53,169 bases of DNA from Natrinema thermotolerans DSM 11552 (GTDB taxonomy: Archaea > Halobacteriota > Halobacteria > Halobacteriales > Natrialbaceae): NCBI GenBank assembly GCA_000337115.1, contig AOIR01000063.1, positions 63,619 to 116,787 on the forward strand, in the 5' to 3' direction. How positions within the stretch are numbered: the first letter of the stretch is position 1; each line of letters starts with the position of its first letter. The notes beneath the pieces were generated by a model, which saw only the letters and a program-made list of their open reading frames with translations, had not been told where the DNA came from and searched no databases. This document shows positions 1-53,169 of the stretch, one piece after another. The translations under genes and the position numbers were made by a program.

Positions 1-91
1 ATCCTGTTGTGGTCGGGGTCGTGCTTGAAGCCGTCCTCTTTGAACGTGACCGTCGAGCGCGGGTGGTCGACGCCGTGCTTGCGGTAGCCCG
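1..91 (-). other. Coding-like fragment of an unidentified gene, minus strand
   Basis: Read on the minus strand, this edge gives an open frame of about 30 codons with almost every third base G or C, the pattern of haloarchaeal coding DNA. It contains the stretches GYRKHGVDHPRSTVTF and DGFKHDPDHNR. It has no start or stop inside the window and would continue off the left edge. I do not recognise the protein. It stops abruptly where the threonine ammonia-lyase homology begins on the other strand, so the join is either a rearrangement or an assembly seam. Confidence 0.35.
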
Positions 92-1102
92 GGGGTCATC
101 ACCGCGAGCGCGGGCAACCACGCTCAGGGCGTGGCGCTGGCGGGCGACCTGCTCGGGATCGAGACGACGATCGTCGTCCCCGAGATAACCCCGGCCGCGA
201 AGATCGAGGCCACCCGTGGCTACGGGGCCGCGGTCGTCGTCGAGGGCGACATCTACGAGCGCTCCTACGAGTACGCGCTCGAGCGGGCCGCCGAGACCGG
301 CGAAACGTTCGTCCACCCCTTCGACGACGAAGCCGTCGTCGCCGGACAGGGGACGATCGGCCTCGAGTTGCGCGAGCAGTTCCCCGAGATCGATACCGTC
401 CTCGTGTCGATCGGCGGGGGCGGGCTCATCGGGGGCATCGGCACGGTACTGAAAGCGATCGACCCCGAAACGCGGGTGATCGGTGTCCAGCCCGAGGGGG
501 CCGCCCACGCCAAGCCCTCGCTCGAGGCCGACGAGATCCGCCAACTCGACACGGTCGACACCGTCGCGGAGGGGATCGCCGACGCCCGCATGCTCGAGAC
601 GACCTTCGAGATCGCCCGCGAGGTCGTCGACGACGTGATCAGCGTCGGCGACCGGGAGATCGCCGCCGCCGTGACCCTGCTCGCCGAACGGGCCAAGACC
701 GTCGCCGAGGCCGCCGGGGCCACACCGCTTGCCGCCGCGCTCTCGGACGATCTCGACCTCGAGGGCGACCGCGTCGCGGTCGTCGTCTCGGGCGGCAACG
801 TCGATCTCACTGACCACGCCGAACTGACTCGGACCGGCCTCCACGAACTCGGGCGCTACGCCGAGGCCAGACTCGCGCTCGCGGGCTGGCCGACGGCGGT
901 CGGGACAGTGGTCGAGACGGTCGAATCCGAAGGGGCCGAACTCGACGTCCTCGAGCGCGCCCGCCGGACCGCCGTCGACGACCCCAACCGAACGCCCGTG
1001 ACGATCGGTCTCGCGGGCAGCGGTCCCGCCCATCTCGCGGGCGTGTTCGAGGAACTGGCGGCGCTCGAGGGCGTCTCGGTCGTCGAGCGCTCGCTCGAGT
1101 GA
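92..1102 (+). CDS. ilvA: Threonine ammonia-lyase, 5'-truncated
   Basis: PLP-dependent deaminase that in the intact family turns threonine into 2-oxobutanoate for isoleucine synthesis. Homology starts at GGG-GTC-ATC (92), reading GVITASAGNHAQGVAL, the classic SAGNHAQG substrate loop. The glycine-rich cofactor phosphate loop SIGGGGLIGG follows, then a C-terminal ACT-like regulatory region over roughly the last 75 residues. The N-terminal part of the fold, including the lysine that forms the PLP Schiff base, is absent: upstream the frame reaches a stop at 26-28. A GTG at 131 could start a shorter product. About 336 residues remain against roughly 400 in the family. As it stands the product should be inactive, unless the first 90 bases are an assembly error. 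Confidence 0.75.
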   Translation, partial: GVITASAGNHAQGVALAGDLLGIETTIVVPEITPAAKIEATRGYGAAVVVEGDIYERSYEYALERAAETGETFVHPFDDEAVVAGQGTIGLELREQFPEIDTVLVSIGGGGLIGGIGTVLKAIDPETRVIGVQPEGAAHAKPSLEADEIRQLDTVDTVAEGIADARMLETTFEIAREVVDDVISVGDREIAAAVTLLAERAKTVAEAAGATPLAAALSDDLDLEGDRVAVVVSGGNVDLTDHAELTRTGLHELGRYAEARLALAGWPTAVGTVVETVESEGAELDVLERARRTAVDDPNRTPVTIGLAGSGPAHLAGVFEELAALEGVSVVERSLE

Positions 1103-1156
1103 CGGCGCTCGGAGCCGACGCGAGTACCGGCGGCGAAAACGAGCGGTCGCGGCCGC

Positions 1157-2116
1157 TTACTCCAGTTCCGCCTGCATGTCCGCGACGGCCGCCTCGTAGG
1201 CCTCGTGGGCGCGATCGAGGTCGATGGGATCGGAGATCATGCTGAAGAACCCGTGGATCATGTCGTCGTAGTTGTGGTACTCGACGGGGACGCCCGCGTC
1301 CTCGAGTCGGTCGGCGTAGTTCGCACCGATGTCGCGAAGCGGGTCGAAGCCGGCGGTGAGGACTGTCGCGGGCGGCAGCCCCGAGAGGTCGGCCGCGAAC
1401 AGGGGGAAGGCGTAGATATTCCCCATCTCGATCTCGGTCTCGAAGTAGTGGTCCCGGAACCACTCCATGTCCGCTTCGGTGAGGAAATAGCCCTCTTTGT
1501 TCTCCTCGTAGGCTTCGGTCGCGGGCGCGTCGCCGACGCTGAGGTAGATCAGCAGCTGATAGGCGATGTCGGGGCCGCCCTGATCCCGGACGAGCAGCGA
1601 CAGTCCCGCCGCGAGGCCGCCGCCGGCGCTGTCGCCGCCCACGATGATCCTGTCCGGATCAGCGCGGAGTTCGTCGGCTTCCTCGGCGACCCACTCGAGG
1701 GCGGCGTAACAATCTTCGAGGCCCTCGGGGAAGGGGTGGTCCGGCGCGAGCCCGTAGTCGACGCTGACGACGGGGTACCCGGTGTCGTTGGCCAGTTTCC
1801 TGCAGACGCCGTCGTGGGTATCGACGCTTCCGACGACCCACCCACCCCCGTGGAAGTACAGGATCAGCGGCCGGTCCTCGCCCTGGGTGCCGGGGTCGTA
1901 GCTCCGGACGACGAGGTCGCCGTGTGGCCCGTCGATCGTGTGATCTTCGACGGACTCGAGTTCGATATCGGGCTCGTCAGTGACGCGCATCTCCTCGAAC
2001 ATCTGGCGGGCCTCCTCGGGCGAGATCTCGCTGAACTCGGGGGTGTCGAGCGACTCGTAGAGTTCCAGAAACGCCTGCACGTCCGGATGCGGCTCGTCGG
2101 CTCTGGATGGTGTCAT
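1157..2116 (-). CDS. Alpha/beta hydrolase, hormone-sensitive-lipase-type esterase
   Basis: A 319-residue esterase of the HSL (family IV) group, probably cytoplasmic and acting on short-chain acyl esters. Visible motifs are the oxyanion-hole HGGGW, the nucleophile elbow GDSAGG, an acid residue in GFDPLRD and the C-terminal catalytic histidine in DDMIHGF. The chosen ATG (2114-2116) gives [11 protein letters not shown], a normal haloarchaeal N-terminus; the longer open frame upstream overlaps divergent pyrE and lacks acidic composition. It is transcribed away from pyrE across a 153 bp gap. Its natural substrate cannot be told from sequence. Confidence 0.85.
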
Positions 2117-2239
2117 CGTGGGGCACACTTCTCTCGGAGGACAAAAACCTACCTGCAGCGGCAGCCGAGAACCCGCTGCCGCCCGGTGACCGCGGCACGA
2201 ACCCGACTCCATCGCGCCCGTCGGCCGCGTTCCACACCG

Positions 2240-2246
2240 CTTATTT
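2240..2246 (+). promoter_or_regulatory. TATA box of pyrE
   Basis: The element CTTATTT lies 24-30 nt before the pyrE ATG, so the transcript should begin at or next to the start codon. This supports the leaderless start at 2270 over longer in-frame extensions. Confidence 0.55.
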
Positions 2247-2269
2247 CGGTCCGGCGCGCCCTCTCGAGC

Positions 2270-2794
2270 ATGACGAATCAGGACCTCATCGACGCCCTCC
2301 GCGCGGCCGACGCCGTGCAGTTCGGCGAGTTCGAACTCTCCCACGGCGGCACCAGCGAGTACTACGTCGACAAGTACCTCTTCGAGACCGAGCCGGACTG
2401 TCTCGAGGCAATCAGCGAGGCCTTCGCCGAGCGGCTCGCACCCGACGACAAACTCGGCGGCGTCGCGCTCGGTGGGGTCCCGCTGGCGGCGGCGACCAGC
2501 GTCGCGGCCGGCGTCCCCTACGTCATCGCGCGCAAGCAGCGCAAAGAGTACGGGACGGCCAATCTCGTCGAGGGCCGGCTCGAGGACGGCGAGGAAGTCG
2601 TCGTCGTCGAGGACATCGTGACGACGGGGACGAGCCTCGTGGAAGCCGTCGAGGCGCTGCGGGAGGCGGGCGCGACCGTCGAGCGCGCGCTGGTCGTCGT
2701 CGACCGAGAGGAAGGCGGCCGCGAGAACGTCGAAGACGCCGGCGTCGAGATGGAGGCGCTGGTGACCGCGAGCGACCTGCTCGACTCGCAGTGA
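2270..2794 (+). CDS. pyrE: Orotate phosphoribosyltransferase
   Basis: Transfers the phosphoribosyl group of PRPP to orotate, giving orotidine 5'-phosphate in pyrimidine synthesis. The 174-residue product carries the type I PRTase PRPP-binding loop [13 protein letters not shown] near residues 109-121, the catalytic-loop lysines in [10 protein letters not shown], and the hood segment [10 protein letters not shown] near the N-terminus. The length is typical for archaeal PyrE. The start [10 protein letters not shown] is set by a TATA-like box 24-30 nt upstream. It is a single gene between the divergent esterase and the convergent aldolase, with 19 bp to the aldolase stop. Confidence 0.95.
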
Positions 2795-2813
2795 ATTCGT
2801 CAGGGATCGACGG

Positions 2814-3455
2814 CTACTGCCCATAGGACGCGAACTGCTCGAGGACCGTCTCGAGTTGCGCGTCCGAGAGCGTCGTCGGCTCGAGGCCGGCCGCGCGGGT
2901 CTGGAGGTACAGGCGCGCGAGGCTCTCGACGTGATGCGTGTTTTCGAGCGCGGTCTCTATGTCCGACGCCGTGACGACGAGGCCGTGGTTTTCGACGAGC
3001 GTCGCGGTCGCCTCGGCCTCGGCCATCGCCCGGACGATGTTCGCTGCGAGTTCGTCGGTACCGTAGGGCGCGTACTCGGCGACCGGGACGCGCTTGCCGA
3101 CCGCGACGATCATGTAGTGGATCGGCGGGAGCGGCTCGTGGGCGACGGCCAGGGTCGTTGCCCACGGCGAGTGGGTGTGGACGATCGCGCCGACGTCCCC
3201 GCGCCGATAGATCGCGGCGTGCATCGGCACCTCGCTGCTCGGGGCCATCGCGCCGTCGCGGACCTCGCCGTTGGTCCCGACGACCGGGACGTCCTCGACG
3301 CCGAAACCATCGTAGGGGACGCCGGTCGGCGTGACCGCGAAGGCGTCGCCGCGCTCGCCGTCGCGAACGCTCAAATTACCCGTTCGCCCGGGCGTCAGTT
3401 CCGCGAGTTCCGGTGCGGACTCGACCACCGCCCGGCGTTCGGGCTCGAGGATCAC
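2814..3455 (-). CDS. Class II aldolase/adducin family protein (FucA-like)
   Basis: A 213-residue zinc-dependent aldolase of the fuculose/ribulose-phosphate class. The GN pair of the phosphate loop is at 26-27 (GNLSVR), the catalytic glutamate is E75 in SSEVPMH, and zinc ligands are H93 and H95 (VHTHSPWA) and H157 (ENHGLV). The reaction expected from the family is cleavage of a ketose-1-phosphate to dihydroxyacetone phosphate and an aldehyde. The upstream HAD phosphatase ends inside this start codon (four-base ATGA overlap), so the two are translationally coupled. The pair would suit a deoxy-sugar-phosphate salvage route such as a DHAP shunt, but that is inference. Confidence 0.85.
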
Positions 3456-4162
3456 AGCACCACCTCCGGCAGGGCCGCGACCGAATCGATCCGATGGTCC
3501 GGTTCTCGGTCGCCCTCGAGCGGCCCGTCGGGGTCGTCACCGTCGGCGCTGAACAGCACCGTCTCGAGGCCGACCGCGTTGGCCCCGACGATATCGGCTT
3601 CGACGTTGTCGCCCACCATCACCGCCTCGGACGGGCGACGATCGAGGCGCGACAGCGCCAGGGTGAACATGACCGAGCCGGGTTTCTCGCGGCCCGTCTC
3701 CTCGGAGGTCACCAGCAGGTCGAGATCGTCACCGAGCCCCACCGCCTCGAGTTTCTCGAGTTGGGTTCGCGCCGTGAAATTCGTGACGATCCCGACGTCG
3801 ACTCCCCGGTCTCGCAACGATTCGAGGGTCGCTTCGACACCCGGAACGAGTTCCATCGCGTCGATGTATGCCGTCCAGTATGCCTCGCCGAGCGCGAGCG
3901 CCTCGGTCGGCTTCGGTCGGCCGGTGTGGCGCTCGAGCGCGCCTTTGAAGTAGAGGTACCGATCGTGAGATGCCGCCGTGCCGGGCACTTCGCGTTTTAT
4001 CGCCCGACGGCCCGTCTGATAGAACGCCTCGAACCCCTCGCGATCGAAGTCGTAGCCCAGTTCCCGCGCGGCCTCTCGAGCGGCGTTTTTCCCTGCTCGA
4101 TTACACGGCGCGTAGGGATAGAACGTGTTGTCGAAGTCGAAAAGGACGGCCTTGGCGCGCAT
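3452..4162 (-). CDS. HAD superfamily hydrolase
   Basis: A 236-residue haloacid dehalogenase-type phosphatase. The nucleophile motif DFDNT has D9 and D11, motif II is VTNFT, the motif III lysine sits in GREKPGS, and the metal-binding motif is VGDN near residue 183. The helical cap between motifs I and II marks subclass C1, like phosphoglycolate and pyrimidine-5'-nucleotidase relatives. It overlaps the downstream aldolase gene by four bases and should be made with it. The substrate is unknown; a small sugar phosphate linked to the aldolase is the simplest idea. Confidence 0.85.
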
Positions 4163-4304
4163 ATCCCATCGTCAATGGGAAGGGAAAAACGAGTACCGGT
4201 ACCTGATACTCTTTCGAAGCGACTCGGCGGAATTACTGTGCCACCACGGTGTGTCGATACTGAAACCGTACCATCGCTCTCGACAGAAAACTACTATTTA
4301 TATT

Positions 4305-4324
4305 ATCTAAATTTAGATTATATA
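4305..4324 (+). promoter_or_regulatory. Promoter with overlapping 14-bp perfect palindrome
   Basis: ATCTAAATTTAGAT (4305-4318) is an exact 14-bp palindrome that runs into the TATA-like ATTATATA (4317-4324), centred about 20 nt before the ATG at 4340. A dimeric regulator bound here would block TBP/TFB, so this is a plausible repressor operator. The regulator is not evident. Confidence 0.5.
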
Positions 4325-4339
4325 ACAATACATCGGACG

Positions 4340-5152
4340 ATGGCTGAGATCGTAGTAGTCCTCCTTCTGATTATTGTATTCATTCCCGTATTTCTGGTCT
4401 TTGCAGTCTATCTTTGCTACCTCGGCGCGCGTGATCTGCAAACGTTTTGGACGATCGTTACCACTACTCCACAATCCATCGACGAAATTACCGCCCAAAG
4501 AGGACCGATCGAAGTGGAAGGAACGGCGATTCCATCGGACGAACACGGAACCGTTACCGGGCTTTTCACCGAAACGGACTGCCTCGTATACACGTACAGC
4601 GCGCAGGGGAGGCCGGGTTCGGGTCCGGACGACGCGCGGCGGTCGGACGACGGGAAATTCGACGTACTCGACGAGGGGACGGAGTACACGAAATTCTACG
4701 TCGAAGACGAAACGGGACGGGTACTCGTCGATCCGGCCGGTGCGACGTTCGAATTGACGCCGGAATCGTACTACAACGCGCCGCTGAGCGATACCCCGAC
4801 GCCGGTCGAGGAGTACATGCAACGGCATCCGGAAACACGACCGCCGGACACGCTGATCCATCCCGTAATATCGCATTTCCTACGGAACCACAATCGATTC
4901 GTCGAACGCCGACTGGATATCGGCGACACGGTCTACATTACAGGCTACAAGCGGACCGATACCGGGTGGGGGACTGATGAGATAATCGTCGATACCGGAC
5001 CGAATGAATCCGAATTTGTCATCTACGACAGATCGAAACGATGGACCGCGATCGAGTACGGCATATACGGGCTTGGAAAAGTGATCGCGAGCCTCATTTT
5101 GGCCATAATGATGTTGATTCTTCTCCATGAAAACCTCCAGTATCTCCTCTGA
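4340..5152 (+). CDS. Membrane protein with GIDE (MUL1-like) domain
   Basis: A 270-residue protein with one N-terminal membrane helix (about 4-28), a large soluble domain and one C-terminal helix (about 243-268). The middle resembles the GIDE/BAM domain first named in the mitochondrial E3 ligase MUL1: a segment reading IEVEGTAIPSDE, then a conserved CLVYTY core, then strand-rich sequence and IGDTVYITGYK. There is no RING finger, so ligase activity is not implied; archaeal and bacterial GIDE proteins have no known function. It is monocistronic behind a strong AT-rich promoter with a palindromic operator candidate. Its base composition is a little lower in GC than its neighbours. Confidence 0.65.
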   Translation: MAEIVVVLLLIIVFIPVFLVFAVYLCYLGARDLQTFWTIVTTTPQSIDEITAQRGPIEVEGTAIPSDEHGTVTGLFTETDCLVYTYSAQGRPGSGPDDARRSDDGKFDVLDEGTEYTKFYVEDETGRVLVDPAGATFELTPESYYNAPLSDTPTPVEEYMQRHPETRPPDTLIHPVISHFLRNHNRFVERRLDIGDTVYITGYKRTDTGWGTDEIIVDTGPNESEFVIYDRSKRWTAIEYGIYGLGKVIASLILAIMMLILLHENLQYLL

Positions 5153-5278
5153 GACGGTGACGTGCTACCGTCCTCTTCGAATTGAAGTCCGGTTTCGTTA
5201 CTCACCACACGACCTGCTCGGTCCCCGTCGTACCGCCACGCGTTGGATTCGAACGACCCCGTCGCGCACCATCACAAC

Positions 5279-5288
5279 GCTTTTACCC
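5279..5288 (+). promoter_or_regulatory. TATA-like box before the thrS leader
   Basis: CGCTTTTACC lies 25-34 nt before position 5313. It predicts a transcript starting about 5308-5313, so that the inverted repeat at 5315-5369 would be the first thing transcribed. Confidence 0.4.
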
Positions 5289-5312
5289 CACTCGAGACTA
5301 CGCGTAGCCACG

Positions 5313-5369
5313 ATGGTAGGTGTCCGTTTTACACGCCGGGCTCATGCCCGCTTCTAACTCACACCTACC
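5313..5369 (+). ncRNA. Structured leader element upstream of thrS with a 14-codon mini-ORF
   Basis: GGTAGGTGT (5315-5323) is exactly complementary to ACACCTACC (5361-5369), and the enclosed CGGGC/GCCCG (5337-5341 with 5346-5350, loop TCAT) makes an inner hairpin. GTGT at 5320-5323 could pair instead with ACAC at 5331-5334, so two folds compete. An ATG at 5313 opens a 14-codon frame (MVGVRFTRRAHARF) ending at 5357, inside the structure. This is a candidate cis-regulatory leader for threonyl-tRNA synthetase. The 111 nt from 5370 to the thrS ATG hold no gene I can support, and 5153-5278 also looks empty. Confidence 0.4.
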
Positions 5370-5480
5370 GTTTGTTGTGTCGGCCGTGATCGACCGACAG
5401 ACGGTGGGATCGGCTCGCCCGTCGACGGACACGCCACCGGCGTTTTCCACGCAGTTACAACACCCACACCAGCTACACCC

Positions 5481-7436
5481 ATGTCAGAATCAGATTCCCA
5501 GTCACAGGAACGGATAACGGTCGTACTGCCCGACGGCTCCGAACTCGAGGTCGACGCCGACGCCACCGTCGAGGATTGTGCGTACGAGATCGGCCCCGGC
5601 CTCGGCAGCGACACCGTCGCCGGCAAGCTCGACGGCGACCTCGTCGCCAAGGAGGAACCGGCCTACGACGGTGCCGAACTCGAGATCATCACCGACGGTA
5701 GCGAGGAGTACCTCGAGGTCATGCGCCACTCGGCGGCCCACTGTCTCGCACAGGCGGTCGAGCGCCTGTACGACGAGGACGCGGTCAAACTCGCGATCGG
5801 CCCGCCGACGGACGAGGGCTTCTACTACGACTTCGACAACCTCGAGATCGACGAGGAGGACCTCGCCGACCTCGAGGCCGAGATCGAGGCGATCATCGAC
5901 GAGGACTACGACATCGAGCGCGAGGTCGTCTCGATCGACGAGGCCGAAGAACGCCTCGCGGGCGAGCCCTACAAGCTCGAGTTGCTCGAGGAATTCGCCG
6001 ACGAGAACGACACCGTCACGTTCTACAAACAGGGCGAGTGGGAGGACCTCTGTGCCGGCCCCCACGTCGACTCGACCGGCGAGATCGGCGTCGTCGAACT
6101 GCTCGAGATCGCCGGGGCCTACTGGCGCGGCGACGAGGACAACACGATGCAGACCCGCATCTACGGGACCGCCTTCGAGGACGAGAGCGACCTCGAGAAC
6201 TTCCTCGAGCGCAAACGGGAGGCGGAAAAGCGCGATCACCGCCGGATCGGCAACGAGATGGATCTCTTCTCGATTCAGGACGTGACCGGCCCCGGACTGC
6301 CGCTGTATCACCCCGCCGGGAAGACCGTCCTCTCGGAACTCGAGGGGTTCGTCAAGGACTTAAACGAGGACGCGGGCTACGACTACGTCGAGACGCCCCA
6401 CGTCTTCAAGACGGACCTCTGGCACCGGTCGGGCCACTACGAGAACTATCAGGACGACATGTTCATCTTCGACGTCGGCGACGACGAGTTCGGTCTGAAG
6501 CCGATGAACTGTCCCGGCCACGCCGCCATCTTCCAAGACCACTCCTGGAGCTACCGGGACCTGCCGATCCGCTACGCCGAGAACGGCAAGGTCTATCGAA
6601 AAGAGCAGCGCGGCGAACTGTCCGGACTCTCGCGGGTCTGGGCGTTCACCATCGACGACGGCCACCTGTTCATCCGGCCCGACCAGATCAGACAGGAGGT
6701 CGAGGAGATCATGGACATGATCACCGACGTCCTCGAGACGTTCGATCTCGACTACGAGATGGCGCTTGCGACCCGTCCCGAGAAGTCCGTCGGCAGCGAC
6801 GAGATCTGGGACCGTGCCGAGGAGCAACTCGAGAACGTCCTCGAGAACCGCGCCCACGACTACGAGATCGAGGAGGGCGACGGCGCGTTCTACGGCCCGA
6901 AGATCGACTTCGCGTTCGAGGACGCCATCGGCCGCTCGTGGGACGGCCCCACGGTCCAACTGGACTTCAACATGCCCGAGCGGTTCGACCTGAACTACGT
7001 CGGCGAGGACAACGAGGAACACCGCCCGGTCATGATCCACCGCGCGCTCTACGGCAGCTACGAGCGGTTCTTCATGATGCTCATCGAGCACTACGAGGGC
7101 CGGTTCCCGCTGTGGCTCGCGCCCGAACAGGTCCGCGTGCTGCCGATCTCCGACGACAACCTCGGCTACGCCCACCGCGTCGCGAACGAGTTCGACGACT
7201 TCCGCGTCGAGGTCGACGGCCGCGACTCCACCCTCGAGCGAAAGATCCGCGCGGCCCACGACGATCGGGTTCCGTACCAGATCATCGTCGGTGACAACGA
7301 GGAGGAAGACGGCAACATCTCGGTGCGGGACCGCTTCGAGGACCAGGAGTACGACGTCGAGATCGAGGAGTTCCGCAGCCATCTCGAGGCCGAACGCGAC
7401 GAGCAGCGGACGGAGCCGGACTTCCTGCAGGGGTAG
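5481..7436 (+). CDS. thrS: Threonyl-tRNA synthetase, bacterial-type architecture
   Basis: Charges tRNA-Thr with threonine. The 651 residues give the full bacterial layout. A TGS domain lies at about 10-70. The N2 editing domain has HSAAH (H83, H87) and CAGPH (C191, H195). The class II catalytic core binds zinc through C344, H395 and H520, and an HGTP anticodon-binding domain lies at about 545-640. Most archaea instead carry a DTD-like N-terminal editing domain, so this lineage holds a bacterial-type enzyme, as inferred from the TGS and N2 motifs. The long gap before it contains an inverted-repeat leader. No strong Shine-Dalgarno is seen before the ATG. Confidence 0.97.
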
Positions 7437-7454
7437 TCGGTCCCGCTATCGGCG

Positions 7455-7883
7455 TCATTCACAGCTGGGGCGGTCTTCCTCGTACGCCATCTCGCCCCTG
7501 CGTTTGTAGGTCAGTTCGATTTCGCGTGGCTCACTCGGTCGTGGCGGGCAATCGGATTTCGGTAAAATAGAGACGGTCCCACTCGCACCGTCGTCAGTTC
7601 GGTACTCGACGGTCCGGACCTCGTTTGGGATCGCTTCCGTGGTGAACGAGTGTCCTTTCGTCCCCTTTCTCCGCTCCTCGTAGAGGACGGTGTCATCCTC
7701 TGCCTTTGCCACCAGTTCGAACGCGGTCGTCTCGTTCTCGTAGTACGTGTTGATGAGTGTAAATCGTACTTCGGTCCGGCGTTCCTCGCTACGGAGTCGA
7801 TCCAAACACCCGGCGGTCGTGGCGAAGGCAACTGTGAAAGCGGTTCCGAGGCAGTTACGGCGGGAGGGTCGCTGCTCAGTCAT
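7455..7883 (-). CDS. Tat-exported lipoprotein of unknown function
   Basis: A 142-residue secreted protein. The N-terminus has a twin-arginine motif (SRRNCLG), a short hydrophobic stretch and a lipobox-like TTAGC, so it should be Tat-exported and lipid-anchored outside the membrane. The mature part is a small beta-rich domain (segments such as RFTLINTYYENETT and PREIELTYKRR). It resembles in plan the 135-residue lipoprotein at 12660-13067. It is convergent with thrS, 18 bp between stops. No enzymatic motif is visible. Confidence 0.7.
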   Translation of the reverse strand: MTEQRPSRRNCLGTAFTVAFATTAGCLDRLRSEERRTEVRFTLINTYYENETTAFELVAKAEDDTVLYEERRKGTKGHSFTTEAIPNEVRTVEYRTDDGASGTVSILPKSDCPPRPSEPREIELTYKRRGEMAYEEDRPSCE

Positions 7884-8241
7884 GGCTAGTAGTGGGCGAC
7901 GCGAATCGATTCCGATCCGTCGTTGCCGGATAACCTTCCAGCCACCTATAAATCTTCTCTGATATCGATACTGAATATTACGGCGACAGTCGACATGTGC
8001 GGCGAGTGTAAACGAGCGACACGAGGCCTCGACGGACGGTTCTGGGACGAATACTGGTGGTTTCGGCCTGGGGACGACGAACTCGGCGAGACGAGTCCAT
8101 CAGCGTTGGTACTCGAGCCCGCCGCGGTCCGCGCGGGTTTCGCGTCGGATCGCCGACGGCTATCGGGGAATCCACAGATGTGGTGATCAGTGACGTCTCC
8201 ACGATCGAAATAGACATATTTGCGGAATCGTGCATAGTAGT
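7884..8241. other. Intergenic region between lipoprotein and gfcR
   Basis: A 358 bp divergent region. It contains CCTATAAATC (7945-7954), which can serve either strand; a possible small gene at 7995-8186; the palindrome CCACAGATGTGG (8172-8183); and an inverted repeat CACGAT/ATCGTG (8200-8205 and 8227-8232) flanking the AT-rich ATAGACATATTT in front of gfcR. Longer open frames on either strand here lack haloarchaeal protein character. Confidence 0.4.
7995..8186 (+). CDS. Possible small protein with one CxxC motif
   Basis: ATG at 7995 opens a 63-codon frame beginning MCGECKRATRGLDG and containing the aromatic cluster RFWDEYWWFRPGDDE. A TATA-like CTATAAAT lies about 40-48 nt upstream. Haloarchaea have many short CxxC zinc-binding proteins, but here there is only one CxxC pair and the C-terminal half is arginine-rich and unconvincing. 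It could be a real small gene or chance. Confidence 0.25.
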   Translation: MCGECKRATRGLDGRFWDEYWWFRPGDDELGETSPSALVLEPAAVRAGFASDRRRLSGNPQMW

Positions 8242-8982
8242 ATGAACAGAGCCGAGAAGGCGGCCCTCCAGTTACGGGCCGTCGACGTGTTGCGCATGTT
8301 GAAAGAGACTCGGACCTACGACGAACTCGCCGAGACGACCGGGCTTCCGGCGGGCGATCTCAACCGCTACGTCAACGGGCACGTTCTCCCCGGAACCGAT
8401 CGCGCGCGCGAGGTCGTCGAGGAACTCGGTCGGGAGGCGCTGGCGGCGGAACTCGACGCGCGAATCGCCGTCGACGACGAGGGGTACGTCGACAACAGCG
8501 CGACCGTCTTCGACCAGCCGTTCCTCGATCTGGCCGCGCCCGTCGTGGCCAACGGGTTCGACTTCGATCGACCGGACGTGGTTCTCACCGCCGCGACTGA
8601 CGGGATCACGCTCGCGGCCGCGCTCGCGAGTTACTACGGGGTCCGCTGTGCCTACGCGAAAAAGAGCAAGGAGACCGCCGTCGAGGAGTTCATCGAGGCC
8701 CGCCAGCGCCTGCAGTCGGGGATCGAACTCACCTACTACCTGCCCGCCTCGGCCATCGATCCCGGCGAGTCGGTGCTGGTCGTCGACGACCTCATCCGTT
8801 CGGGCGAGACGCAGGAACTCCTGTTGGACATCGCTCACACCGCCGAAGCCGACGTCGCCGGCGTTTTCGCGCTCATCGCCGCCGGCGAGGACGGTATCGA
8901 ACGCGCCCGCGGTCGGACCGACGCGCCAGTCGGTGCGCTCACGAGCGTCGCCCCGACGACGGACCGGGTAACGAACGACTGA
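8242..8982 (+). CDS. gfcR: PRTase-fold transcriptional regulator, GfcR type
   Basis: A 246-residue protein with an N-terminal helix-turn-helix region (about 1-60, including YDELAETTGLPAGDLNRYVNG) and a C-terminal type I phosphoribosyltransferase domain whose PRPP loop reads VLVVDDLIRSGETQ. GfcR of Haloferax, which activates semi-phosphorylative Entner-Doudoroff and glycolytic genes, has this same layout. An alternative reading is an adenine phosphoribosyltransferase-like enzyme. ATG at 8242 is preferred because a TATA-like ACATATTT lies about 22-30 nt before it. An inverted repeat around that box could allow autoregulation. Confidence 0.75.
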   Translation: MNRAEKAALQLRAVDVLRMLKETRTYDELAETTGLPAGDLNRYVNGHVLPGTDRAREVVEELGREALAAELDARIAVDDEGYVDNSATVFDQPFLDLAAPVVANGFDFDRPDVVLTAATDGITLAAALASYYGVRCAYAKKSKETAVEEFIEARQRLQSGIELTYYLPASAIDPGESVLVVDDLIRSGETQELLLDIAHTAEADVAGVFALIAAGEDGIERARGRTDAPVGALTSVAPTTDRVTND

Positions 8983-9175
8983 CCGCCCGCCCTGCATTTC
9001 GTCCGTCGACGGAACGAACGCGCAGTGTTCCAGACCGGAAACGTGAAAGCGTTGTTTTCGACGCCGCGTTCGTTAAAACGCCTCGAGAAACCGCCCGAGG
9101 GGAACCGTGTGAACGATTGGCACATTATTAATCATTAGGTTTATGGTGGTCCCTCCAGTTTGTGGTGGTACGCAC

Positions 9176-9622
9176 ATGACCGAGACAGTCATCCTCGGCG
9201 TGATCGGTTCCGACGCTCACGTCGTCGGGATCACCATCCTGGAACAGGCGCTGGAGGCAGCCGGATTCGACGTCGTCAATCTGGGGGTTCAGAGTTCCCA
9301 GGAGGAGTTCGTCGAAGCCGCGTCCGCCAACGATGCCGAGGCTGTACTCGTCTCGTCGCTCTACGGCCACGCCAAACAGGACTGTGAGGGCTTCCACCAG
9401 CGAATCGCCGAGTCCGACCTCGATGTCACGACCTACATCGGCGGCAACCTCGCCGTCGGACAGGACGACTTCGAGGAGACCCGCAAGTTCTTCCGCGAGA
9501 TGGGGTTCGATCGGGTCTTCGACTCCGAGACCGACCCCGAGGAGGCCATCGACGCGCTGATGGCCGATCTGGATATGCGCTCGACCGAGAGCGAACAGGA
9601 AAGTCAGACCATCTCGGCGTAA
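9176..9622 (+). CDS. mamA: Methylaspartate mutase S subunit (B12-binding)
   Basis: The small cobalamin-binding component of glutamate mutase, which interconverts glutamate and 3-methylaspartate in the haloarchaeal methylaspartate cycle for acetyl-CoA assimilation. The B12 signature DxHxxG is D13-H15-G18 (GSDAHVVG), followed by SSLYGH and a glycine pair in YIGGNLAVG. At 148 residues it is normal length. Catalysis needs the large E subunit (mamB/glmE), which in many haloarchaea is the next gene. Here the next gene is an opposite-strand stress protein, so the S subunit stands alone. The chosen ATG has GGTGGT about 8 nt upstream; an earlier ATG at 9143 adds residues not seen in the family. Confidence 0.88.
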   Translation: MTETVILGVIGSDAHVVGITILEQALEAAGFDVVNLGVQSSQEEFVEAASANDAEAVLVSSLYGHAKQDCEGFHQRIAESDLDVTTYIGGNLAVGQDDFEETRKFFREMGFDRVFDSETDPEEAIDALMADLDMRSTESEQESQTISA

Positions 9623-9732
9623 GCCGACCGATCACGTCTTCTCCGCTGTCGCTATCGTACCCACTGAGCCGACGCTATCGTTCGGTAGTGGCCACTGTTC
9701 GTTCGATTCGTCTCGAGCGAGCGGCGGCCGGA

Positions 9733-10167
9733 TCAGCGAACGATCGTCACCGGGACCGGCGACCGCCGAGCGACCGTCTCGGCAACGCTCCCGAGTAAAA
9801 TGCGGCTCGCGCCGGTCCGACCGTGACTCCCGATCACGATGTGGTCCATGTCGTGTTCGGCCGCGTAATCCACGATCGTCCGCGAGACGCCGCCGACGAC
9901 GTGGTCCGTCTCGATTTCGATCCCGTGGTCTGCGGCCTGCTCTCGCGCCGTCTCGAGGATGTTCTCGGCCCGTTCCTCGTGGTGGTCCTGTATCTCGTCG
10001 TAGTTGGCCATCGCGGTCCCCTCCACACCGGTCACGGCGTAGAAGTCGCCCGGATCGAGGACGTGAATCGCGGTGATCGTCGCCTCGGGATACTCGCGAC
10101 AAGCGAACTCGAGGGCTTCTGTCGATTGGTTCGAGTCGTCGACCGCCACGAGGACGTTGTCTGCCAT
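9733..10167 (-). CDS. Universal stress protein family (UspA-like)
   Basis: A 144-residue single Usp domain, cytoplasmic. The N-terminus VLVAVDDSNQST is the first nucleotide-binding strand and loop, and the C-terminus has the ATP-binding signature GSHGRTGASRILLGSVAE followed by VPVTIVR. These mark the ATP-binding UspA subgroup, whose members help cells survive stress by largely unknown means. A minus-strand CTTATTC box lies about 22-30 nt before the start, suggesting a leaderless mRNA. It converges with mamA across 110 bp. Confidence 0.9.
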   Translation of the reverse strand: MADNVLVAVDDSNQSTEALEFACREYPEATITAIHVLDPGDFYAVTGVEGTAMANYDEIQDHHEERAENILETAREQAADHGIEIETDHVVGGVSRTIVDYAAEHDMDHIVIGSHGRTGASRILLGSVAETVARRSPVPVTIVR

Positions 10168-10375
10168 GCGCGCTGGTACATCGGCCTACCGAATAAGTCC
10201 ACCTCTGAATCCGACGGTACGGGAGTTGCCGCCAGCGTCCGTTCGGTCGCTCTCGGTGGGACTCGAAATCGTGCCCACCTCGTCCGCGCGGGCGGCCTCA
10301 CGTGGACACGGCAGCGCGGCCGCTGTCGAAGTCGGTCGCGAAAGAAACGTGTTGGTTTGCCGTCGTGACTGCGCG

Positions 10376-10966
10376 TTACTTCGCGCGTCCCTGACCGCCG
10401 GTGTTGGAGGGACGGACCTTCTCCGCACCCTTGCCGCGGTTGTTCAGACCGCGGTTGGCCTTGCCGGCGTTGGTCAGTCCGCGGAACGCGCGGTTGGTGT
10501 GATCGTCGTCGCAGATCCAGCTGAGGTCGTCGTCGTTCTCGATTGCGGGGTGGTTCGGGTCCACGAGGATCGCTTCGAACCACTTCTGCGAGCCGTCTTC
10601 ACCGACCCAGTAGCTGTTGAGAACGCGCAGGTTGGGGTACTTCCGGGAGACCCGTTCCTCGCCGATGCGCTGAATGTTCTTGCGCCGCCCGATGCGGTTG
10701 ACACCCTGGCGCTTCGAGCGCCGACCGGCGGTGAACCGTTCCTTCCGGGCGGTCCCCTTGCGGACCGAGACCCGGACCACAACGATGCCCTGCTTGGCCT
10801 TGTAGCCGAGTTCGCGTGCCTTGTCCAGTCGCGTCGGGCGCTCGATGCGCTCGATAGCGCCCTGGTCGCGCCACTCCTGTTTGCGCTGCCACTGTAGCTC
10901 CCCGAGCTTGCCGTCGTCGGGGTCCTTCCATGCGTCCTTGATGTGGGAATAGAAGCTTTCTGCCAT
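10376..10966 (-). CDS. rpl15e: 50S ribosomal protein L15e
   Basis: An archaeal/eukaryotic large-subunit ribosomal protein of 196 residues. The basic N-terminus MAESFYSHIKDAWK, the VRVSVRKG and GRRSKRQGVN segments, and the tail with FRGLTNAGKANRGLNNRGKG are characteristic. ATG at 10966 is chosen over an in-frame ATG three codons upstream because MAES is the usual start. The spacer in front of it holds a GC hairpin at 11005-11019 that would fall in the 5' leader of the mRNA. Confidence 0.97.
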   Translation of the reverse strand: MAESFYSHIKDAWKDPDDGKLGELQWQRKQEWRDQGAIERIERPTRLDKARELGYKAKQGIVVVRVSVRKGTARKERFTAGRRSKRQGVNRIGRRKNIQRIGEERVSRKYPNLRVLNSYWVGEDGSQKWFEAILVDPNHPAIENDDDLSWICDDDHTNRAFRGLTNAGKANRGLNNRGKGAEKVRPSNTGGQGRAK

Positions 10967-11438
10967 TGTATTCACCCGCGGGCGTTTGCTGGTTCAATCC
11001 CGACCGGGGCCAAGCCCCGCGGATCACATCCCGACCTGTGACACGGCGTCGTGCAGGTGCCCGCTGATGCCCGCGAACCAGCGAGTCTACCCACTCTTCC
11101 CGGCTCTCGAGTATAAGCGCTTCGAACTCCGGGAACGCGGCGTCGAAACGGTGATCATCGCTCGCGGGAGCCTCGCATCGACGACCGATCGCGTGGTGTG
11201 TCCGTCGATGTGAACTCCATGGTGTTGCGAGGGTGAGAAATAATGCACAGGTTCAGTGGGGACTACTCTCCCGTCTGAGGGTTCTCTCGCAACTCTGCTT
11301 GCGAGTGAACTCTGGGTTTCTATCAGAATTCGAAAAATAATTCAGTTATCGCTGTCAACACAGATGATCGTAACATTCATTTTAGCGTGCCTCTGGTAAC
11401 TGCAGTCGATACACGTAAGATCCTGATTGTCTCGGGAT
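10967..11438. other. Spacer between rpl15e and the accessory block
   Basis: No gene is supported over these 472 bases. CGGGGC-CAA-GCCCCG (11005-11019) is a 6-bp hairpin likely in the rpl15e leader. GTATAAGC near 11112 is TATA-like. From 11222 the sequence changes character: the left inverted repeat of the accessory block is at 11222-11253, and CTCGCAA/TTGCGAG (11286-11305) forms a 7-bp hairpin just inside. Base composition then falls sharply toward AT. Confidence 0.45.
11222..11253 (+). repeat. Left imperfect inverted repeat
   Basis: Begins GTGTTGCGAGGGTGAG and ends ATGCACAGGTT (11243-11253). It matches the reverse complement of 13466-13498, which begins ATGTTGTGAAGATGGG and ends with the same ATGCACAGGTT. 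The outer part agrees at scattered positions with about one gap. Confidence 0.5.
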
Positions 11439-12464
11439 TTACCAGTTTAGGTAATCGTATTTATTCATTAGTTCTTCTGGTTCATGATTTGATATTGCTT
11501 GAATTGAGGCATCCCAATCATGAGCAACATAAATCGGAGATTCTTCCTCTTCAAGCACGCTTGCGACGCGTGGATTTTTTCTTTTTATAGCTTCTGCGTT
11601 TTCTGGGTTATACTGTTCAATACCATATTCGGATTCTACATCGGAGGATCCCATTTTGGATAGAGGATGGTCGTCATAAGGGGGTGCTTCTGAGATAACA
11701 GAGAACGAATTTTGAACCGGATATTCTGGATATGCAACAGCGAGATCGGTCACAGTGTGATCTATTTCTTCTCCAGAATCCACTTCAGCAGAGTATTTGT
11801 GATAATATCCAGTGTGGTGTTGATATCCTCCTCCTCTAGGTGCGTCAACATTGTACTTTCTATTCACATTATTTGTGTCCCCAAATTGTTCAAGCATGGA
11901 CATTAAGAATTGAGTAGTCCCATACGCAACTCCTACGTGAGTGTTGAGGGCACCAATTGCTACTCCAATCCCTGATTCAACTGTTTTCAGGTTTTCGTAA
12001 TCAGCAGGGGATTCACCACTACCAATCTTTACACCTGCCCAATTCTCATTATTTTTTGTACCTATATTGTCTATAGATACATCGGATACTTTACACTCGT
12101 GCCACCACATCTCCTCAGCAGGGGAATCGTCGTCGACAAATCGGCAGTCCGTCGTCCCACTTACGCTGATATCAATAGCCCACTGACTAATGCTAGGACG
12201 CCATATTGGCTCATGGACAATTACGCTACTCGAGAGAGTGATCGTAAAATCACCCTCCCCATACACTTGTGGCCCTGTATACGAGTCAACATCATCAAGT
12301 TCTTTTCGCTCCCAAGGGTCAGGGCAACCGTTAGGACAGGCATCGTACTCAGAATCCATATCCGCGATTGCGGATATTGAAAGCGCCGTACTGGACGTAG
12401 ACAGTCCTAAACCACTTATTCCGACTGTTCTCAAGAATTTTCTTCTGGATGATATTCCTTCCAT
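11439..12464 (-). CDS. Tat-secreted protein of unknown function
   Basis: A 341-residue protein with a clear Tat signal, SRRKFLRTVGISGLGLSTS, and no lipobox, so it is probably released or cell-wall associated. Early in the mature part comes a CPNGCPD pair of cysteines, and later histidine- and tyrosine-rich GGGYQHHTGYYHKY. I recognise no family. GC content is far below that of flanking genes, which suggests recent transfer. The start at 12464 is chosen because a minus-strand TTTATATG box lies about 26-34 nt before it; the longer frame from 12488 would begin inside that box. It is divergent from the lipoprotein at 12660. Confidence 0.65.
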   Translation of the reverse strand: MEGISSRRKFLRTVGISGLGLSTSSTALSISAIADMDSEYDACPNGCPDPWERKELDDVDSYTGPQVYGEGDFTITLSSSVIVHEPIWRPSISQWAIDISVSGTTDCRFVDDDSPAEEMWWHECKVSDVSIDNIGTKNNENWAGVKIGSGESPADYENLKTVESGIGVAIGALNTHVGVAYGTTQFLMSMLEQFGDTNNVNRKYNVDAPRGGGYQHHTGYYHKYSAEVDSGEEIDHTVTDLAVAYPEYPVQNSFSVISEAPPYDDHPLSKMGSSDVESEYGIEQYNPENAEAIKRKNPRVASVLEEEESPIYVAHDWDASIQAISNHEPEELMNKYDYLNW

Positions 12465-12659
12465 AGCAGATGATTTACCTATACGCATATAAATCTTACT
12501 TAATTTCTATACAAAATTATATGATAAGGTGGTTTTATACTGATGTTATAATTATATCTATTTGTGTACTAACGAAAATGGTTAAGTAAATCAAGTTCAT
12601 ATAGACTATAATAGCTTCCCAAATATGAAAAACCAATCCCACACTGGAGTAATATAGTA
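12465..12659. promoter_or_regulatory. AT-rich divergent promoter region
   Basis: About 195 bp, much richer in A and T than the rest of the window, with many TATA-like words (TTTATATG on the minus strand near 12491-12498; TTATAATTATAT and ACTATAATAG on the plus strand). It probably drives the Tat-secreted protein leftward and the lipoprotein rightward. Confidence 0.45.
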
Positions 12660-13067
12660 ATGAGACGTCGTACATTTCTGGCTTCGGCTAGTACGTTTAC
12701 GGTCATAGCTACAGCCGGTTGCGTGCTTAGTGAGAACTCATCGCCGACGTTCATTCTTCATAGTGTTCGGTCGTACCAGCCGGATGCAGAGACGATATTC
12801 GTTCTGTCTACAGTTGAACGACAAGGGGACGGCAACGGAGAAGTCACAATTGATGTCGAGCTATTGTTCGAAAACATGCACAACTGGGGCATGGAGCGGA
12901 CATTCAAAGTTCGTGAGAAGGAGAACGATGAACAGACGCTGGCACATGCATTCACAGCCGATTCACCGACTTTCGACCAACCGTTTACCGCGAGAGCTAA
13001 AATCATACGGCTGGACGACGCGGACAGTGACTGGGTCGAGGAAACCGACTACTCACCGTTATCATAA
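12660..13067 (+). CDS. Tat-exported lipoprotein of unknown function
   Basis: A 135-residue lipoprotein beginning MRRRTFLAS, with a short hydrophobic core and lipobox ATAGC at about residues 17-21. The mature domain is strand-rich (EVTIDVELLFENM, FTARAKIIRL) and resembles in size and layout the lipoprotein at 7455-7883, suggesting related folds. Composition is lower in GC than the core genes but higher than its divergent neighbour. The next 70 bases run directly into the transposase remnant. Confidence 0.6.
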   Translation: MRRRTFLASASTFTVIATAGCVLSENSSPTFILHSVRSYQPDAETIFVLSTVERQGDGNGEVTIDVELLFENMHNWGMERTFKVREKENDEQTLAHAFTADSPTFDQPFTARAKIIRLDDADSDWVEETDYSPLS

Positions 13068-13134
13068 TGAACGAGACGCTATCTCATGCGTCAAAGGCTT
13101 GGTCGGTCCGCTCGAGAGAGGTGGAAATGAGTGA

Positions 13135-13284
13135 ACGGGTTCGAAATTTCAGTACTTCGACTTCGCGTTCGCCCGCGTGCTGTACAACTGCTGGCGACTC
13201 GTGGATGTCCTCGTGCAATTGCAACTACACGGCGAGGGAGGCAACAAGCCAGCAGTCTCTTCGAACTCGTTCCTGATTTGCTAA
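13135..13284 (+). pseudogene. C-terminal remnant of a DDE transposase
   Basis: The frame after the stop at 13132-13134 reads SKFQYFDFAFARVLYNCW followed by RLVDVLVQLQLHGE and PAVSSNSFL, ending at TAA 13282-13284. This matches the pattern (FYFAFA.LLYN.WRLVDLL) near the C-terminus of haloarchaeal IS4-like transposases. The N-terminal domain and the DDE residues are missing, and nothing upstream continues the protein. It is therefore a dead fragment; the exact IS family needs a database comparison. Confidence 0.6.
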
Positions 13285-13854
13285 GGAGAACTCCGTCCTC
13301 GGTCCGCTTGACTACGCTCTCGTTTCTTCTGAATTTGCTCGATCGTGAGCGGCGGGCCGGTCTGACCGGCGATTTTCTATCGGATCCGTGAACGCCACTC
13401 GACAGGTTTCTCAGAAGCGCGTTTCGCGACTCGCTCGGCAGCTTCTTGCAGTCGCTTAGATCCGAAACCTGTGCATCATAGACCCATCTTCACAACATCC
13501 CGAACACCAATTTGATATATCTTCATTTGGTTTATCAGATAGCACGTGTCCGAGAAGAACCGCTGACGGTACCGGTCGGCTGGTTACGATGGACCGTCCG
13601 ACGACTCCCACGACTGGGCCGAACGACGGTACCACCGCTGTTGTCCTCGAGGGACCGTTCCGGAAGCGGTCGGTGAAGCGCGCCTGCTCTCGCTTGGGGT
13701 TGCTCGCTGTTTTGGGGTTCTCCCGCGCCGGCTGGTGGCCACCCAGTCGGGTCGGGGACCGCTCGAGGCAATGACAACGAAAATAGATCGTTCGACGGGC
13801 CGATCAAATCGCCGTGAACCGCGTTCCGGACTGGTAGTCCTCCGGTACCCGCGG
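13285..13854. other. Spacer with right inverted repeat, no gene seen
   Basis: Contains the 3' flank of the transposase remnant, the right inverted repeat (13466-13498) and an AT-rich stretch, TTTGATATATCTTCATTTGG (13510-13529). From about 13550 the sequence is GC-rich again. Open frames on both strands between 13535 and 13865 are arginine- and serine-rich and look like chance. Confidence 0.4.
13466..13498 (-). repeat. Right imperfect inverted repeat
   Basis: AACCTGTGCAT (13466-13476) is the exact complement of the core of the left repeat, and ACCCATCTTCACAACAT continues outward with partial agreement. It lies about 180 bp beyond the transposase stop. Confidence 0.5.
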
Positions 13855-14763
13855 CTACGCGTCAATCTCGAGCGAGTCGAACGCGCCGGCCTCGATCTCG
13901 CGAGCGAGATCGTCGGCCTCGAGATCGTCGGGGACGTGCTGGGGGTACTTCCGCCGGAAGTAGCCCACGATGTTGGTCAGATCTCGCCGAAGGAACTCGC
14001 CGGCGTTCTCGTGGTCGGTCGGGACCGCCTGGGGCCAGTCGAAGATCGTCACGCCGCCCTCGTCGACGAAGACGTTGTACTCGCTCATGTCCGCGTGGAC
14101 GTAACCCGTCTCGTAGGCTTCGGCGATCTCGCTGACGAGCAACTCGAGGACGCCCAGCACCTGCTCGTCCTCGAGTCGGGTCCGTGAGAGTTCGACGCCG
14201 TCCATCTTCTCCATGACGATGGCGTGGCGGTTCTGTCCGATCGGCTGGGGGACCGCCACGTCGGGGTAGAGTTCCTCGAGGATGTCGTACTCGCGTTCGG
14301 CCGCCTTCCGGGCGGTGTACATCCACGAGACGTGGTCGTTGTCCGAGGTATAGTCGCGTTCCTTGTGGACCTCCCGGAAATTCGTATACCCCTCGCGGTG
14401 GTATTTCAGGGCCAGGGGCTTGTAGGAGCGGACCTCGTAGACGTCGCTTTCCTTGCCGACGCCAAGCGGCGAGCCGAATTCCGAGATCGTATCCTGTTCG
14501 ACCAGCGCCCGCAAGGCGAGGGTATCGTAGCCCTCGAACTGCAGTGTATACCCCTCGTACTGGATCGTCTTTCGCTCGACCAGCCCGCGCTTGAGACACC
14601 GCTCGAGGCGGTACTCGACCTCCTCGTCGGGTAGGTCGGCGAACTTCGGGAGCTTCTCCCGCTGGACCCACTCGGAGAAGCGCATCCCCTGCTCGACGCC
14701 CGAGAGGAGATAGAAGTCCTCGTCCTCGAGTTCCGGGAGTAACCCGGCGACGTTGCGCACCAT
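13855..14763 (-). CDS. rio2: RIO2-type serine/threonine protein kinase
   Basis: A 302-residue atypical kinase involved in small ribosomal subunit maturation. The N-terminal winged helix (about 1-90) is typical of RIO2. The kinase domain has a nucleotide loop SPLGVGKESDVYEV, the catalytic loop YVHADMSEYNVF (HxD) and the metal-binding FDWPQ in place of DFG. The ATG at 14763 gives MVRNVAGLLPELEDEDF, the usual archaeal RIO2 start; a longer frame upstream is not acidic. The gene is divergent from the ligase at 14990 across 226 bp. Confidence 0.93.
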   Translation of the reverse strand: MVRNVAGLLPELEDEDFYLLSGVEQGMRFSEWVQREKLPKFADLPDEEVEYRLERCLKRGLVERKTIQYEGYTLQFEGYDTLALRALVEQDTISEFGSPLGVGKESDVYEVRSYKPLALKYHREGYTNFREVHKERDYTSDNDHVSWMYTARKAAEREYDILEELYPDVAVPQPIGQNRHAIVMEKMDGVELSRTRLEDEQVLGVLELLVSEIAEAYETGYVHADMSEYNVFVDEGGVTIFDWPQAVPTDHENAGEFLRRDLTNIVGYFRRKYPQHVPDDLEADDLAREIEAGAFDSLEIDA

Positions 14764-14989
14764 ACGCGCCGATAGCCGGCGTGTACGTAAAAACGGCGTG
14801 ACGCGGCTCCGGCGGCGACGCGACTCGGGCTGGTGATGCCGACTGGGACGGGATCGGCGCATGGGGTGGCTCGGAGCCACGGTGCCACCGCGGTTCGACC
14901 CGACGCTCGGCCGAGATAAATCGAATATCGATATACGAAAATCGAGGTGCGTCGGAATCGATTTCCATCTCGTCCCCATTGCCCCACGT

Positions 14990-15826
14990 ATGACCGACCG
15001 CACCGATCGGGACTGGCGGCTAATCCGGGACGAGCCCCGCGACGGGGCGACGCAGATGGCCCTCGAGGAGATCGCCGCGCGGACGGCCCTCGAGGACGGC
15101 CTGCGAACGGTACGGACCTACTCGTGGGAACCGAGTACGCTCTCGCTGGGATACCGACAGGACGCCGACACCGTCGACTGGGACTTTTGCGAGCGCGAGG
15201 GGATCGACGTCACCCGCCGACAGACCGGCGGCGGCGGGATCTATCACGACCGTTACGCCGACATTTCCTACACGATCGTCGCGCCCGCCGACGAGGTCCC
15301 GGGGGATCTGATGGACTGTTACGAACTGTTCTGCGAGCCGATCCTCGAGGCGTTCGACCGACTGGGCGTCGACGCCGCCTTCGCCGCGGCCGAGCAGGAC
15401 GCGATCTATCACCCGTCCTGCTATCTGCGCGATATCAACCCGGCCCACGACATCGTCGCGCCCGCCGGCGCGGGGGCGGACGCGAGGAAAATCAGCGGCA
15501 ACGCCCAGTACCGCCAGCGAGACGTCGTCATTCAGCACGGATCGATCAGCTACGCCCTCGAGCCCCAGGCCCACGTCGGTGTCTTCGACACCGACCTCGC
15601 AGAGTCGACGTTCACCGACCGGGTAACGAGCGTCCGCGACGAAGTCGGGGTCGATCGCGAGACGGCCGTCGACGCGATCGCGGGCGCGCTGGGTGACTGG
15701 TGTGACGCCGACGAATCGACCTGGCGCGAGGGCGAACTCGAGGCGGCCCGCGATCTCGCCGCCCGGAAGTTTGGGGCCGACGAATGGGTCCGTGATCGGG
15801 AGGTCCTCGAAGTGGGTGGGCAGTGA
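14990..15826 (+). CDS. Lipoate-protein ligase A family (BPL/LPL) protein
   Basis: A 278-residue cytoplasmic ligase of the lipoate/biotin protein ligase fold, which attaches lipoyl groups to carrier domains of 2-oxoacid dehydrogenases or glycine cleavage H protein. Visible are the substrate-loop RRQTGGGGIYHD, the lysine-containing KISGNAQYRQR, and IQHGSISY. The C-terminal accessory region is present in the same chain. Which carrier it serves, and whether it is a ligase or an octanoyl/lipoyl transferase, cannot be told here. The start MTDRTDRDWR gives a normal acidic N-terminus. Confidence 0.85.
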   Translation: MTDRTDRDWRLIRDEPRDGATQMALEEIAARTALEDGLRTVRTYSWEPSTLSLGYRQDADTVDWDFCEREGIDVTRRQTGGGGIYHDRYADISYTIVAPADEVPGDLMDCYELFCEPILEAFDRLGVDAAFAAAEQDAIYHPSCYLRDINPAHDIVAPAGAGADARKISGNAQYRQRDVVIQHGSISYALEPQAHVGVFDTDLAESTFTDRVTSVRDEVGVDRETAVDAIAGALGDWCDADESTWREGELEAARDLAARKFGADEWVRDREVLEVGGQ

Positions 15827-16051
15827 CGGAAAGACGCCAAGCACGGCTCGAGCGGGCGGTTCGGTAGCGCGTGCCGTACCGCGATGGCCGACAGTAGATC
15901 GCAGGAGAACACCGCGCGACGGTTCGTTACCGGTGAACCGTCGCACAGCACGCGCCACGGCAGGTCCGGCGGCCGGTCGGAGCGACACCGTCAGTCGATC
16001 GAATCGGGGCGGTCCGTTATACCTATCACGGCCCGGTACTGACCGGCAGGC

Positions 16052-16930
16052 ATGACGATGAAGGTCGGCGCACACGTCTCGATCTCCGGCTCGCGCGTCT
16101 CTTCCGACGACGAAACACCGCCGTACGACGATCTCCGCAACGCCGTCCACCGTCAACTCGCTTTCGGCGGCAACTGTGGCCAGATCTTTACCACCTCGCC
16201 GCAAGTCTGGCAACAACCCGAAATCGGCGACGAGGCCGCTGACGGGTTCCGGGAAGAGACCGACGAGGAACTCGAGGGGCCGTGGGTGATCCACTCCTCG
16301 TATCTCGTCAACCTCTGTACGCCCAAAGACGACCTCCGCCGGAAGTCCAAAGAGAGCATGCAGGCGGAACTCGACGCCGCCGAGCGACTGGGAATCCCCT
16401 ACGTCAACGTCCACCTCGGGGCACACACCGGCGCGGGCGTCGAGGGCGGCCTCGACAACGCGGCGAGCCTGATCGACGACCTCGAGGTGCCCGAGGACGT
16501 GCAGATCCTCATCGAATCCGACGCGGGCAGCGGGACGAAACTCGGCGGCGAGTTCGACCATCTGGCGGGGATCATCGATCGCACCGAGACCGATATCGGG
16601 ATCTGTATCGACACCGCCCACACGCTGGTCGCGGGCAACGACCTCACGACGCCCGAGGCGGTCGACGAGACCGTCGGCCGGTTCGACGACGTGGTCGGCC
16701 TCGAGTACCTCGAGTACATTCACCTCAACGACTCGAAACACGACGTGGGCACCCACAAGGACGAACACGCCCACATCGGCGAGGGCTACATCGGCGAGGA
16801 CGGAATGAAAGCGATCGTCAACCACCCCGACCTGCGGGATCTTCCCTTTGCCCTCGAGACGCCGACCGAGGACGGCCGCGGCTTCGCGTGGAACATCGAA
16901 AAGGTCCGGGAACTGCGCGACGACACATAG
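16052..16930 (+). CDS. nfo: Endonuclease IV (AP endonuclease)
   Basis: Cuts DNA 5' of abasic sites in base excision repair. The 292-residue TIM barrel shows the metal-ligand set: GAHVSISG at the start, [42 protein letters not shown] and HAHIGEG. Length is normal for the Nfo family. A TATA-like GTTATACC about 29-36 nt upstream supports the start at 16052; a second in-frame ATG at 16058 is also possible. The methyltransferase follows in the same direction after 55 bp but has its own promoter-like box. Confidence 0.95.
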
Positions 16931-16985
16931 GCCGGCGCTTCGCGAAACCGACCCGTTTTTACTCGAGACACCGCTATCGGGGCCC

Positions 16986-17789
16986 GTGCGCGAGTTCTCC
17001 GAATCCTACCTCAGCCGGACCCGCGAGGGGATGTGGGCCGACTCTCGCGAGGCCCTCGAGCCGCTGGCCCTCGACACCCGCGACCGGATCCTCGACGTGG
17101 GCTGTGGGACCGGCGAACTGAGCCGGGTCCTCGCGGCGGAGTCGTCGGGCGAGGTGATCGGCTGCGACGCCGACCCGGACCTGCTTTCGGCGGCCGACAC
17201 TCACGTCCCGGTCGTCGCCGGCGACGCCTTCCGGCTGCCGTTTCCGGACGACACGTTCGACCTCGTTGTCTGTCAGGCGCTGCTGATCAACCTGCCCGAT
17301 CCCGCGGCCGCAATCGCCGAGTTCGCTCGCGTCTCGACGGACCTCGTCGCGGCTGTGGAACCCGACAACGCCGCGGTCGAGATCGACTCGAGCGTCGACG
17401 CCGAAGGTGACCTCGAGCGGCGGGCACGCGGGGCCTACATCGACGGCGTGCCGACGGACGTCGCGCTCGGGGCCGACGCCCGCGAGGCGTTCGACGATGC
17501 AGGGCTCGCGGTCCTCGAGACGCGCCGGTACGATCACGTCCGGACGGTCGAACCACCGTACAGCGAGGGGGCACTGCGGGACGCTCGCCGGAAAGCGACC
17601 GGTGCGGGGCTGGCAGACGATCGGGAGACGATGCTCTCGGGCCCGTTGACCGAGGCGGAGTACGACGACCTCCGCGGCTCGTGGCGGGAGATGGGACGGA
17701 CCGTCATCGAGCAGATGGAAGCGGAGGAGTATCGCCGGATGGAAGCGGTCCCATTTTTCGTTACCGTGGGCAGAGTCCCCCGATCGTAG
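16986..17789 (+). CDS. Class I SAM-dependent methyltransferase
   Basis: A 267-residue methyltransferase with motif I ILDVGCGTGELS, the acidic post-I residue in VIGCDADPD, and motif II/III region LPFPDDTFDLVVCQALL. The substrate is not evident; the fold is of the UbiE/COQ5 small-molecule type. Translation most likely starts at GTG 16986 (MREFSESYLSRTREGMW), because GTTTTTACT lies 24-32 nt before it, which implies a leaderless message. Longer frames reaching back into nfo are not supported. Confidence 0.85.
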   Translation: MREFSESYLSRTREGMWADSREALEPLALDTRDRILDVGCGTGELSRVLAAESSGEVIGCDADPDLLSAADTHVPVVAGDAFRLPFPDDTFDLVVCQALLINLPDPAAAIAEFARVSTDLVAAVEPDNAAVEIDSSVDAEGDLERRARGAYIDGVPTDVALGADAREAFDDAGLAVLETRRYDHVRTVEPPYSEGALRDARRKATGAGLADDRETMLSGPLTEAEYDDLRGSWREMGRTVIEQMEAEEYRRMEAVPFFVTVGRVPRS

Positions 17790-17921
17790 CCACTGCCGCT
17801 CACGACGGACTGTTTCGCGCAAGGCGTTGCGAGTCCGAGTGAATCGTTTCGGTGGCGAGGATTGTCACCCGCGACGGACTGTGGCTGCGTTTGCGAGTCC
17901 GGACGTCCCGAGTGCCGTTTC

Positions 17922-18383
17922 TCACCACGGAGAGAGCGCCCGCAGTCCGCTGCCGACCAGTCCGCCGACGAGGCCGTCGATGGCAGTCAGCAGCGAGAAG
18001 GCGACGGCGAGTAGGATGACGCTCGGAAGCCCGAGCCCGGAGAGCCCCGGACTGACCGGCCCGACCGAGGAGAGGACGAACAGCGGCGGTTCGGTGTACA
18101 GCCCGGAGAGCGCGCCGAGAAACGCCATGAAGAAGCCTGCGAGGCCACCGACGAGCGCGCTCGCGACAACCGCGTACGCGAGGCCGGTCACGACCCGCCC
18201 GGCGGCGTACGCGGCGATAAATCCCGCGACGATACCGCCCCCGACCCGCGTTAAGACCGGTACCAGAAGCGAGGTAAAGGAAACGAACACCCCGACGGCG
18301 GCGGCTCCGAGGACGATTCGCGAGTCGATCGCTGCCAAGGACGGCGCGTACTCCTCGGCGTCGTTCGTCTCGTGATCGCTCAT
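17922..18383 (-). CDS. Four-helix membrane protein (DUF5518-like)
   Basis: A 153-residue integral membrane protein with an acidic cytoplasmic N-terminus (about 1-18) and four hydrophobic glycine- and alanine-rich helices (about 22-45, 48-68, 70-95 and 120-148). It resembles the haloarchaeal DUF5518 type; function unknown. Its ATG overlaps the stop of the sequon-rich protein by four bases, so it is the last gene of the minus-strand membrane operon. Paired small glycines in each helix suggest close packing or oligomerisation. Confidence 0.65.
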   Translation of the reverse strand: MSDHETNDAEEYAPSLAAIDSRIVLGAAAVGVFVSFTSLLVPVLTRVGGGIVAGFIAAYAAGRVVTGLAYAVVASALVGGLAGFFMAFLGALSGLYTEPPLFVLSSVGPVSPGLSGLGLPSVILLAVAFSLLTAIDGLVGGLVGSGLRALSPW

Positions 18384-19378
18384 GGTTCGCTTTCCCGCTC
18401 GTCACTGACTCCGTCGTCCGTCGATCGATTTCCAGTCCGCGCTGGCGTCTCCGTGTCGTTCTCGTCGGCCTCAGGGGTGGTCGGGGTTGCCGTCTGTTCA
18501 TCGCCGTTCGGACGCTCGCTACCGGACTCGTTCGACGGCAAGTCGCCAGCCGAATCGCTCGTGGTCCCGTCGCTTTCGTTGGTCAGGCCGTCACTTTCGT
18601 TGTCCAGCCCATCGGTCTCGTTCCCTCGAGTTTCGGTTTCGTTGTCTCGGATATCACCGTCGTCGTGGCCGTCGTTTTCATTGTCTCTGCTATCGCTTTC
18701 GTTTCCTCCAGCGTTCTCGGTTCCTTCTCCAACGCTTTCATTTCCTCCAACGCTCTCGTTTCCTCCTCCAACGCTTTCATTTCCTCCAACGCTCTCGTTT
18801 CCTCCTCCAACGCTTTCATTCCCTCCAACGCTCTCGTTGGCCGAACGGTCGGTCTCGTTGCTTCGGCTCTCGGTTTCGTCCTCTCGATCACCACCGTCGT
18901 TCTGCCCACCGATGTCGTGCGGTGGGTCGAACGGGGCGGGTGCGGGGACGTCACGTTCCGGGCCGACCTCGACGGTGTACCCGGTAACGGAGAGGTTTCG
19001 CAACTCGACCGAGCGGGCGTCAACGACGACGTCGGTCTGTTGTGCCGTGAAACACTCATCGGCCGCCGCGAGATCGTTGAGCGCCTCGTTTTGTCGGTCC
19101 GTTCGTAACACGATCTCTCCCTCGGCGGATCGCGTCTCCTCGAGTTCGACGCGTCTGGTTTCGTCGAAGTGAATCGTGACGTTTCCGTCGTCGCCTCGAA
19201 CGACGATCCGGTTGGTGTCCGACGAAAGTTGCTGGACGCAGACGGTCGCGCCCTCGACCGTACCGAGGTCGACGGTGATGGCTTGCTCGTCGGCCTGCCC
19301 GGCCACGTGGGACGGGCCGACCATGACACTACCGAGGGCGACCGCGACCACGACGACGAACGCACCGGCCCGTGTCAT
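18380..19378 (-). CDS. Secreted protein with sequon-rich repeat tail
   Basis: A 332-residue exported protein. The ATG at 19378 places a Sec-type signal right at the N-terminus (MTRAGAFVVVVAVALGSV, cleavage expected after GQA or nearby). An N-terminal strand-rich domain of about 130 residues with two cysteines follows, then a long disordered acidic tail of NES/NET repeats. I count about 15 N-x-S/T sequons in the tail, so it should be heavily N-glycosylated. No membrane anchor is visible at the C-terminus. It lies third in the minus-strand operon, 37 bp after the DUF6114-like gene, and overlaps the next gene by four bases. An in-frame ATG at 19459 would overlap the upstream gene and bury the signal. 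Confidence 0.65.
   Translation of the reverse strand: MTRAGAFVVVVAVALGSVMVGPSHVAGQADEQAITVDLGTVEGATVCVQQLSSDTNRIVVRGDDGNVTIHFDETRRVELEETRSAEGEIVLRTDRQNEALNDLAAADECFTAQQTDVVVDARSVELRNLSVTGYTVEVGPERDVPAPAPFDPPHDIGGQNDGGDREDETESRSNETDRSANESVGGNESVGGGNESVGGNESVGGGNESVGGNESVGEGTENAGGNESDSRDNENDGHDDGDIRDNETETRGNETDGLDNESDGLTNESDGTTSDSAGDLPSNESGSERPNGDEQTATPTTPEADENDTETPARTGNRSTDDGVSDERESEP
18728..18838. repeat. Tandem 39-bp repeat coding for NESVGG units
   Basis: Nearly three copies of a 39-bp unit, starting at 18728, 18767 and 18806. Each is made of an 18-bp and a 21-bp half-unit, encoding alternating NESVGG and NESVGGG on the minus strand. The copies are almost identical at DNA level (TTTCATT alternating with CTCTCGTT), which points to recent expansion, and copy number probably varies between strains. 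Confidence 0.85.
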
Positions 19379-19415
19379 GCGTCGTGGCGGTCCCTCGGTC
19401 GGGTTCGTCTCGTCG

Positions 19416-20003
19416 TCACTCGTCGGTACCCCACCGTTTGATTCGGTCGATGCCCGCACGGCAACTCAGGAGTAGCCGTCCGACGAGGCGACCGAACCCC
19501 GCGTCGATCCGGGCCGCCGCCTTGTCGACGACGCTCGGCTCCGAGACGGCGTCGTCGACGACTTCGTCGCGTGGCTTCCAGGCGAGACAGAGGTTCCCGC
19601 CTAGAATCCCAAGCAGCATGCCAACCAGCAACCCGCCGAGGGATCCAAACAGCGAGAAGATCGACAGGACGGTCCCGACGACGCCGGCGACGTCGGCGTG
19701 TGCCGGCTTGACCAGCACGTAGATCCCCGTCAGAAAGACGAACACGCCGAAGAGGGCACCGATCGCGAGAAAGCCCGCCATCTGCCCGCCGATAAAGGCG
19801 AGATCCGGCAGGATCTGCATCGGCACCCAGGTGATCAGGACCCCGGCCAGACACAGCAAGAGCCCACCGAGGAACGGCCGTCCGGCCCGCCAGGTGTTGA
19901 ACCGGCCCCATCTGGTCCCGCTCCACTGGCTGACCCTGCTCCACCGGCTTCTGACCCGTGCGGGAAGCGTATCGGTCTCGTCCTGCTCGTTTTCGGGCGA
20001 CAT
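19416..20003 (-). CDS. Membrane protein resembling DUF6114
   Basis: A 195-residue membrane protein: charged N-terminus (about 1-40), the segment RAGRPFLGGLLLCLAGVLI, three further hydrophobic helices and a charged C-terminal tail. The RPF-x-GG-LLL-AG opening resembles actinobacterial DUF6114 proteins, which sit next to DUF6230 genes there. The same pairing occurs here, with the DUF6230-like gene six bases upstream. Function is unknown in every lineage I know of; the pairing implies a complex between an exported protein and this membrane partner. Confidence 0.55.
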   Translation of the reverse strand: MSPENEQDETDTLPARVRSRWSRVSQWSGTRWGRFNTWRAGRPFLGGLLLCLAGVLITWVPMQILPDLAFIGGQMAGFLAIGALFGVFVFLTGIYVLVKPAHADVAGVVGTVLSIFSLFGSLGGLLVGMLLGILGGNLCLAWKPRDEVVDDAVSEPSVVDKAAARIDAGFGRLVGRLLLSCRAGIDRIKRWGTDE

Positions 20004-20009
20004 GGGTGA

Positions 20010-20621
20010 TCACCCGTCGGGGTGGTACTCCACGTCGACGTCGAGACCGGGGAGTGAGATCTCGTTCGAGGCGAGATACACCGCTTCCATCTCGACGTCT
20101 TCCTGCACCATTCCGGGCTGTTCCCCGGAGATGTTCGTGAGGTAGCCGTCCTCGGGATCGGCGTTACCACCGGCCGTCTGCTGGAACTGCTGTTCCGGGT
20201 TGTCGGTCGCCTGTGCGTTGACGACCTGTCCGTTGAATTTCGCCTCTTCTGCCTTCAGGTCGGTGAGTTTGATGTACTGCTCGTCCGCTTTGACCGTCCC
20301 GTCGGCGGCGAAGGAAATCTCCATCGAACCGTCGATCATGGGTATCGACTTCTCCCCGCTCAGTACCATGCCGTCGATCTCGACGCCGCGCTGTTCGACG
20401 ACGGCGACCGGCGTCGTCCCCTCGGTGTCCTCCCCGATGCTGGGATAGAGGAGGAAGTCGTCCGATCTGATCTCGTCGGCCGTGACCGTAAAGCCGCTGC
20501 CACTGGCGGTAGCCATCGCCGTCGCGTAGGCCGTCCCCGACGAGAGGACGACGAGACCGACCAGGGCGACGACCAGGAACGACGCGACGGTCCCGGTCGC
20601 GAGTCGCTTTCGGCGGTACAT
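20010..20621 (-). CDS. Exported protein resembling DUF6230
   Basis: A 203-residue protein with an N-terminal signal or anchor helix (about 12-35, ending near AYATAMATASG) and a strand-rich extracellular domain that opens GFTVTADEIRSDDFLLYP. It has the plan of the actinobacterial DUF6230 family that neighbours DUF6114. GGAGGTGGGTGTAGT lies directly before the ATG at 20621, a strong Shine-Dalgarno. A TAG one base before this ATG closes a possible small upstream ORF. It is the first long gene of the membrane operon. Confidence 0.55.
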   Translation of the reverse strand: MYRRKRLATGTVASFLVVALVGLVVLSSGTAYATAMATASGSGFTVTADEIRSDDFLLYPSIGEDTEGTTPVAVVEQRGVEIDGMVLSGEKSIPMIDGSMEISFAADGTVKADEQYIKLTDLKAEEAKFNGQVVNAQATDNPEQQFQQTAGGNADPEDGYLTNISGEQPGMVQEDVEMEAVYLASNEISLPGLDVDVEYHPDG

Positions 20622-20622
20622 A

Positions 20623-20751
20623 CTACACCCACCTCCGAACGATCGGTTCGGCGGCTTTCGTTCTATTCGCTGCTCCCACACCGTTTCCGCTCCGATATCG
20701 CGGCCTCATTTCGAACGTCACAAGTCCACACCCAACACGATGTCCAATCAT
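20623..20751 (-). CDS. Possible 42-residue leader ORF
   Basis: ATG at 20751 is preceded by AAGGAGGAAAA, a near-perfect Shine-Dalgarno, and by a minus-strand TTATAAAT box at about 20776-20784. The frame begins MIGHRVGCGLVTFEMRPRYR, runs 42 codons and stops at TAG one base before the DUF6230-like ATG. The arrangement would couple translation of the two. The peptide is arginine-rich rather than acidic, so it may act in cis rather than as a protein, or be chance. Confidence 0.35.
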   Translation of the reverse strand: MIGHRVGCGLVTFEMRPRYRSGNGVGAANRTKAAEPIVRRWV

Positions 20752-21156
20752 TTTTCCTCCTTGGATGCGGGGGCATTTATAACCAATTCGGAGAAAATAT
20801 TATAGCAACGATGGATGTCTGCCGGCCGGGACGTATCGAACCATCGTCGTCCCGAACCGGCATAAAAGACCGTGGAAACGCGGGAAAACGTCTACTCGAG
20901 CGTACCGCTCGTATCGGAGCATGCGACCGAAACGGACTGGAATCGACGAACGCAACGACACCTGCTCCGAGTTCGACCCCGACTCTCGTAACCCCCGAAG
21001 CGGTGTCGGTCGTCGCGAAGCCGTTGTCAGTGGTCATACCGCCGGCGCGGTGGCTGTGACGGTCACGTCGGGGCTCGGCTCGAGACCGTCCCACCGAACT
21101 TCTATACTAACAATCGATACTGAAAAATACCTGTACGATGTCGTGACTGTCGAACG
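20752..21156. other. Divergent control region, no convincing gene
   Basis: ATTTATAACC (20774-20783) reads as a TATA box on both strands, and ATATTATAG (20797-20805) is a second box for the plus strand. An 82-codon plus frame from 20811 starts only about 10 nt after that box and is serine/threonine/proline-rich without haloarchaeal acidity, so I do not call it. TTCTATACTAAC (21099-21110) and ATACTGAAAAATACC probably serve the regulator at 21157. Confidence 0.4.
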
Positions 21157-21807
21157 ATGAGATACGCGAAATGTGTTATCATTCCCGATGAGGAGGGATT
21201 GCATCCGCTCGATCGACGGATCGCCGAACACCCGGACGTGACGCGTGAACTACTCCACAACGTCAACCTCCTCGTCGACGAGACGATCGTCGCGCTCTAT
21301 CAGTTCTCGGGCGACAGAAACGCTCTCGAGTCGATCCTGTCGGCGTCGTCGATGGTCAATCAGCACCAGCTCTCGAGCGCCGACGGCGAACACCACGCCT
21401 ACATCCACCTCGAGGCCGACGACCGGCTCGTCGGGCTGTTGAGCATGCTCAGGGAGTTCGAGTTCATCTACGATACCCCCCTCGAGTTCACGCGCCGTGG
21501 CGGCCTCCGGGTCACGATGATCGGTGACGTACAGAGCTTCCAGAAGGCCGTTCCGGACGTTCCCGACGGGATCAGGCTCAAACTCCTCAAGACCGGCCGG
21601 TACGAACCGAACACGGACCGGCTGTTCTCCCAGTTGACCGGTCGCCAGCAGGAGATTCTGCGGACCGCCGTCGAGATGGGGTACTACGACGTTCCGCGGG
21701 CGGTGACTCACGAGGACATCGGCGAGGCGCTTGGCTGTACCGGGGGGACGGTCGGCGGCCACCTGCGACGGATCGAGGCGACGCTGCTTACCCAGATCGT
21801 CCCCTGA
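21157..21807 (+). CDS. HTH-10 (Bat-type) transcriptional regulator
   Basis: A 216-residue regulator. The N-terminal 150 residues form a strand-rich sensor region of the haloarchaeal bacterio-opsin-activator type, and the C-terminal HTH_10 domain begins LTGRQQEILRTAVEMGYYDVPR and ends with GCTGGTVGGHLRRIEATLL. Such proteins usually act on nearby genes. The ABC exporter starts 109 bp downstream on the same strand and the membrane operon lies divergently upstream, so either is a candidate target. Confidence 0.85.
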   Translation: MRYAKCVIIPDEEGLHPLDRRIAEHPDVTRELLHNVNLLVDETIVALYQFSGDRNALESILSASSMVNQHQLSSADGEHHAYIHLEADDRLVGLLSMLREFEFIYDTPLEFTRRGGLRVTMIGDVQSFQKAVPDVPDGIRLKLLKTGRYEPNTDRLFSQLTGRQQEILRTAVEMGYYDVPRAVTHEDIGEALGCTGGTVGGHLRRIEATLLTQIVP

Positions 21808-21916
21808 TGCGGTCGCGGGCGGTGTAAACGGTGAAACGTCCATCGTGACAGTCCGGCTCGAGTGGCGACTAGACTGACCGTCATATTACATAGGGATGGC
21901 TGCCGAGGGTGCCGGT

Positions 21917-22882
21917 ATGGCAGCAATCAAACTCGAGGGGCTCACGAAAGATTACGGCGAGGTACTCGCCAACGACGACGTGACGTTTTCGGTCGAGGAA
22001 GGGGAGGTTTTCGGGTATCTCGGCCCTAACGGCGCGGGGAAAACGACGACCATCCGAACGCTACTCGGACTACTCTCACCGACCGCGGGGACGGCTCGGT
22101 TACTCGGCAACGATGTGACCGACGAGGCGCAACTGCTCGCGGCCAAACGCCGACTCGGCTACCTCCCCGATGATCCGGGGTTCGACGAGACGGCGACCGG
22201 CCGGGCGGTCCTCGACCTCCACGCATCGCTCAAGGGCGACGAGCGAAGCGCGGAGTTGCTCGAGCTGTTCGATCCGCCGCTCGATCGCGAAATCAGGGAG
22301 TACTCGCGCGGCAACGTCCAGAAACTGGGGCTGGTAACGACGTTCATGCACGATCCCGACCTGGTGATTCTAGACGAGCCGACCAGCGGGCTCGATCCCC
22401 TCCTCCAACAGCGGTTCAACGAGTTCGTCCGGGCCGAACGGGAGCGCGGACTGACGGTGTTTTTCTCCTCGCACATCCTGAGCGAGGTGCGGAAGCTGTG
22501 CGACCGCGTCGGCATCATCCGTGACGGCCGGCTCGTCACGGTCGAGCCGGTGGAATCGCTGCTGGACAGGAGCGGCAAGTTCGTCCGGTTGCACGCCGCG
22601 GAGTCGATCCCGGTCGACGCCCTCGAGATCGACGGGGTCCACGGCATCGAGTCCGACACGGGGCCGAGCGACGGGACCGAATACGCGTTCACGTTCACCG
22701 GCGATGTCAACGACCTGCTCGCGGCCCTCCAGGAGTACCGACTGCACGACCTGTCGATCGAGGAAGCACCGCTCGACGAGGTTTTCATGCGGTTCTACGA
22801 CGATACCGACGGGAGCGAACGGAACGGGGCGGATCTGACCGTCGGGCCCGGTGCGGCGAGTGGGGGTGAAGACGATGTTTGA
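21917..22882 (+). CDS. ABC transporter ATP-binding protein, ABC-2 type
   Basis: A 321-residue ATPase subunit. Walker A GPNGAGKTTT, signature YSRGNVQKLG (a variant of LSGGQ), Walker B DLVILDEPTSGLD and the switch histidine in FFSSHILSE are all present. The roughly 90-residue C-terminal extension is usual in exporters of this CcmA/NatA-like class. A TATA-like ATATTACA at about 21883-21890 places the message start near the ATG at 21917; an earlier ATG at 21896 lies too close to that box. The permease gene overlaps its end by eight bases, making a two-gene exporter of unknown substrate. Confidence 0.9.
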   Translation: MAAIKLEGLTKDYGEVLANDDVTFSVEEGEVFGYLGPNGAGKTTTIRTLLGLLSPTAGTARLLGNDVTDEAQLLAAKRRLGYLPDDPGFDETATGRAVLDLHASLKGDERSAELLELFDPPLDREIREYSRGNVQKLGLVTTFMHDPDLVILDEPTSGLDPLLQQRFNEFVRAERERGLTVFFSSHILSEVRKLCDRVGIIRDGRLVTVEPVESLLDRSGKFVRLHAAESIPVDALEIDGVHGIESDTGPSDGTEYAFTFTGDVNDLLAALQEYRLHDLSIEEAPLDEVFMRFYDDTDGSERNGADLTVGPGAASGGEDDV

Positions 22883-23660
22883 ACTGACTGCCTACGACGG
22901 CCGCCGGCGGGTCCGGGGCAGCGTGTATCTCTCGATCGGGCTCTCCTTGCTCGCCGCGATGGTCATCTGGGTCTACCCCTCCTTCGAGGCCGAAATCGAC
23001 CTCGAGGGGCTGCTGGCGGCCTATCCCGAGCCGATCCTGCAGGTGATGGGGGTCCAGACGATGACGAGCCTGGCGGGCTTTCTCTCGTTCGAACTCTACA
23101 CCTTCGGCTGGATCATCATGCTGGGGCTGTATCTGGCCTACAGCACTGCGGGGACGATCGCCGACGACGTCGACCGCGGGCGAATGGACGTGTTATTGTC
23201 GATGCCGATCTCCCGACGGCGACTGGTCGCCGAGCGGTTCGGGGCGATGGCCGTCCCGATCGTCGGTGCTAACCTCCTCCCGCCGCTTGTCGTCTACGTC
23301 GGTGCCGAACTGATCGACCATCCGATCGCCGCCGCCGACGTCCTCGCGGTCCACCTGCTCTCGATCCCGTATCTGTTCGCCTGCGCCGGGATCGGCCTGT
23401 TCGCGTCCGTGATCGTCGACCGGGCGGCGATCGCCCAGCGGGTCGCGCTGGGCGTGACCTTCGCGCTCTTTCTCTCCGAATCGTTGCTGTCGGGGACCGA
23501 CGCCGAGGCCGTCGGCGCGATCGCACCGATGCGGTACTACGATCCCAACGCCGTCCTGCTCGAGGGGAGCTACGACCTCATCGGCGCGGGGATCTTGGTG
23601 GCGATGACCGTCACGTTGCTGGTCGCGAGCCAGGCCTGGTTCCGCCGGCGCGACGTCTGA
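22875..23660 (+). CDS. ABC-2 type transporter permease
   Basis: A 261-residue membrane subunit with about six helices, matching the ABC-2 permease pattern: an N-terminal helix after DGRRRVRGS, a second near FELYTFGWIIMLGLYLAY, and the cytoplasmic loop DDVDRGRMDVLLSMPISRRR that contacts the ATPase. ATG 22875 follows a GGGGGTGA Shine-Dalgarno and overlaps the end of the ATPase gene, indicating coupled translation. The cargo is unknown. Confidence 0.88.
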   Translation: MFELTAYDGRRRVRGSVYLSIGLSLLAAMVIWVYPSFEAEIDLEGLLAAYPEPILQVMGVQTMTSLAGFLSFELYTFGWIIMLGLYLAYSTAGTIADDVDRGRMDVLLSMPISRRRLVAERFGAMAVPIVGANLLPPLVVYVGAELIDHPIAAADVLAVHLLSIPYLFACAGIGLFASVIVDRAAIAQRVALGVTFALFLSESLLSGTDAEAVGAIAPMRYYDPNAVLLEGSYDLIGAGILVAMTVTLLVASQAWFRRRDV

Positions 23661-23769
23661 GGCGCGGTCATCGCTCTGGGTTCGAGTCGGGCCTCGAGCG
23701 CGACGCGCGGCTCCGCGCGCCCACAACGCCTTCGCTGCCCTATTCCGTGCCGGGGCCCAAGACCACACG

Positions 23770-24768
23770 ATGTCACAGGAGTGGCTGCAGCGCCACCAGA
23801 TCGCCGTCTACGCGGTCGCGGTGGCGGCTGCCGTCGGGATCGGGCTGGGCCAGCCGGCGTCGGCGTCGGTCTTCCAGCGACTCATCACGCCAGTGCTGGC
23901 GGTGTTGCTCTACGCGACCTTCCTCGAGATCCCCTTCGTCCGGTTTCGCGCGGCGATCACCAACGGCCGGTTCATGGCCGGGGCGCTCGTGTTGAACTTC
24001 CTCGTCGTCCCGATCGTCGTCTACGGACTCACCCGGTTCCTCCCGAACGAGCCCGTCGTTCTGGTCGGCGCGTTCATGGTGTTGTTGACGCCGTGTATCG
24101 ACTACGTGATCGCGTTCACCGACCTCGCCGAGGGTGACGCCGAGCAACTCACTGCCGCGACGCCGGCCCTGATGCTCCTGCAACTGCTGTTTCTGCCCGC
24201 GTACCTCTGGCTGTTCATGGGCGAGCGGATCGCGGCCGTCGTCGAGCCCGGCCCCTTCCTCGAGGCGTTTCTCCTGTTGATCGTGCTGCCGCTGGCGCTG
24301 GCGTGGGTCACCGAGATCGGGGCGACCCGCTCGCCGACCGCCCGCCGCTGGCAGTCGGCGATGGGGTGGCTGCCGGTCCCGATGATGGGCGCGACCCTGT
24401 TGGTCGTGATCGCCTCGCAGCTCCCGCGGGTACGGGACTCGATCGAGGGGATCGCGGCCGTCGTACCCGTTTACGTCGCCTTTCTGGTCGTCATGCCGCT
24501 TCTCGGCCGGCTCGCGGCCGGGCTGCTCCGGCTGGACACCGGCGCGAGCCGTGCGCTCGTCTTCACCGCCGTTACCCGGAACTCGCTGGTCGTTCTGCCG
24601 CTGGCGCTTGCCCTTCCGGCGAGGTACGAACTGGCACCGGCGGTCGTCGTCACCCAGACGCTCGTCGAACTGGCCGGGATGGTCGTCCTCACCCGCGTCG
24701 TGCCCGCGTGGCTCGTGCCCGACACCCCGGATCCGATCCCCGTCCCCGGCGTCACGCCCGAGGAGTGA
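23770..24768 (+). CDS. Acr3/bile acid:sodium symporter-like transporter
   Basis: A 332-residue transporter with ten predicted helices of the BART superfamily. The segment VLLTPCIDYVIAFTDLAEGD matches the arsenite-efflux Acr3 group, with the conserved cysteine of helix 4, and AVTRNSLVVLPLALALP matches helix 9. Acr3 exports arsenite; close relatives with other substrates exist, so arsenic resistance is likely but not certain. No arsenate reductase or ArsR gene is adjacent. A Bat-type regulator lies convergently downstream. Confidence 0.75.
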   Translation: MSQEWLQRHQIAVYAVAVAAAVGIGLGQPASASVFQRLITPVLAVLLYATFLEIPFVRFRAAITNGRFMAGALVLNFLVVPIVVYGLTRFLPNEPVVLVGAFMVLLTPCIDYVIAFTDLAEGDAEQLTAATPALMLLQLLFLPAYLWLFMGERIAAVVEPGPFLEAFLLLIVLPLALAWVTEIGATRSPTARRWQSAMGWLPVPMMGATLLVVIASQLPRVRDSIEGIAAVVPVYVAFLVVMPLLGRLAAGLLRLDTGASRALVFTAVTRNSLVVLPLALALPARYELAPAVVVTQTLVELAGMVVLTRVVPAWLVPDTPDPIPVPGVTPEE

Positions 24769-24815
24769 GGTGGGCAAGACGGTCTCCGTCCCGGATCTCG
24801 CCCGCCTGACCCCGA

Positions 24816-25487
24816 CTACGGCGACCGGTCGTCGTACACCGTGTTCTCGACGAGCGTCTCGACGCCGCGACGGAACCGCTCCGACGCCGCGTTCTGTGAG
24901 ATGCCGAGTCGCTCGCCGAGTTCTGCCAGCGTACAGGACCGCGGAATATCCAGATAGCCCGCCTCGACGGCGGCGACGAGTGCCTCGCGCTGCCGGCTCG
25001 TCAGGCCGAACTGGGACCCGGCGTCCCCACCGCCGGCGGATTCGCGGGTGTCGCGGAGTTTCCGGACGTCGACCTCAAAACCGCGCTCGAGGAAGAACCC
25101 GTGGAACCGCTCGAGCGCCTCGTCACTGGGGAAGGCGACGCGAAAGAACCAGCCCTCGTGGGTCACGGACGCCTCCTGTAAGACGCCGCCCTCCTCGATC
25201 ACGGTCGGATAGACGCTCGCCTCCGTTCCTTCGGGCGTCAACTCGAGTTGGTAGAGCCACCGGTCGTCGAACGCGGCCGTCTGCAGGGACGCTGTGACGG
25301 TCGGGTCCGCCTCGAGACCCGCCTCGAAGGCCGCCCGTTCGTCGTCGTCGCCGTCGATCCAGACGAGCATTCGGTGGTCGCCGTCCGCGGTGAGATCCGA
25401 CTGCTCCCACGTGGCGGTCACACCGGGAGCGTGCGATAACGCGTTGCGAAGAATGGGGTAGTCGATCAGCAGCGTCGCGAGTAGCAT
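24816..25487 (-). CDS. HTH-10 (Bat-type) transcriptional regulator
   Basis: A 223-residue regulator with an N-terminal sensor region (about 1-155) built like other bacterio-opsin-activator proteins. The C-terminal HTH_10 reads FGLTSRQREALVAAVEAG then CTLAELGERLGISQNAASE. It converges with the Acr3-like gene (47 bp) and diverges from the DUF7344-like gene at 25612 across a 124 bp promoter region containing TTTATCAGTCC on the minus strand. The ligand is unknown. Confidence 0.85.
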   Translation of the reverse strand: MLLATLLIDYPILRNALSHAPGVTATWEQSDLTADGDHRMLVWIDGDDDERAAFEAGLEADPTVTASLQTAAFDDRWLYQLELTPEGTEASVYPTVIEEGGVLQEASVTHEGWFFRVAFPSDEALERFHGFFLERGFEVDVRKLRDTRESAGGGDAGSQFGLTSRQREALVAAVEAGYLDIPRSCTLAELGERLGISQNAASERFRRGVETLVENTVYDDRSP

Positions 25488-25611
25488 CCGAGATACCGAC
25501 GTAAGACACCGTGCCGTTTCTCGGTTTCGGCCGAACGCACGCCAGGGACTGATAAATAGCGTGAATACTGCCGCGCCGCAACTATCCGACGGGCTGTCCC
25601 AGTGACGGACG

Positions 25612-25977
25612 ATGACTCACCAGGACGGGGCGAGTAGCGAAGCACAGCCGTTGATCGATCGGTCGCTCGCCGCGTTAAGCGATCCGTACCGCCGATCCGT
25701 CTGCCGGTACGCCATGCGAACGCAGACGACGCGTCTCGACCACGCGGAGATCGCCGACTACATCGTCGACCGGGCATCGGCGGCGGACGACCTCGATCGG
25801 CGGACCGTCGCGACGGAACTGCGCCACCTCCACCTGCCGAAACTCGAAGACGCCGGGCTGCTCGAGTACGAGCGGGACAGCGGCGTCGTCCACGCCGACC
25901 GCGAGCGGATCGCCGACCGGCTCGAGTTGCTCCGCGAGACGGTCGCTGAGATACAGGGCGCTTCGATCGATCGCTAA
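25612..25977 (+). CDS. Winged-helix protein, haloarchaeal DUF7344 type
   Basis: A 121-residue putative DNA-binding protein. The pattern is a helix with LAALSDPYRRSVCRYAM, then a long helix, then a wing with ELRHLHLPKLEDAGLLEYERDS. This is the haloarchaeal winged-helix family usually called DUF7344. Such proteins often pair with Bat-type regulators, as here, where it is divergent from the regulator at 24816. It ends six bases from the convergent gene at 25984. Confidence 0.8.
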   Translation: MTHQDGASSEAQPLIDRSLAALSDPYRRSVCRYAMRTQTTRLDHAEIADYIVDRASAADDLDRRTVATELRHLHLPKLEDAGLLEYERDSGVVHADRERIADRLELLRETVAEIQGASIDR

Positions 25978-25983
25978 CGGTCG

Positions 25984-26649
25984 TCAGACCACGTCGCCAC
26001 GAACCGTCACGCCGTCCTGTTGCTCTCGCCACGCGTAGAGTTCCCGCGCCGCGGTCTCGGCCTCGGCGTCGTCCAGTCCGAGCATCTCGAGGGCCGCCGA
26101 TAGCGTCGGCAGGGCCAGTTCGCCCTCCCGGAGCTTCCGGAACGCCTCGTCGCTTCGCGTGCCTTCGTCCCAGAGACAGACGCCGCGGGGATCGAGCAAC
26201 TGCGTGTAGTCCTCCCGCAGGCGCGCGCCGCGCAGCCGCTGGGTGACGTTGTCCTCGAAGGCGGCGTTACAGACCTCGAGATGGACCGGTTCGTCCTCCT
26301 CGAGGAGGTGGGCGGCGAGACACTGCTCGGGCGCGGCGTGGCCGTTCGCGTTGGCTCGCAGATACTCGGGGTGGTCGGCGGCCCAGTCGGCCCGGACCGA
26401 CTTGCCGATCCCCTCGACGCCGTATTCGGCGGCGATCGCGTCGGCGTCTACCGCCCCGTTGTCGCTGTCGTCGCGCATGAGGACGTCCTTGGTCACGTAG
26501 ACGTCCAGCCGCTCGACGGGATCGAGACCCAACGCGACGTCGCCGAACGTCCACACCTCCCGGACCGGGACCGGCATCCGCTCGCTCGCGACGGTCTCCA
26601 CGAGGTCCTCGAGACGGTCGACCGCTCTCGCCCGATCGAATCCACTCAT
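25984..26649 (-). CDS. Conserved haloarchaeal protein of unknown function
   Basis: A 221-residue acidic soluble protein with no signal peptide or membrane segment. Recognisable segments are VWTFGDVALGLDPVERLDVYVTKD and HLEVCNAAFEDNVTQRL, and it is typical of haloarchaea-only families. The ATG at 26649 (MSGFDRARAVDRLEDL) is preferred over a frame extended nine codons upstream that begins with basic residues. No catalytic motif is visible. Confidence 0.7.
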   Translation of the reverse strand: MSGFDRARAVDRLEDLVETVASERMPVPVREVWTFGDVALGLDPVERLDVYVTKDVLMRDDSDNGAVDADAIAAEYGVEGIGKSVRADWAADHPEYLRANANGHAAPEQCLAAHLLEEDEPVHLEVCNAAFEDNVTQRLRGARLREDYTQLLDPRGVCLWDEGTRSDEAFRKLREGELALPTLSAALEMLGLDDAEAETAARELYAWREQQDGVTVRGDVV

Positions 26650-26804
26650 CGGTCGCCGTTGGGTCCGAACGCGCAAAGTCGTTTCTCAGTCGCGACCGCA
26701 TCGTTGTCCGGACCCGCGACCGACCTGCGGTCAGCGGCCACGACCGTCACGAGCGGTGGCTCGAGAGATCAGGTTTTTTACCGGTTCGCGGCGAACGCAA
26801 ACCC

Positions 26805-27524
26805 ATGCGACACCGGATCTTCAACGAGGACGGCGACGCGGAACTCGTCTTCGTCATGGGCTGGGGCAACCGCTGGACCCACGAGAACGTCAGCTGGCTC
26901 ATCGGACAGCTGACCGCGGCCGACTATCGGGTCCACGCGTTCGAACTCCCGACGAACATCGACGATTTCAAAGCCGACTGGCTCGAGCCCGTCGCCGAGT
27001 ACGTCCGCGACCTCGAGGGCTATCAGTTGCTTGGCCACAGCGCCGGCTCGCTGGTGGCACAGGCCCTCGACGGCGCGGACAACCACGTCTATCTGAGCCC
27101 GTGGTGGGGGTACGGCGAGGGATTTCCGGAACCGGTGTTAGAGGCAGTCTCGAAGCTCCCGACGGCGTTCCCCTGTCTTCCGACCGGCGGCTTCGACCGC
27201 GAGGACCTGGGTCAGGAGGCGACCGATCACCAACTCGAGACGACCCCGTCGTGGGTGTCGCCGGCTTTCATTCGGGAGACCCGCCGCGCACAACGGGAGC
27301 TGCTGACGATCGATCACGACGCCGTCGTCTTCTGCTCGCTGCGCGATCCCGTCATCGACCTGCGACCGATCGGCGAGCGGGTGCCCGCCGACCACGTCGT
27401 CCTCTACGATGGCGGCCACGAACTGTTCTCCTCGCCGGGCCGCGACCGGTACGTCGACCCCCTGCTGGCCGCGCTCGAGGACGGGGCCGATGCCGTCGAG
27501 GACCGGGAACGAGTTCCCGTCTGA
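26805..27524 (+). CDS. Alpha/beta hydrolase
   Basis: A 239-residue alpha/beta hydrolase. The nucleophile elbow is LLGHSAGSL, a conserved FVMGWGNRW near residue 16 supplies the oxyanion region, a late aspartate lies in SLRDPVID, and the catalytic histidine is in YDGGHELF. There is no signal peptide, so it acts in the cytoplasm. GTTTTTTA (26771-26778) 27-34 nt before the ATG gives a leaderless message. The substrate is unknown. Confidence 0.82.
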   Translation: MRHRIFNEDGDAELVFVMGWGNRWTHENVSWLIGQLTAADYRVHAFELPTNIDDFKADWLEPVAEYVRDLEGYQLLGHSAGSLVAQALDGADNHVYLSPWWGYGEGFPEPVLEAVSKLPTAFPCLPTGGFDREDLGQEATDHQLETTPSWVSPAFIRETRRAQRELLTIDHDAVVFCSLRDPVIDLRPIGERVPADHVVLYDGGHELFSSPGRDRYVDPLLAALEDGADAVEDRERVPV

Positions 27525-27680
27525 TCCGGTCGACGGAACGATCCGGATAGGCCGCGACGTGTGTCGACCGAGACGGCTGCCAGAAGCGGCGGTGGGACGG
27601 ACGCCCGCTCACCGCTCGAGACGGCCGCCGCGCTCCGGCAGACGAAACCGTGATTGGCGGCGACCGACAACGGGCCGCTA

Positions 27681-28640
27681 ATGGACTGTACCCGATGCGA
27701 CGAGGACGCGGTCATGCACGCCGCCTACTCCGGCTCCCATCTCTGTGCGGATCACTTCCGCGAGTCGGTCGAAAAGCGGGTCCGGCGGCGCGTCCGACGG
27801 GACGATCTCGTCTCACACGACGCGACGCCCGAGGATCCCGAAACCTGGGTGATCGGCCTCTCCGGCGGGAAAGACAGCGTCGTCCTCACGCAGATCCTCC
27901 ACGAGACGTTCGCTGACGACCCCCGCATCGAACTCGTCGGGCTGACCATCCACGAGGGCATCGAGGGCTATCGCGACGAGTCCGTCGACGCCTGCGTCGA
28001 GCTCAGCGAGGAGTTGGGCATCCGCCACGAACTCGTCAGCTACGCCGAGGAGTTCGGCGTCCGCATGGACGAGGTCGTCGAGGACGACCCCGAAAACATG
28101 GCCGCCTGTGCCTACTGTGGCGTCTTCCGGCGAGATCTCCTCGAGAAGTACGCCGAGGAACTCGGGGCCGATCTCCTCCTGACGGGCCACAATCTCGACG
28201 ACGAGGCCCAGACCGCGCTGATGAACTTCCTCGAGGGCGACGTCGAACAGATCGCGAAACACTTCGACGCCAGCCTCGGCCCCCTCTCGGAACGGGGCGA
28301 ACAGGAGGAGTTCGTCCCGCGCGCGAAACCGCTGCGTGATGTTCCCGAGAAGGAGGTCGCCCTCTATGCCCACATCAACGACCTGCCGGCCCACATCACC
28401 GAGTGTCCCCACGCCAGCGAGGCCTATCGCGGCGAGATCCAGCAACTGCTGTACGATCTCGAGGAGAACCACCCCGGTACCCGTCACTCGATCCTGGCTG
28501 GCTACGAGGATCTCGCATCGATCGCCGCCGACGAGTACAGCGGCGACGACGGTGCCGACCTACAGGAGTGCGTCGAGTGTGGCTCGACGACGACCCGCGA
28601 GGTCTGTCGGAAGTGTTCGCTGCTCGAGTCGCTGGCCTGA
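27681..28640 (+). CDS. ncsA: tRNA 2-thiolation protein NcsA
   Basis: Adenylates the wobble uridine of tRNAs so that sulfur can be added (s2U34), working with the ubiquitin-like SAMP2 in haloarchaea. The 319-residue protein has an N-terminal zinc finger (CTRC with CADH), the PP-loop SGGKDS at 61-66, CAYCG (C143, C146), TGHNLDDEAQT, and a C-terminal zinc finger (CVECG with CRKCS). This is the Ncs6/TtuA type. It converges on ftsZ2, the same neighbour as in Haloferax. The ATG at 27681 begins directly with the zinc finger MDCTRC. Confidence 0.92.
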   Translation: MDCTRCDEDAVMHAAYSGSHLCADHFRESVEKRVRRRVRRDDLVSHDATPEDPETWVIGLSGGKDSVVLTQILHETFADDPRIELVGLTIHEGIEGYRDESVDACVELSEELGIRHELVSYAEEFGVRMDEVVEDDPENMAACAYCGVFRRDLLEKYAEELGADLLLTGHNLDDEAQTALMNFLEGDVEQIAKHFDASLGPLSERGEQEEFVPRAKPLRDVPEKEVALYAHINDLPAHITECPHASEAYRGEIQQLLYDLEENHPGTRHSILAGYEDLASIAADEYSGDDGADLQECVECGSTTTREVCRKCSLLESLA

Positions 28641-28780
28641 CTCGAGTCCGCCGATCCGTTCGTCGCGTTCGCTCCGTATACGGCCGTAAACAGCGGTTGT
28701 GGACGACGAAAGCCGATACGTTGTGCTGAGACTGCGATATCCGTCGCCACTCCCCGTGAGAATCGGAAGCGAAGCCGGTC

Positions 28781-28785
28781 AAAAA
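28781..28785 (-). terminator. Possible T-tract terminator of ftsZ2
   Basis: On the minus strand, CCGTTTTTGACC lies about 45 nt after the ftsZ2 stop. Archaeal termination often uses short T runs. No hairpin is evident. Confidence 0.3.
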
Positions 28786-28829
28786 CGGAACCGATCGGCG
28801 GTGGTGTGTCGGTCGTGGTCCCGTCGCGA

Positions 28830-30017
28830 TTACCGGATGACGTCGACGCCGTTCTGGCGGTCGACTTTCTCGCGGCCGCCGTCGCTTTGGGCACCGAAGC
28901 CGGAGCCGCCGGCTTCGACGTTGTTGCTCGCGTCGAAGTCAGCCTCGTTGATGCCCTCGATGCTCGCGCGGGACTTGTCGGCCTGTTTCTGGGTGGTGGG
29001 ACCGAGTACCTGCGCGCTCTGGACGCCGGTCATGATCGCCATGACCCGGACCTTGCCCTTGTAGGACTCCTGGATGCGCGCGCCCCAGATGACGTTCGCC
29101 GAGGCCTCGAGGCGCTCGGTGATGTTGTCGGCGATTCCCTCGGCCTCTTTGAGCGTGAGGTCGGGGCCGCCGGTGATGTGGACGAGCCCGCCGCTCGCGC
29201 CGCGGTAGTCGACGTCAAGCAGCGGATGGTTCATCGCGTCCTTGACGACCTCGTCGGTCTTGTTCTTGTCCTGGGTCTCGCCGACCAGCATGACTGCGAC
29301 CCCGCCCTGGTTCATGATCGTGGACATGTCGGCGTAGTCCAGATTGATCAGGGACGGTTGGGTGATCGTCTCCGAGATCCCCTTGACGGTCTCGGCGATG
29401 ATCTGATCCATCACCGAGAACGCCTTCCCGATCGGCAGATTCGGGACGTAATCGAGCAGCCGGTTGTTGTCCAGCACGATGATCGAGTCGGCCTGCTCGC
29501 GCAACTTCTCGAGGCCTTCCTCGGCTTTGACCGTGCGGGCACGTTCGACGTTGAACGGCGTCGAGACCATGCCGACGACGATCGCACCCTGCTCTTTGGC
29601 GATCTCCGAGACGACGGGGGCGGCACCCGTGCCGGTGCCACCGCCCATCCCGGCGGTCACGAACACGAGGTCCGCGTCGCCGAGGACGTCCTTGATCGTC
29701 CCCTGGGCCATCTCGGTGGCGCGTTCACCCATCGAGGGGTCGCCACCGGCACCGAGCCCGTTGGTGAGGGATTTGCCGACGAGGATCTTCGTGTCGGCCT
29801 CGATCATCTTGAGGTGCTGTTTGTCCGTGTTGATCGCGATCGTATCGGCACCGTCGACGCCGATGTTGTACAGGCGGTTGATGGTGTTGTTGCCGGCACC
29901 GCCACAGCCGACGATGACGATCCGTGGATCGCCGAACTCGTCGTCGTCCATCGAGACGTCCATCTCCCGGGCCTCTTCCTCCGCGTTCTCTAAGGCGTCC
30001 TGAACGATATCCTGCAT
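28830..30017 (-). CDS. ftsZ2: Cell division protein FtsZ2
   Basis: A tubulin-like GTPase that constricts the division ring in haloarchaea. The 395 residues include [17 protein letters not shown], the tubulin signature [12 protein letters not shown] at about 123-134, and the T7 loop region [15 protein letters not shown]. The N-terminus [16 protein letters not shown] and the short tail GVDVIR fit the FtsZ2 rather than FtsZ1 group. It starts two bases after the cdrS stop, so both are on one mRNA, matching the cdrS-ftsZ2 operon described in Halobacterium. Confidence 0.95.
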
Positions 30018-30019
30018 CG

Positions 30020-30199
30020 TTACACCTTGGCCCAGTTGCGTTTACCGGACTGCTCGTTGGGAGCCTCCCGCTGTTCGTTGATCATCTCGCGGACGGCCGA
30101 CCGGATCGCCTCGCTCCGGTTCGGGAACTCGCCCGCGTCGACCAGTTGCTCTACTTCCTCGATCTGCTGTTTCGGGATTCGCAGTGTCACACGCTCCAT
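30020..30199 (-). CDS. cdrS: CdrS, short ribbon-helix-helix cell division regulator
   Basis: A 59-residue protein: [20 protein letters not shown], then [14 protein letters not shown] and a basic tail ending NWAKV. It is a complete ribbon-helix-helix (CopG/MetJ-type) domain with little else. CdrS of Halobacterium and Haloferax is this kind of protein and controls ftsZ2 and other division genes. The stop lies two bases before the ftsZ2 ATG. The region in front contains repeated GTCTTAC elements. Confidence 0.9.
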
Positions 30200-30219
30200 G
30201 GTTGTATTCCCCGTTGGGG

Positions 30220-30391
30220 GTAAGACGGTGGCGCGCCCCTGTCAGACGCGGCGTGTCTTACGTCGAAACCACCCGAAGTCGGGCGATTTCCCGTCTTGTC
30301 GACGGGTGTAAGACAATCCGTCTTACGCGACTAAGTCGATGTTTGGCACAGATAATAAAACTTTCCCCGAGGCTGACTTTCAGTGTCTTAC
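30220..30391. promoter_or_regulatory. Array of five GTAAGAC/GTCTTAC elements between cdrL and cdrS
   Basis: GTAAGAC occurs at 30220-30226 and 30308-30314. Its complement GTCTTAC occurs at 30255-30261, 30320-30326 and 30385-30391. Copies 30308-30326 form a perfect inverted pair with a five-base spacer. A minus-strand TTTATTATC (about 30351-30359) could be the cdrS TATA box, which would place transcription start near that pair. Another copy is about 20 nt before the cdrS ATG. Ribbon-helix-helix dimers bind short inverted repeats, so CdrL or CdrS is the natural candidate binder. Confidence 0.65.
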
Positions 30392-30396
30392 ACCGG

Positions 30397-30981
30397 TCAG
30401 CGCTGGCGAGTGTCCGCCTCGAGAACGTCCGCTGCCGGCGTCCGACGACCACAACCCGGACAGAACGACCAGTCCGAGCGGACCTCGTCGCCGCAGTCAC
30501 AGAACAGCCGCCGGGCGGCTTTCTCGCCGCAGTTGGGACAGTAGACGTGATCGCCCTCGAGCGTCTCCCCACACTGGGTACAGGCAGCGTCCGTCTCCTC
30601 GCGTGGCTCCAACTGTCTGTGTTCGGCGTCGTCCGACGCCGGGTCGCGCGATCGGTCGGCCTCGAGTCGGACGTCGTCGACCGACTCGCCGTGAGCGCCC
30701 GTCAGCGAGACCGAGACGGTCACGTCCCGGTGGCCGTCGGACACGCGCGAGCCCGCGGCCTCGAGCCCCAACTCCCGCAGTCGGGCGTCGAGCCGTTCGT
30801 CCACGCGTTCGCGAACCAGGTCGTCGATCGCCGTCTCCCCGTCACGTTCCGACGCCGACTCGCTCCCAGCTCCCTCGAGGTACTCCCGGAGCGCCTCCCG
30901 CATCGCCTCGCTCTTGGAGATCTCGAGGGCCTCGAGTCGATCGACGAGGTCGTCGTCGGCGCGGAACGTGATCTTGCTCAT
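30397..30981 (-). CDS. cdrL: CdrL, long ribbon-helix-helix protein with zinc ribbons
   Basis: A 194-residue regulator. Residues 1-40 (MSKITFRADDDLVDRLEALE, then SKSEAMREALREYL) form a ribbon-helix-helix DNA-binding domain. The middle is acidic and probably flexible. The C-terminal 60 residues hold a double zinc ribbon with CTQC, CPNC, CDC and CPGC knuckles. Gene order and domain plan match CdrL of Halobacterium, which acts on the cdrS-ftsZ2 operon. It is separated from cdrS by 197 bp containing the repeated elements and so is probably transcribed partly on its own. Confidence 0.85.
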   Translation of the reverse strand: MSKITFRADDDLVDRLEALEISKSEAMREALREYLEGAGSESASERDGETAIDDLVRERVDERLDARLRELGLEAAGSRVSDGHRDVTVSVSLTGAHGESVDDVRLEADRSRDPASDDAEHRQLEPREETDAACTQCGETLEGDHVYCPNCGEKAARRLFCDCGDEVRSDWSFCPGCGRRTPAADVLEADTRQR

Positions 30982-31105
30982 GCTCGAACTACCTCCCTGT
31001 TGTCACGCATCCCATATCAATCATGCTGCCGTTCACGCTCGTGACACGCCACAGCCGGTGCGAATAATAACCCTTATGTGTACGAGGGCGGCTACGTTGG
31101 AGTGC

Positions 31106-31179
31106 CCGCCCTTAGCTCAGACTGGTAGAGCAGTCGACTGTAGATCGACTTGCCCCCCGTTCAAATCGGGGAGGGCGGA
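31106..31179 (+). tRNA. tRNA-Tyr (GTA)
   Basis: Folds as a complete cloverleaf. The acceptor CCGCCCT pairs with AGGGCGG, followed by discriminator A31179. The D stem is GCTC/GAGC, the anticodon stem is GTCGA/TCGAC around the loop CTGTAGA (anticodon GTA), and the T stem is CCCCG/CGGGG with loop TTCAAAT. There is no intron and no encoded CCA. AATAATAACC about 40 nt upstream is probably its promoter. Confidence 0.96.
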
Positions 31180-31533
31180 CTCGGATTCTCGCCGAAGCAC
31201 AGTCGAACCGGATACTGGCGTTTTCGTCACTCATAGCGACCTTACTGCTGATTTCGCGTTTCCAATATCGGAGGCCAAATTCGGAGTGGAACTTGGTTCC
31301 AGTGCCGGGTAGACGCCTGCGGGCGAATTTTGGAGTCGTCGGGGTGGTCAGCGTGACGATCATGCCAGGGCACTCGATAGCAGCGTCATCGACGCCCGTA
31401 CAGAGCGTCGCATTTCGGTGGCGCCCCTTCCACTCGAGTTCAACGCGGCGGTCGCGTTCGGGGGAGTCCGACTGTCTGACGACCGCTTTCGGAGACGGAT
31501 ACCGGGGCTGCCCGTCGCGAAACGTGAGACGGG
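31180..31533. other. Spacer after tRNA-Tyr, no gene seen
   Basis: This 354 bp stretch has open frames on both strands, but they lack acidic composition or a promoter. I find no repeat of the tRNA 3' end that would mark an integrated element. It appears to be ordinary intergenic DNA at moderate GC. Confidence 0.35.
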
Positions 31534-32112
31534 TTAGCGTCGTCTTCGCAGGAGGACTGCACCGATAACGGTGCCGAGACCGAGTCCGGCGAGAGCGATA
31601 CTTCCGGAACCGAACCCGGCTTCGTCGGGCTGCTCGTCGTTGGGTTGGGAGTCAGTACTGTTGCCGGCGGCTTCCGATTCGCTGGCCGGGTATTCCAACT
31701 CGGCACGATCGGTGACCGTCTTTTCGAAGTGAGTGTGGACGTCGACTCCGTCGAGATGTCCCTCGAGGTGGACGACGTAGTCGCCCGGTTCCGCGAAGAC
31801 GACCGGTGCTTCGTACACGCCGGGCTCCCCGTGTTTTTCGCTGAGTTCGAGCGGGGTTTTCTCGGCCTCGGACGTCTGGACGGAGACGGTTAGGTTCTCG
31901 GCGTGGCCCGTCGCTGGCGTGCCGGTCTCGGTGTCGACGATCTCGAACTCGAGCCACATCCGTTCGTCGGTGATGAGGGGTTCGTCCGCCCCACCGAAGG
32001 TGACGTCGTACCCGTCGACGGCCCGTGTTTCGTGTGCCAGTACCGGAGTGGCAATACCGGAGAGTACCACGCTGAGTGCTACGAGCGCGAACAGTGACTG
32101 TTTGATCGACAT
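31534..32112 (-). CDS. Secreted YtkA/FixH-like protein with C-terminal anchor
   Basis: A 192-residue exported protein. It has a Sec signal at 1-26 (ending VLAHE) and a single immunoglobulin-like domain with the YtkA/FixH pattern: MWLEFEIVDTETGTPATGH, then HGEPGVYEAPVVFAEPGDY and VVHLEGHLDGVDVHTHFEK. A disordered acidic linker with sequon NST follows, then a C-terminal hydrophobic helix ending RRRR. The tail is of the archaeosortase/halobacterial anchor style but has no clear PGF motif. The histidines H-x-H near the end of the domain could bind copper or another metal. ATG 32112 is chosen as the start of the signal peptide. Confidence 0.7.
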   Translation of the reverse strand: MSIKQSLFALVALSVVLSGIATPVLAHETRAVDGYDVTFGGADEPLITDERMWLEFEIVDTETGTPATGHAENLTVSVQTSEAEKTPLELSEKHGEPGVYEAPVVFAEPGDYVVHLEGHLDGVDVHTHFEKTVTDRAELEYPASESEAAGNSTDSQPNDEQPDEAGFGSGSIALAGLGLGTVIGAVLLRRRR

Positions 32113-32694
32113 TCGTGAAGCGATTCGCCGAGTAGATGTAAGTACTATCTGGCACATACGTCGAAAATATGGTTTAGGAGTCGAAAATGGGTGTGAATAC
32201 CCGAACACGACTCGCGTGTTTTGCAGATATGTTCAGTTTTGTTACGAACGCAGTCGGTGTCGCTCCTACGGACCCGAGGAGCGGACGGGTGGTACGAGAC
32301 GGAATCAGTGTCCTGATAATCCGGGGTGAGGGGACGGGTTCCACCGAAACGCGATCGACGTGGATCGAACACACCGCCATCCATGGGACGATATCGAGGT
32401 CCCGTGAGTGCGACGATTGAATCGCGGCCGCAAACGTCAATCGTCACTGATCTGTACGGCACCCTTTCGCGGGGTCCCGCCCGCACAATCCCTGCCTACG
32501 GGTCGGTATCGTCGGCCGATGCGGGTCGATCGCGGATCCGATTCCAACGGCCCGGACAGTTCCCGAGCCCGGACACTCGAGCGACCCCGAGGCCCGCTCG
32601 TGTCGGCGAAAATTCCTGTAACACGGGGCTGACTGGGGTAGACGGGTCGAAACAATGTGCCGGGACGGCGTCGCTGTCGGTGAGATCGCCGAGG
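32113..32694. other. Long divergent control region
   Basis: A 582 bp gap between the YtkA-like gene (leftward) and the ABC operon (rightward). GTCGAAAAT occurs twice, at 32160-32168 and 32180-32188, two helical turns apart. Longer frames here, including an N-terminal extension of the ABC gene back to 32326, are rich in arginine, serine and proline and are not haloarchaeal in character. Confidence 0.4.
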
Positions 32695-33456
32695 ATGTCA
32701 AACCAGTCAGTACGCGGTTCGCGATCGTCGGTGAGGGATCGGACGGACGACCGCGAATCGGCCAGCGCCGTTCGCCTCGCGGACGTCAGACACGAGTACG
32801 GATCGACGGGGGGACGGTTCCGATCGGGCGGGGACCGGACGGTGACCGCGCTCCGGGGGGTATCCATCGACGTGCCGCGGGGAACGATCGTCGGCCTCGA
32901 GGGGCCGAGCGGAAGCGGGAAGTCGACGATCCTGCACGCCGTCGCGGGCCTGCTGGTTCCGACGGCGGGCCGGGTCGAGGTCGCGGGAACCGACCTGACG
33001 GCGCTGTCGGACGCGGAGCGGACCCGACTGCGACGGCGCCACATCGGGATCGTCTTCCAGCGATTCTATCTCCTGCCGTCGCTGTCGGCCCGCGCGAACG
33101 TGGCCCTGCCGCTCGTGCAGGCGGGGGTTCCCCGCGCCGATCGCCGGGATCGGGCGGAGTCGCTGCTCGAGGCGGTCGGGCTCGGCGATCGGGCCACGCA
33201 TCTGCCGGGGGAACTCAGCGGCGGCGAACGCCAGCGCGTGGCGATCGCGCGGGCGCTGTCGACCGATCCCGACGTGATCGTGGCCGACGAGCCGACCGGC
33301 GAACTCGACACGGCGACCGGTCGGACCGTCCTCGAGCTGTTGACCGACGTCGGGCGCGATCGGGCGGTGATCGTCGCCTCCCACGACGAGGGGGCGCTGT
33401 CGGTCGCGGACCGGATCGTCTCGTTGCGCGACGGACGGGTGGACGATGTCCGATGA
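32695..33456 (+). CDS. ABC transporter ATP-binding protein, MacB/LolD type
   Basis: A 253-residue ATPase: Walker A GPSGSGKST, the MacB/LolD-type Q-loop IGIVFQRFYLLPSLSARANV, signature LSGGERQR, Walker B VIVADEPTGELD and switch histidine VASHDE. The family powers FtsX-like permeases in mechanotransmission or lipoprotein/peptide export. The first 40 residues before RLADVRHEYG are basic and variable; ATG 32695 (MSNQSVRGS) is the best start visible but a later one is possible. It overlaps the first permease by 11 bases. Confidence 0.88.
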   Translation: MSNQSVRGSRSSVRDRTDDRESASAVRLADVRHEYGSTGGRFRSGGDRTVTALRGVSIDVPRGTIVGLEGPSGSGKSTILHAVAGLLVPTAGRVEVAGTDLTALSDAERTRLRRRHIGIVFQRFYLLPSLSARANVALPLVQAGVPRADRRDRAESLLEAVGLGDRATHLPGELSGGERQRVAIARALSTDPDVIVADEPTGELDTATGRTVLELLTDVGRDRAVIVASHDEGALSVADRIVSLRDGRVDDVR

Positions 33457-34729
33457 GGGCGACGACGTGTCGCCGGACGGATCACGGCGACGGACGCGCT
33501 GGCGGGGACTCGTCGGTCTGACGGCCACGCGGTGGTGGCAGCGGGCGACCCGAACGACGGGCGGTCGGATCGCGTCGACGATCGCGACCGTCGCGCTGAC
33601 CGTCGCCTTCCTGCTCGTCGTGACCGGCGTCGCGCTGGCGCTGGCCGACGGCGGGACGGCGAGCGACGACGACGCGACCGTGCGGATAACCGCCGAGGAC
33701 GGCAGTACGCTCTCCGCGGTCGACGGAGTCGAGGGGCTGCGGCTCGGGGCGAGCAACGATCGCGCCCGCGAGCTTCGATCGGCGCCGGGGGTCGATCACG
33801 CCTCGCCCGTGCTGGTCGAGACGGTCCGCCTCGAGTCCGACGAGGGCGAGCCCCGACCCGTCCGGGTGGTCGGCGTCGTCCCCGACGGGGAGTCCCGGAC
33901 CGTCGCCGGGCTGCCGACGGCGGCCTTAGAAGCGGGCGATCCCCACTACGCCAACGGCTCCTACGACGGCCCGCGGGCGGGCGGGATCGTCCTCTCGCCG
34001 ACCGCGGCCGAGCGCCTCGAGGCCACGGAGGGCGACGAGGTGGCGGTATCGATGCCGGGGCAGGATCAAGCGAACACGACCGCGTCCGCCCCGACGGTGA
34101 CCGTGGCGGCCGTCGCCAACGACGGTGCCGACGGCGACGCGCCGGTCGCGCTCGTCCACCTGAGCGAACTGCAGTCGTTGTCGGGTGCCGACGACGGCCA
34201 ACTCGCCGATCGGGTCCTCGTCTGGGGCGAGCCCGCCGCGGCGGAGTCGGCCGCCAGCGACGCCTATCCCGACGCGTCGGTGACGGTGGCCGGACAGACG
34301 GATCCGGCCGCGCTGTTCGACGACGGGCTGGCGTTCGCGGCGAGCGCCGTCGCGTTGCTCGTCGGCCTGACGATCTGTGCATCCTTCGTCGCGACGACCG
34401 CGGGAATGGCCGTCGACGAGGATCGGCGGACGCTTGCCGTCCTCGAGTCGGTCGGGGTCCCCGTCGGCGGCCGGCTGGCCGTCGTCGCCGTCTCGACGGG
34501 GCTCACCACGCTCGTCGGGGCACTCGCGGGCGTCGCGCTCGGCGCGGCGGGGATCGCTGGCGTCAACGCCGTCGCCGGTGCGACCGTCGCGCCCGGCGCG
34601 GTTGCGCAGTTCCATCCGCTGTTCGTTCCCTACGGGATCGCCGTGGCCCTCCTGGCGGGACTGGTCGCCGTGCCGTACCCGCTCGCGGTGGCCGCGCGGA
34701 CCTCGGTCTTGGCGGAGGTGGGACGATGA
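33446..34729 (+). CDS. FtsX-like ABC permease, first
   Basis: A 427-residue membrane subunit of the MacB-like exporter. There is one helix near residues 45-70, a large extracytoplasmic domain of about 220 residues with sequon NTT, and then three clustered helices (about 290-420) with the FtsX signature FVATTAGMAVDEDRRTLAVLESVGV. It overlaps the ATPase gene at its start and the second permease at its end (ATGA). The substrate is unknown. Confidence 0.85.
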   Translation: MSDEGDDVSPDGSRRRTRWRGLVGLTATRWWQRATRTTGGRIASTIATVALTVAFLLVVTGVALALADGGTASDDDATVRITAEDGSTLSAVDGVEGLRLGASNDRARELRSAPGVDHASPVLVETVRLESDEGEPRPVRVVGVVPDGESRTVAGLPTAALEAGDPHYANGSYDGPRAGGIVLSPTAAERLEATEGDEVAVSMPGQDQANTTASAPTVTVAAVANDGADGDAPVALVHLSELQSLSGADDGQLADRVLVWGEPAAAESAASDAYPDASVTVAGQTDPAALFDDGLAFAASAVALLVGLTICASFVATTAGMAVDEDRRTLAVLESVGVPVGGRLAVVAVSTGLTTLVGALAGVALGAAGIAGVNAVAGATVAPGAVAQFHPLFVPYGIAVALLAGLVAVPYPLAVAARTSVLAEVGR

Positions 34730-35958
34730 GCGTTCGCGGGGCGATCGTCCGGCTTCGGGCTGTTACGGGACTGGCGCTTGCACAGCTCCGACGCGCGCCC
34801 GGCCGGACGACGCTGACCGTCCTCGCGGTCACGCTCGCGGTGCTGTCGGTGACGGTCCTGGCCAGCCTCGGCGTCGGCGTCGTCGACAAGGGAGAGCAGG
34901 GGCTTGACAACGCCGGACGGGACATCTGGATCTCGCGGGAACCGGTCGATCCGTCGGCCAGCGGGACGGCGAACCCGATCTCGGGGGCACACGCGAGGGC
35001 GGCCGAACTCTCCGCACGGGAGGACGTCGACGCCGCGTCGCCGATCGCGATGTACGACGTCTACGTTGGAACCGAGCCCTCGAACTTGCAGCGCCACCCC
35101 GCGGTCGGCGTCCAGGAGACCCACGACGGGTTCGACTTCGAGGCCGGCAACGGGTTCGAGGTCGATCCGGAAACTGCGGCGACGCCGCCCCCCGACGACC
35201 CCCAGCGCGAGGAAATCGTGATCGATCCGCGGGTCGCCGAGGACCTCGGCGTCTCGGTCGGCGACACGATCCACGTCGGAACCAGCCGGGAGACGGCGGC
35301 GAGCCACGAGTTCACGGTGATCGGAATCTCCGGCTACTACTCGCAGTATCTGGGCTCGCCGGCCGTGACGGTCCCGTTGGGCGACCTGCAGGCCGTCGCC
35401 GGCACCGACGGGACCGATCGGGCGACGTTCATCACCGCCGACGTGGCGGACGATGCCGACCGCGAGACCGTCGCCGCCGACCTCGATGCCGAGTACCCCG
35501 AGTACGACGTTCGGACCAGCGATAACCAGATCCAGTCCGTCCTCGAGGAGCGATCGATCGTCCTCGCCAGCGGGATCACGCTGGTCGGGCTGGCCGTCCT
35601 CGGCGGGGCGGTCCTGACAGCCAACCTGTTCGCGCTGGTCGCCCACCAGCAACGCGAGCAGCTCGCGGCGCTGCGGGCGATCGGGCTCTCCCGCGGGCTG
35701 CTCGCCGGGGTGATCGGCACGCAGGGGCTGTTGATCGGGCTGTTCGGCGGCCTCCTCGGACTGGCGGCGACGCCGCCGGCCGTGATCGGACTGAACCGGC
35801 TCTCCGCGTCAGTGCTGGGCTTCGAAGAACTGCTCCGGACGCCGCCCGCGGTCTACGCTGGGGGCCTCGCGCTCGCGCTGGCCGTCGGGACGGTCGTTGC
35901 GCTCGTTGCCGGCTGGCGGGCCGGCCGCTACGCCCGCATTGAACACCTCGAGGCCTGA
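34726..35958 (+). CDS. FtsX-like ABC permease, second
   Basis: A 410-residue permease with the same four-helix plan: helix 1 near 25-50 (TLTVLAVTLAVLSVTVLASL), an extracytoplasmic MacB-like domain, and a C-terminal FtsX domain with ALVAHQQREQLAALRAIGLS. It begins with a strong GGAGGTG Shine-Dalgarno seven bases before the ATG. Two different permeases with one ATPase suggest a heterodimeric transporter, as in LolCDE-type systems. Confidence 0.88.
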   Translation: MSVRGAIVRLRAVTGLALAQLRRAPGRTTLTVLAVTLAVLSVTVLASLGVGVVDKGEQGLDNAGRDIWISREPVDPSASGTANPISGAHARAAELSAREDVDAASPIAMYDVYVGTEPSNLQRHPAVGVQETHDGFDFEAGNGFEVDPETAATPPPDDPQREEIVIDPRVAEDLGVSVGDTIHVGTSRETAASHEFTVIGISGYYSQYLGSPAVTVPLGDLQAVAGTDGTDRATFITADVADDADRETVAADLDAEYPEYDVRTSDNQIQSVLEERSIVLASGITLVGLAVLGGAVLTANLFALVAHQQREQLAALRAIGLSRGLLAGVIGTQGLLIGLFGGLLGLAATPPAVIGLNRLSASVLGFEELLRTPPAVYAGGLALALAVGTVVALVAGWRAGRYARIEHLEA

Positions 35959-36035
35959 GTGACGGCTGGAGTCCGACAACCCTGCCGGCGTATCCACGCC
36001 GAAGCCACTTGGGGGCCGGAGCCGTACGGGTCGCG

Positions 36036-36680
36036 ATGCGAGTACGCACACCCGATAGCGAGCGACAGCGGACGGCCGGCGCGGGACCGACGACCGCGTC
36101 ACGCCTGCGGGGGCTCGCCCGCCATCTCCTGACCGCAATCGGCCTGCTCACGGTCACGTACGCCGTGTTGCGACTACTCGGGCCGCGAGACGACGTCCCG
36201 ATCCAGTCGGTCGACGAGGCGAAGGAGGAAATGGAGGAGGTACTCCCCGAGGGGGTCACGGACCGTGCCGCCGACGCCGTCCCCGACGACTCGTCGGTCG
36301 ACACGATACGGAACCGCCTGCAGGCCACCGATCGCGACGTCACGCCGACGACGATCGACGGCCCTCGAAGCGAGGCCTCGGCGTTCGACCCCGGCGTCAC
36401 CCCGTCCGAAGAGGAACAGGGAAATGACGACGTGACCGGGTTCGAGGGCGACAGCGAAACCGAATCCGGCGGCTCCGAGACGGACTCGAGCGGCGCCGCC
36501 ATCGACGACGGCGAGGCAACGGCCGACTCCACCGACGGCGATCTCTCCGACGCGGGGATCGCCGAACGAATCGAGCCCGATGCCGGGGACGAACCCGTGG
36601 AACCCGGCGAGATGGCGGTCGACGAGGGGGTCGCAGAGAACCTCGCCGACGAGATCGACGCCGACGAACCCGAAGAGTGA
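36036..36680 (+). CDS. Membrane-anchored acidic protein of unknown function
   Basis: A 214-residue protein with one N-terminal hydrophobic helix (about 34-50, HLLTAIGLLTVTYAVLRLL) and a long soluble tail, acidic and probably disordered apart from a helix around DEAKEEMEEVLPEG. The orientation is likely N-in or N-out with the tail carrying many D/E/S/G residues. ATG 36036 is preferred over a frame starting nine codons earlier. It is transcribed with the neighbouring genes but has separate spacing (77 and 73 bp). No family is recognised. Confidence 0.6.
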   Translation: MRVRTPDSERQRTAGAGPTTASRLRGLARHLLTAIGLLTVTYAVLRLLGPRDDVPIQSVDEAKEEMEEVLPEGVTDRAADAVPDDSSVDTIRNRLQATDRDVTPTTIDGPRSEASAFDPGVTPSEEEQGNDDVTGFEGDSETESGGSETDSSGAAIDDGEATADSTDGDLSDAGIAERIEPDAGDEPVEPGEMAVDEGVAENLADEIDADEPEE

Positions 36681-36753
36681 GACGACCCTCGAAGGGCCCT
36701 CGGAGTCACCGGAAACGTGGTGCTTATCCGCCGCTCGTCCCTACCGTATTCCG

Positions 36754-39588
36754 ATGACTGACGGGGACGTCGCGGCGTTTACGCACCTCGGAGCGACGGT
36801 CCGCGGGGCGCTCTCCGAACGCGGCTTTTCGCAACCGACGGCACCACAGCGGCTGGCGATCCCGCCGCTCGCCGCCGGCGAGAACACGCTGGTGATCGCG
36901 CCCACCGGGAGCGGCAAGACCGAGACGGCGATGTTGCCCGTCTTCGATCACCTGGTCGCCGAGGAAGGACCGCCGGAGGGGTTGGGCGCGCTCTATATCA
37001 CCCCGCTGCGGGCGCTCAACCGCGACATGCGCGAGCGCCTCGAGTGGTGGGGCGAGTACCTCGACCTCGCAGTCGACGTCCGCCACGGCGACACCACCGA
37101 CTACCAGCGGCGCAAGCAGGCCGAGGACCCGCCGGACGTGCTGATCACGACGCCCGAGACGGTCCAGGCGATGCTCACCGGCGAGCGGCTGCGCGAGGCG
37201 CTCGCCGACGTCTCCCACGTCGTGATCGACGAGGTCCACGAACTCGCCGCCTCCAAGCGGGGCGCGCAGTTGGCGATCGGCCTCGAGCGACTGCGCGATC
37301 TCGCCGGCCCGTTCCAGCGGATCGGACTCTCGGCGACGGTCGGCGATCCCGGCGAGGTCGGGCAGTTCCTGACGGGGGGCCGACCCTGCGAGATCCGGGA
37401 GATCGACGTGGGGAGCAACGTCGACGTGACGGTCCGCGAGCCCGCGGTTACCGACGAGGACGAGCGGCTGGCCGGGGAACTGATGACCGAAGCCGATACC
37501 GCCAGCCACGTCCGGCTGATCCGCGATCTGGTCGCCGATCACGAGTCGACCCTGATCTTCGTCAACACCCGCCAGACCGCCGAGGCGCTTGGGTCGCGAT
37601 TCAAGGAACTCGACCTCCCGATCGGTGTCCACCACGGATCGCTCTCGAAGGAGGCCCGGATCGACGTCGAGGATCGGTTCAAGGCCGGCGAGATCGACGG
37701 GCTCCTCTGTACCTCGTCGATGGAACTGGGCATCGACGTGGGACAGGTCGATCACGTGATCCAGTACAAGAGCCCCAGACAGGTCACCCGACTCCTCCAG
37801 CGGATCGGCCGCGCGGGCCATCGACAGGACGAGGTCTCGAGCGGGACGATCGTGACGACCCGCCCGGACGACACCTTCGAGGCGCTGTCGATCGCCCGAC
37901 GGGCCCGCGACGGCGAGGTCGAACCGGCGGCGATCCACGAGGGGAGCCTGGACGTGGTCGCCAACCAGTTGCCCGCGATCGTCCAGAGCCGCGGCGACAC
38001 GTACCTCGACGAGGCGCTCGAGACGATCACTCGCTCCTATCCGTTCCGAAACGTACCCGAGGCGACGATCCGCGAGATCGCAGGGGAACTGGACCGCAAT
38101 CGAATCCTCTGGTTCGACGAGGGCGAGGACCGCATCGAGACCACCGGCGGTACGTGGCAGTACGTCTACGCGAACCTCTCGATGATCCCCGACGAGGAGA
38201 CCTACGAGGTCCACGACATCGCCTCGGGGGGCCAGATCGGGACCCTGGACGAGCGCTTCGTCGTCAACTTCGCCCAGCCCGGCGAGGTGTTCATCCAACG
38301 GGGCGAGATGTGGCGGATCGCCGAGATCGACGACGAGGAGGGGACGGTAAAGGTCAGCCCGATCGAGGATCCCGCGGGCGAAGTCCCCTCGTGGATCGGC
38401 CAGGAGATCCCCGTCCCCGCCGCCGTCGCGGGGGAAGTCGGCGAGATCCGGGCCGTCGCCGAACCCCAGTTCACAGCCGGGGCCGACGCCGCCGCGGTCG
38501 GCCGGGAACTCACGGGTCGGTATCCGGCTGACGAGTACACGCTGACCGAGGCCTGCACGCAACTCGCACAACAGGTCGAGGCCGACGCACCGATGCCGAC
38601 GGCCGACCGGCTGGTCCTCGAGCGCCGCGGGCGGACGATCGTCCTCAACGCGCCCTTCGGCCACACGGCCAACGAGACGCTCGGACGGGTGCTGTCGGCG
38701 CTGCTGGGCCAGCGGGCCGGCTCCTCGGTGGGCCTCGAGACGGATCCCTACCGGATCGAACTCGAGGTGCCGAACTCGATCGCGACCAGTGAGGTACTCG
38801 AGGTCATCGAGGAGACCGACCCGGACCACGTCGAGGCGATCGTCGAACTCGGACTCAAAAATTCCGACGCGCTCGCCTTCCGGCTGGCGCAGGTCTCGGC
38901 GAAGTTCGGCGCGTTAAAGCGCTGGCAGGGCTCGGGCCGACTCTCGAACGATCGCCTGCTGGCGGCCCTGGAGGACACCCCCATGTACGAGGAAGCGATC
39001 CGGGAGGTGTTCCACGAGGACCTCGATATCGAACGCGCGAGTGCGGTCCTTGAGCGGCTCCAGTCGGGCGACCTCGAACTGGTGACCCACCGCGGCCACA
39101 CGCCGATCGGGAAGGGGGGCCGGTCGTCAGGCGGTAAGGAACTGCTCGCACCCGAAAACGCCGACGCGAGCGTCATCGAGACGGTCCGGGAGCGCCTGCA
39201 GAACGATCGGGTCATCCTGCTGTGTACCCACTGTACGGAGTGGAAGGTGAAGACGAAAGTCAAGCGGGTGGCCGACCAGCCCGAGTGCCCGGAATGTGGC
39301 TCGACCCGAATCGCCTCGCTGAACCCGTGGGCCGACGAGATGGTCCAGGCGGTCCGAGCCCAGGAAAAAGACGAGGAACAACAGCGAATGACCGAACGCG
39401 CGTTCCGGGCCGCGAGCCTCGTCCAGAGTCACGGCAAGCAGGCCGTGATCGCGATGGCCGCCCGCGGGGTCGGGCCGCACAACGCCGCCCAGATCATCAA
39501 CAAACTCCGCGAGGACGAAGCGGAGTTCTATCGCGACATCCTCTCGAAAGAGCGGGAGTACGCCCGGACCCAGTCGTTCTGGGACTGA
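36754..39588 (+). CDS. lhr2: Lhr-type DEAD/DEAH-box helicase (aLhr2-like)
   Basis: A 944-residue superfamily 2 helicase. Walker A APTGSGKTE is at 49-57 and the DEVH box is at 159-162. SATVGDP, the helicase motif V/VI region CTSSMELGIDVGQ and LLQRIGRAGHR follow. The Lhr-specific winged helix and beta-barrel core come next, and the C-terminal region has a zinc knuckle CTHC with CPEC. Archaeal Lhr-core helicases act on DNA/RNA forks and hybrids in repair or RNA metabolism. TGCTTATCC 25-33 nt before the ATG suggests a leaderless mRNA. Confidence 0.92.
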   Translation: MTDGDVAAFTHLGATVRGALSERGFSQPTAPQRLAIPPLAAGENTLVIAPTGSGKTETAMLPVFDHLVAEEGPPEGLGALYITPLRALNRDMRERLEWWGEYLDLAVDVRHGDTTDYQRRKQAEDPPDVLITTPETVQAMLTGERLREALADVSHVVIDEVHELAASKRGAQLAIGLERLRDLAGPFQRIGLSATVGDPGEVGQFLTGGRPCEIREIDVGSNVDVTVREPAVTDEDERLAGELMTEADTASHVRLIRDLVADHESTLIFVNTRQTAEALGSRFKELDLPIGVHHGSLSKEARIDVEDRFKAGEIDGLLCTSSMELGIDVGQVDHVIQYKSPRQVTRLLQRIGRAGHRQDEVSSGTIVTTRPDDTFEALSIARRARDGEVEPAAIHEGSLDVVANQLPAIVQSRGDTYLDEALETITRSYPFRNVPEATIREIAGELDRNRILWFDEGEDRIETTGGTWQYVYANLSMIPDEETYEVHDIASGGQIGTLDERFVVNFAQPGEVFIQRGEMWRIAEIDDEEGTVKVSPIEDPAGEVPSWIGQEIPVPAAVAGEVGEIRAVAEPQFTAGADAAAVGRELTGRYPADEYTLTEACTQLAQQVEADAPMPTADRLVLERRGRTIVLNAPFGHTANETLGRVLSALLGQRAGSSVGLETDPYRIELEVPNSIATSEVLEVIEETDPDHVEAIVELGLKNSDALAFRLAQVSAKFGALKRWQGSGRLSNDRLLAALEDTPMYEEAIREVFHEDLDIERASAVLERLQSGDLELVTHRGHTPIGKGGRSSGGKELLAPENADASVIETVRERLQNDRVILLCTHCTEWKVKTKVKRVADQPECPECGSTRIASLNPWADEMVQAVRAQEKDEEQQRMTERAFRAASLVQSHGKQAVIAMAARGVGPHNAAQIINKLREDEAEFYRDILSKEREYARTQSFWD

Positions 39589-39665
39589 AACCCCCTTCGT
39601 CTGCACCCGCTGTCCGGCTCGTGCCATCCGTAACGGCCATACGAGTCGGTCGCCTCAGTTCTCCC

Positions 39666-40418
39666 ATGAACGTCGCGCCGGGGGCCTGGAAGTACGCTAT
39701 CGTTCCGCTACTCGCCGCCCCGTTCGCACTCGTTATCAGCGTCACCGCGAGCCTCGTCGCGCTCGCGGTCGGCGCCGGTACTCTCGCCTTTTTCCGCGAT
39801 CCCGACCGTACCCCGCCGCCGACCGGCGTCGTCTCGCCGGCCGACGGGAACGTCTCGGTTCTCCGGGAAGAGGGCGACCGCGTCCGGCTGGGAATCTTCA
39901 TGAACGTCTGGCACGTCCACGTCGTCCGCGCGCCCTTCGCCGGCCGCGTCACCGACGTCGAACACGTCTCCGGTGCCAACCGCCCCGCCTTTTCGAAGGA
40001 GTCCGACCGCAACGAACGCGTCCACGTCCGCCTCGAGACCGATTCGCCGAACCTGCCGTCCGTGGCAGACGCCGACTCCGCTGCGGTCGAGACCGACGGA
40101 TCGGCGTCCCATCCCGACGAACCCGACTCCGACGCCGAGGTGACCCTGATCGCCGGGGCGTTCGCCCGTCGGATCCACCCCTACGCCGAGCGTGGCGACG
40201 CCCTCGAGCGCGGCGACCGCATCGGCCATATTGCCTTCGGCAGCCGCGTCGACCTGCTCTTTCCGCCGACCGTCGACATCGAGGACGTTGCCGTCGATAT
40301 CGGCGACTCGATGACCGCCGGCGAAACCGTCGTCCTCGAGTCGGGCCCCGGCGAACTCGGCGAGGGGTTCGACCTCGAGGTCGGTTCGGGCTCTGGCTCA
40401 GACGGTCGGGACGAGTAA
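39666..40418 (+). CDS. asd: Archaetidylserine decarboxylase
   Basis: A pyruvoyl-dependent membrane enzyme that makes archaetidylethanolamine from archaetidylserine. The 250-residue proenzyme has an N-terminal hydrophobic hairpin (about 10-45), FFRDPDRTPP, the ADGNVSVL and FMNVWHVHVVRAPF motifs, and the self-cleavage GS in HIAFGSRVDLLFP, where the serine becomes the pyruvoyl group. A low-complexity acidic insert lies between residues 125 and 160. The usual partner gene for archaetidylserine synthase is not adjacent. Confidence 0.9.
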   Translation: MNVAPGAWKYAIVPLLAAPFALVISVTASLVALAVGAGTLAFFRDPDRTPPPTGVVSPADGNVSVLREEGDRVRLGIFMNVWHVHVVRAPFAGRVTDVEHVSGANRPAFSKESDRNERVHVRLETDSPNLPSVADADSAAVETDGSASHPDEPDSDAEVTLIAGAFARRIHPYAERGDALERGDRIGHIAFGSRVDLLFPPTVDIEDVAVDIGDSMTAGETVVLESGPGELGEGFDLEVGSGSGSDGRDE

Positions 40419-40503
40419 CGACTTCGCGGCCGCGCCTGCACCGATCCCGTTCGGTCGCGACCGGGAGCGGACCTTTATCCGACAGCGAGCGGCCAACACG
40501 GCC

Positions 40504-40866
40504 GTGATCGACCTCGACTGGGAGATCGACCGCATCGACGGCGTGACGCTCGTGTCGGCGACGATCGAAACCGCCGCGACGACCCCACAGCGGGTCCGAC
40601 TCGAGAGCCGACTCGATGGCCCCGTCTGGCCGCCGACGGACGGCGATCGGACTGCGGCGTGGACCGATGCCGTCTGGGAGGGCGTGATCGAACCCGACCG
40701 CCGTCACGGAATCGGCTTCGCGAGCCCGGCGTCGCCGGTCGAACCGCCGTTGGCCGTGACTGATCACCGACGGGCCTCGAGCGACCGGTCCCCGAAGCCG
40801 GCGGCCGTCCTGGCCTCGCTGACCGAGTGGAAACCGACACCGACCGTCGTCGGACGAGAGCGATGA
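40504..40866 (+). CDS. Small haloarchaeal protein (DUF7857-like) upstream of a MinD-like gene
   Basis: A 120-residue protein starting at GTG 40504 (MIDLDWEIDRIDGVTLVSA). It is strand-rich at first, with tryptophans in WPPTDGD and WTDAVWEGV, and a less ordered tail. I believe it corresponds to a haloarchaea-specific family labelled DUF7857. CTTTATCC 25-35 nt upstream implies a leaderless GTG start. Its end overlaps the MinD-like ATG by four bases, so the two are translationally coupled and probably act together. Confidence 0.65.
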   Translation: MIDLDWEIDRIDGVTLVSATIETAATTPQRVRLESRLDGPVWPPTDGDRTAAWTDAVWEGVIEPDRRHGIGFASPASPVEPPLAVTDHRRASSDRSPKPAAVLASLTEWKPTPTVVGRER

Positions 40867-41585
40867 TCGTCGCGATCACCGGCGGGAAAGGGGGCGTCGG
40901 CAAGTCGACGCTCGCATTGAACCTCGCGTACGAACTGGACGGGGTCGTCGTCGACGGCGACCTCACGACTCCGGACCTTTCCCATGGCGGCGGCCCCGAT
41001 CTACACGACGTCCTGGCCGACCGTACCGACCCGCTCGAGGCGGTCGACCGACGCGGTCCGGTTCGGCTGCTTCCCTGCGGCCGAACGCTCTCCGGTGCCC
41101 GCGCGGCCGATCTGTCGGCGTTCCCGCGGATCGTTCGACGGCTCGAACGCGAGTTCGGCCGCGTCGTGATCGACTGCCCCGCCGGGCTGGCACGCGACGT
41201 GGGCCGACAACTCGCGAGCGCCCACGCGGCCGTTCTCGTCACGACCCCGACCGAACCCGCACTCACCGACGCCATGCGAACGCGACAGGTCGCACTCGAC
41301 CTCGAGACGCCGATCGCCGCCGTCGCCCTCAACAGGACGTCCGGAGCGGTCGCCGACGGCATCGCCGAGCGAATCGAACGAACCGTCAGCGCCCCGGTAC
41401 GCACCCTTGAGGAGCGGTCGGCCGTTGCCGACGCACAGCGGCGCGGACGTCCCGTTGCCCCCGTCGCTCCCGACTGCCCGGCGGTCGAACCCCTTCGGAC
41501 CCTCGCCCGGCGGCTCGAGCGCTGTACGACGCACGATACCGATCGGAGCGACGCTCACGATCGATCGCCGGCCGCGCTGGACTAG
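40863..41585 (+). CDS. MinD/ParA-like P-loop ATPase
   Basis: A 240-residue ATPase of the SIMIBI class. It has the deviant Walker A KGGVGKST (residues 9-16), switch I VVVDGDLTTPDL, and Walker B VVIDCPAGLARD. The MinD amphipathic C-terminal helix is not obvious; the tail is acidic and histidine-rich. Haloarchaea have several MinD homologues used to place surface structures. The gene is coupled to the DUF7857-like gene and converges on the MinD-RecA fusion 44 bp away. Its partner is unknown. Confidence 0.85.
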   Translation: MIVAITGGKGGVGKSTLALNLAYELDGVVVDGDLTTPDLSHGGGPDLHDVLADRTDPLEAVDRRGPVRLLPCGRTLSGARAADLSAFPRIVRRLEREFGRVVIDCPAGLARDVGRQLASAHAAVLVTTPTEPALTDAMRTRQVALDLETPIAAVALNRTSGAVADGIAERIERTVSAPVRTLEERSAVADAQRRGRPVAPVAPDCPAVEPLRTLARRLERCTTHDTDRSDAHDRSPAALD

Positions 41586-41629
41586 CATAACCCGATACCG
41601 ACCGTCCAGCCGATAACTGGACTCGGCTC

Positions 41630-42919
41630 TCAGGATCGGCTGTCGGTCGCCTCGATCGACGCCGGCGACCGGCCGTCGAACGCGAGCCGGATCCGTTCGG
41701 TCCCCGCGTTGTCACCTCTGAACTTCGAGATCGACAGTGTATGGTCGGTCCCATCCGCTGCCGGCTCCGACTCGAGTTCGAAGACCGCGTCGGCGGCGTG
41801 AAGCGTCGCCGTCCGGTTCGCCGGCACCGCCGGCCCCTCGAGACAGTGCAACAGGCCGATGCTCTCCGTCGCAACCAGCCGTTCCGTGAGCGCGTCGAGA
41901 AAGGAGACGTACGTCGCCCGGTCCGCGGTCTCCATCGCATTCGTCGGATCGACGATGAGCGTCGACGACGCCGGCAGCGTCTCGAGCAACTCCGCCGCGT
42001 CGTCGAGCCCGGTCTCGCCACCGAGGCGGCGCACCGTCGGGTTCCCGGTCTCGATCGCCGCGGCCTCGAGCGCCCGCGAGACGTTCGCCGTTGACCGCTC
42101 GGTCGACAGATAGAGCGTCCCGCGGACGGCGGTCGTTCCGTAAAGCAACTGCTCCGACTGACTGGCGGGCTCCGCGACCACCGCGACGAGTGATCCCGGT
42201 TCCAGTCCGCCCCCGAGCGCGCGATCGAGCGCGTCGATCCCCGTCGGCAGCAACTCCTCGTCGTACGCTACCGGCGTCCGATCCGGAGCCAATCGTCGCT
42301 CTATCGTCCGTGCGATCCCCTCGTAGGCCTCCCGCGTCGCCTCGTCAGTCAGCGGTGCTTCCCCCTCCGGAACCCGCCCCAGAACCGGGACCCGCGTCCA
42401 CGAGTCGACCGCCTCCGGCACGCGGTCGCACCGGTTCACCACCGCGCCGAGTATCGGCACCTCGAGCCGGCGCGCCATCTCGATCGTCGTCTCGGCGGCC
42501 GTGAGACTGCGTTCCGTTTCCGTCGTGACCACGATCACCCCGTCGGCGGCCGACAGCGCTTCGACGACGTCCGGGCCCGCACCCGACGGGCAATCCACGA
42601 ACGCCCGCTCGGTCGCCTTCTCGAGCCGATCGAACGCTGCCTCGAAGTCGACCCGGTCGGACGGCTCCGGTGCCGCGACCAGCCCTGCGTCGTCCGTCCG
42701 CGGGCTCGACTGGACGACCGTCTCGGCGACGGCCGACTCGGACTCGAGCGCCGCGAGCGTCGGCTCCCGATCGACACCACCGGCCACGTGGAGGTTCGGT
42801 AATTGGCGGTCGGCATCGACCGCGATCGCCGTCGTCGTCTCCCGTGTGACCGCCTCCGCGAGTCCGATCGTCGTCACCGTCTTTCCACAGCCGCCTTTCG
42901 CTCCTGCGATAGCGATCAT
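41630..42919 (-). CDS. MinD-like ATPase fused to a RecA/KaiC-like domain
   Basis: A 429-residue two-domain protein. Residues 1-215 form a MinD/ParA ATPase with deviant Walker A KGGCGKT (8-14), DADRQLPNLH and FVDCPSGAGPD. Residues from about 225 form a RecA/KaiC-like domain opening LLPTGIDALDRALGGGLEPG. In this second domain the P-loop position reads AEPASQSEQ and lacks the GxxxxGK[T/S] lysine, so it probably binds partners rather than hydrolysing ATP. It is convergent with the other MinD-like gene. The role is unknown; control of a surface machine or of polarity is inferred only from family. Confidence 0.8.
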   Translation of the reverse strand: MIAIAGAKGGCGKTVTTIGLAEAVTRETTTAIAVDADRQLPNLHVAGGVDREPTLAALESESAVAETVVQSSPRTDDAGLVAAPEPSDRVDFEAAFDRLEKATERAFVDCPSGAGPDVVEALSAADGVIVVTTETERSLTAAETTIEMARRLEVPILGAVVNRCDRVPEAVDSWTRVPVLGRVPEGEAPLTDEATREAYEGIARTIERRLAPDRTPVAYDEELLPTGIDALDRALGGGLEPGSLVAVVAEPASQSEQLLYGTTAVRGTLYLSTERSTANVSRALEAAAIETGNPTVRRLGGETGLDDAAELLETLPASSTLIVDPTNAMETADRATYVSFLDALTERLVATESIGLLHCLEGPAVPANRTATLHAADAVFELESEPAADGTDHTLSISKFRGDNAGTERIRLAFDGRSPASIEATDSRS

Positions 42920-43120
42920 AGCGACAGTCCCGCGGCTTCCTTTTTGAACGTCCGCCCGCTCCGTCTCGCCGTTCTCGAGTCGGTTTCGGTCGCTCGCTCA
43001 GTGCTGCCGGATCCGCGTATCATCTGTCGGTCCGTCACGGGCTGGTGTTACCTCTCGGAAATCACAGTCCGGATAGAAGATAAAGATTTTACAGTATGGG
43101 TTTAATTTTGAGATTATACT

Positions 43121-44335
43121 ATGGGTTTCAAACCGAACCGAACTCGCCGGACCTGGCTGGCGAGTTGTGCCAGTGCCGTTGCCGGCGTTTCGGTCCTCGC
43201 TGGCTGTACGAGCGACAGTTCCGAAACGAACGAGGACGAACCCGAGAACGACGACGACGCGCTTTCAGCCGACACGTGGCCTATGTACGGCGTTGACCCA
43301 CAGAACACGGGGTATCATCCGACGGCGACCGGTCCAACCGGTGACGAAGTGCGATTGCGGAAAGTCTTCGAAGGCGAGGGATCGATCAGTAACAGCCCTG
43401 TCATCGTCGACGACATGCTCTATGTCGCTGCGAACACTCACTTATACGCGGTCGATTTAGAAACGGAGGAACTCGAGTGGCAAAAAGAAGTCAACGCGTC
43501 TCCTGCGGCGCATCCCGCTGCTGGCGATGACCGAGTGTTCGCCGGCACGAGAGATGGGATCGTTGCGGCCGATCTCGAGGACGGCGAAATACGATGGCGG
43601 AACGACATTGGGATTAGTAGCGTCAATCCCGTGCCGGTGAATGATGGTGTGGTCGGGACGGAAAACCTATTTCTTCATTATTTCGATCGCGAAAATGGCG
43701 ATGAACATACGCTTCATGATATGCGTGAACATCAGGGTGGCCGTCCCTATACGGACGTTCCTGCAGTTGATAACGGAAATGCATATTTTGTTAGTGAAAA
43801 TACGGTCTATGCAGTAGATATTGAAAACGGCAGAATTCAGTGGCAGTTTGAGAATACGACAGAAAAGCCACTAGGAGAAAGTAATCCAGCAGTCGTAGAT
43901 GGTACAGTCTATCTTGGTGGTGAAGATCAACATCTATACGCAATCAAAGAGGGCGAAGAAAGATGGAGTCTAGAAATTGACGAACCAATAGTATCTAGTC
44001 CGTCGATTACAGAGGACACAGTCTATTTCGGTGGTGGTGGGACCGGATCTCAGGACTTTTTTGCTATTGATATTGAAAGTCAGACTAATTATTGGGGTCC
44101 AAAAGATCTTCGGTACAGTGTGACGGCAAAACCAATAGTTACCGATGATATTGTGTACGTGTCTAGTTATTTTGATTTATTAGCATTTGATGCAGACGAC
44201 GGGGCTGTAAAATGGCGTCTCAAAGAATTTGGAGAAGACGATGGCGAGTCCATTAGGGCACCTCCTGCTATTTCCAACGAATCGCTCTACATTCCCACAT
44301 CGGAAGGGAACATCTATGCTGTAGAAGATGATTAA
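43121..44335 (+). CDS. PQQ-type beta-propeller lipoprotein
   Basis: A 404-residue exported protein with N-terminal twin arginines (RTRRTWLAS), a lipobox LAGC at about residues 26-29 and an acidic linker. A repeated beta-propeller follows, whose blades carry YAVDLETEELEWQ, VAADLEDGEIRWR and LYAIKEGEERWS. This is the PQQ-like (BamB/WD-type) repeat family, extracellular and membrane-tethered; it need not bind PQQ. The first 180 codons are GC-rich, while from about 43650 the gene is clearly AT-rich. Its stop overlaps that of the convergent pilus-locus gene by three bases. Confidence 0.85.
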   Translation: MGFKPNRTRRTWLASCASAVAGVSVLAGCTSDSSETNEDEPENDDDALSADTWPMYGVDPQNTGYHPTATGPTGDEVRLRKVFEGEGSISNSPVIVDDMLYVAANTHLYAVDLETEELEWQKEVNASPAAHPAAGDDRVFAGTRDGIVAADLEDGEIRWRNDIGISSVNPVPVNDGVVGTENLFLHYFDRENGDEHTLHDMREHQGGRPYTDVPAVDNGNAYFVSENTVYAVDIENGRIQWQFENTTEKPLGESNPAVVDGTVYLGGEDQHLYAIKEGEERWSLEIDEPIVSSPSITEDTVYFGGGGTGSQDFFAIDIESQTNYWGPKDLRYSVTAKPIVTDDIVYVSSYFDLLAFDADDGAVKWRLKEFGEDDGESIRAPPAISNESLYIPTSEGNIYAVEDD

Positions 44336-47300
44336 TTATTTACTGGAAGTTCTCCACTCGAGATACAGCTGCTACTGTTCTCGAATCCAGCACCGACTTC
44401 GTTCCAGGCTGTCGAACAATCCTTCTGCGGCGAATTTGAGGCCCCATATCGCCATGTATCGCCAACACCCGGGGATCCTTTCGTTAGTAACTGTGGACTC
44501 GGAACGACTATCGGAACTACGAGTTCGTTCTCGAATGATATCGTTTCGACAGAACCGACTGCAAGCTCGTCTTTAGTTGCCCATGCAGGTGTATCGATTG
44601 TCGCCTCAGTATCTTGCCGGACGTACGTCAACCCAGTAGCACTGGTCGGATCACCGTCGGTCGCTCGCACTTCGAACCGTGCGTATTCGCCCTGCACATC
44701 GAGATAATACGCATCGAGTTGCAAGTAAAACAACGACGGCCACGGCATGAGGGGAAATCCTGGATGGCCGATTCCATCGAGATACCCGGCACCCATAGGT
44801 GCGTGTTTCGTCTCGTTGATCTCGTCGATCGAAAGAATCTCACCACTGTCGGGGCGTACTGCTGGCACCTCAGTTCGGTTGACCGTCTCCAAAGAGAGGT
44901 ACGTCGGTGATCCTTCGATCTGGTAATTCACGTCTTCTATTAGTGGGGACTCCTCGAGCGACCCCTGTGTGTCCTCGGGTCGCGTTTCGGGATCCATCGT
45001 TCGGTCGACGAAGTCTACCGGTCCCCCGAGAAGGTCGTTGCTGGTATCGAGCAGTCCCCCGAGGAGATCGTTGAGTATCGCACTGCTCTCGCCCAGCGTC
45101 GTGTCGTGCCAGCTGCTTACCTTCTCGATATTATCGTACGTGTTCTCGAAGTACTGTTTGCGGACTTCCGCTCGCAGGAGATCCGCGGTGTTCGCGTACG
45201 GTTCAGACGCGTTTTGGTACACTAGTTCACGCTCTAAGTCACGGACGTTGCTTTCGGTTTTCTCGAGCGGACTCGGTTGTTCGACCATGTTCCAGATATC
45301 GGTTTGATGGGGTTCAGCGCGTGTGACGACTTCGTAGTGAGTGTGATTGAGTTCGGAGAGTACCCATTCGTAGATTTCGTCTTTGTTTCGGGGACTGATA
45401 TCGATGTCTGGGTCGGCCGTATAAGGTATTTCACTCTCAAAGTCACTCTCCGTAATTATCGACGTACTCGAACCTTCGAGTTCCCGCTCGAGTTCTCGTT
45501 CCTGTGAACGGACAGTCGTCGCCTCGAGATCAAATGTTTCCTCGACTGCTCTCGTTTTGGCTCCCTCGAAGTTCCTAACGGATTTATAGTCCTCATTCCA
45601 CGAATCAGAGCGGAACGGTGATTCGATTCCTCGTCTTTCTCGTTCAACGTCGATATCCTCAGAAACAAGATCTCCGCTGATCGTATAGCTCACACTATAC
45701 GTAATGTTGTCCTTCCAGTTCCAGTTCGTATGCGAAGATCGATTTTCGTCTTCGTGTTCCCAATCAGCACTGACACCAATCGAGTTTTCATACCGAATAT
45801 CAACGTCCGCAAATTTTCTGCCCTCAAACCCAGTACTGTTTTCTGACACTATATCAATCGATACATCAGCATCTGCTTGCGAAGCGCTCGCGTATCGGGT
45901 TACGTTAAATGGTCCAGACCAGTTACCTGGATTTCGAGCCCAGTTTTCAGGTGGAGATGGATCTGGCAATTGAGTATAGCTGAACGGTCCGTTTTCTCCT
46001 GTACTCAATTCTACCAGATATACGTCTTGTATGATGTTCTGTATATCGTCACTAACTGGATATTCTCTCGAAATCGTCCGTCTAATATCAGTCATCGTAT
46101 CGTCCTTTTCAGCTTTGAAATTACCTACATCCTCAGCTATTCCCTGATTATCTAAGTTGTTAGAGAAATAGTCCTCAAGATAATACCCATTAAACCGATT
46201 TGTTTTCTCAAGCGAGTCATTAAACCCGTCTTCGATCTGCGACATATCCATCCCAGCAGCCATCTGCATATACCCCAAATCGGCGAACGGATGGGCCTGA
46301 ACCTCGACATCGGTTTCGACGTTGTCCTCGAGCATCGTCAGTGCAATCTCCTGAACGGTCGGCGGGTCAGGTAGCGCACCGTCTTGATCGAGTAGGTCGG
46401 TGTTACAGAGGTCGGTCTCGTTGGCGAGGGCACTGTCGTTAGCGACGAAGTCCTCGGTCTCGATGTCGCCCGCGTTCGAGGTGAGATCGCCGGCCATACA
46501 CAGCGTCGGTTGGAGCATGGCGCGGTCCTGGTAGGGGTCGGTCGTGCCGAAGGTTCGCTCTTGCAGGCCGAAGATGGCGTCGTTGACCATGACCTCGGTG
46601 TGGTCGTTGGGCGTCAGGTTATCGAACGCCGGCTGGCCGCTCGAGAGGCGGTCGTAGTAGGCCTTGCCCCAGGTGTAGGGAAACAGCCGGGCAGCCGTAT
46701 ATCGACCGAGGCCGTCGTACTCGTCGGTTTCGAAAAAGCCGGTGTTGAGCTGGCGCTGGAATTCGTCGGTTCGGTCCTTGAGCTGGTAGAGCGGGGTCGC
46801 GACCGAGACGGTCAGATCGCGGCGTTCGGTGATCGGTTCGCCGTCGCTTTCGTTCCCGATGAGTTCGACGTCTGCGACCTCGACGGTAAGGACGCCGGTG
46901 TCGGGTCGCTCGAGCGAGATACGGTCGATCGCGGCTGCGAGATCGTCGCTGTCGTTCCAGTCGATACGGTCGATGGTGACGCCAGCGGCGGTATCGTGGC
47001 CGATCTGTTGCGGAGTGGTCGCGAACGATTCGGCTACCTCCCGGTAGACGAGGAGCTTGAGGTATTGGTCGAAGACGGGTTCGTCGTCGTCGAACGCTGC
47101 TTCGACGGTCGGGCTCGCACCGTCGGTCGACGTGACGGGTGCGCTTGCGGCTGCCTCGGTTGCTCGGAGGACCGATCGCCGCAACTCCGAGACGGCGACC
47201 GATTCGGCGCGGTCGATGGCCACTGCTTGTTCGGTCTCGACCTCGGGTGTGTCTCTGGAGCCGAGGACGCCGACGATGGCGATGCTGCTGATCAACAGGA

Positions 47301-47376
47301 GAACTGCGATCAGGGCGAACGGAACTCGGGCGCGGTCGTCTGCTGCGATCGAAACTGTGGGTTGACTGTCGGTCAT
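44332..47376 (-). CDS. Large pilus-locus membrane protein (DUF7286-like)
   Basis: A 1014-residue protein with an N-terminal membrane helix (about 19-40) and a very long extracellular region rich in strands and N-glycosylation sequons, with a few cysteines near residues 290-330. It matches in size and place the haloarchaeal family I associate with DUF7286, found beside pilB/pilC genes. It is last in the minus-strand locus, one base after the preceding gene. The portion encoded around 45.2-46.3 kb is much lower in GC than its ends. The function is unknown; a structural or adhesive surface component is inferred. Confidence 0.7.
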   Translation of the reverse strand: MTDSQPTVSIAADDRARVPFALIAVLLLISSIAIVGVLGSRDTPEVETEQAVAIDRAESVAVSELRRSVLRATEAAASAPVTSTDGASPTVEAAFDDDEPVFDQYLKLLVYREVAESFATTPQQIGHDTAAGVTIDRIDWNDSDDLAAAIDRISLERPDTGVLTVEVADVELIGNESDGEPITERRDLTVSVATPLYQLKDRTDEFQRQLNTGFFETDEYDGLGRYTAARLFPYTWGKAYYDRLSSGQPAFDNLTPNDHTEVMVNDAIFGLQERTFGTTDPYQDRAMLQPTLCMAGDLTSNAGDIETEDFVANDSALANETDLCNTDLLDQDGALPDPPTVQEIALTMLEDNVETDVEVQAHPFADLGYMQMAAGMDMSQIEDGFNDSLEKTNRFNGYYLEDYFSNNLDNQGIAEDVGNFKAEKDDTMTDIRRTISREYPVSDDIQNIIQDVYLVELSTGENGPFSYTQLPDPSPPENWARNPGNWSGPFNVTRYASASQADADVSIDIVSENSTGFEGRKFADVDIRYENSIGVSADWEHEDENRSSHTNWNWKDNITYSVSYTISGDLVSEDIDVERERRGIESPFRSDSWNEDYKSVRNFEGAKTRAVEETFDLEATTVRSQERELERELEGSSTSIITESDFESEIPYTADPDIDISPRNKDEIYEWVLSELNHTHYEVVTRAEPHQTDIWNMVEQPSPLEKTESNVRDLERELVYQNASEPYANTADLLRAEVRKQYFENTYDNIEKVSSWHDTTLGESSAILNDLLGGLLDTSNDLLGGPVDFVDRTMDPETRPEDTQGSLEESPLIEDVNYQIEGSPTYLSLETVNRTEVPAVRPDSGEILSIDEINETKHAPMGAGYLDGIGHPGFPLMPWPSLFYLQLDAYYLDVQGEYARFEVRATDGDPTSATGLTYVRQDTEATIDTPAWATKDELAVGSVETISFENELVVPIVVPSPQLLTKGSPGVGDTWRYGASNSPQKDCSTAWNEVGAGFENSSSCISSGELPVNN

Positions 47377-47377
47377 C

Positions 47378-48427
47378 TTACCAGGTCTGAATCGTGATGG
47401 TTACGTCGGCGGTCGATACCTCGTCGGCGAGCAGCGCTGCGATCCGCTCGTCGCGGGCGGCGCCGCTGTATTCGTCGTCGATCGTCGCGATTTCCTCGGC
47501 GAAGGCGTCCTGCAGGTCCTCTGCGAGCCACTCTCCGAGCCCGTCCCGGCCGAATCGGTCCGCGTCAGCGATCCCGCGGCGAACCTGTGCGTTCGCCTCG
47601 AGAGCGTCCGCTTTCTCGCGTTTGAGCGGGCCGTGATGGGCCGGGTTCGTCGTCCCGGAGAACTCGTACTCGAGTGGCGCGACCATGCGCTCGTACTGGA
47701 AGACGGCGAGGTCGTGGGACAGCCCCTGACTCTCGAGTGCCAGTTGCGTCTCCTCGGGTGGGAAGTAGCCGCGAACGATCGCGTCCCCGAGGACCATACC
47801 CGCGGCTTCGAAACCGGCCGAGTCGGAATCCGCAACGAGGTCGGTTCGATCCCCAAGGCGGTCGTTCCAGTCGGTCCCTCCCTCGAGGGACGCGCGTTCG
47901 ATCTCGTCGGCGTCGACGGCCGGCAGTCCGCTCGAAGCGGTCAGCGTCACGCTCGAGACGTCCGCGGTTGGTGGTGGCCGTTCGCCGGCGGTCGCCGTCC
48001 CGTTGATCGAGGCGTTCTCGTAGGGTTCCCACTCGGCGACGGCGTAGAACTCGCGGTCGGACCCGATCAGTGCGCTCCCGATGGCGGCGTCGACGGCGGC
48101 CTCGAACTCGTCGCCCGTGGGGCGGATCGGCGTCCCGTCGATGCGGGCGTTCGCGACGGCCGCGTCCGCGAGCAGGCCGGTCGCGGACCCGTACTCGGTT
48201 CGGTGGTATTCGCCGGGTCGTTCGGCGACTGGATCGGCGTCGGCGAGGCTGTACTGGACGCTGATGGTCGTCGCGCCGAGTACCGCGGCCGTGTGGTCGG
48301 CCCGGTCGCCGTCGGGGTCGGGTGTGGTCCCGTACAGGTGGGTACCGAGCAACAGGACGCTCGCGCTGACGAGCAGCAGCGCCATCGTGACGTCCATGAC
48401 CGTACTCACCGCTCGATCCGACCTCAT
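47378..48427 (-). CDS. Pilin-like accessory protein (DUF7284-like)
   Basis: A 349-residue secreted protein. The N-terminus MRSDRAVSTVMDVTMALLLV is a charged stretch followed by a hydrophobic helix, as in class III (archaeal pilin) signals processed by a PibD-type peptidase. The rest is an acidic soluble domain. ATG 48427 overlaps the stop of the preceding gene (ATGA), so translation is coupled. It matches in place the family I associate with DUF7284 in haloarchaeal pilus-like loci. Confidence 0.7.
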   Translation of the reverse strand: MRSDRAVSTVMDVTMALLLVSASVLLLGTHLYGTTPDPDGDRADHTAAVLGATTISVQYSLADADPVAERPGEYHRTEYGSATGLLADAAVANARIDGTPIRPTGDEFEAAVDAAIGSALIGSDREFYAVAEWEPYENASINGTATAGERPPPTADVSSVTLTASSGLPAVDADEIERASLEGGTDWNDRLGDRTDLVADSDSAGFEAAGMVLGDAIVRGYFPPEETQLALESQGLSHDLAVFQYERMVAPLEYEFSGTTNPAHHGPLKREKADALEANAQVRRGIADADRFGRDGLGEWLAEDLQDAFAEEIATIDDEYSGAARDERIAALLADEVSTADVTITIQTW

Positions 48428-48900
48428 CCGTCCCACACCCCCACGAGCAGCGTGCCGCCGCGTACGTCGCCGGGAGCAGTCGCCACGGCGACCGAGCGCT
48501 CGGCCACGCCGGCCTCCTCGGGCGGACCGTCGAGTTCCGCCTCATCGATCGCGTCCGGGCTCGACGTTCCGTCGGTTCCGAACACGGCAGTTCCGACGAC
48601 GGTTTCGCGACCGTCGGCGACGATCGTGAGTCGGACGTAGACGTTCCGGCCGTGTGGCAAGGATCCGGTCTCGATTCCGTCCGCGAGATCGCCGTCGTGG
48701 GCGCGAACGACGCCGTCGCTCTCGAGGTCGTCGGCGATCCGCTCGAGCGCCGTCGTTTCGGTGGTTCGATCGGTCGTTCCGGGAAGGGTATCGGTGAGAT
48801 AGAGCCCGTAGAGACCGATCCCGGCGATAAGCGCCGAGACGGCGACGAGTGCGGCCAGGGGGTCTGTTTGTCCCCGGTTAGACGTCGACGAGCGTAACAT
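48424..48900 (-). CDS. Small pilin-like protein (DUF7285-like)
   Basis: A 158-residue protein beginning MLRSSTSNRGQTDPLAALVA, a short polar head followed by a hydrophobic helix. This is a strong class III signal-peptide profile of a minor pilin. The globular part is strand-rich (NVYVRLTIVADGRETVVG). Its start overlaps the end of the upstream gene by 23 bases and its stop overlaps the next ATG, which packs the locus tightly. Confidence 0.7.
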   Translation of the reverse strand: MLRSSTSNRGQTDPLAALVAVSALIAGIGLYGLYLTDTLPGTTDRTTETTALERIADDLESDGVVRAHDGDLADGIETGSLPHGRNVYVRLTIVADGRETVVGTAVFGTDGTSSPDAIDEAELDGPPEEAGVAERSVAVATAPGDVRGGTLLVGVWDG

Positions 48901-49771
48901 AGAACGAATCAGCCTCCGTATCGCGGCGTACGTAGCCTCGATCGTCGACACCGGTCGTCTCGAGCGTCCGTCCACCGGGCGGGCAGATCGGGACGGTCTC
49001 GTCCCCTCGGTCGGCGCGGACGGTTGCGGTACACAGCTCGGTGCCGCCGGCTTCGACCCGCACGTCGATCGGGAACGACATCGCGGGCGCCCCCTCGAAC
49101 GCGTCGTGGACGATCGTCTCGGTCTTCCTCGTCGATGTCGCGGTGACCGTTTCGTCGATGCGTCCTCGATCGCCACTCCCGTCTGCCCGCAGTCGTATCC
49201 CGGTTTCCGCGGTCGATTCGTACTCGAGGGTTACTTCGTGGGTCTGGTCGCCGGGGACGCGCTCGATATCGACGGCAACACTGACCGTTGGAAGCGGCCT
49301 CGTCGCGACGGTCCGAGTCCGTAACGGCCCGTCCGCGGGCCGCCACTCGTCGCCGTTCCTCTCGTATGCCGATTCGACGTCCGCGAGAAAGGCATCGATC
49401 GCGTTCCGACTCGGATCCTCGACCGCCGCCGCGTACTCGTCCTCGACGGCACGGCCGGCGGAGACGTTCTCGAGCCGTTCGTTCCCCGTGACGGGGACCA
49501 CGTGGCCGTAGGTGAGCGTCGCCCGCGTCGTGCCGTGTTCGTTTCGCATCGCGACGGTGCGGCCGGTGACCTTGATCGCGGTCGCGTCGTGGTCGTAGGT
49601 CGAACTCGCCTCGTAGGGACTGCCGGCCGTCTCCTCGATGGCGTTCGCCGCTCGGTTCGCGTCCGGTGGCGGGCCGGTCGGCAGACCGAGCGCAACGGTG
49701 CCGACGGCGGCGCTGACGATGGAGACGGCGAGCCAGACGTACCAGCCGTCGATCGGTGCTTCCAGATGCAT
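48878..49771 (-). CDS. Pilus-locus secreted protein (DUF7283-like)
   Basis: A 297-residue protein with an N-terminal helix (about 9-30, WYVWLAVSIVSAAVGTVALG) and a large strand-rich extracellular domain. The ATG at 49771 follows a minus-strand TTTAAATACG (49792-49801) by 21-30 nt, so this gene has its own leaderless promoter although it lies in the pilus operon. It matches in place the family I associate with DUF7283. Function is unknown; it is probably a surface component of the pilus-like machine. Confidence 0.7.
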   Translation of the reverse strand: MHLEAPIDGWYVWLAVSIVSAAVGTVALGLPTGPPPDANRAANAIEETAGSPYEASSTYDHDATAIKVTGRTVAMRNEHGTTRATLTYGHVVPVTGNERLENVSAGRAVEDEYAAAVEDPSRNAIDAFLADVESAYERNGDEWRPADGPLRTRTVATRPLPTVSVAVDIERVPGDQTHEVTLEYESTAETGIRLRADGSGDRGRIDETVTATSTRKTETIVHDAFEGAPAMSFPIDVRVEAGGTELCTATVRADRGDETVPICPPGGRTLETTGVDDRGYVRRDTEADSFYVTLVDV

Positions 49772-49863
49772 GCCCTCGCTGGCCGCGTATTCGTATTTAA
49801 ACCTCAGTCGCGGCCACGAGCCGTTCGATCGCGTCCGAACCGAGAGAACGGGGGGTCGAGCGG

Positions 49864-51576
49864 TCAGAGGACGGCACCGATGAGGGTCACCGTCACGACG
49901 TACAGCACCATCGCGGAGAGGAGCGTCCGACCAACGTGATAGCCAACGAGGGCCCGATCGATCCCGTGACGGAGCGCGATCGAGAGCGGCGTGACGATGA
50001 CACACAGCAGGAGCAAGTAGACGCCGATGACGATCCCGAGCGACTCCGTAGGGAACGCGGCCGCGTCCACTTTCCCCGACGCGACGAGCGCGTCGCTGGC
50101 CATCATGTCGGCCATGCCGACGGTGGCACCGGCCACGAGCGGCGCAAAGTACGCCGCGGTGTTGTCGAGGGTCCCGGTCACCTGTTCGAGGTTCCGCTTG
50201 GTCTCGGCCTCGACGGTCTCGAGTTCCTCGAGGTGATCGGCCATAGAGACGATGGCGCGACCCGCGGGTTTCCCCTCGTCGGCCGCGATTGCGAGCAAGG
50301 CGGCGGTCCCGCGAGCGCGCGGGCTGGGAACGTGTCGGAGCGCACCGTATTCGCCGAGAAAGGCCTCCCGGACGCCGGTCTGGAGCCGCCGCTGGAGACC
50401 GGCCGCGCGCTCGAAGACGGCGCCGGTTTCGCCGGGGACCCGGTCGCCGGCGAGTTCGACGGCGGACTCGACGGACTCTCCCTCGGCGACCTGTTGGCCG
50501 ACGACGTACAGCGCATCGGTGAGGTGGGCCTCGACGTCGCGGACGTGATGTCTGACAGCGAGGATCGGCCGGTAGGTCACGAGCAGCGCGACGCCGAACC
50601 CGATACCGACGGCGGCGACCGGCGCGAGGTGTGCGGGACCGACCGCAACGAGAACGGGATAGCTGCCGCCGCCGGCGGCCACGCCCCAGAGCGGCCGCAG
50701 TCGGAGGCGGTCGGGAAGCGAGGGGTGATCGTGACCGATCGTCGGCGGCGGAAACGCGACCGGTCGGCGGACGAGCAGCCAGAGACTCGCCACGACGAGC
50801 GAACCGGGCAACACGACGTCGTACAGGAGGACGACGAGCCAGATATTGACGGCGTAGCCGACCATCGGCACCGCCGGGACCAGCGAAACCAGCGCGAGCG
50901 GGAGCATGATCCCGAACGCGAACAGTCCGGTCGCCGGCGCGCGAATGGCCGACGTGAACTCGGCCATCTGGCTACGCGTGCCGTCGAGGACGGCCGACAG
51001 CGCGCGGTCGAGGGTCCGCAACCGTTCGGCCTCTGGAGCGTCCTGGGCGGTCGCGAGCAGGTGTGCGGACCGCCGGAGCGCCGGGAACCACTCGGCCCAC
51101 TCCTCGGCGAAGGCCAGTAGCCCCGTCCCCGCGGTCCCCATCGCGCGATCGATATGTGCGTCGAGGCTCCGCGATAGCGGGCCGGAGCCGGTGTTGGCCG
51201 CAAACCGGACCGCGCTCTCGAGGGCCGGCTGGACCTGCATGCGCAACACCGCCCGGCCGATCAGGTTCGGCGTGTCGCCGAGGGCTTCGGTCCGGCGAAA
51301 CGCCGCCCGCAGATGGGGTATCGAGTGAACCGTGTGGATCGCCGCGACCGGGGCCACGAGGACGAAAAACGCCACGAACGGGAGCGGTGCCGGCGTCAGC
51401 AACAGTCCCAGCGGGAGGACGGCGGCGATGATTCCGGCCCCGTATCCCGCTTTGACGACCGTCTCGGGGTCGTGGGCCGAACCGGTAAACGACAGCGACT
51501 CCGCGAGGCCGTCACTGGCGTCGACCTCGGCCGGGTACAGCGCCGCCAGCGTACGAACGACGGGCACGGACGTCAT
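49864..51576 (-). CDS. Type IV pilus-like membrane platform protein (PilC/TadC)
   Basis: A 570-residue integral membrane protein with two type II secretion F (GspF) domains. Each has a cytoplasmic helical bundle followed by membrane helices; the second contains YVVGQQVAEGESVESAVELA and a cluster of C-terminal helices. Such proteins form the inner-membrane platform on which pilins are assembled by the PilB ATPase. It starts seven bases after the ATPase gene stop. Haloarchaea carry several pilB-pilC pairs; this one is linked to the DUF728x-type genes. Confidence 0.88.
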   Translation of the reverse strand: MTSVPVVRTLAALYPAEVDASDGLAESLSFTGSAHDPETVVKAGYGAGIIAAVLPLGLLLTPAPLPFVAFFVLVAPVAAIHTVHSIPHLRAAFRRTEALGDTPNLIGRAVLRMQVQPALESAVRFAANTGSGPLSRSLDAHIDRAMGTAGTGLLAFAEEWAEWFPALRRSAHLLATAQDAPEAERLRTLDRALSAVLDGTRSQMAEFTSAIRAPATGLFAFGIMLPLALVSLVPAVPMVGYAVNIWLVVLLYDVVLPGSLVVASLWLLVRRPVAFPPPTIGHDHPSLPDRLRLRPLWGVAAGGGSYPVLVAVGPAHLAPVAAVGIGFGVALLVTYRPILAVRHHVRDVEAHLTDALYVVGQQVAEGESVESAVELAGDRVPGETGAVFERAAGLQRRLQTGVREAFLGEYGALRHVPSPRARGTAALLAIAADEGKPAGRAIVSMADHLEELETVEAETKRNLEQVTGTLDNTAAYFAPLVAGATVGMADMMASDALVASGKVDAAAFPTESLGIVIGVYLLLLCVIVTPLSIALRHGIDRALVGYHVGRTLLSAMVLYVVTVTLIGAVL

Positions 51577-51583
51577 CGCGAGA

Positions 51584-53169
51584 TCACTCGTCGGTCCGGT
51601 CCGCGTAGGCTCGCGTGACCGCGTCGGGACTCGTTCGGCCCTCGCCGGCGAGCCGCGAGAGCAGGTCAGTCCGGGCCGCGATCGCCCGGCGTACGTCGGC
51701 GTAGGACTCGGTCGGTCCGGCGAGCCGGTCCACCAGCCGGCTCTCGCCGCGGTCGATCCGACCGGTCGCGACCGCGTCCTCGCCCTCGAGTTCGTACAGC
51801 GGTTCGAACCGGTGGGTGTCGCCGTCGTTGATCACCTCCTCGATGGCGGCGAGGCGGCGGGTTCGGCCGTCGGGGGTCCGGTGGGTCTGGACGGTCACGA
51901 TCAGATCCGTCGCGGCGAACGAAGAGGGTTCGACGCCGAGGTCGGTGACGACCCGCTCGGCGACATCGTCGGCCCCGTCGCCGTGGATCGTACCGAGGAC
52001 GGCGTTGGCGTTGGCCCCGACGCGCATCGCCTCGTAGAGGACCCTCGCCTCCTCGCCGCGGATCTCGCCGACGACGAGCGCGCCGTCGCCCAGCCGGAGG
52101 GCGGTCCTGAGCGCCTCATCCGGGGCGATTTCGGGCCCGTCACCAGTACCGGTCCGGAGCGCCTGTACGTCGCGACCGACCGACTGTAACGTGTCGACGG
52201 GCAGCTCCGGCGTGTCCTCTATCAGGACCGTCCGCGTCGCCGGCGGAAGTTCGTACAGCAGCGTGCCAAGCAGCGTCGTCTTACCGGCCCCTCTCGTACC
52301 GGCGATCAGGGCGGCGGCGTTTCGCTCGACGGCCACCGAGAGCAACGCCGCGGCCGCCGCCGATACCGTTCCGTTCGCGACCAGCGCGGGGAGGGTGAAC
52401 CGCTCGTCCGGCCGCTCCCGGAACGCGAACGCGATTCCGTCGGCGACCGGTTCGGTGACGCCGGCCACCCGGATGCCGGTCCCGTTCTCGAGCGCGGCCG
52501 TCGCGTCGACGGTCGGGCTCGCCCGGGAGAAGGCCCGGCCGCTGGTGCGTCGAACCCGGGACGCAAGCGCCTGTGCGCCCGCTCGAGTGAGCGAGACGTT
52601 CGTCGGCATCGACTCCCCGTCGACGACGACCCGGATCGGGTTCGCCGAGACCGGCGAGGTGACGAAGACGTCGGTCACGCGCGGGTCCGCGAACAGGTCC
52701 TCGAGGACGCCGTAGCCGGCCGTATGCTTCGTGAGAACGCCCGCCAGCTGGGGGGTGGCTGGCTCCCCGCTCGCGCGTTCGATCGCCCGCGGTCCCGCCC
52801 GGTCCCCCTCGACGACCCCCTCGGCGATCGCCTGGTAGCCCTCGAGGAGGAGCCGGCGGTCATTCTCGGAGAGGGTCGTATCGACGATCTCGAGGGCGTA
52901 CTGCGGCGTCTCGTCGGGGCGGTCGTAGATCCGCGCCTCGCTGCCGGTCGACAGTGAGCGCGCATCGACGAGACGCGCTCCGTCGGCGATCGACCGATCG
53001 ACGAAGTAGTGACCGATCGTGAGTCCGACGGTCGCGGTCAGGGCCGACTCGTAGCCCTCGGCGCGCTCGGCGGCCGCCACGAGTCCCGATTCGACGCCGA
53101 TATCCGCGACCGGACCGACTCGGGTCCGGAGTTCCTCGCCGACGGCGAGCGGGTCCCGAGCGGCGGCCG
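51584..53169 (-). CDS. Type IV pilus-like assembly ATPase (PilB/GspE), 5' end outside the window
   Basis: The frame is open to the right edge, so the N-terminus is missing; at least 527 residues are visible. Walker A is GTRGAGKTTLLG, the Asp box region is LIEDTPELP, Walker B is ALVVGEIRGEEARVLYEAM and the His box is AVLGTIHGD, all features of secretion ATPases of the PilB/TadA group. The enzyme powers pilus or pseudopilus assembly at the cytoplasmic face. It is the first visible gene of the minus-strand pilus-like locus. Confidence 0.92.
   Translation of the reverse strand, partial: AAARDPLAVGEELRTRVGPVADIGVESGLVAAAERAEGYESALTATVGLTIGHYFVDRSIADGARLVDARSLSTGSEARIYDRPDETPQYALEIVDTTLSENDRRLLLEGYQAIAEGVVEGDRAGPRAIERASGEPATPQLAGVLTKHTAGYGVLEDLFADPRVTDVFVTSPVSANPIRVVVDGESMPTNVSLTRAGAQALASRVRRTSGRAFSRASPTVDATAALENGTGIRVAGVTEPVADGIAFAFRERPDERFTLPALVANGTVSAAAAALLSVAVERNAAALIAGTRGAGKTTLLGTLLYELPPATRTVLIEDTPELPVDTLQSVGRDVQALRTGTGDGPEIAPDEALRTALRLGDGALVVGEIRGEEARVLYEAMRVGANANAVLGTIHGDGADDVAERVVTDLGVEPSSFAATDLIVTVQTHRTPDGRTRRLAAIEEVINDGDTHRFEPLYELEGEDAVATGRIDRGESRLVDRLAGPTESYADVRRAIAARTDLLSRLAGEGRTSPDAVTRAYADRTDE

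Follow-up and report, generated by a model that had tools for sequence, protein, structure and literature searches.

A DUF6230–DUF6114 gene set with a co-inherited regulator gene in Natrialbaceae, a possible cell-envelope module with counterparts in Bacillota and Actinomycetota

Four consecutive open reading frames, designated A to D, were listed at positions 17922–20621 on the minus strand of the window (the whole stretch of DNA analysed, 53,169 nucleotides from Natrinema thermotolerans DSM 11552). A conserved block and a divergent regulator gene lay upstream of gene A. The features were as follows:

17922..18383, minus strand: gene D, four-transmembrane protein of 153 aa, weakly DUF5518-like (open reading frame, hydrophobicity, profile matches of orthologs)
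18380..19378, minus strand: gene C, exported protein of 332 aa with a signal peptide, a head of about 120 aa and a low-complexity tail with Asn sequons (alternative start GTG at 19459)
18694..18838, minus strand: 39-bp tandem repeat, 3.7 copies, encoding the NESVGG-type repeats of the C tail (repeat search)
19416..20003, minus strand: gene B, DUF6114 membrane protein of 195 aa with 3–4 transmembrane segments (profile match, hydrophobicity, conserved motifs)
20010..20621, minus strand: gene A, DUF6230 family protein of 203 aa with an N-terminal hydrophobic helix and a beta-rich ectodomain (profile match, SD sequence before the ATG at 20621)
20714..20782, minus strand: conserved promoter/leader block, a TATA box followed by CCCCGTATACAAGGAGGAAAAATGATT..A.ATCGTGTTGGGTGTG..CTTGTGAC (25 aligned upstream regions)
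21157..21807, plus strand: divergent dedicated regulator gene, HVO_0513_N plus HTH_10 (PF24278, 148.1 bits; PF04967, 54.8 bits)

The original prediction described four minus-strand genes that overlap or lie a few bases apart, and this was the arrangement observed. The stop codon of A and the start of B were separated by 6 bases, and the stop of C overlapped the start of D by 4 bases (ATGA). The spacing of B and C depended on the start of C: ATG 19378, which opens the conserved signal peptide, leaves a gap of 37 bases, and GTG 19459 gives an overlap of 44 bases. The upstream limit of the set, previously placed at 20751, was revised. The ATG at that position is out of frame with A, for which ATG 20621, preceded by GGAGGTG, is the most likely start. 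A small open reading frame from 20751 was considered as a leader peptide and rejected as coding because some relatives had in-frame stops or lacked the ATG; the DNA itself was conserved.

The proposed assignment of A and B to DUF6230 (PF19741) and DUF6114 (PF19609) was confirmed by profile searches, with both proteins above the Pfam gathering cut-offs (27.5 and 27.9 bits, respectively). Protein A scored 51 bits over profile positions 1–139 of 145, and protein B scored 87.3 bits over positions 1–106, the whole 106-position domain. The hydrophobic segment of A (residues 7–25) was N-terminal and preceded the DUF6230 domain, while B carried the conserved motifs RPFxGG ... GGxLCxAW. The AlphaFold model of the window's A protein, built from a shallow alignment, had a pLDDT of 70. 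A Bacillota homologue from Marininema, modelled with 47 diverse homologues, reached a pLDDT of 90.5 and a pTM of 0.75, and its model showed a single N-terminal helix (residues 5–29) followed by beta strands of up to 21 residues. One alignment used for folding was made without the two rows from Nonomuraea and Embleya. Foldseek returned no convincing match for the DUF6230 model in the PDB (best E 0.16) and no usable match among viral models (best 0.02), nor did a further structure comparison yield one (VIA Z 3.2, rmsd 8.1 over 64 residues). The earlier shallow-alignment model of A was likewise without a structural match, and a PDB sequence search with DUF6230 gave nothing. The DUF6230 ectodomain is possibly a new extracellular beta fold as modelled, for which a match-less search of the PDB and viral models is no proof.

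Protein C fitted its description as a sequon-rich secreted protein. It had one hydrophobic segment, at the N-terminus, and its tail contained 15 N-X-S/T sequons, whereas composition-preserving shuffles gave 4.1 ± 1.7 and none of 1000 reached that number. The Pfam scan of C gave no match. Its head had two invariant cysteines, which were present also in Haloglomus. The tail varied among relatives: the close relatives at loci L046 and L047 had fewer NESVGG-type repeat units, the tails of other genera showed a strong 11-residue period (e.g. NDTVDHTEETV), and the Haloglomus tail was Thr/Pro-rich without sequons. The 11-residue period was detected in 10 of 18 haloarchaeal C proteins and in 8 of 23 third proteins of Bacillales (see below). 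The window's sequon-rich tail represents a local variant. Glycosylation of the window's C tail is possible, and it is no general feature of C, since the tails of other genera were built of 11-residue repeats or were Thr/Pro-rich without sequons.

Protein D had been predicted as a four-helix, DUF5518-like protein. Its four hydrophobic segments agreed with this, while the DUF5518 (PF17647) similarity was found in orthologs only and below threshold. The window's D itself had no match in Pfam; in several orthologs DUF5518 was the top match over nearly the full length of the domain, but every score was below the cut-off of 27 bits (best E 0.004, 17.6 bits).

Within the Natrialbaceae, DUF6114 was present in 26 of 125 genomes (21%) and in 6 of 29 genera, and all 26 genomes also encoded DUF6230. 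Gene B followed A in each of the 26 main loci. Their usual order was a divergent HTH_10 regulator, then A-B-(C)-D, with the same housekeeping genes downstream in most loci. The A-B order was thus kept in this family and, as detailed below, beyond it. Gene C lay between B and D in 19 of the 26 loci and was absent from seven, in which B and D were a few hundred bases or less apart; C is therefore not essential to the Natrialbaceae set. Gene D occurred in 25 of the 26 DUF6114-carrying genomes and was seen only in Natrialbaceae.

Both domains of the regulator, HVO_0513_N and HTH_10, were above their cut-offs. The gene adjoined A in divergent orientation in 25 of the 26 loci, across six genera. Among the 125 Natrialbaceae genomes, orthologs of the regulator (at least 73% identity) coincided exactly with DUF6114: all 26 genomes with DUF6114, which are related and hence do not represent independent cases, had one, and the remaining 99, among them 11 same-genus genomes without the operon, had none. 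In genome G056, the regulator was retained although it lay approximately 485 kb from the operon, so that its co-inheritance is stronger than simple linkage. This strict co-inheritance suggests a conditional system, and we infer that the A-D promoter is controlled by the adjacent HTH_10 regulator. A literature search for HVO_0513 returned no paper. The block at 20714..20782 may serve A-D as an operator or as an RNA leader. Its core was located upstream of A in five of the eight genomes searched, and it occurred elsewhere once each, with 2 to 3 mismatches, in three of the eight.

The A-B pair was adjacent in Halobacteriota, Bacillota and Actinomycetota. It had been predicted to be common to two distant groups; the sharing was confirmed, and the number of groups was three phyla. 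In Bacillales, the DUF6230 profile matched 37 of 299 genomes (12%), and 29 of 30 loci had B immediately after A. A third gene, encoding a DUF6230-like exported head and a long tail, followed B in 24 of the 30. Profile comparison of this head with A gave 98.6% without signal peptides and 99.5% with a deeper profile (reversed or column-shuffled controls, at most 0.4%), which gives good support for a relationship between the Bacillales third protein and A. A divergent GAF-LuxR regulator adjoined the module in 14 of 18 loci with wide flanks, and nothing was widely conserved in these 18 loci except A, B, C and this regulator. The Bacillales module therefore resembles the haloarchaeal one in gene order, in the two core families, in the exported third gene with a long, often 11-residue-periodic tail, and in the divergent regulator. 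It differs in lacking a D gene and in the head of its third protein, which is DUF6230-like and to which the haloarchaeal C head is not detectably related. We also considered haloarchaeal C as a DUF6230 paralogue and found no support for this in profile comparisons: with signal peptides included, C matched the Bacillota third protein at 51%, and without them at about 2% (1–3% for the C head in the profile comparisons without signal peptides). The original prediction treated C and D as additions special to this genome's locus. This held for D as far as the family is concerned and not for C: an exported, long-tailed third gene is usual in Bacillales too, and C-like proteins thus look like a standard part.

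The claim that the pair stands side by side in actinobacteria was borne out in the actinomycete sample, which comprised Nonomuraea and Embleya records. In Nonomuraea (L119), DUF6230 (130 bits) and DUF6114 (103 bits) were adjacent with A before B. In Embleya (L139), DUF6230 directly preceded DUF6114, which was joined in one protein with a second segment that is probably exported. The window proteins share with these neighbours the order A directly before B, and both pass the curated cut-offs of the two families. In contrast to the fused B of Embleya, haloarchaea have separate C and D genes and their own regulator. Fusions of DUF6114 with an exported domain were also found in two haloarchaea (L081 and L149). 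Genome G430 and Halorientalis salina G501 carried such a fusion together with arrays of DUF6114 genes and DUF6230-like domains with PKD repeats. A likeness to DUF6230 was looked for by profile comparison in the exported domains of the L081, L149 and Embleya fusions and was not established. In a DUF6114 domain tree, haloarchaeal rows grouped together in 76% of bootstraps, with a short alignment and long branches. Archaeal and bacterial rows were largely apart, so that a recent transfer between the domains is not indicated by this tree. A link to Streptomyces-like life cycles through the hyphal haloarchaeon Actinarchaeum was also sought; a search of its paper with the chosen terms found no mention of such genes.

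We propose, tentatively (probability about 0.4), that A-B-C-D forms a cell-envelope module that is self-contained and carries its own switch. Predicted topology and the gene fusions suggest that A and B meet at the membrane, that the beta domain faces outwards and that C acts as an extended partner. The dedicated divergent regulator would act on the promoter with its conserved leader block and switch on A-B-C-D. Protein A would be tethered by its N-terminal helix, exposing its long-stranded beta domain outside the membrane, and B, with its 3–4 transmembrane segments, would be its membrane partner. Protein C would be secreted or loosely held, its small head joining the A-B assembly and its long acidic repeat tail reaching through the S-layer or wall, while D would be a later four-transmembrane addition in Natrialbaceae. 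The predicted topology agrees with the cell-surface location suggested originally. The undescribed surface complex suggested with it is plausible, and its distribution was wider than claimed; the term complex itself draws on inference, for which gene fusions and strict co-inheritance provide indirect support. A broader proposition, which we hold just as tentatively, is that DUF6230, DUF6114 and a stalked third protein form an undescribed envelope system, possibly with a new extracellular beta fold. Archaea, Bacillota and Actinomycetota would keep it as a regulated, self-contained cassette. Its regulators would have been recruited separately, HTH_10 by archaea and GAF-LuxR by Bacillota, and both domains of life would have similar 11-residue stalks.

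The most likely role of such a module would be to sense or buffer envelope damage, in the manner of LiaI-LiaF-TM/Toastrack stress modules. These consist of a small four-transmembrane module beside or fused to a beta-rich domain, with an adjacent transcription regulator, and are mainly bacterial with transfers to Euryarchaeota (PMC11237479). The likeness lies in the combination of a four-transmembrane part with a beta-rich domain, in the neighbouring regulator and in the occurrence in bacteria and archaea. However, Toastrack is predicted to be intracellular, whereas DUF6230 is predicted to be extracellular. Neither A, B nor their homologues matched Toastrack (DUF4097/2154/2807), LiaI-LiaF-TM or PspC in Pfam scans up to E 1 to 10, and neither a two-component system nor PspA was seen at the locus. 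No common signal can be deduced since the archaeal and Bacillota regulators belong to different families. Envelope stress as the trigger is speculative and rather doubtful.

Three other readings were weighed against this envelope module. The best specific lead among them is lipid handling, in which the long-stranded DUF6230 ectodomain would hold hydrophobic molecules such as lipids at the outer face, or pass them on, and DUF6114 would feed or receive them in the membrane. Very long beta strands, as in the DUF6230 model, are found in known lipid-groove proteins. In one Bacillota clade (L148), DUF6114 formed the N-terminal domain before a full AMP-binding acyl-CoA ligase-type enzyme, beside an ABC1/UbiB-type kinase, and at L141 an ABC1 kinase followed A-B-C. 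However, the enzyme link was limited to that clade, no lipid gene was conserved near the 18 Bacillales loci, and Foldseek against the PDB and viral models gave no trustworthy LptA-, LolA- or AsmA-like match. Lipid handling is considered unlikely. Adhesion or surface display is quite unlikely. Here A and C would be exposed heads that attach cells to one another or to surfaces, and the sequon tail, the 11-residue repeats and the PKD repeats would be their stalks. The C tails are indeed long, repetitive and variable, many with the 11-residue period described above; the tandem repeat of C differed among close strains, and PKD repeats accompanied DUF6230-like domains in two haloarchaea. However, no known adhesin or pilin domain was identified, the heads were conserved and not the tails alone, and a four-transmembrane partner with a dedicated regulator is unusual for simple adhesins.

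The remaining alternative, a cell-wall, S-layer or differentiation factor that builds or reshapes the surface layer during a growth phase or sporulation, appears improbable. In its favour, the module is carried by S-layer archaea and also by actinomycetes and Marininema, groups in which mycelium or spores are known. A DUF6230 gene of Streptomyces also appears in a list of constitutive promoters, as one with moderate expression (PMC12835213). However, only 12% of Bacillales and 21% of Natrialbaceae genomes have the module, non-sporulating archaea are among the carriers, and no wall or sporulation gene was conserved beside it in the 18 Bacillales loci.

No function for DUF6230 or DUF6114 was described in the open literature searched, in which the single, incidental mention of DUF6230 was in a promoter list from Streptomyces albulus (PMC12835213). 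Streptomyces 'cholesterol esterase' leads for DUF6230 were dropped, as no tie to DUF6230 was found. Both families have so far been names only. The A-B-C arrangement with its regulation, the regulator's co-inheritance and the Bacillales third protein appear previously undescribed in the literature searched. They place two widespread families of unassigned function in one cassette, co-inherited and regulated, that spans two domains of life, and the regulator, the leader block and the minimal A-B-C set offer a handle on function in tractable haloarchaea or Bacillales. If DUF6230 is a new fold that serves in envelope protection or sensing, the system would be common to cells whose membranes and walls differ greatly.

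A second DUF6230 gene (A') was present in eleven genomes, six of which also had a second DUF6114 gene (B'). Each of the six A'-B' loci read had its own HVO_0513/HTH_10-type regulator. All seven genomes without C carried A', and four of the six A' proteins read contained 5 to 12 sequons. Since these were mostly in the tail, A' may replace C in the genomes that lack it, a suggestion drawn from few lineages.

The promoter-proximal stretch upstream of the DUF6230 gene A was conserved in 25 loci, spanning Natrinema to Natrialba and Natronococcus.

Window 20714-20782 (-), conserved promoter-proximal block
Window 21896-24768 (+), genes for the ATPase and permease of an ABC transporter, located past the regulator

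The core pattern of the block was located upstream of A in 5 of the 8 genomes searched; away from A, it occurred once each, with 2 to 3 mismatches, in 3 of the 8. The block could be an operator of the divergent HVO_0513_N/HTH_10 regulator or an RNA leader. The closest relatives likewise carried the transporter genes behind the regulator, while several other genomes instead had a methyltransferase-like gene placed between the regulator and A.

Diverged second copies of A and the DUF6114 gene B (A' and B') were accompanied by their own HVO_0513/HTH_10 regulator.

L057, L058, L059, L061, L062 and L063, around 7200-9060, second A'-B' loci with regulator
L054:7133-7894, Halopiger djelfimassiliensis, exported tailed protein C with a D-like end

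Among Natrialbaceae genomes with the main locus, all those without C encoded A', the protein tails of which were rich in sequons in several genomes. H. djelfimassiliensis lacked the gene for the 4-TM protein D, and its protein C ended in a stretch resembling the last residues of D (LVGSGLRALRPQ), which suggests that C and D were joined through an internal deletion.

DUF6114 also occurred in fusions and arrays.

L148:2826-5444 (-) and 5472-7268 (-), DUF6114 N-terminal to a complete AMP-binding enzyme of the acyl-CoA ligase type, and adjoining ABC1 kinase
L083:7589-9595 and L147:3348-5390, DUF6114 as C-terminal domain of a ~670-aa protein, two haloarchaea
L082:7635-12233 and L145:4878-11485, DUF6114 genes and DUF6230-like genes in arrays

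The enzyme fusion was confined to one Bacillota clade. In L141, A-B-C was likewise followed by an ABC1 kinase gene. The ~670-aa proteins were built from repeated multi-TM units, and PKD repeats followed some DUF6230-like domains in the arrays.

Two low-GC stretches (comparison value about 0.65) are possibly foreign DNA, judged by base composition.

Window about 11000-13000, GC 0.46
Window about 43000-46000, GC 0.50

Follow-up and report, generated by a model that had tools for sequence, protein, structure and literature searches.

A conserved array of GTAAGAC boxes ahead of the haloarchaeal cdrS-ftsZ2 operon, a probable ribbon-helix-helix operator that doubles as helices of the leader RNA

The window analysed here is a stretch of 53,169 nucleotides from Natrinema thermotolerans DSM 11552 (assembly GCA_000337115.1, contig AOIR01000063.1). 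Between cdrL and the cdrS-ftsZ2 operon it carries five exact copies of the 7-mer GTAAGAC, or its complement GTCTTAC, within 172 bp. The copies probably serve twice, as operator boxes for ribbon-helix-helix (RHH) proteins and as parts of helices in a conserved leader RNA, and so set the dose of CdrS and FtsZ2. Our weighing of this explanation rests on the class-wide conservation of the central pair of boxes, on the copy counts in leaders together with the 11-bp arrays seen outside the class, and on covariation of the box flanks.

The copies lie at 30220–30226 (+), 30255–30261 (−), 30308–30314 (+), 30320–30326 (−) and 30385–30391 (−). The genes cdrL, cdrS and ftsZ2 are all on the minus strand, in that order, and on this gene strand boxes U, 1 and 3 read GTAAGAC and boxes 2 and 4 read GTCTTAC. 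Boxes 1 and 2 form the central inverted pair, GTAAGAC-5-GTCTTAC, at 30308–30326. The order along the gene strand is cdrL stop, box U, TATA box, predicted start, boxes 1 and 2, box 3, box 4 and cdrS ATG, with the outermost copies 5 bases past the cdrL stop and 20 bases ahead of the cdrS ATG. A sequence-only reading of the same DNA had already pointed out the five exact 7-mers in both orientations, the perfect inverted pair, and the copies just after cdrL and close to the cdrS ATG, and each was reproduced. Along the gene strand, the features are:

30397–30981, minus strand: cdrL, encoding a 194-aa protein with an RHH domain and a double zinc ribbon (Pfam RHH_1, CdrL_M, DZR)
30385–30391, minus strand: box U, GTAAGAC, between the cdrL stop, 5 bp away, and the TATA box; not part of the predicted transcript
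30353–30368, minus strand: predicted TATA box TTTTATTA (30353–30360) with a BRE-like stretch GGGGAAAG upstream (from the sequence and the spacing between TATA and pair)
30320–30326, minus strand: box 1, GTAAGAC, where transcription is predicted to start; forms the 5' arm of helix P1
30308–30314, minus strand: box 2, GTCTTAC (gene strand), the inverted partner of box 1; forms the 5' arm of helix P2
30291–30305, minus strand: predicted leader hairpin A (folding; the segment between boxes 2 and 3 beats shuffles across genera)
30265–30290, minus strand: predicted leader hairpin B (folding; the same segment between boxes 2 and 3)
30255–30261, minus strand: box 3, GTAAGAC; 3' arm of RNA helix P2
30232–30250, minus strand: predicted leader hairpin C (folding; the segment between boxes 3 and 4 beats shuffles across genera)
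30220–30226, minus strand: box 4, GTCTTAC (gene strand), 20 bases ahead of the cdrS ATG; forms the 3' arm of helix P1
30020–30199, minus strand: cdrS, opening the operon and encoding a 59-aa RHH regulator (Pfam RHH_1; PMC7439475, PMC8406309)
28830–30017, minus strand: ftsZ2, tubulin-like division GTPase (Pfam Tubulin and FtsZ_C)

The whole window holds 8 copies where shuffles average 3.56, and at the shuffle rate the Poisson probability of 5 copies in 172 bp is 1.7 × 10−12, or 1 × 10−9 with a rough correction for position. An artefact of chance or composition, in whose favour nothing was found, is contradicted by the shuffles, by this probability and by the class-wide conservation, and was dismissed as having a negligible probability.

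Both small proteins flanking the array belong to the RHH family, as had been proposed, since their Pfam RHH_1 scores (34.8 bits for CdrS, 23.9 bits for CdrL) exceed the curated cut-off of 20.5; the metal-binding NikR domain was found by Pfam in neither. The strand residues R3, T5 and R7 of CdrS were invariant in 136/136 sequences and K3, T5 and R7 of CdrL in 32/32 aligned sequences; by analogy with Arc and NikR, we take these residues to face the DNA. The AlphaFold model of CdrL was poor (mean pLDDT 64, pTM 0.25), and its zinc-ribbon part (of 30397–30981) gave weak matches (E ∼0.06 to 0.9) to RNA-binding zinc-ribbon proteins in the PDB. A tRNA-Tyr gene lies at 31106–31180, divergent from cdrL.

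The spaced inverted pair was present in 374 of 391 haloarchaeal genomes, in a single copy in 372, compared with 8 of 391 (counted from the rows listed) for a control in which the pattern was read backwards. Fourteen of the 17 genomes without the exact pair retain a variant, with a spacer of two (six genomes), a direct GTATGAC (three), GTCATAC (three) or single changes (two). The other three (G362, G229 and G348) gave weak or no matches to CdrS-like proteins and CdrL, and the locus was not seen in them. A second GTAAGAC inverted pair was observed in two genomes (L138, G239 C1:32069; L141, G363 C98:121869). Two checks had been proposed on the basis of the sequence: the conservation of GTAAGAC copies in the cdrL-cdrS gap across haloarchaea is borne out by these counts, and the search for more inverted pairs in the organism's own 3.9 Mb genome returned the pair once, at this locus.

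A scan for CdrL gave 148 stretches encoding a relative, the best 80 of which were taken. The central inverted pair was present in all of these best 80 of 148 and in the window, and an exact box 4 in 79 of the 81. Their 200-bp leaders hold 362 exact copies, distributed over 81/81 loci, against a shuffle mean of 2.75, and exact copies were absent from up to 800 bp of cdrS-ftsZ2 per locus at the 81 loci. Wherever boxes 3 and 4 are exact, the orientations follow the order > < > <.

The geometry of the promoter was examined in 92 leaders, comprising these 81 and those of 11 genomes without CdrL (see below), using a simple A/T score over the region 23–44 nt before the pair. The best TATA-like word was centred 28–33 nt before the first base of the pair in 92/92 leaders, so the pair begins at or just after the predicted transcription start, in agreement with its earlier placement near that start. 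A 5' UTR of cdrS is mentioned for Haloferax in a figure legend of PMC8406309, in the part available. Upstream of the TATA box, 63 of the 92 leaders have an exact copy and 88 a copy with at most one mismatch; that this copy is conserved although it is not part of the predicted transcript points to a reader of DNA. The spacer between boxes 1 and 2 is 4 or 5 in 91/92 haloarchaeal leaders, placing them about one helical turn apart; only these two boxes are ∼11 bp apart, the others mostly being spaced by ∼26–68 bp and mostly not by multiples of 11. From the pair at the predicted start and the conserved copy upstream of TATA, a DNA-level role for the boxes is likely. By eye, GTAAAC/GTTTAC words are repeated between cdrL and TATA in the Haloarcula-type loci L047, L068 and L078.

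Folding of the window's leader (z −5.65) pairs box 1 with box 4 (P1) and box 2 with box 3 (P2) and adds three hairpins. In minimum-energy folds of single sequences, box 4 is the partner of box 1 in 81 of the 92 leaders, and box 2 in 9. As pairing of inverted boxes is a given, the flanks were tested instead of the boxes, taking about one representative per genus. For boxes 2 and 3 (43 of 47 representatives, the four lacking a recognisable box 3 being omitted), the flanks within a genome were complementary beyond permuted genomes in the P2 register only (z 5.8, compared with −0.9 to 1.9 in eight other registers and −1.3 to −0.2 for three control pairings), and this persisted without the genera that we take to form the Natrialbales (n = 31). 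The flanks of boxes 1 and 4 were complementary in the P1 register (z 4.8), with weaker values one base off (2.8 and 1.8). Among 12 same-orientation flank pairs, covariation was confined to box 2/3 (z 5.7) and box 1/4 (z 5.1), the others giving −1.7 to 1.6. A flank preference of a bound protein was rejected as the source of the complementary flanks, the covariation being restricted to the two RNA combinations.

Covariation was also measured in an alignment (A3) of 43 of the 92 leaders, in which the window and L001 are near-identical and the columns of boxes 1 and 2 are invariant by choice, all 92 leaders having been chosen with an exact pair. Two of the five measures on A3 were not above shuffles (6 versus 4.5 pairs with change on both sides, 74/500; 16 versus 17.4 further pair types, 451/500) and relatedness alone can raise the other three; for P1 and P2 together, 36 cells were changed on both sides versus 18.4 ± 3.1 shuffled (0/500), and covariation was 0.100 versus 0.054 shuffled and 0.022–0.063 slid. 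P2 was 83.6% paired in A3. The RNAalifold consensus on A3 yields only a local hairpin between boxes 1 and 2, and P1 and P2 were not recovered by it. This hairpin was rejected as the conserved fold, since it is nearly invariant, has no excess of covariation over shuffles on any measure, and is broken by the natural variants with direct GTATGAC (three g32 genomes) and GTCATAC (three g64 genomes). As box 2, the direct-orientation GTATGAC of three genomes of one genus breaks P2 as well.

The segments between boxes 2 and 3 and between boxes 3 and 4 fold better than their shuffles (mean z −1.49, n = 42, and −1.27, n = 41), whereas coding and far-upstream control segments do no better than shuffles (z −0.05 and −0.06, n = 47 each). 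In an Rfam 15 search over 29900–31300 only the tRNA reached the gathering score, and the leader matches no described family. Covariation supports boxes 1–4 also being the arms of two leader helices, and the covarying helices expected of a structured cis-regulatory leader RNA were found, in the flanks of P1 and P2. This RNA layer, in which four of the five copies lie in two covarying helices, was absent from the sequence-only reading. Post-transcriptional control of this operon has been suggested in Halobacterium, with a processing signal placed inside ftsZ2 and not in the cdrS leader in the available part of PMC8303175.

Related arrays were found outside the haloarchaea. Among 196 genomes of the phylum, CdrS was detected at E ≤ 10−8 in 33 haloarchaeal and 48 other genomes (81 in all), and 30 of the latter 48 loci, each with ftsZ2 immediately downstream of cdrS, were sampled; we label these relatives methanogen-type from their place in the phylum. 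CdrL outside the class was matched at E ≤ 10−6 in four genomes, each match being confined to the zinc-ribbon part, and the non-haloarchaeal locus L193 has a weak CdrL match (E ≤ 0.01). The 30 leaders hold 2 copies of GTAAGAC and 56 copies of GTCWGAC, the latter in 29/30 loci against a shuffle mean of 0.67. Boxes with up to one mismatch are spaced by 11, 22, 33 and 44 bp in 41, 46, 35 and 21 cases, any other spacing from 5 to 50 bp occurring at most 3 times, and 168 of 192 box pairs 8–60 bp apart in these leaders are separated by multiples of 11. This register fits the pattern that proteins tiled along one face of the DNA would leave. The RNA of these leaders also folds beyond shuffles (mean z −2.50, versus −0.03 upstream), as would be expected anyway because the boxes are self-complementary. 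Boxes of this kind probably predate CdrL, and the non-haloarchaeal array, from which the haloarchaeal box is one base away, would fit autoregulation by CdrS.

A candidate CdrS site was deduced from the promoters of ftsZ1. CdrS ChIP in Haloferax volcanii gave 18 sites, one of them 50 nt before the ftsZ1 start, and lists no site at the promoter of cdrS itself in the available part of PMC8406309; the promoters of dacZ and the proteasome are published CdrS targets, and three other named Haloferax species carry the GTAAGAC array. In the 130 bp upstream of 29 haloarchaeal ftsZ1 genes (L208–L236), two GTCWGAC-like boxes exactly 11 bp apart were found in 23/29 and an exact GTCWGAC in 25/29, mostly just upstream of a TATA-like stretch, and GTAAGAC in 0/29. 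These paired boxes are likely the CdrS site, a deduction made from the ftsZ1 promoters; the letters of the published motif are given in a figure of PMC8406309. GTAAGAC is one base from the CdrS-type GTCAGAC so deduced. CdrS may be the simplest constant reader of the array, against which the Haloferax ChIP speaks. A CdrS-type box, GTCTGAC, also lies inside predicted hairpin C (30241–30247, gene strand) and in 11 of the 43 leaders of A3; a CdrS-type pair was not found elsewhere in the window.

CdrL was sought in the 391 haloarchaeal genomes by scoring eight candidates per genome, which left 8 genomes without a match at E ≤ 0.001 and 7 with weak matches; these 15 were then re-examined. Three are those in which the locus was not seen, and G353 was set aside, since its contig breaks off within cdrL, the tail of which is still visible. 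With all candidates scored, the remaining 11 genomes, from seven genera, have weak partial CdrL matches at most. All 11 keep the pair, and their leaders hold 38 exact copies, with copies in 11/11. In nine of them a tRNA-Tyr gene and the pair are separated by 231–719 bp (779 bp in the window), and no CdrL-like frame lies in the gap; in the other two genomes the stretch examined contains no tRNA. L275, of this set, has a weak match to the middle of CdrL (E 9 × 10−4) far from the array. Some of the RHH-type hits in these genomes (nine loci, one from G353), inspected visually for a strand resembling that of CdrL, appeared to be other RHH proteins. The sister genomes G025 and G311, both without CdrL, are identical at 35/35 box positions versus 75% of the spacer; three other sister pairs also have identical boxes but spacers that are 91–99% alike, and are hence little informative.

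Since 11 genomes without detectable CdrL retain the array, CdrL is, on this genome comparison, not needed for the boxes to be kept. The boxes are not confined to genomes with detectable CdrL, as those of a CdrL-specific operator would be. The proposal of an RHH-type operator made from the sequence stands in part: the array is a conserved multi-copy promoter element that fits RHH dimers, and CdrL binding upstream of the operon is published, at the level of the region, for Halobacterium (PMC7439475, in the passages available). The further assignment of the copies as specific sites of CdrL does not agree with the 11 CdrL-less haloarchaeal genomes that keep the boxes, nor with the related boxes outside the class, where only zinc-ribbon pieces were matched. 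To call the copies CdrL's sites is at best incomplete, and CdrL as the sole reader is disfavoured.

It is unlikely that the array is an operator for CdrL alone, as first proposed, with CdrL dimers on DNA setting the output and RNA pairing as a by-product of the inverted boxes. The cdrS-ftsZ2 promoter is the only reproducible CdrL ChIP site in Halobacterium according to the available passages of PMC7439475, the pair is unique in the window's own genome, and the K3-T5-R7 strand of CdrL is invariant, all as this explanation would have it. It does not account for the array retained in the 11 genomes, from seven genera, without detectable CdrL, for the identity of the boxes in the CdrL-less sister pair against the divergence of the spacer, or for flank covariation solely at the two combinations predicted by RNA, which is unexpected from a flank preference of a protein. 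A somewhat smaller probability is given to a third haloarchaeal transcription factor that reads GTAAGAC, with CdrL and CdrS as incidental neighbours. Such a factor would explain why the boxes persist without CdrL and why CdrS ChIP did not report the cdrS-ftsZ2 promoter (PMC8406309, in the part available). However, the pair is single-copy in 372 genomes and the boxes resemble the deduced CdrS site, and the published occupancy by CdrL makes the local RHH pair the simplest readers.

The 7-mers might also be kept solely as the arms of P1 and P2, with no protein reading the DNA, which we consider improbable and a little more so than a third factor. The > < > < order, the flank covariation, the intrinsic hairpins and the pairing of box 1 with box 4 in 81/92 minimum-energy folds all agree with an element of RNA only. 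Were pairing the only constraint, the 7-mers could covary, but 374/391 genomes have boxes 1 and 2 in exact form; moreover, most leaders have a copy upstream of TATA, and the 11-bp register outside the class is without an evident RNA reason.

We thus prefer an operator that doubles as leader helices, which could work as follows. Dimers of Cdr-family RHH proteins would sit on DNA boxes spread across the cdrS-ftsZ2 promoter, one upstream of TATA, two at the start and one helical turn apart, and two in the leader. Dimers bound at or after the start may hinder transcription and so limit the dose of CdrS and FtsZ2. Binding of a factor at a promoter or downstream of it is usually inhibitory (PMC8406309, in the part available), which fits repression at boxes 1–4. 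Both this direction of control and the identity of the reader are what we infer. The boxes would descend from an older GTCWGAC array, probably read by CdrS itself; in haloarchaea the box would have changed to GTAAGAC and CdrL may have joined as a reader. After transcription, boxes 1–4 would act as RNA, 1 pairing with 4 and 2 with 3 in a fold adjoining the cdrS start codon, and this fold may tune the translation or stability of cdrS-ftsZ2. More tentative, at slightly less than even confidence, is the full proposal of a dual code, in which RHH dimers read four 7-mers as DNA before P1 and P2 form, one sequence setting both transcription and translation, and which evolved from the 11-bp-phased CdrS array by a one-base change and the addition of CdrL. 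In its boldest form, CdrL, with its RHH and double zinc ribbon parts, would touch both promoter and leader.

The RHH repressors omega and MetJ likewise act on arrays of short boxes, set in direct and inverted orientation close to a promoter; we know of no case in which those arrays double as covarying helices of a leader RNA. Another counterpart is the CdrL site of Halobacterium salinarum (PMC7439475), in the same intergenic region and with the same neighbouring RHH protein; the word 'motif' is absent from the main text and no box sequence is given in the passages available. The CdrS ChIP sites of Haloferax volcanii likewise involve a symmetric site near the promoters of division genes, at −50 for ftsZ1, but at cdrS-ftsZ2 the boxes are GTAAGAC, and the available part of PMC8406309 lists no CdrS site for that promoter. 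The operator of NikR, an RHH protein, is GTATGA-N16-TCATAC in the part of PMC7055735 available, and its half-site resembles GTAAGA and the natural variant GTATGAC; in contrast to the two half-sites 16 bp apart that serve one NikR tetramer, there are five boxes here and a central pair one turn apart. Among the open-licence papers listed, neither the titles nor the displayed parts of the abstracts describe the boxes or the leader fold. The present analysis adds the boxes and their conservation, their occurrence in genomes without detectable CdrL, and the leader fold.

How levels of the division tubulin are set in archaea is the question that this work addresses. The array provides a base-resolved, class-wide element at the promoter of the ftsZ2 operon, together with a candidate CdrS site; the leader fold is not listed in Rfam, and the haloarchaea without cdrL constitute a natural experiment. 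Use of the boxes in two layers could help to explain why transcript level and ribosome occupancy of the operon diverge in Halobacterium, and why the CdrL and CdrS data do not match between species.
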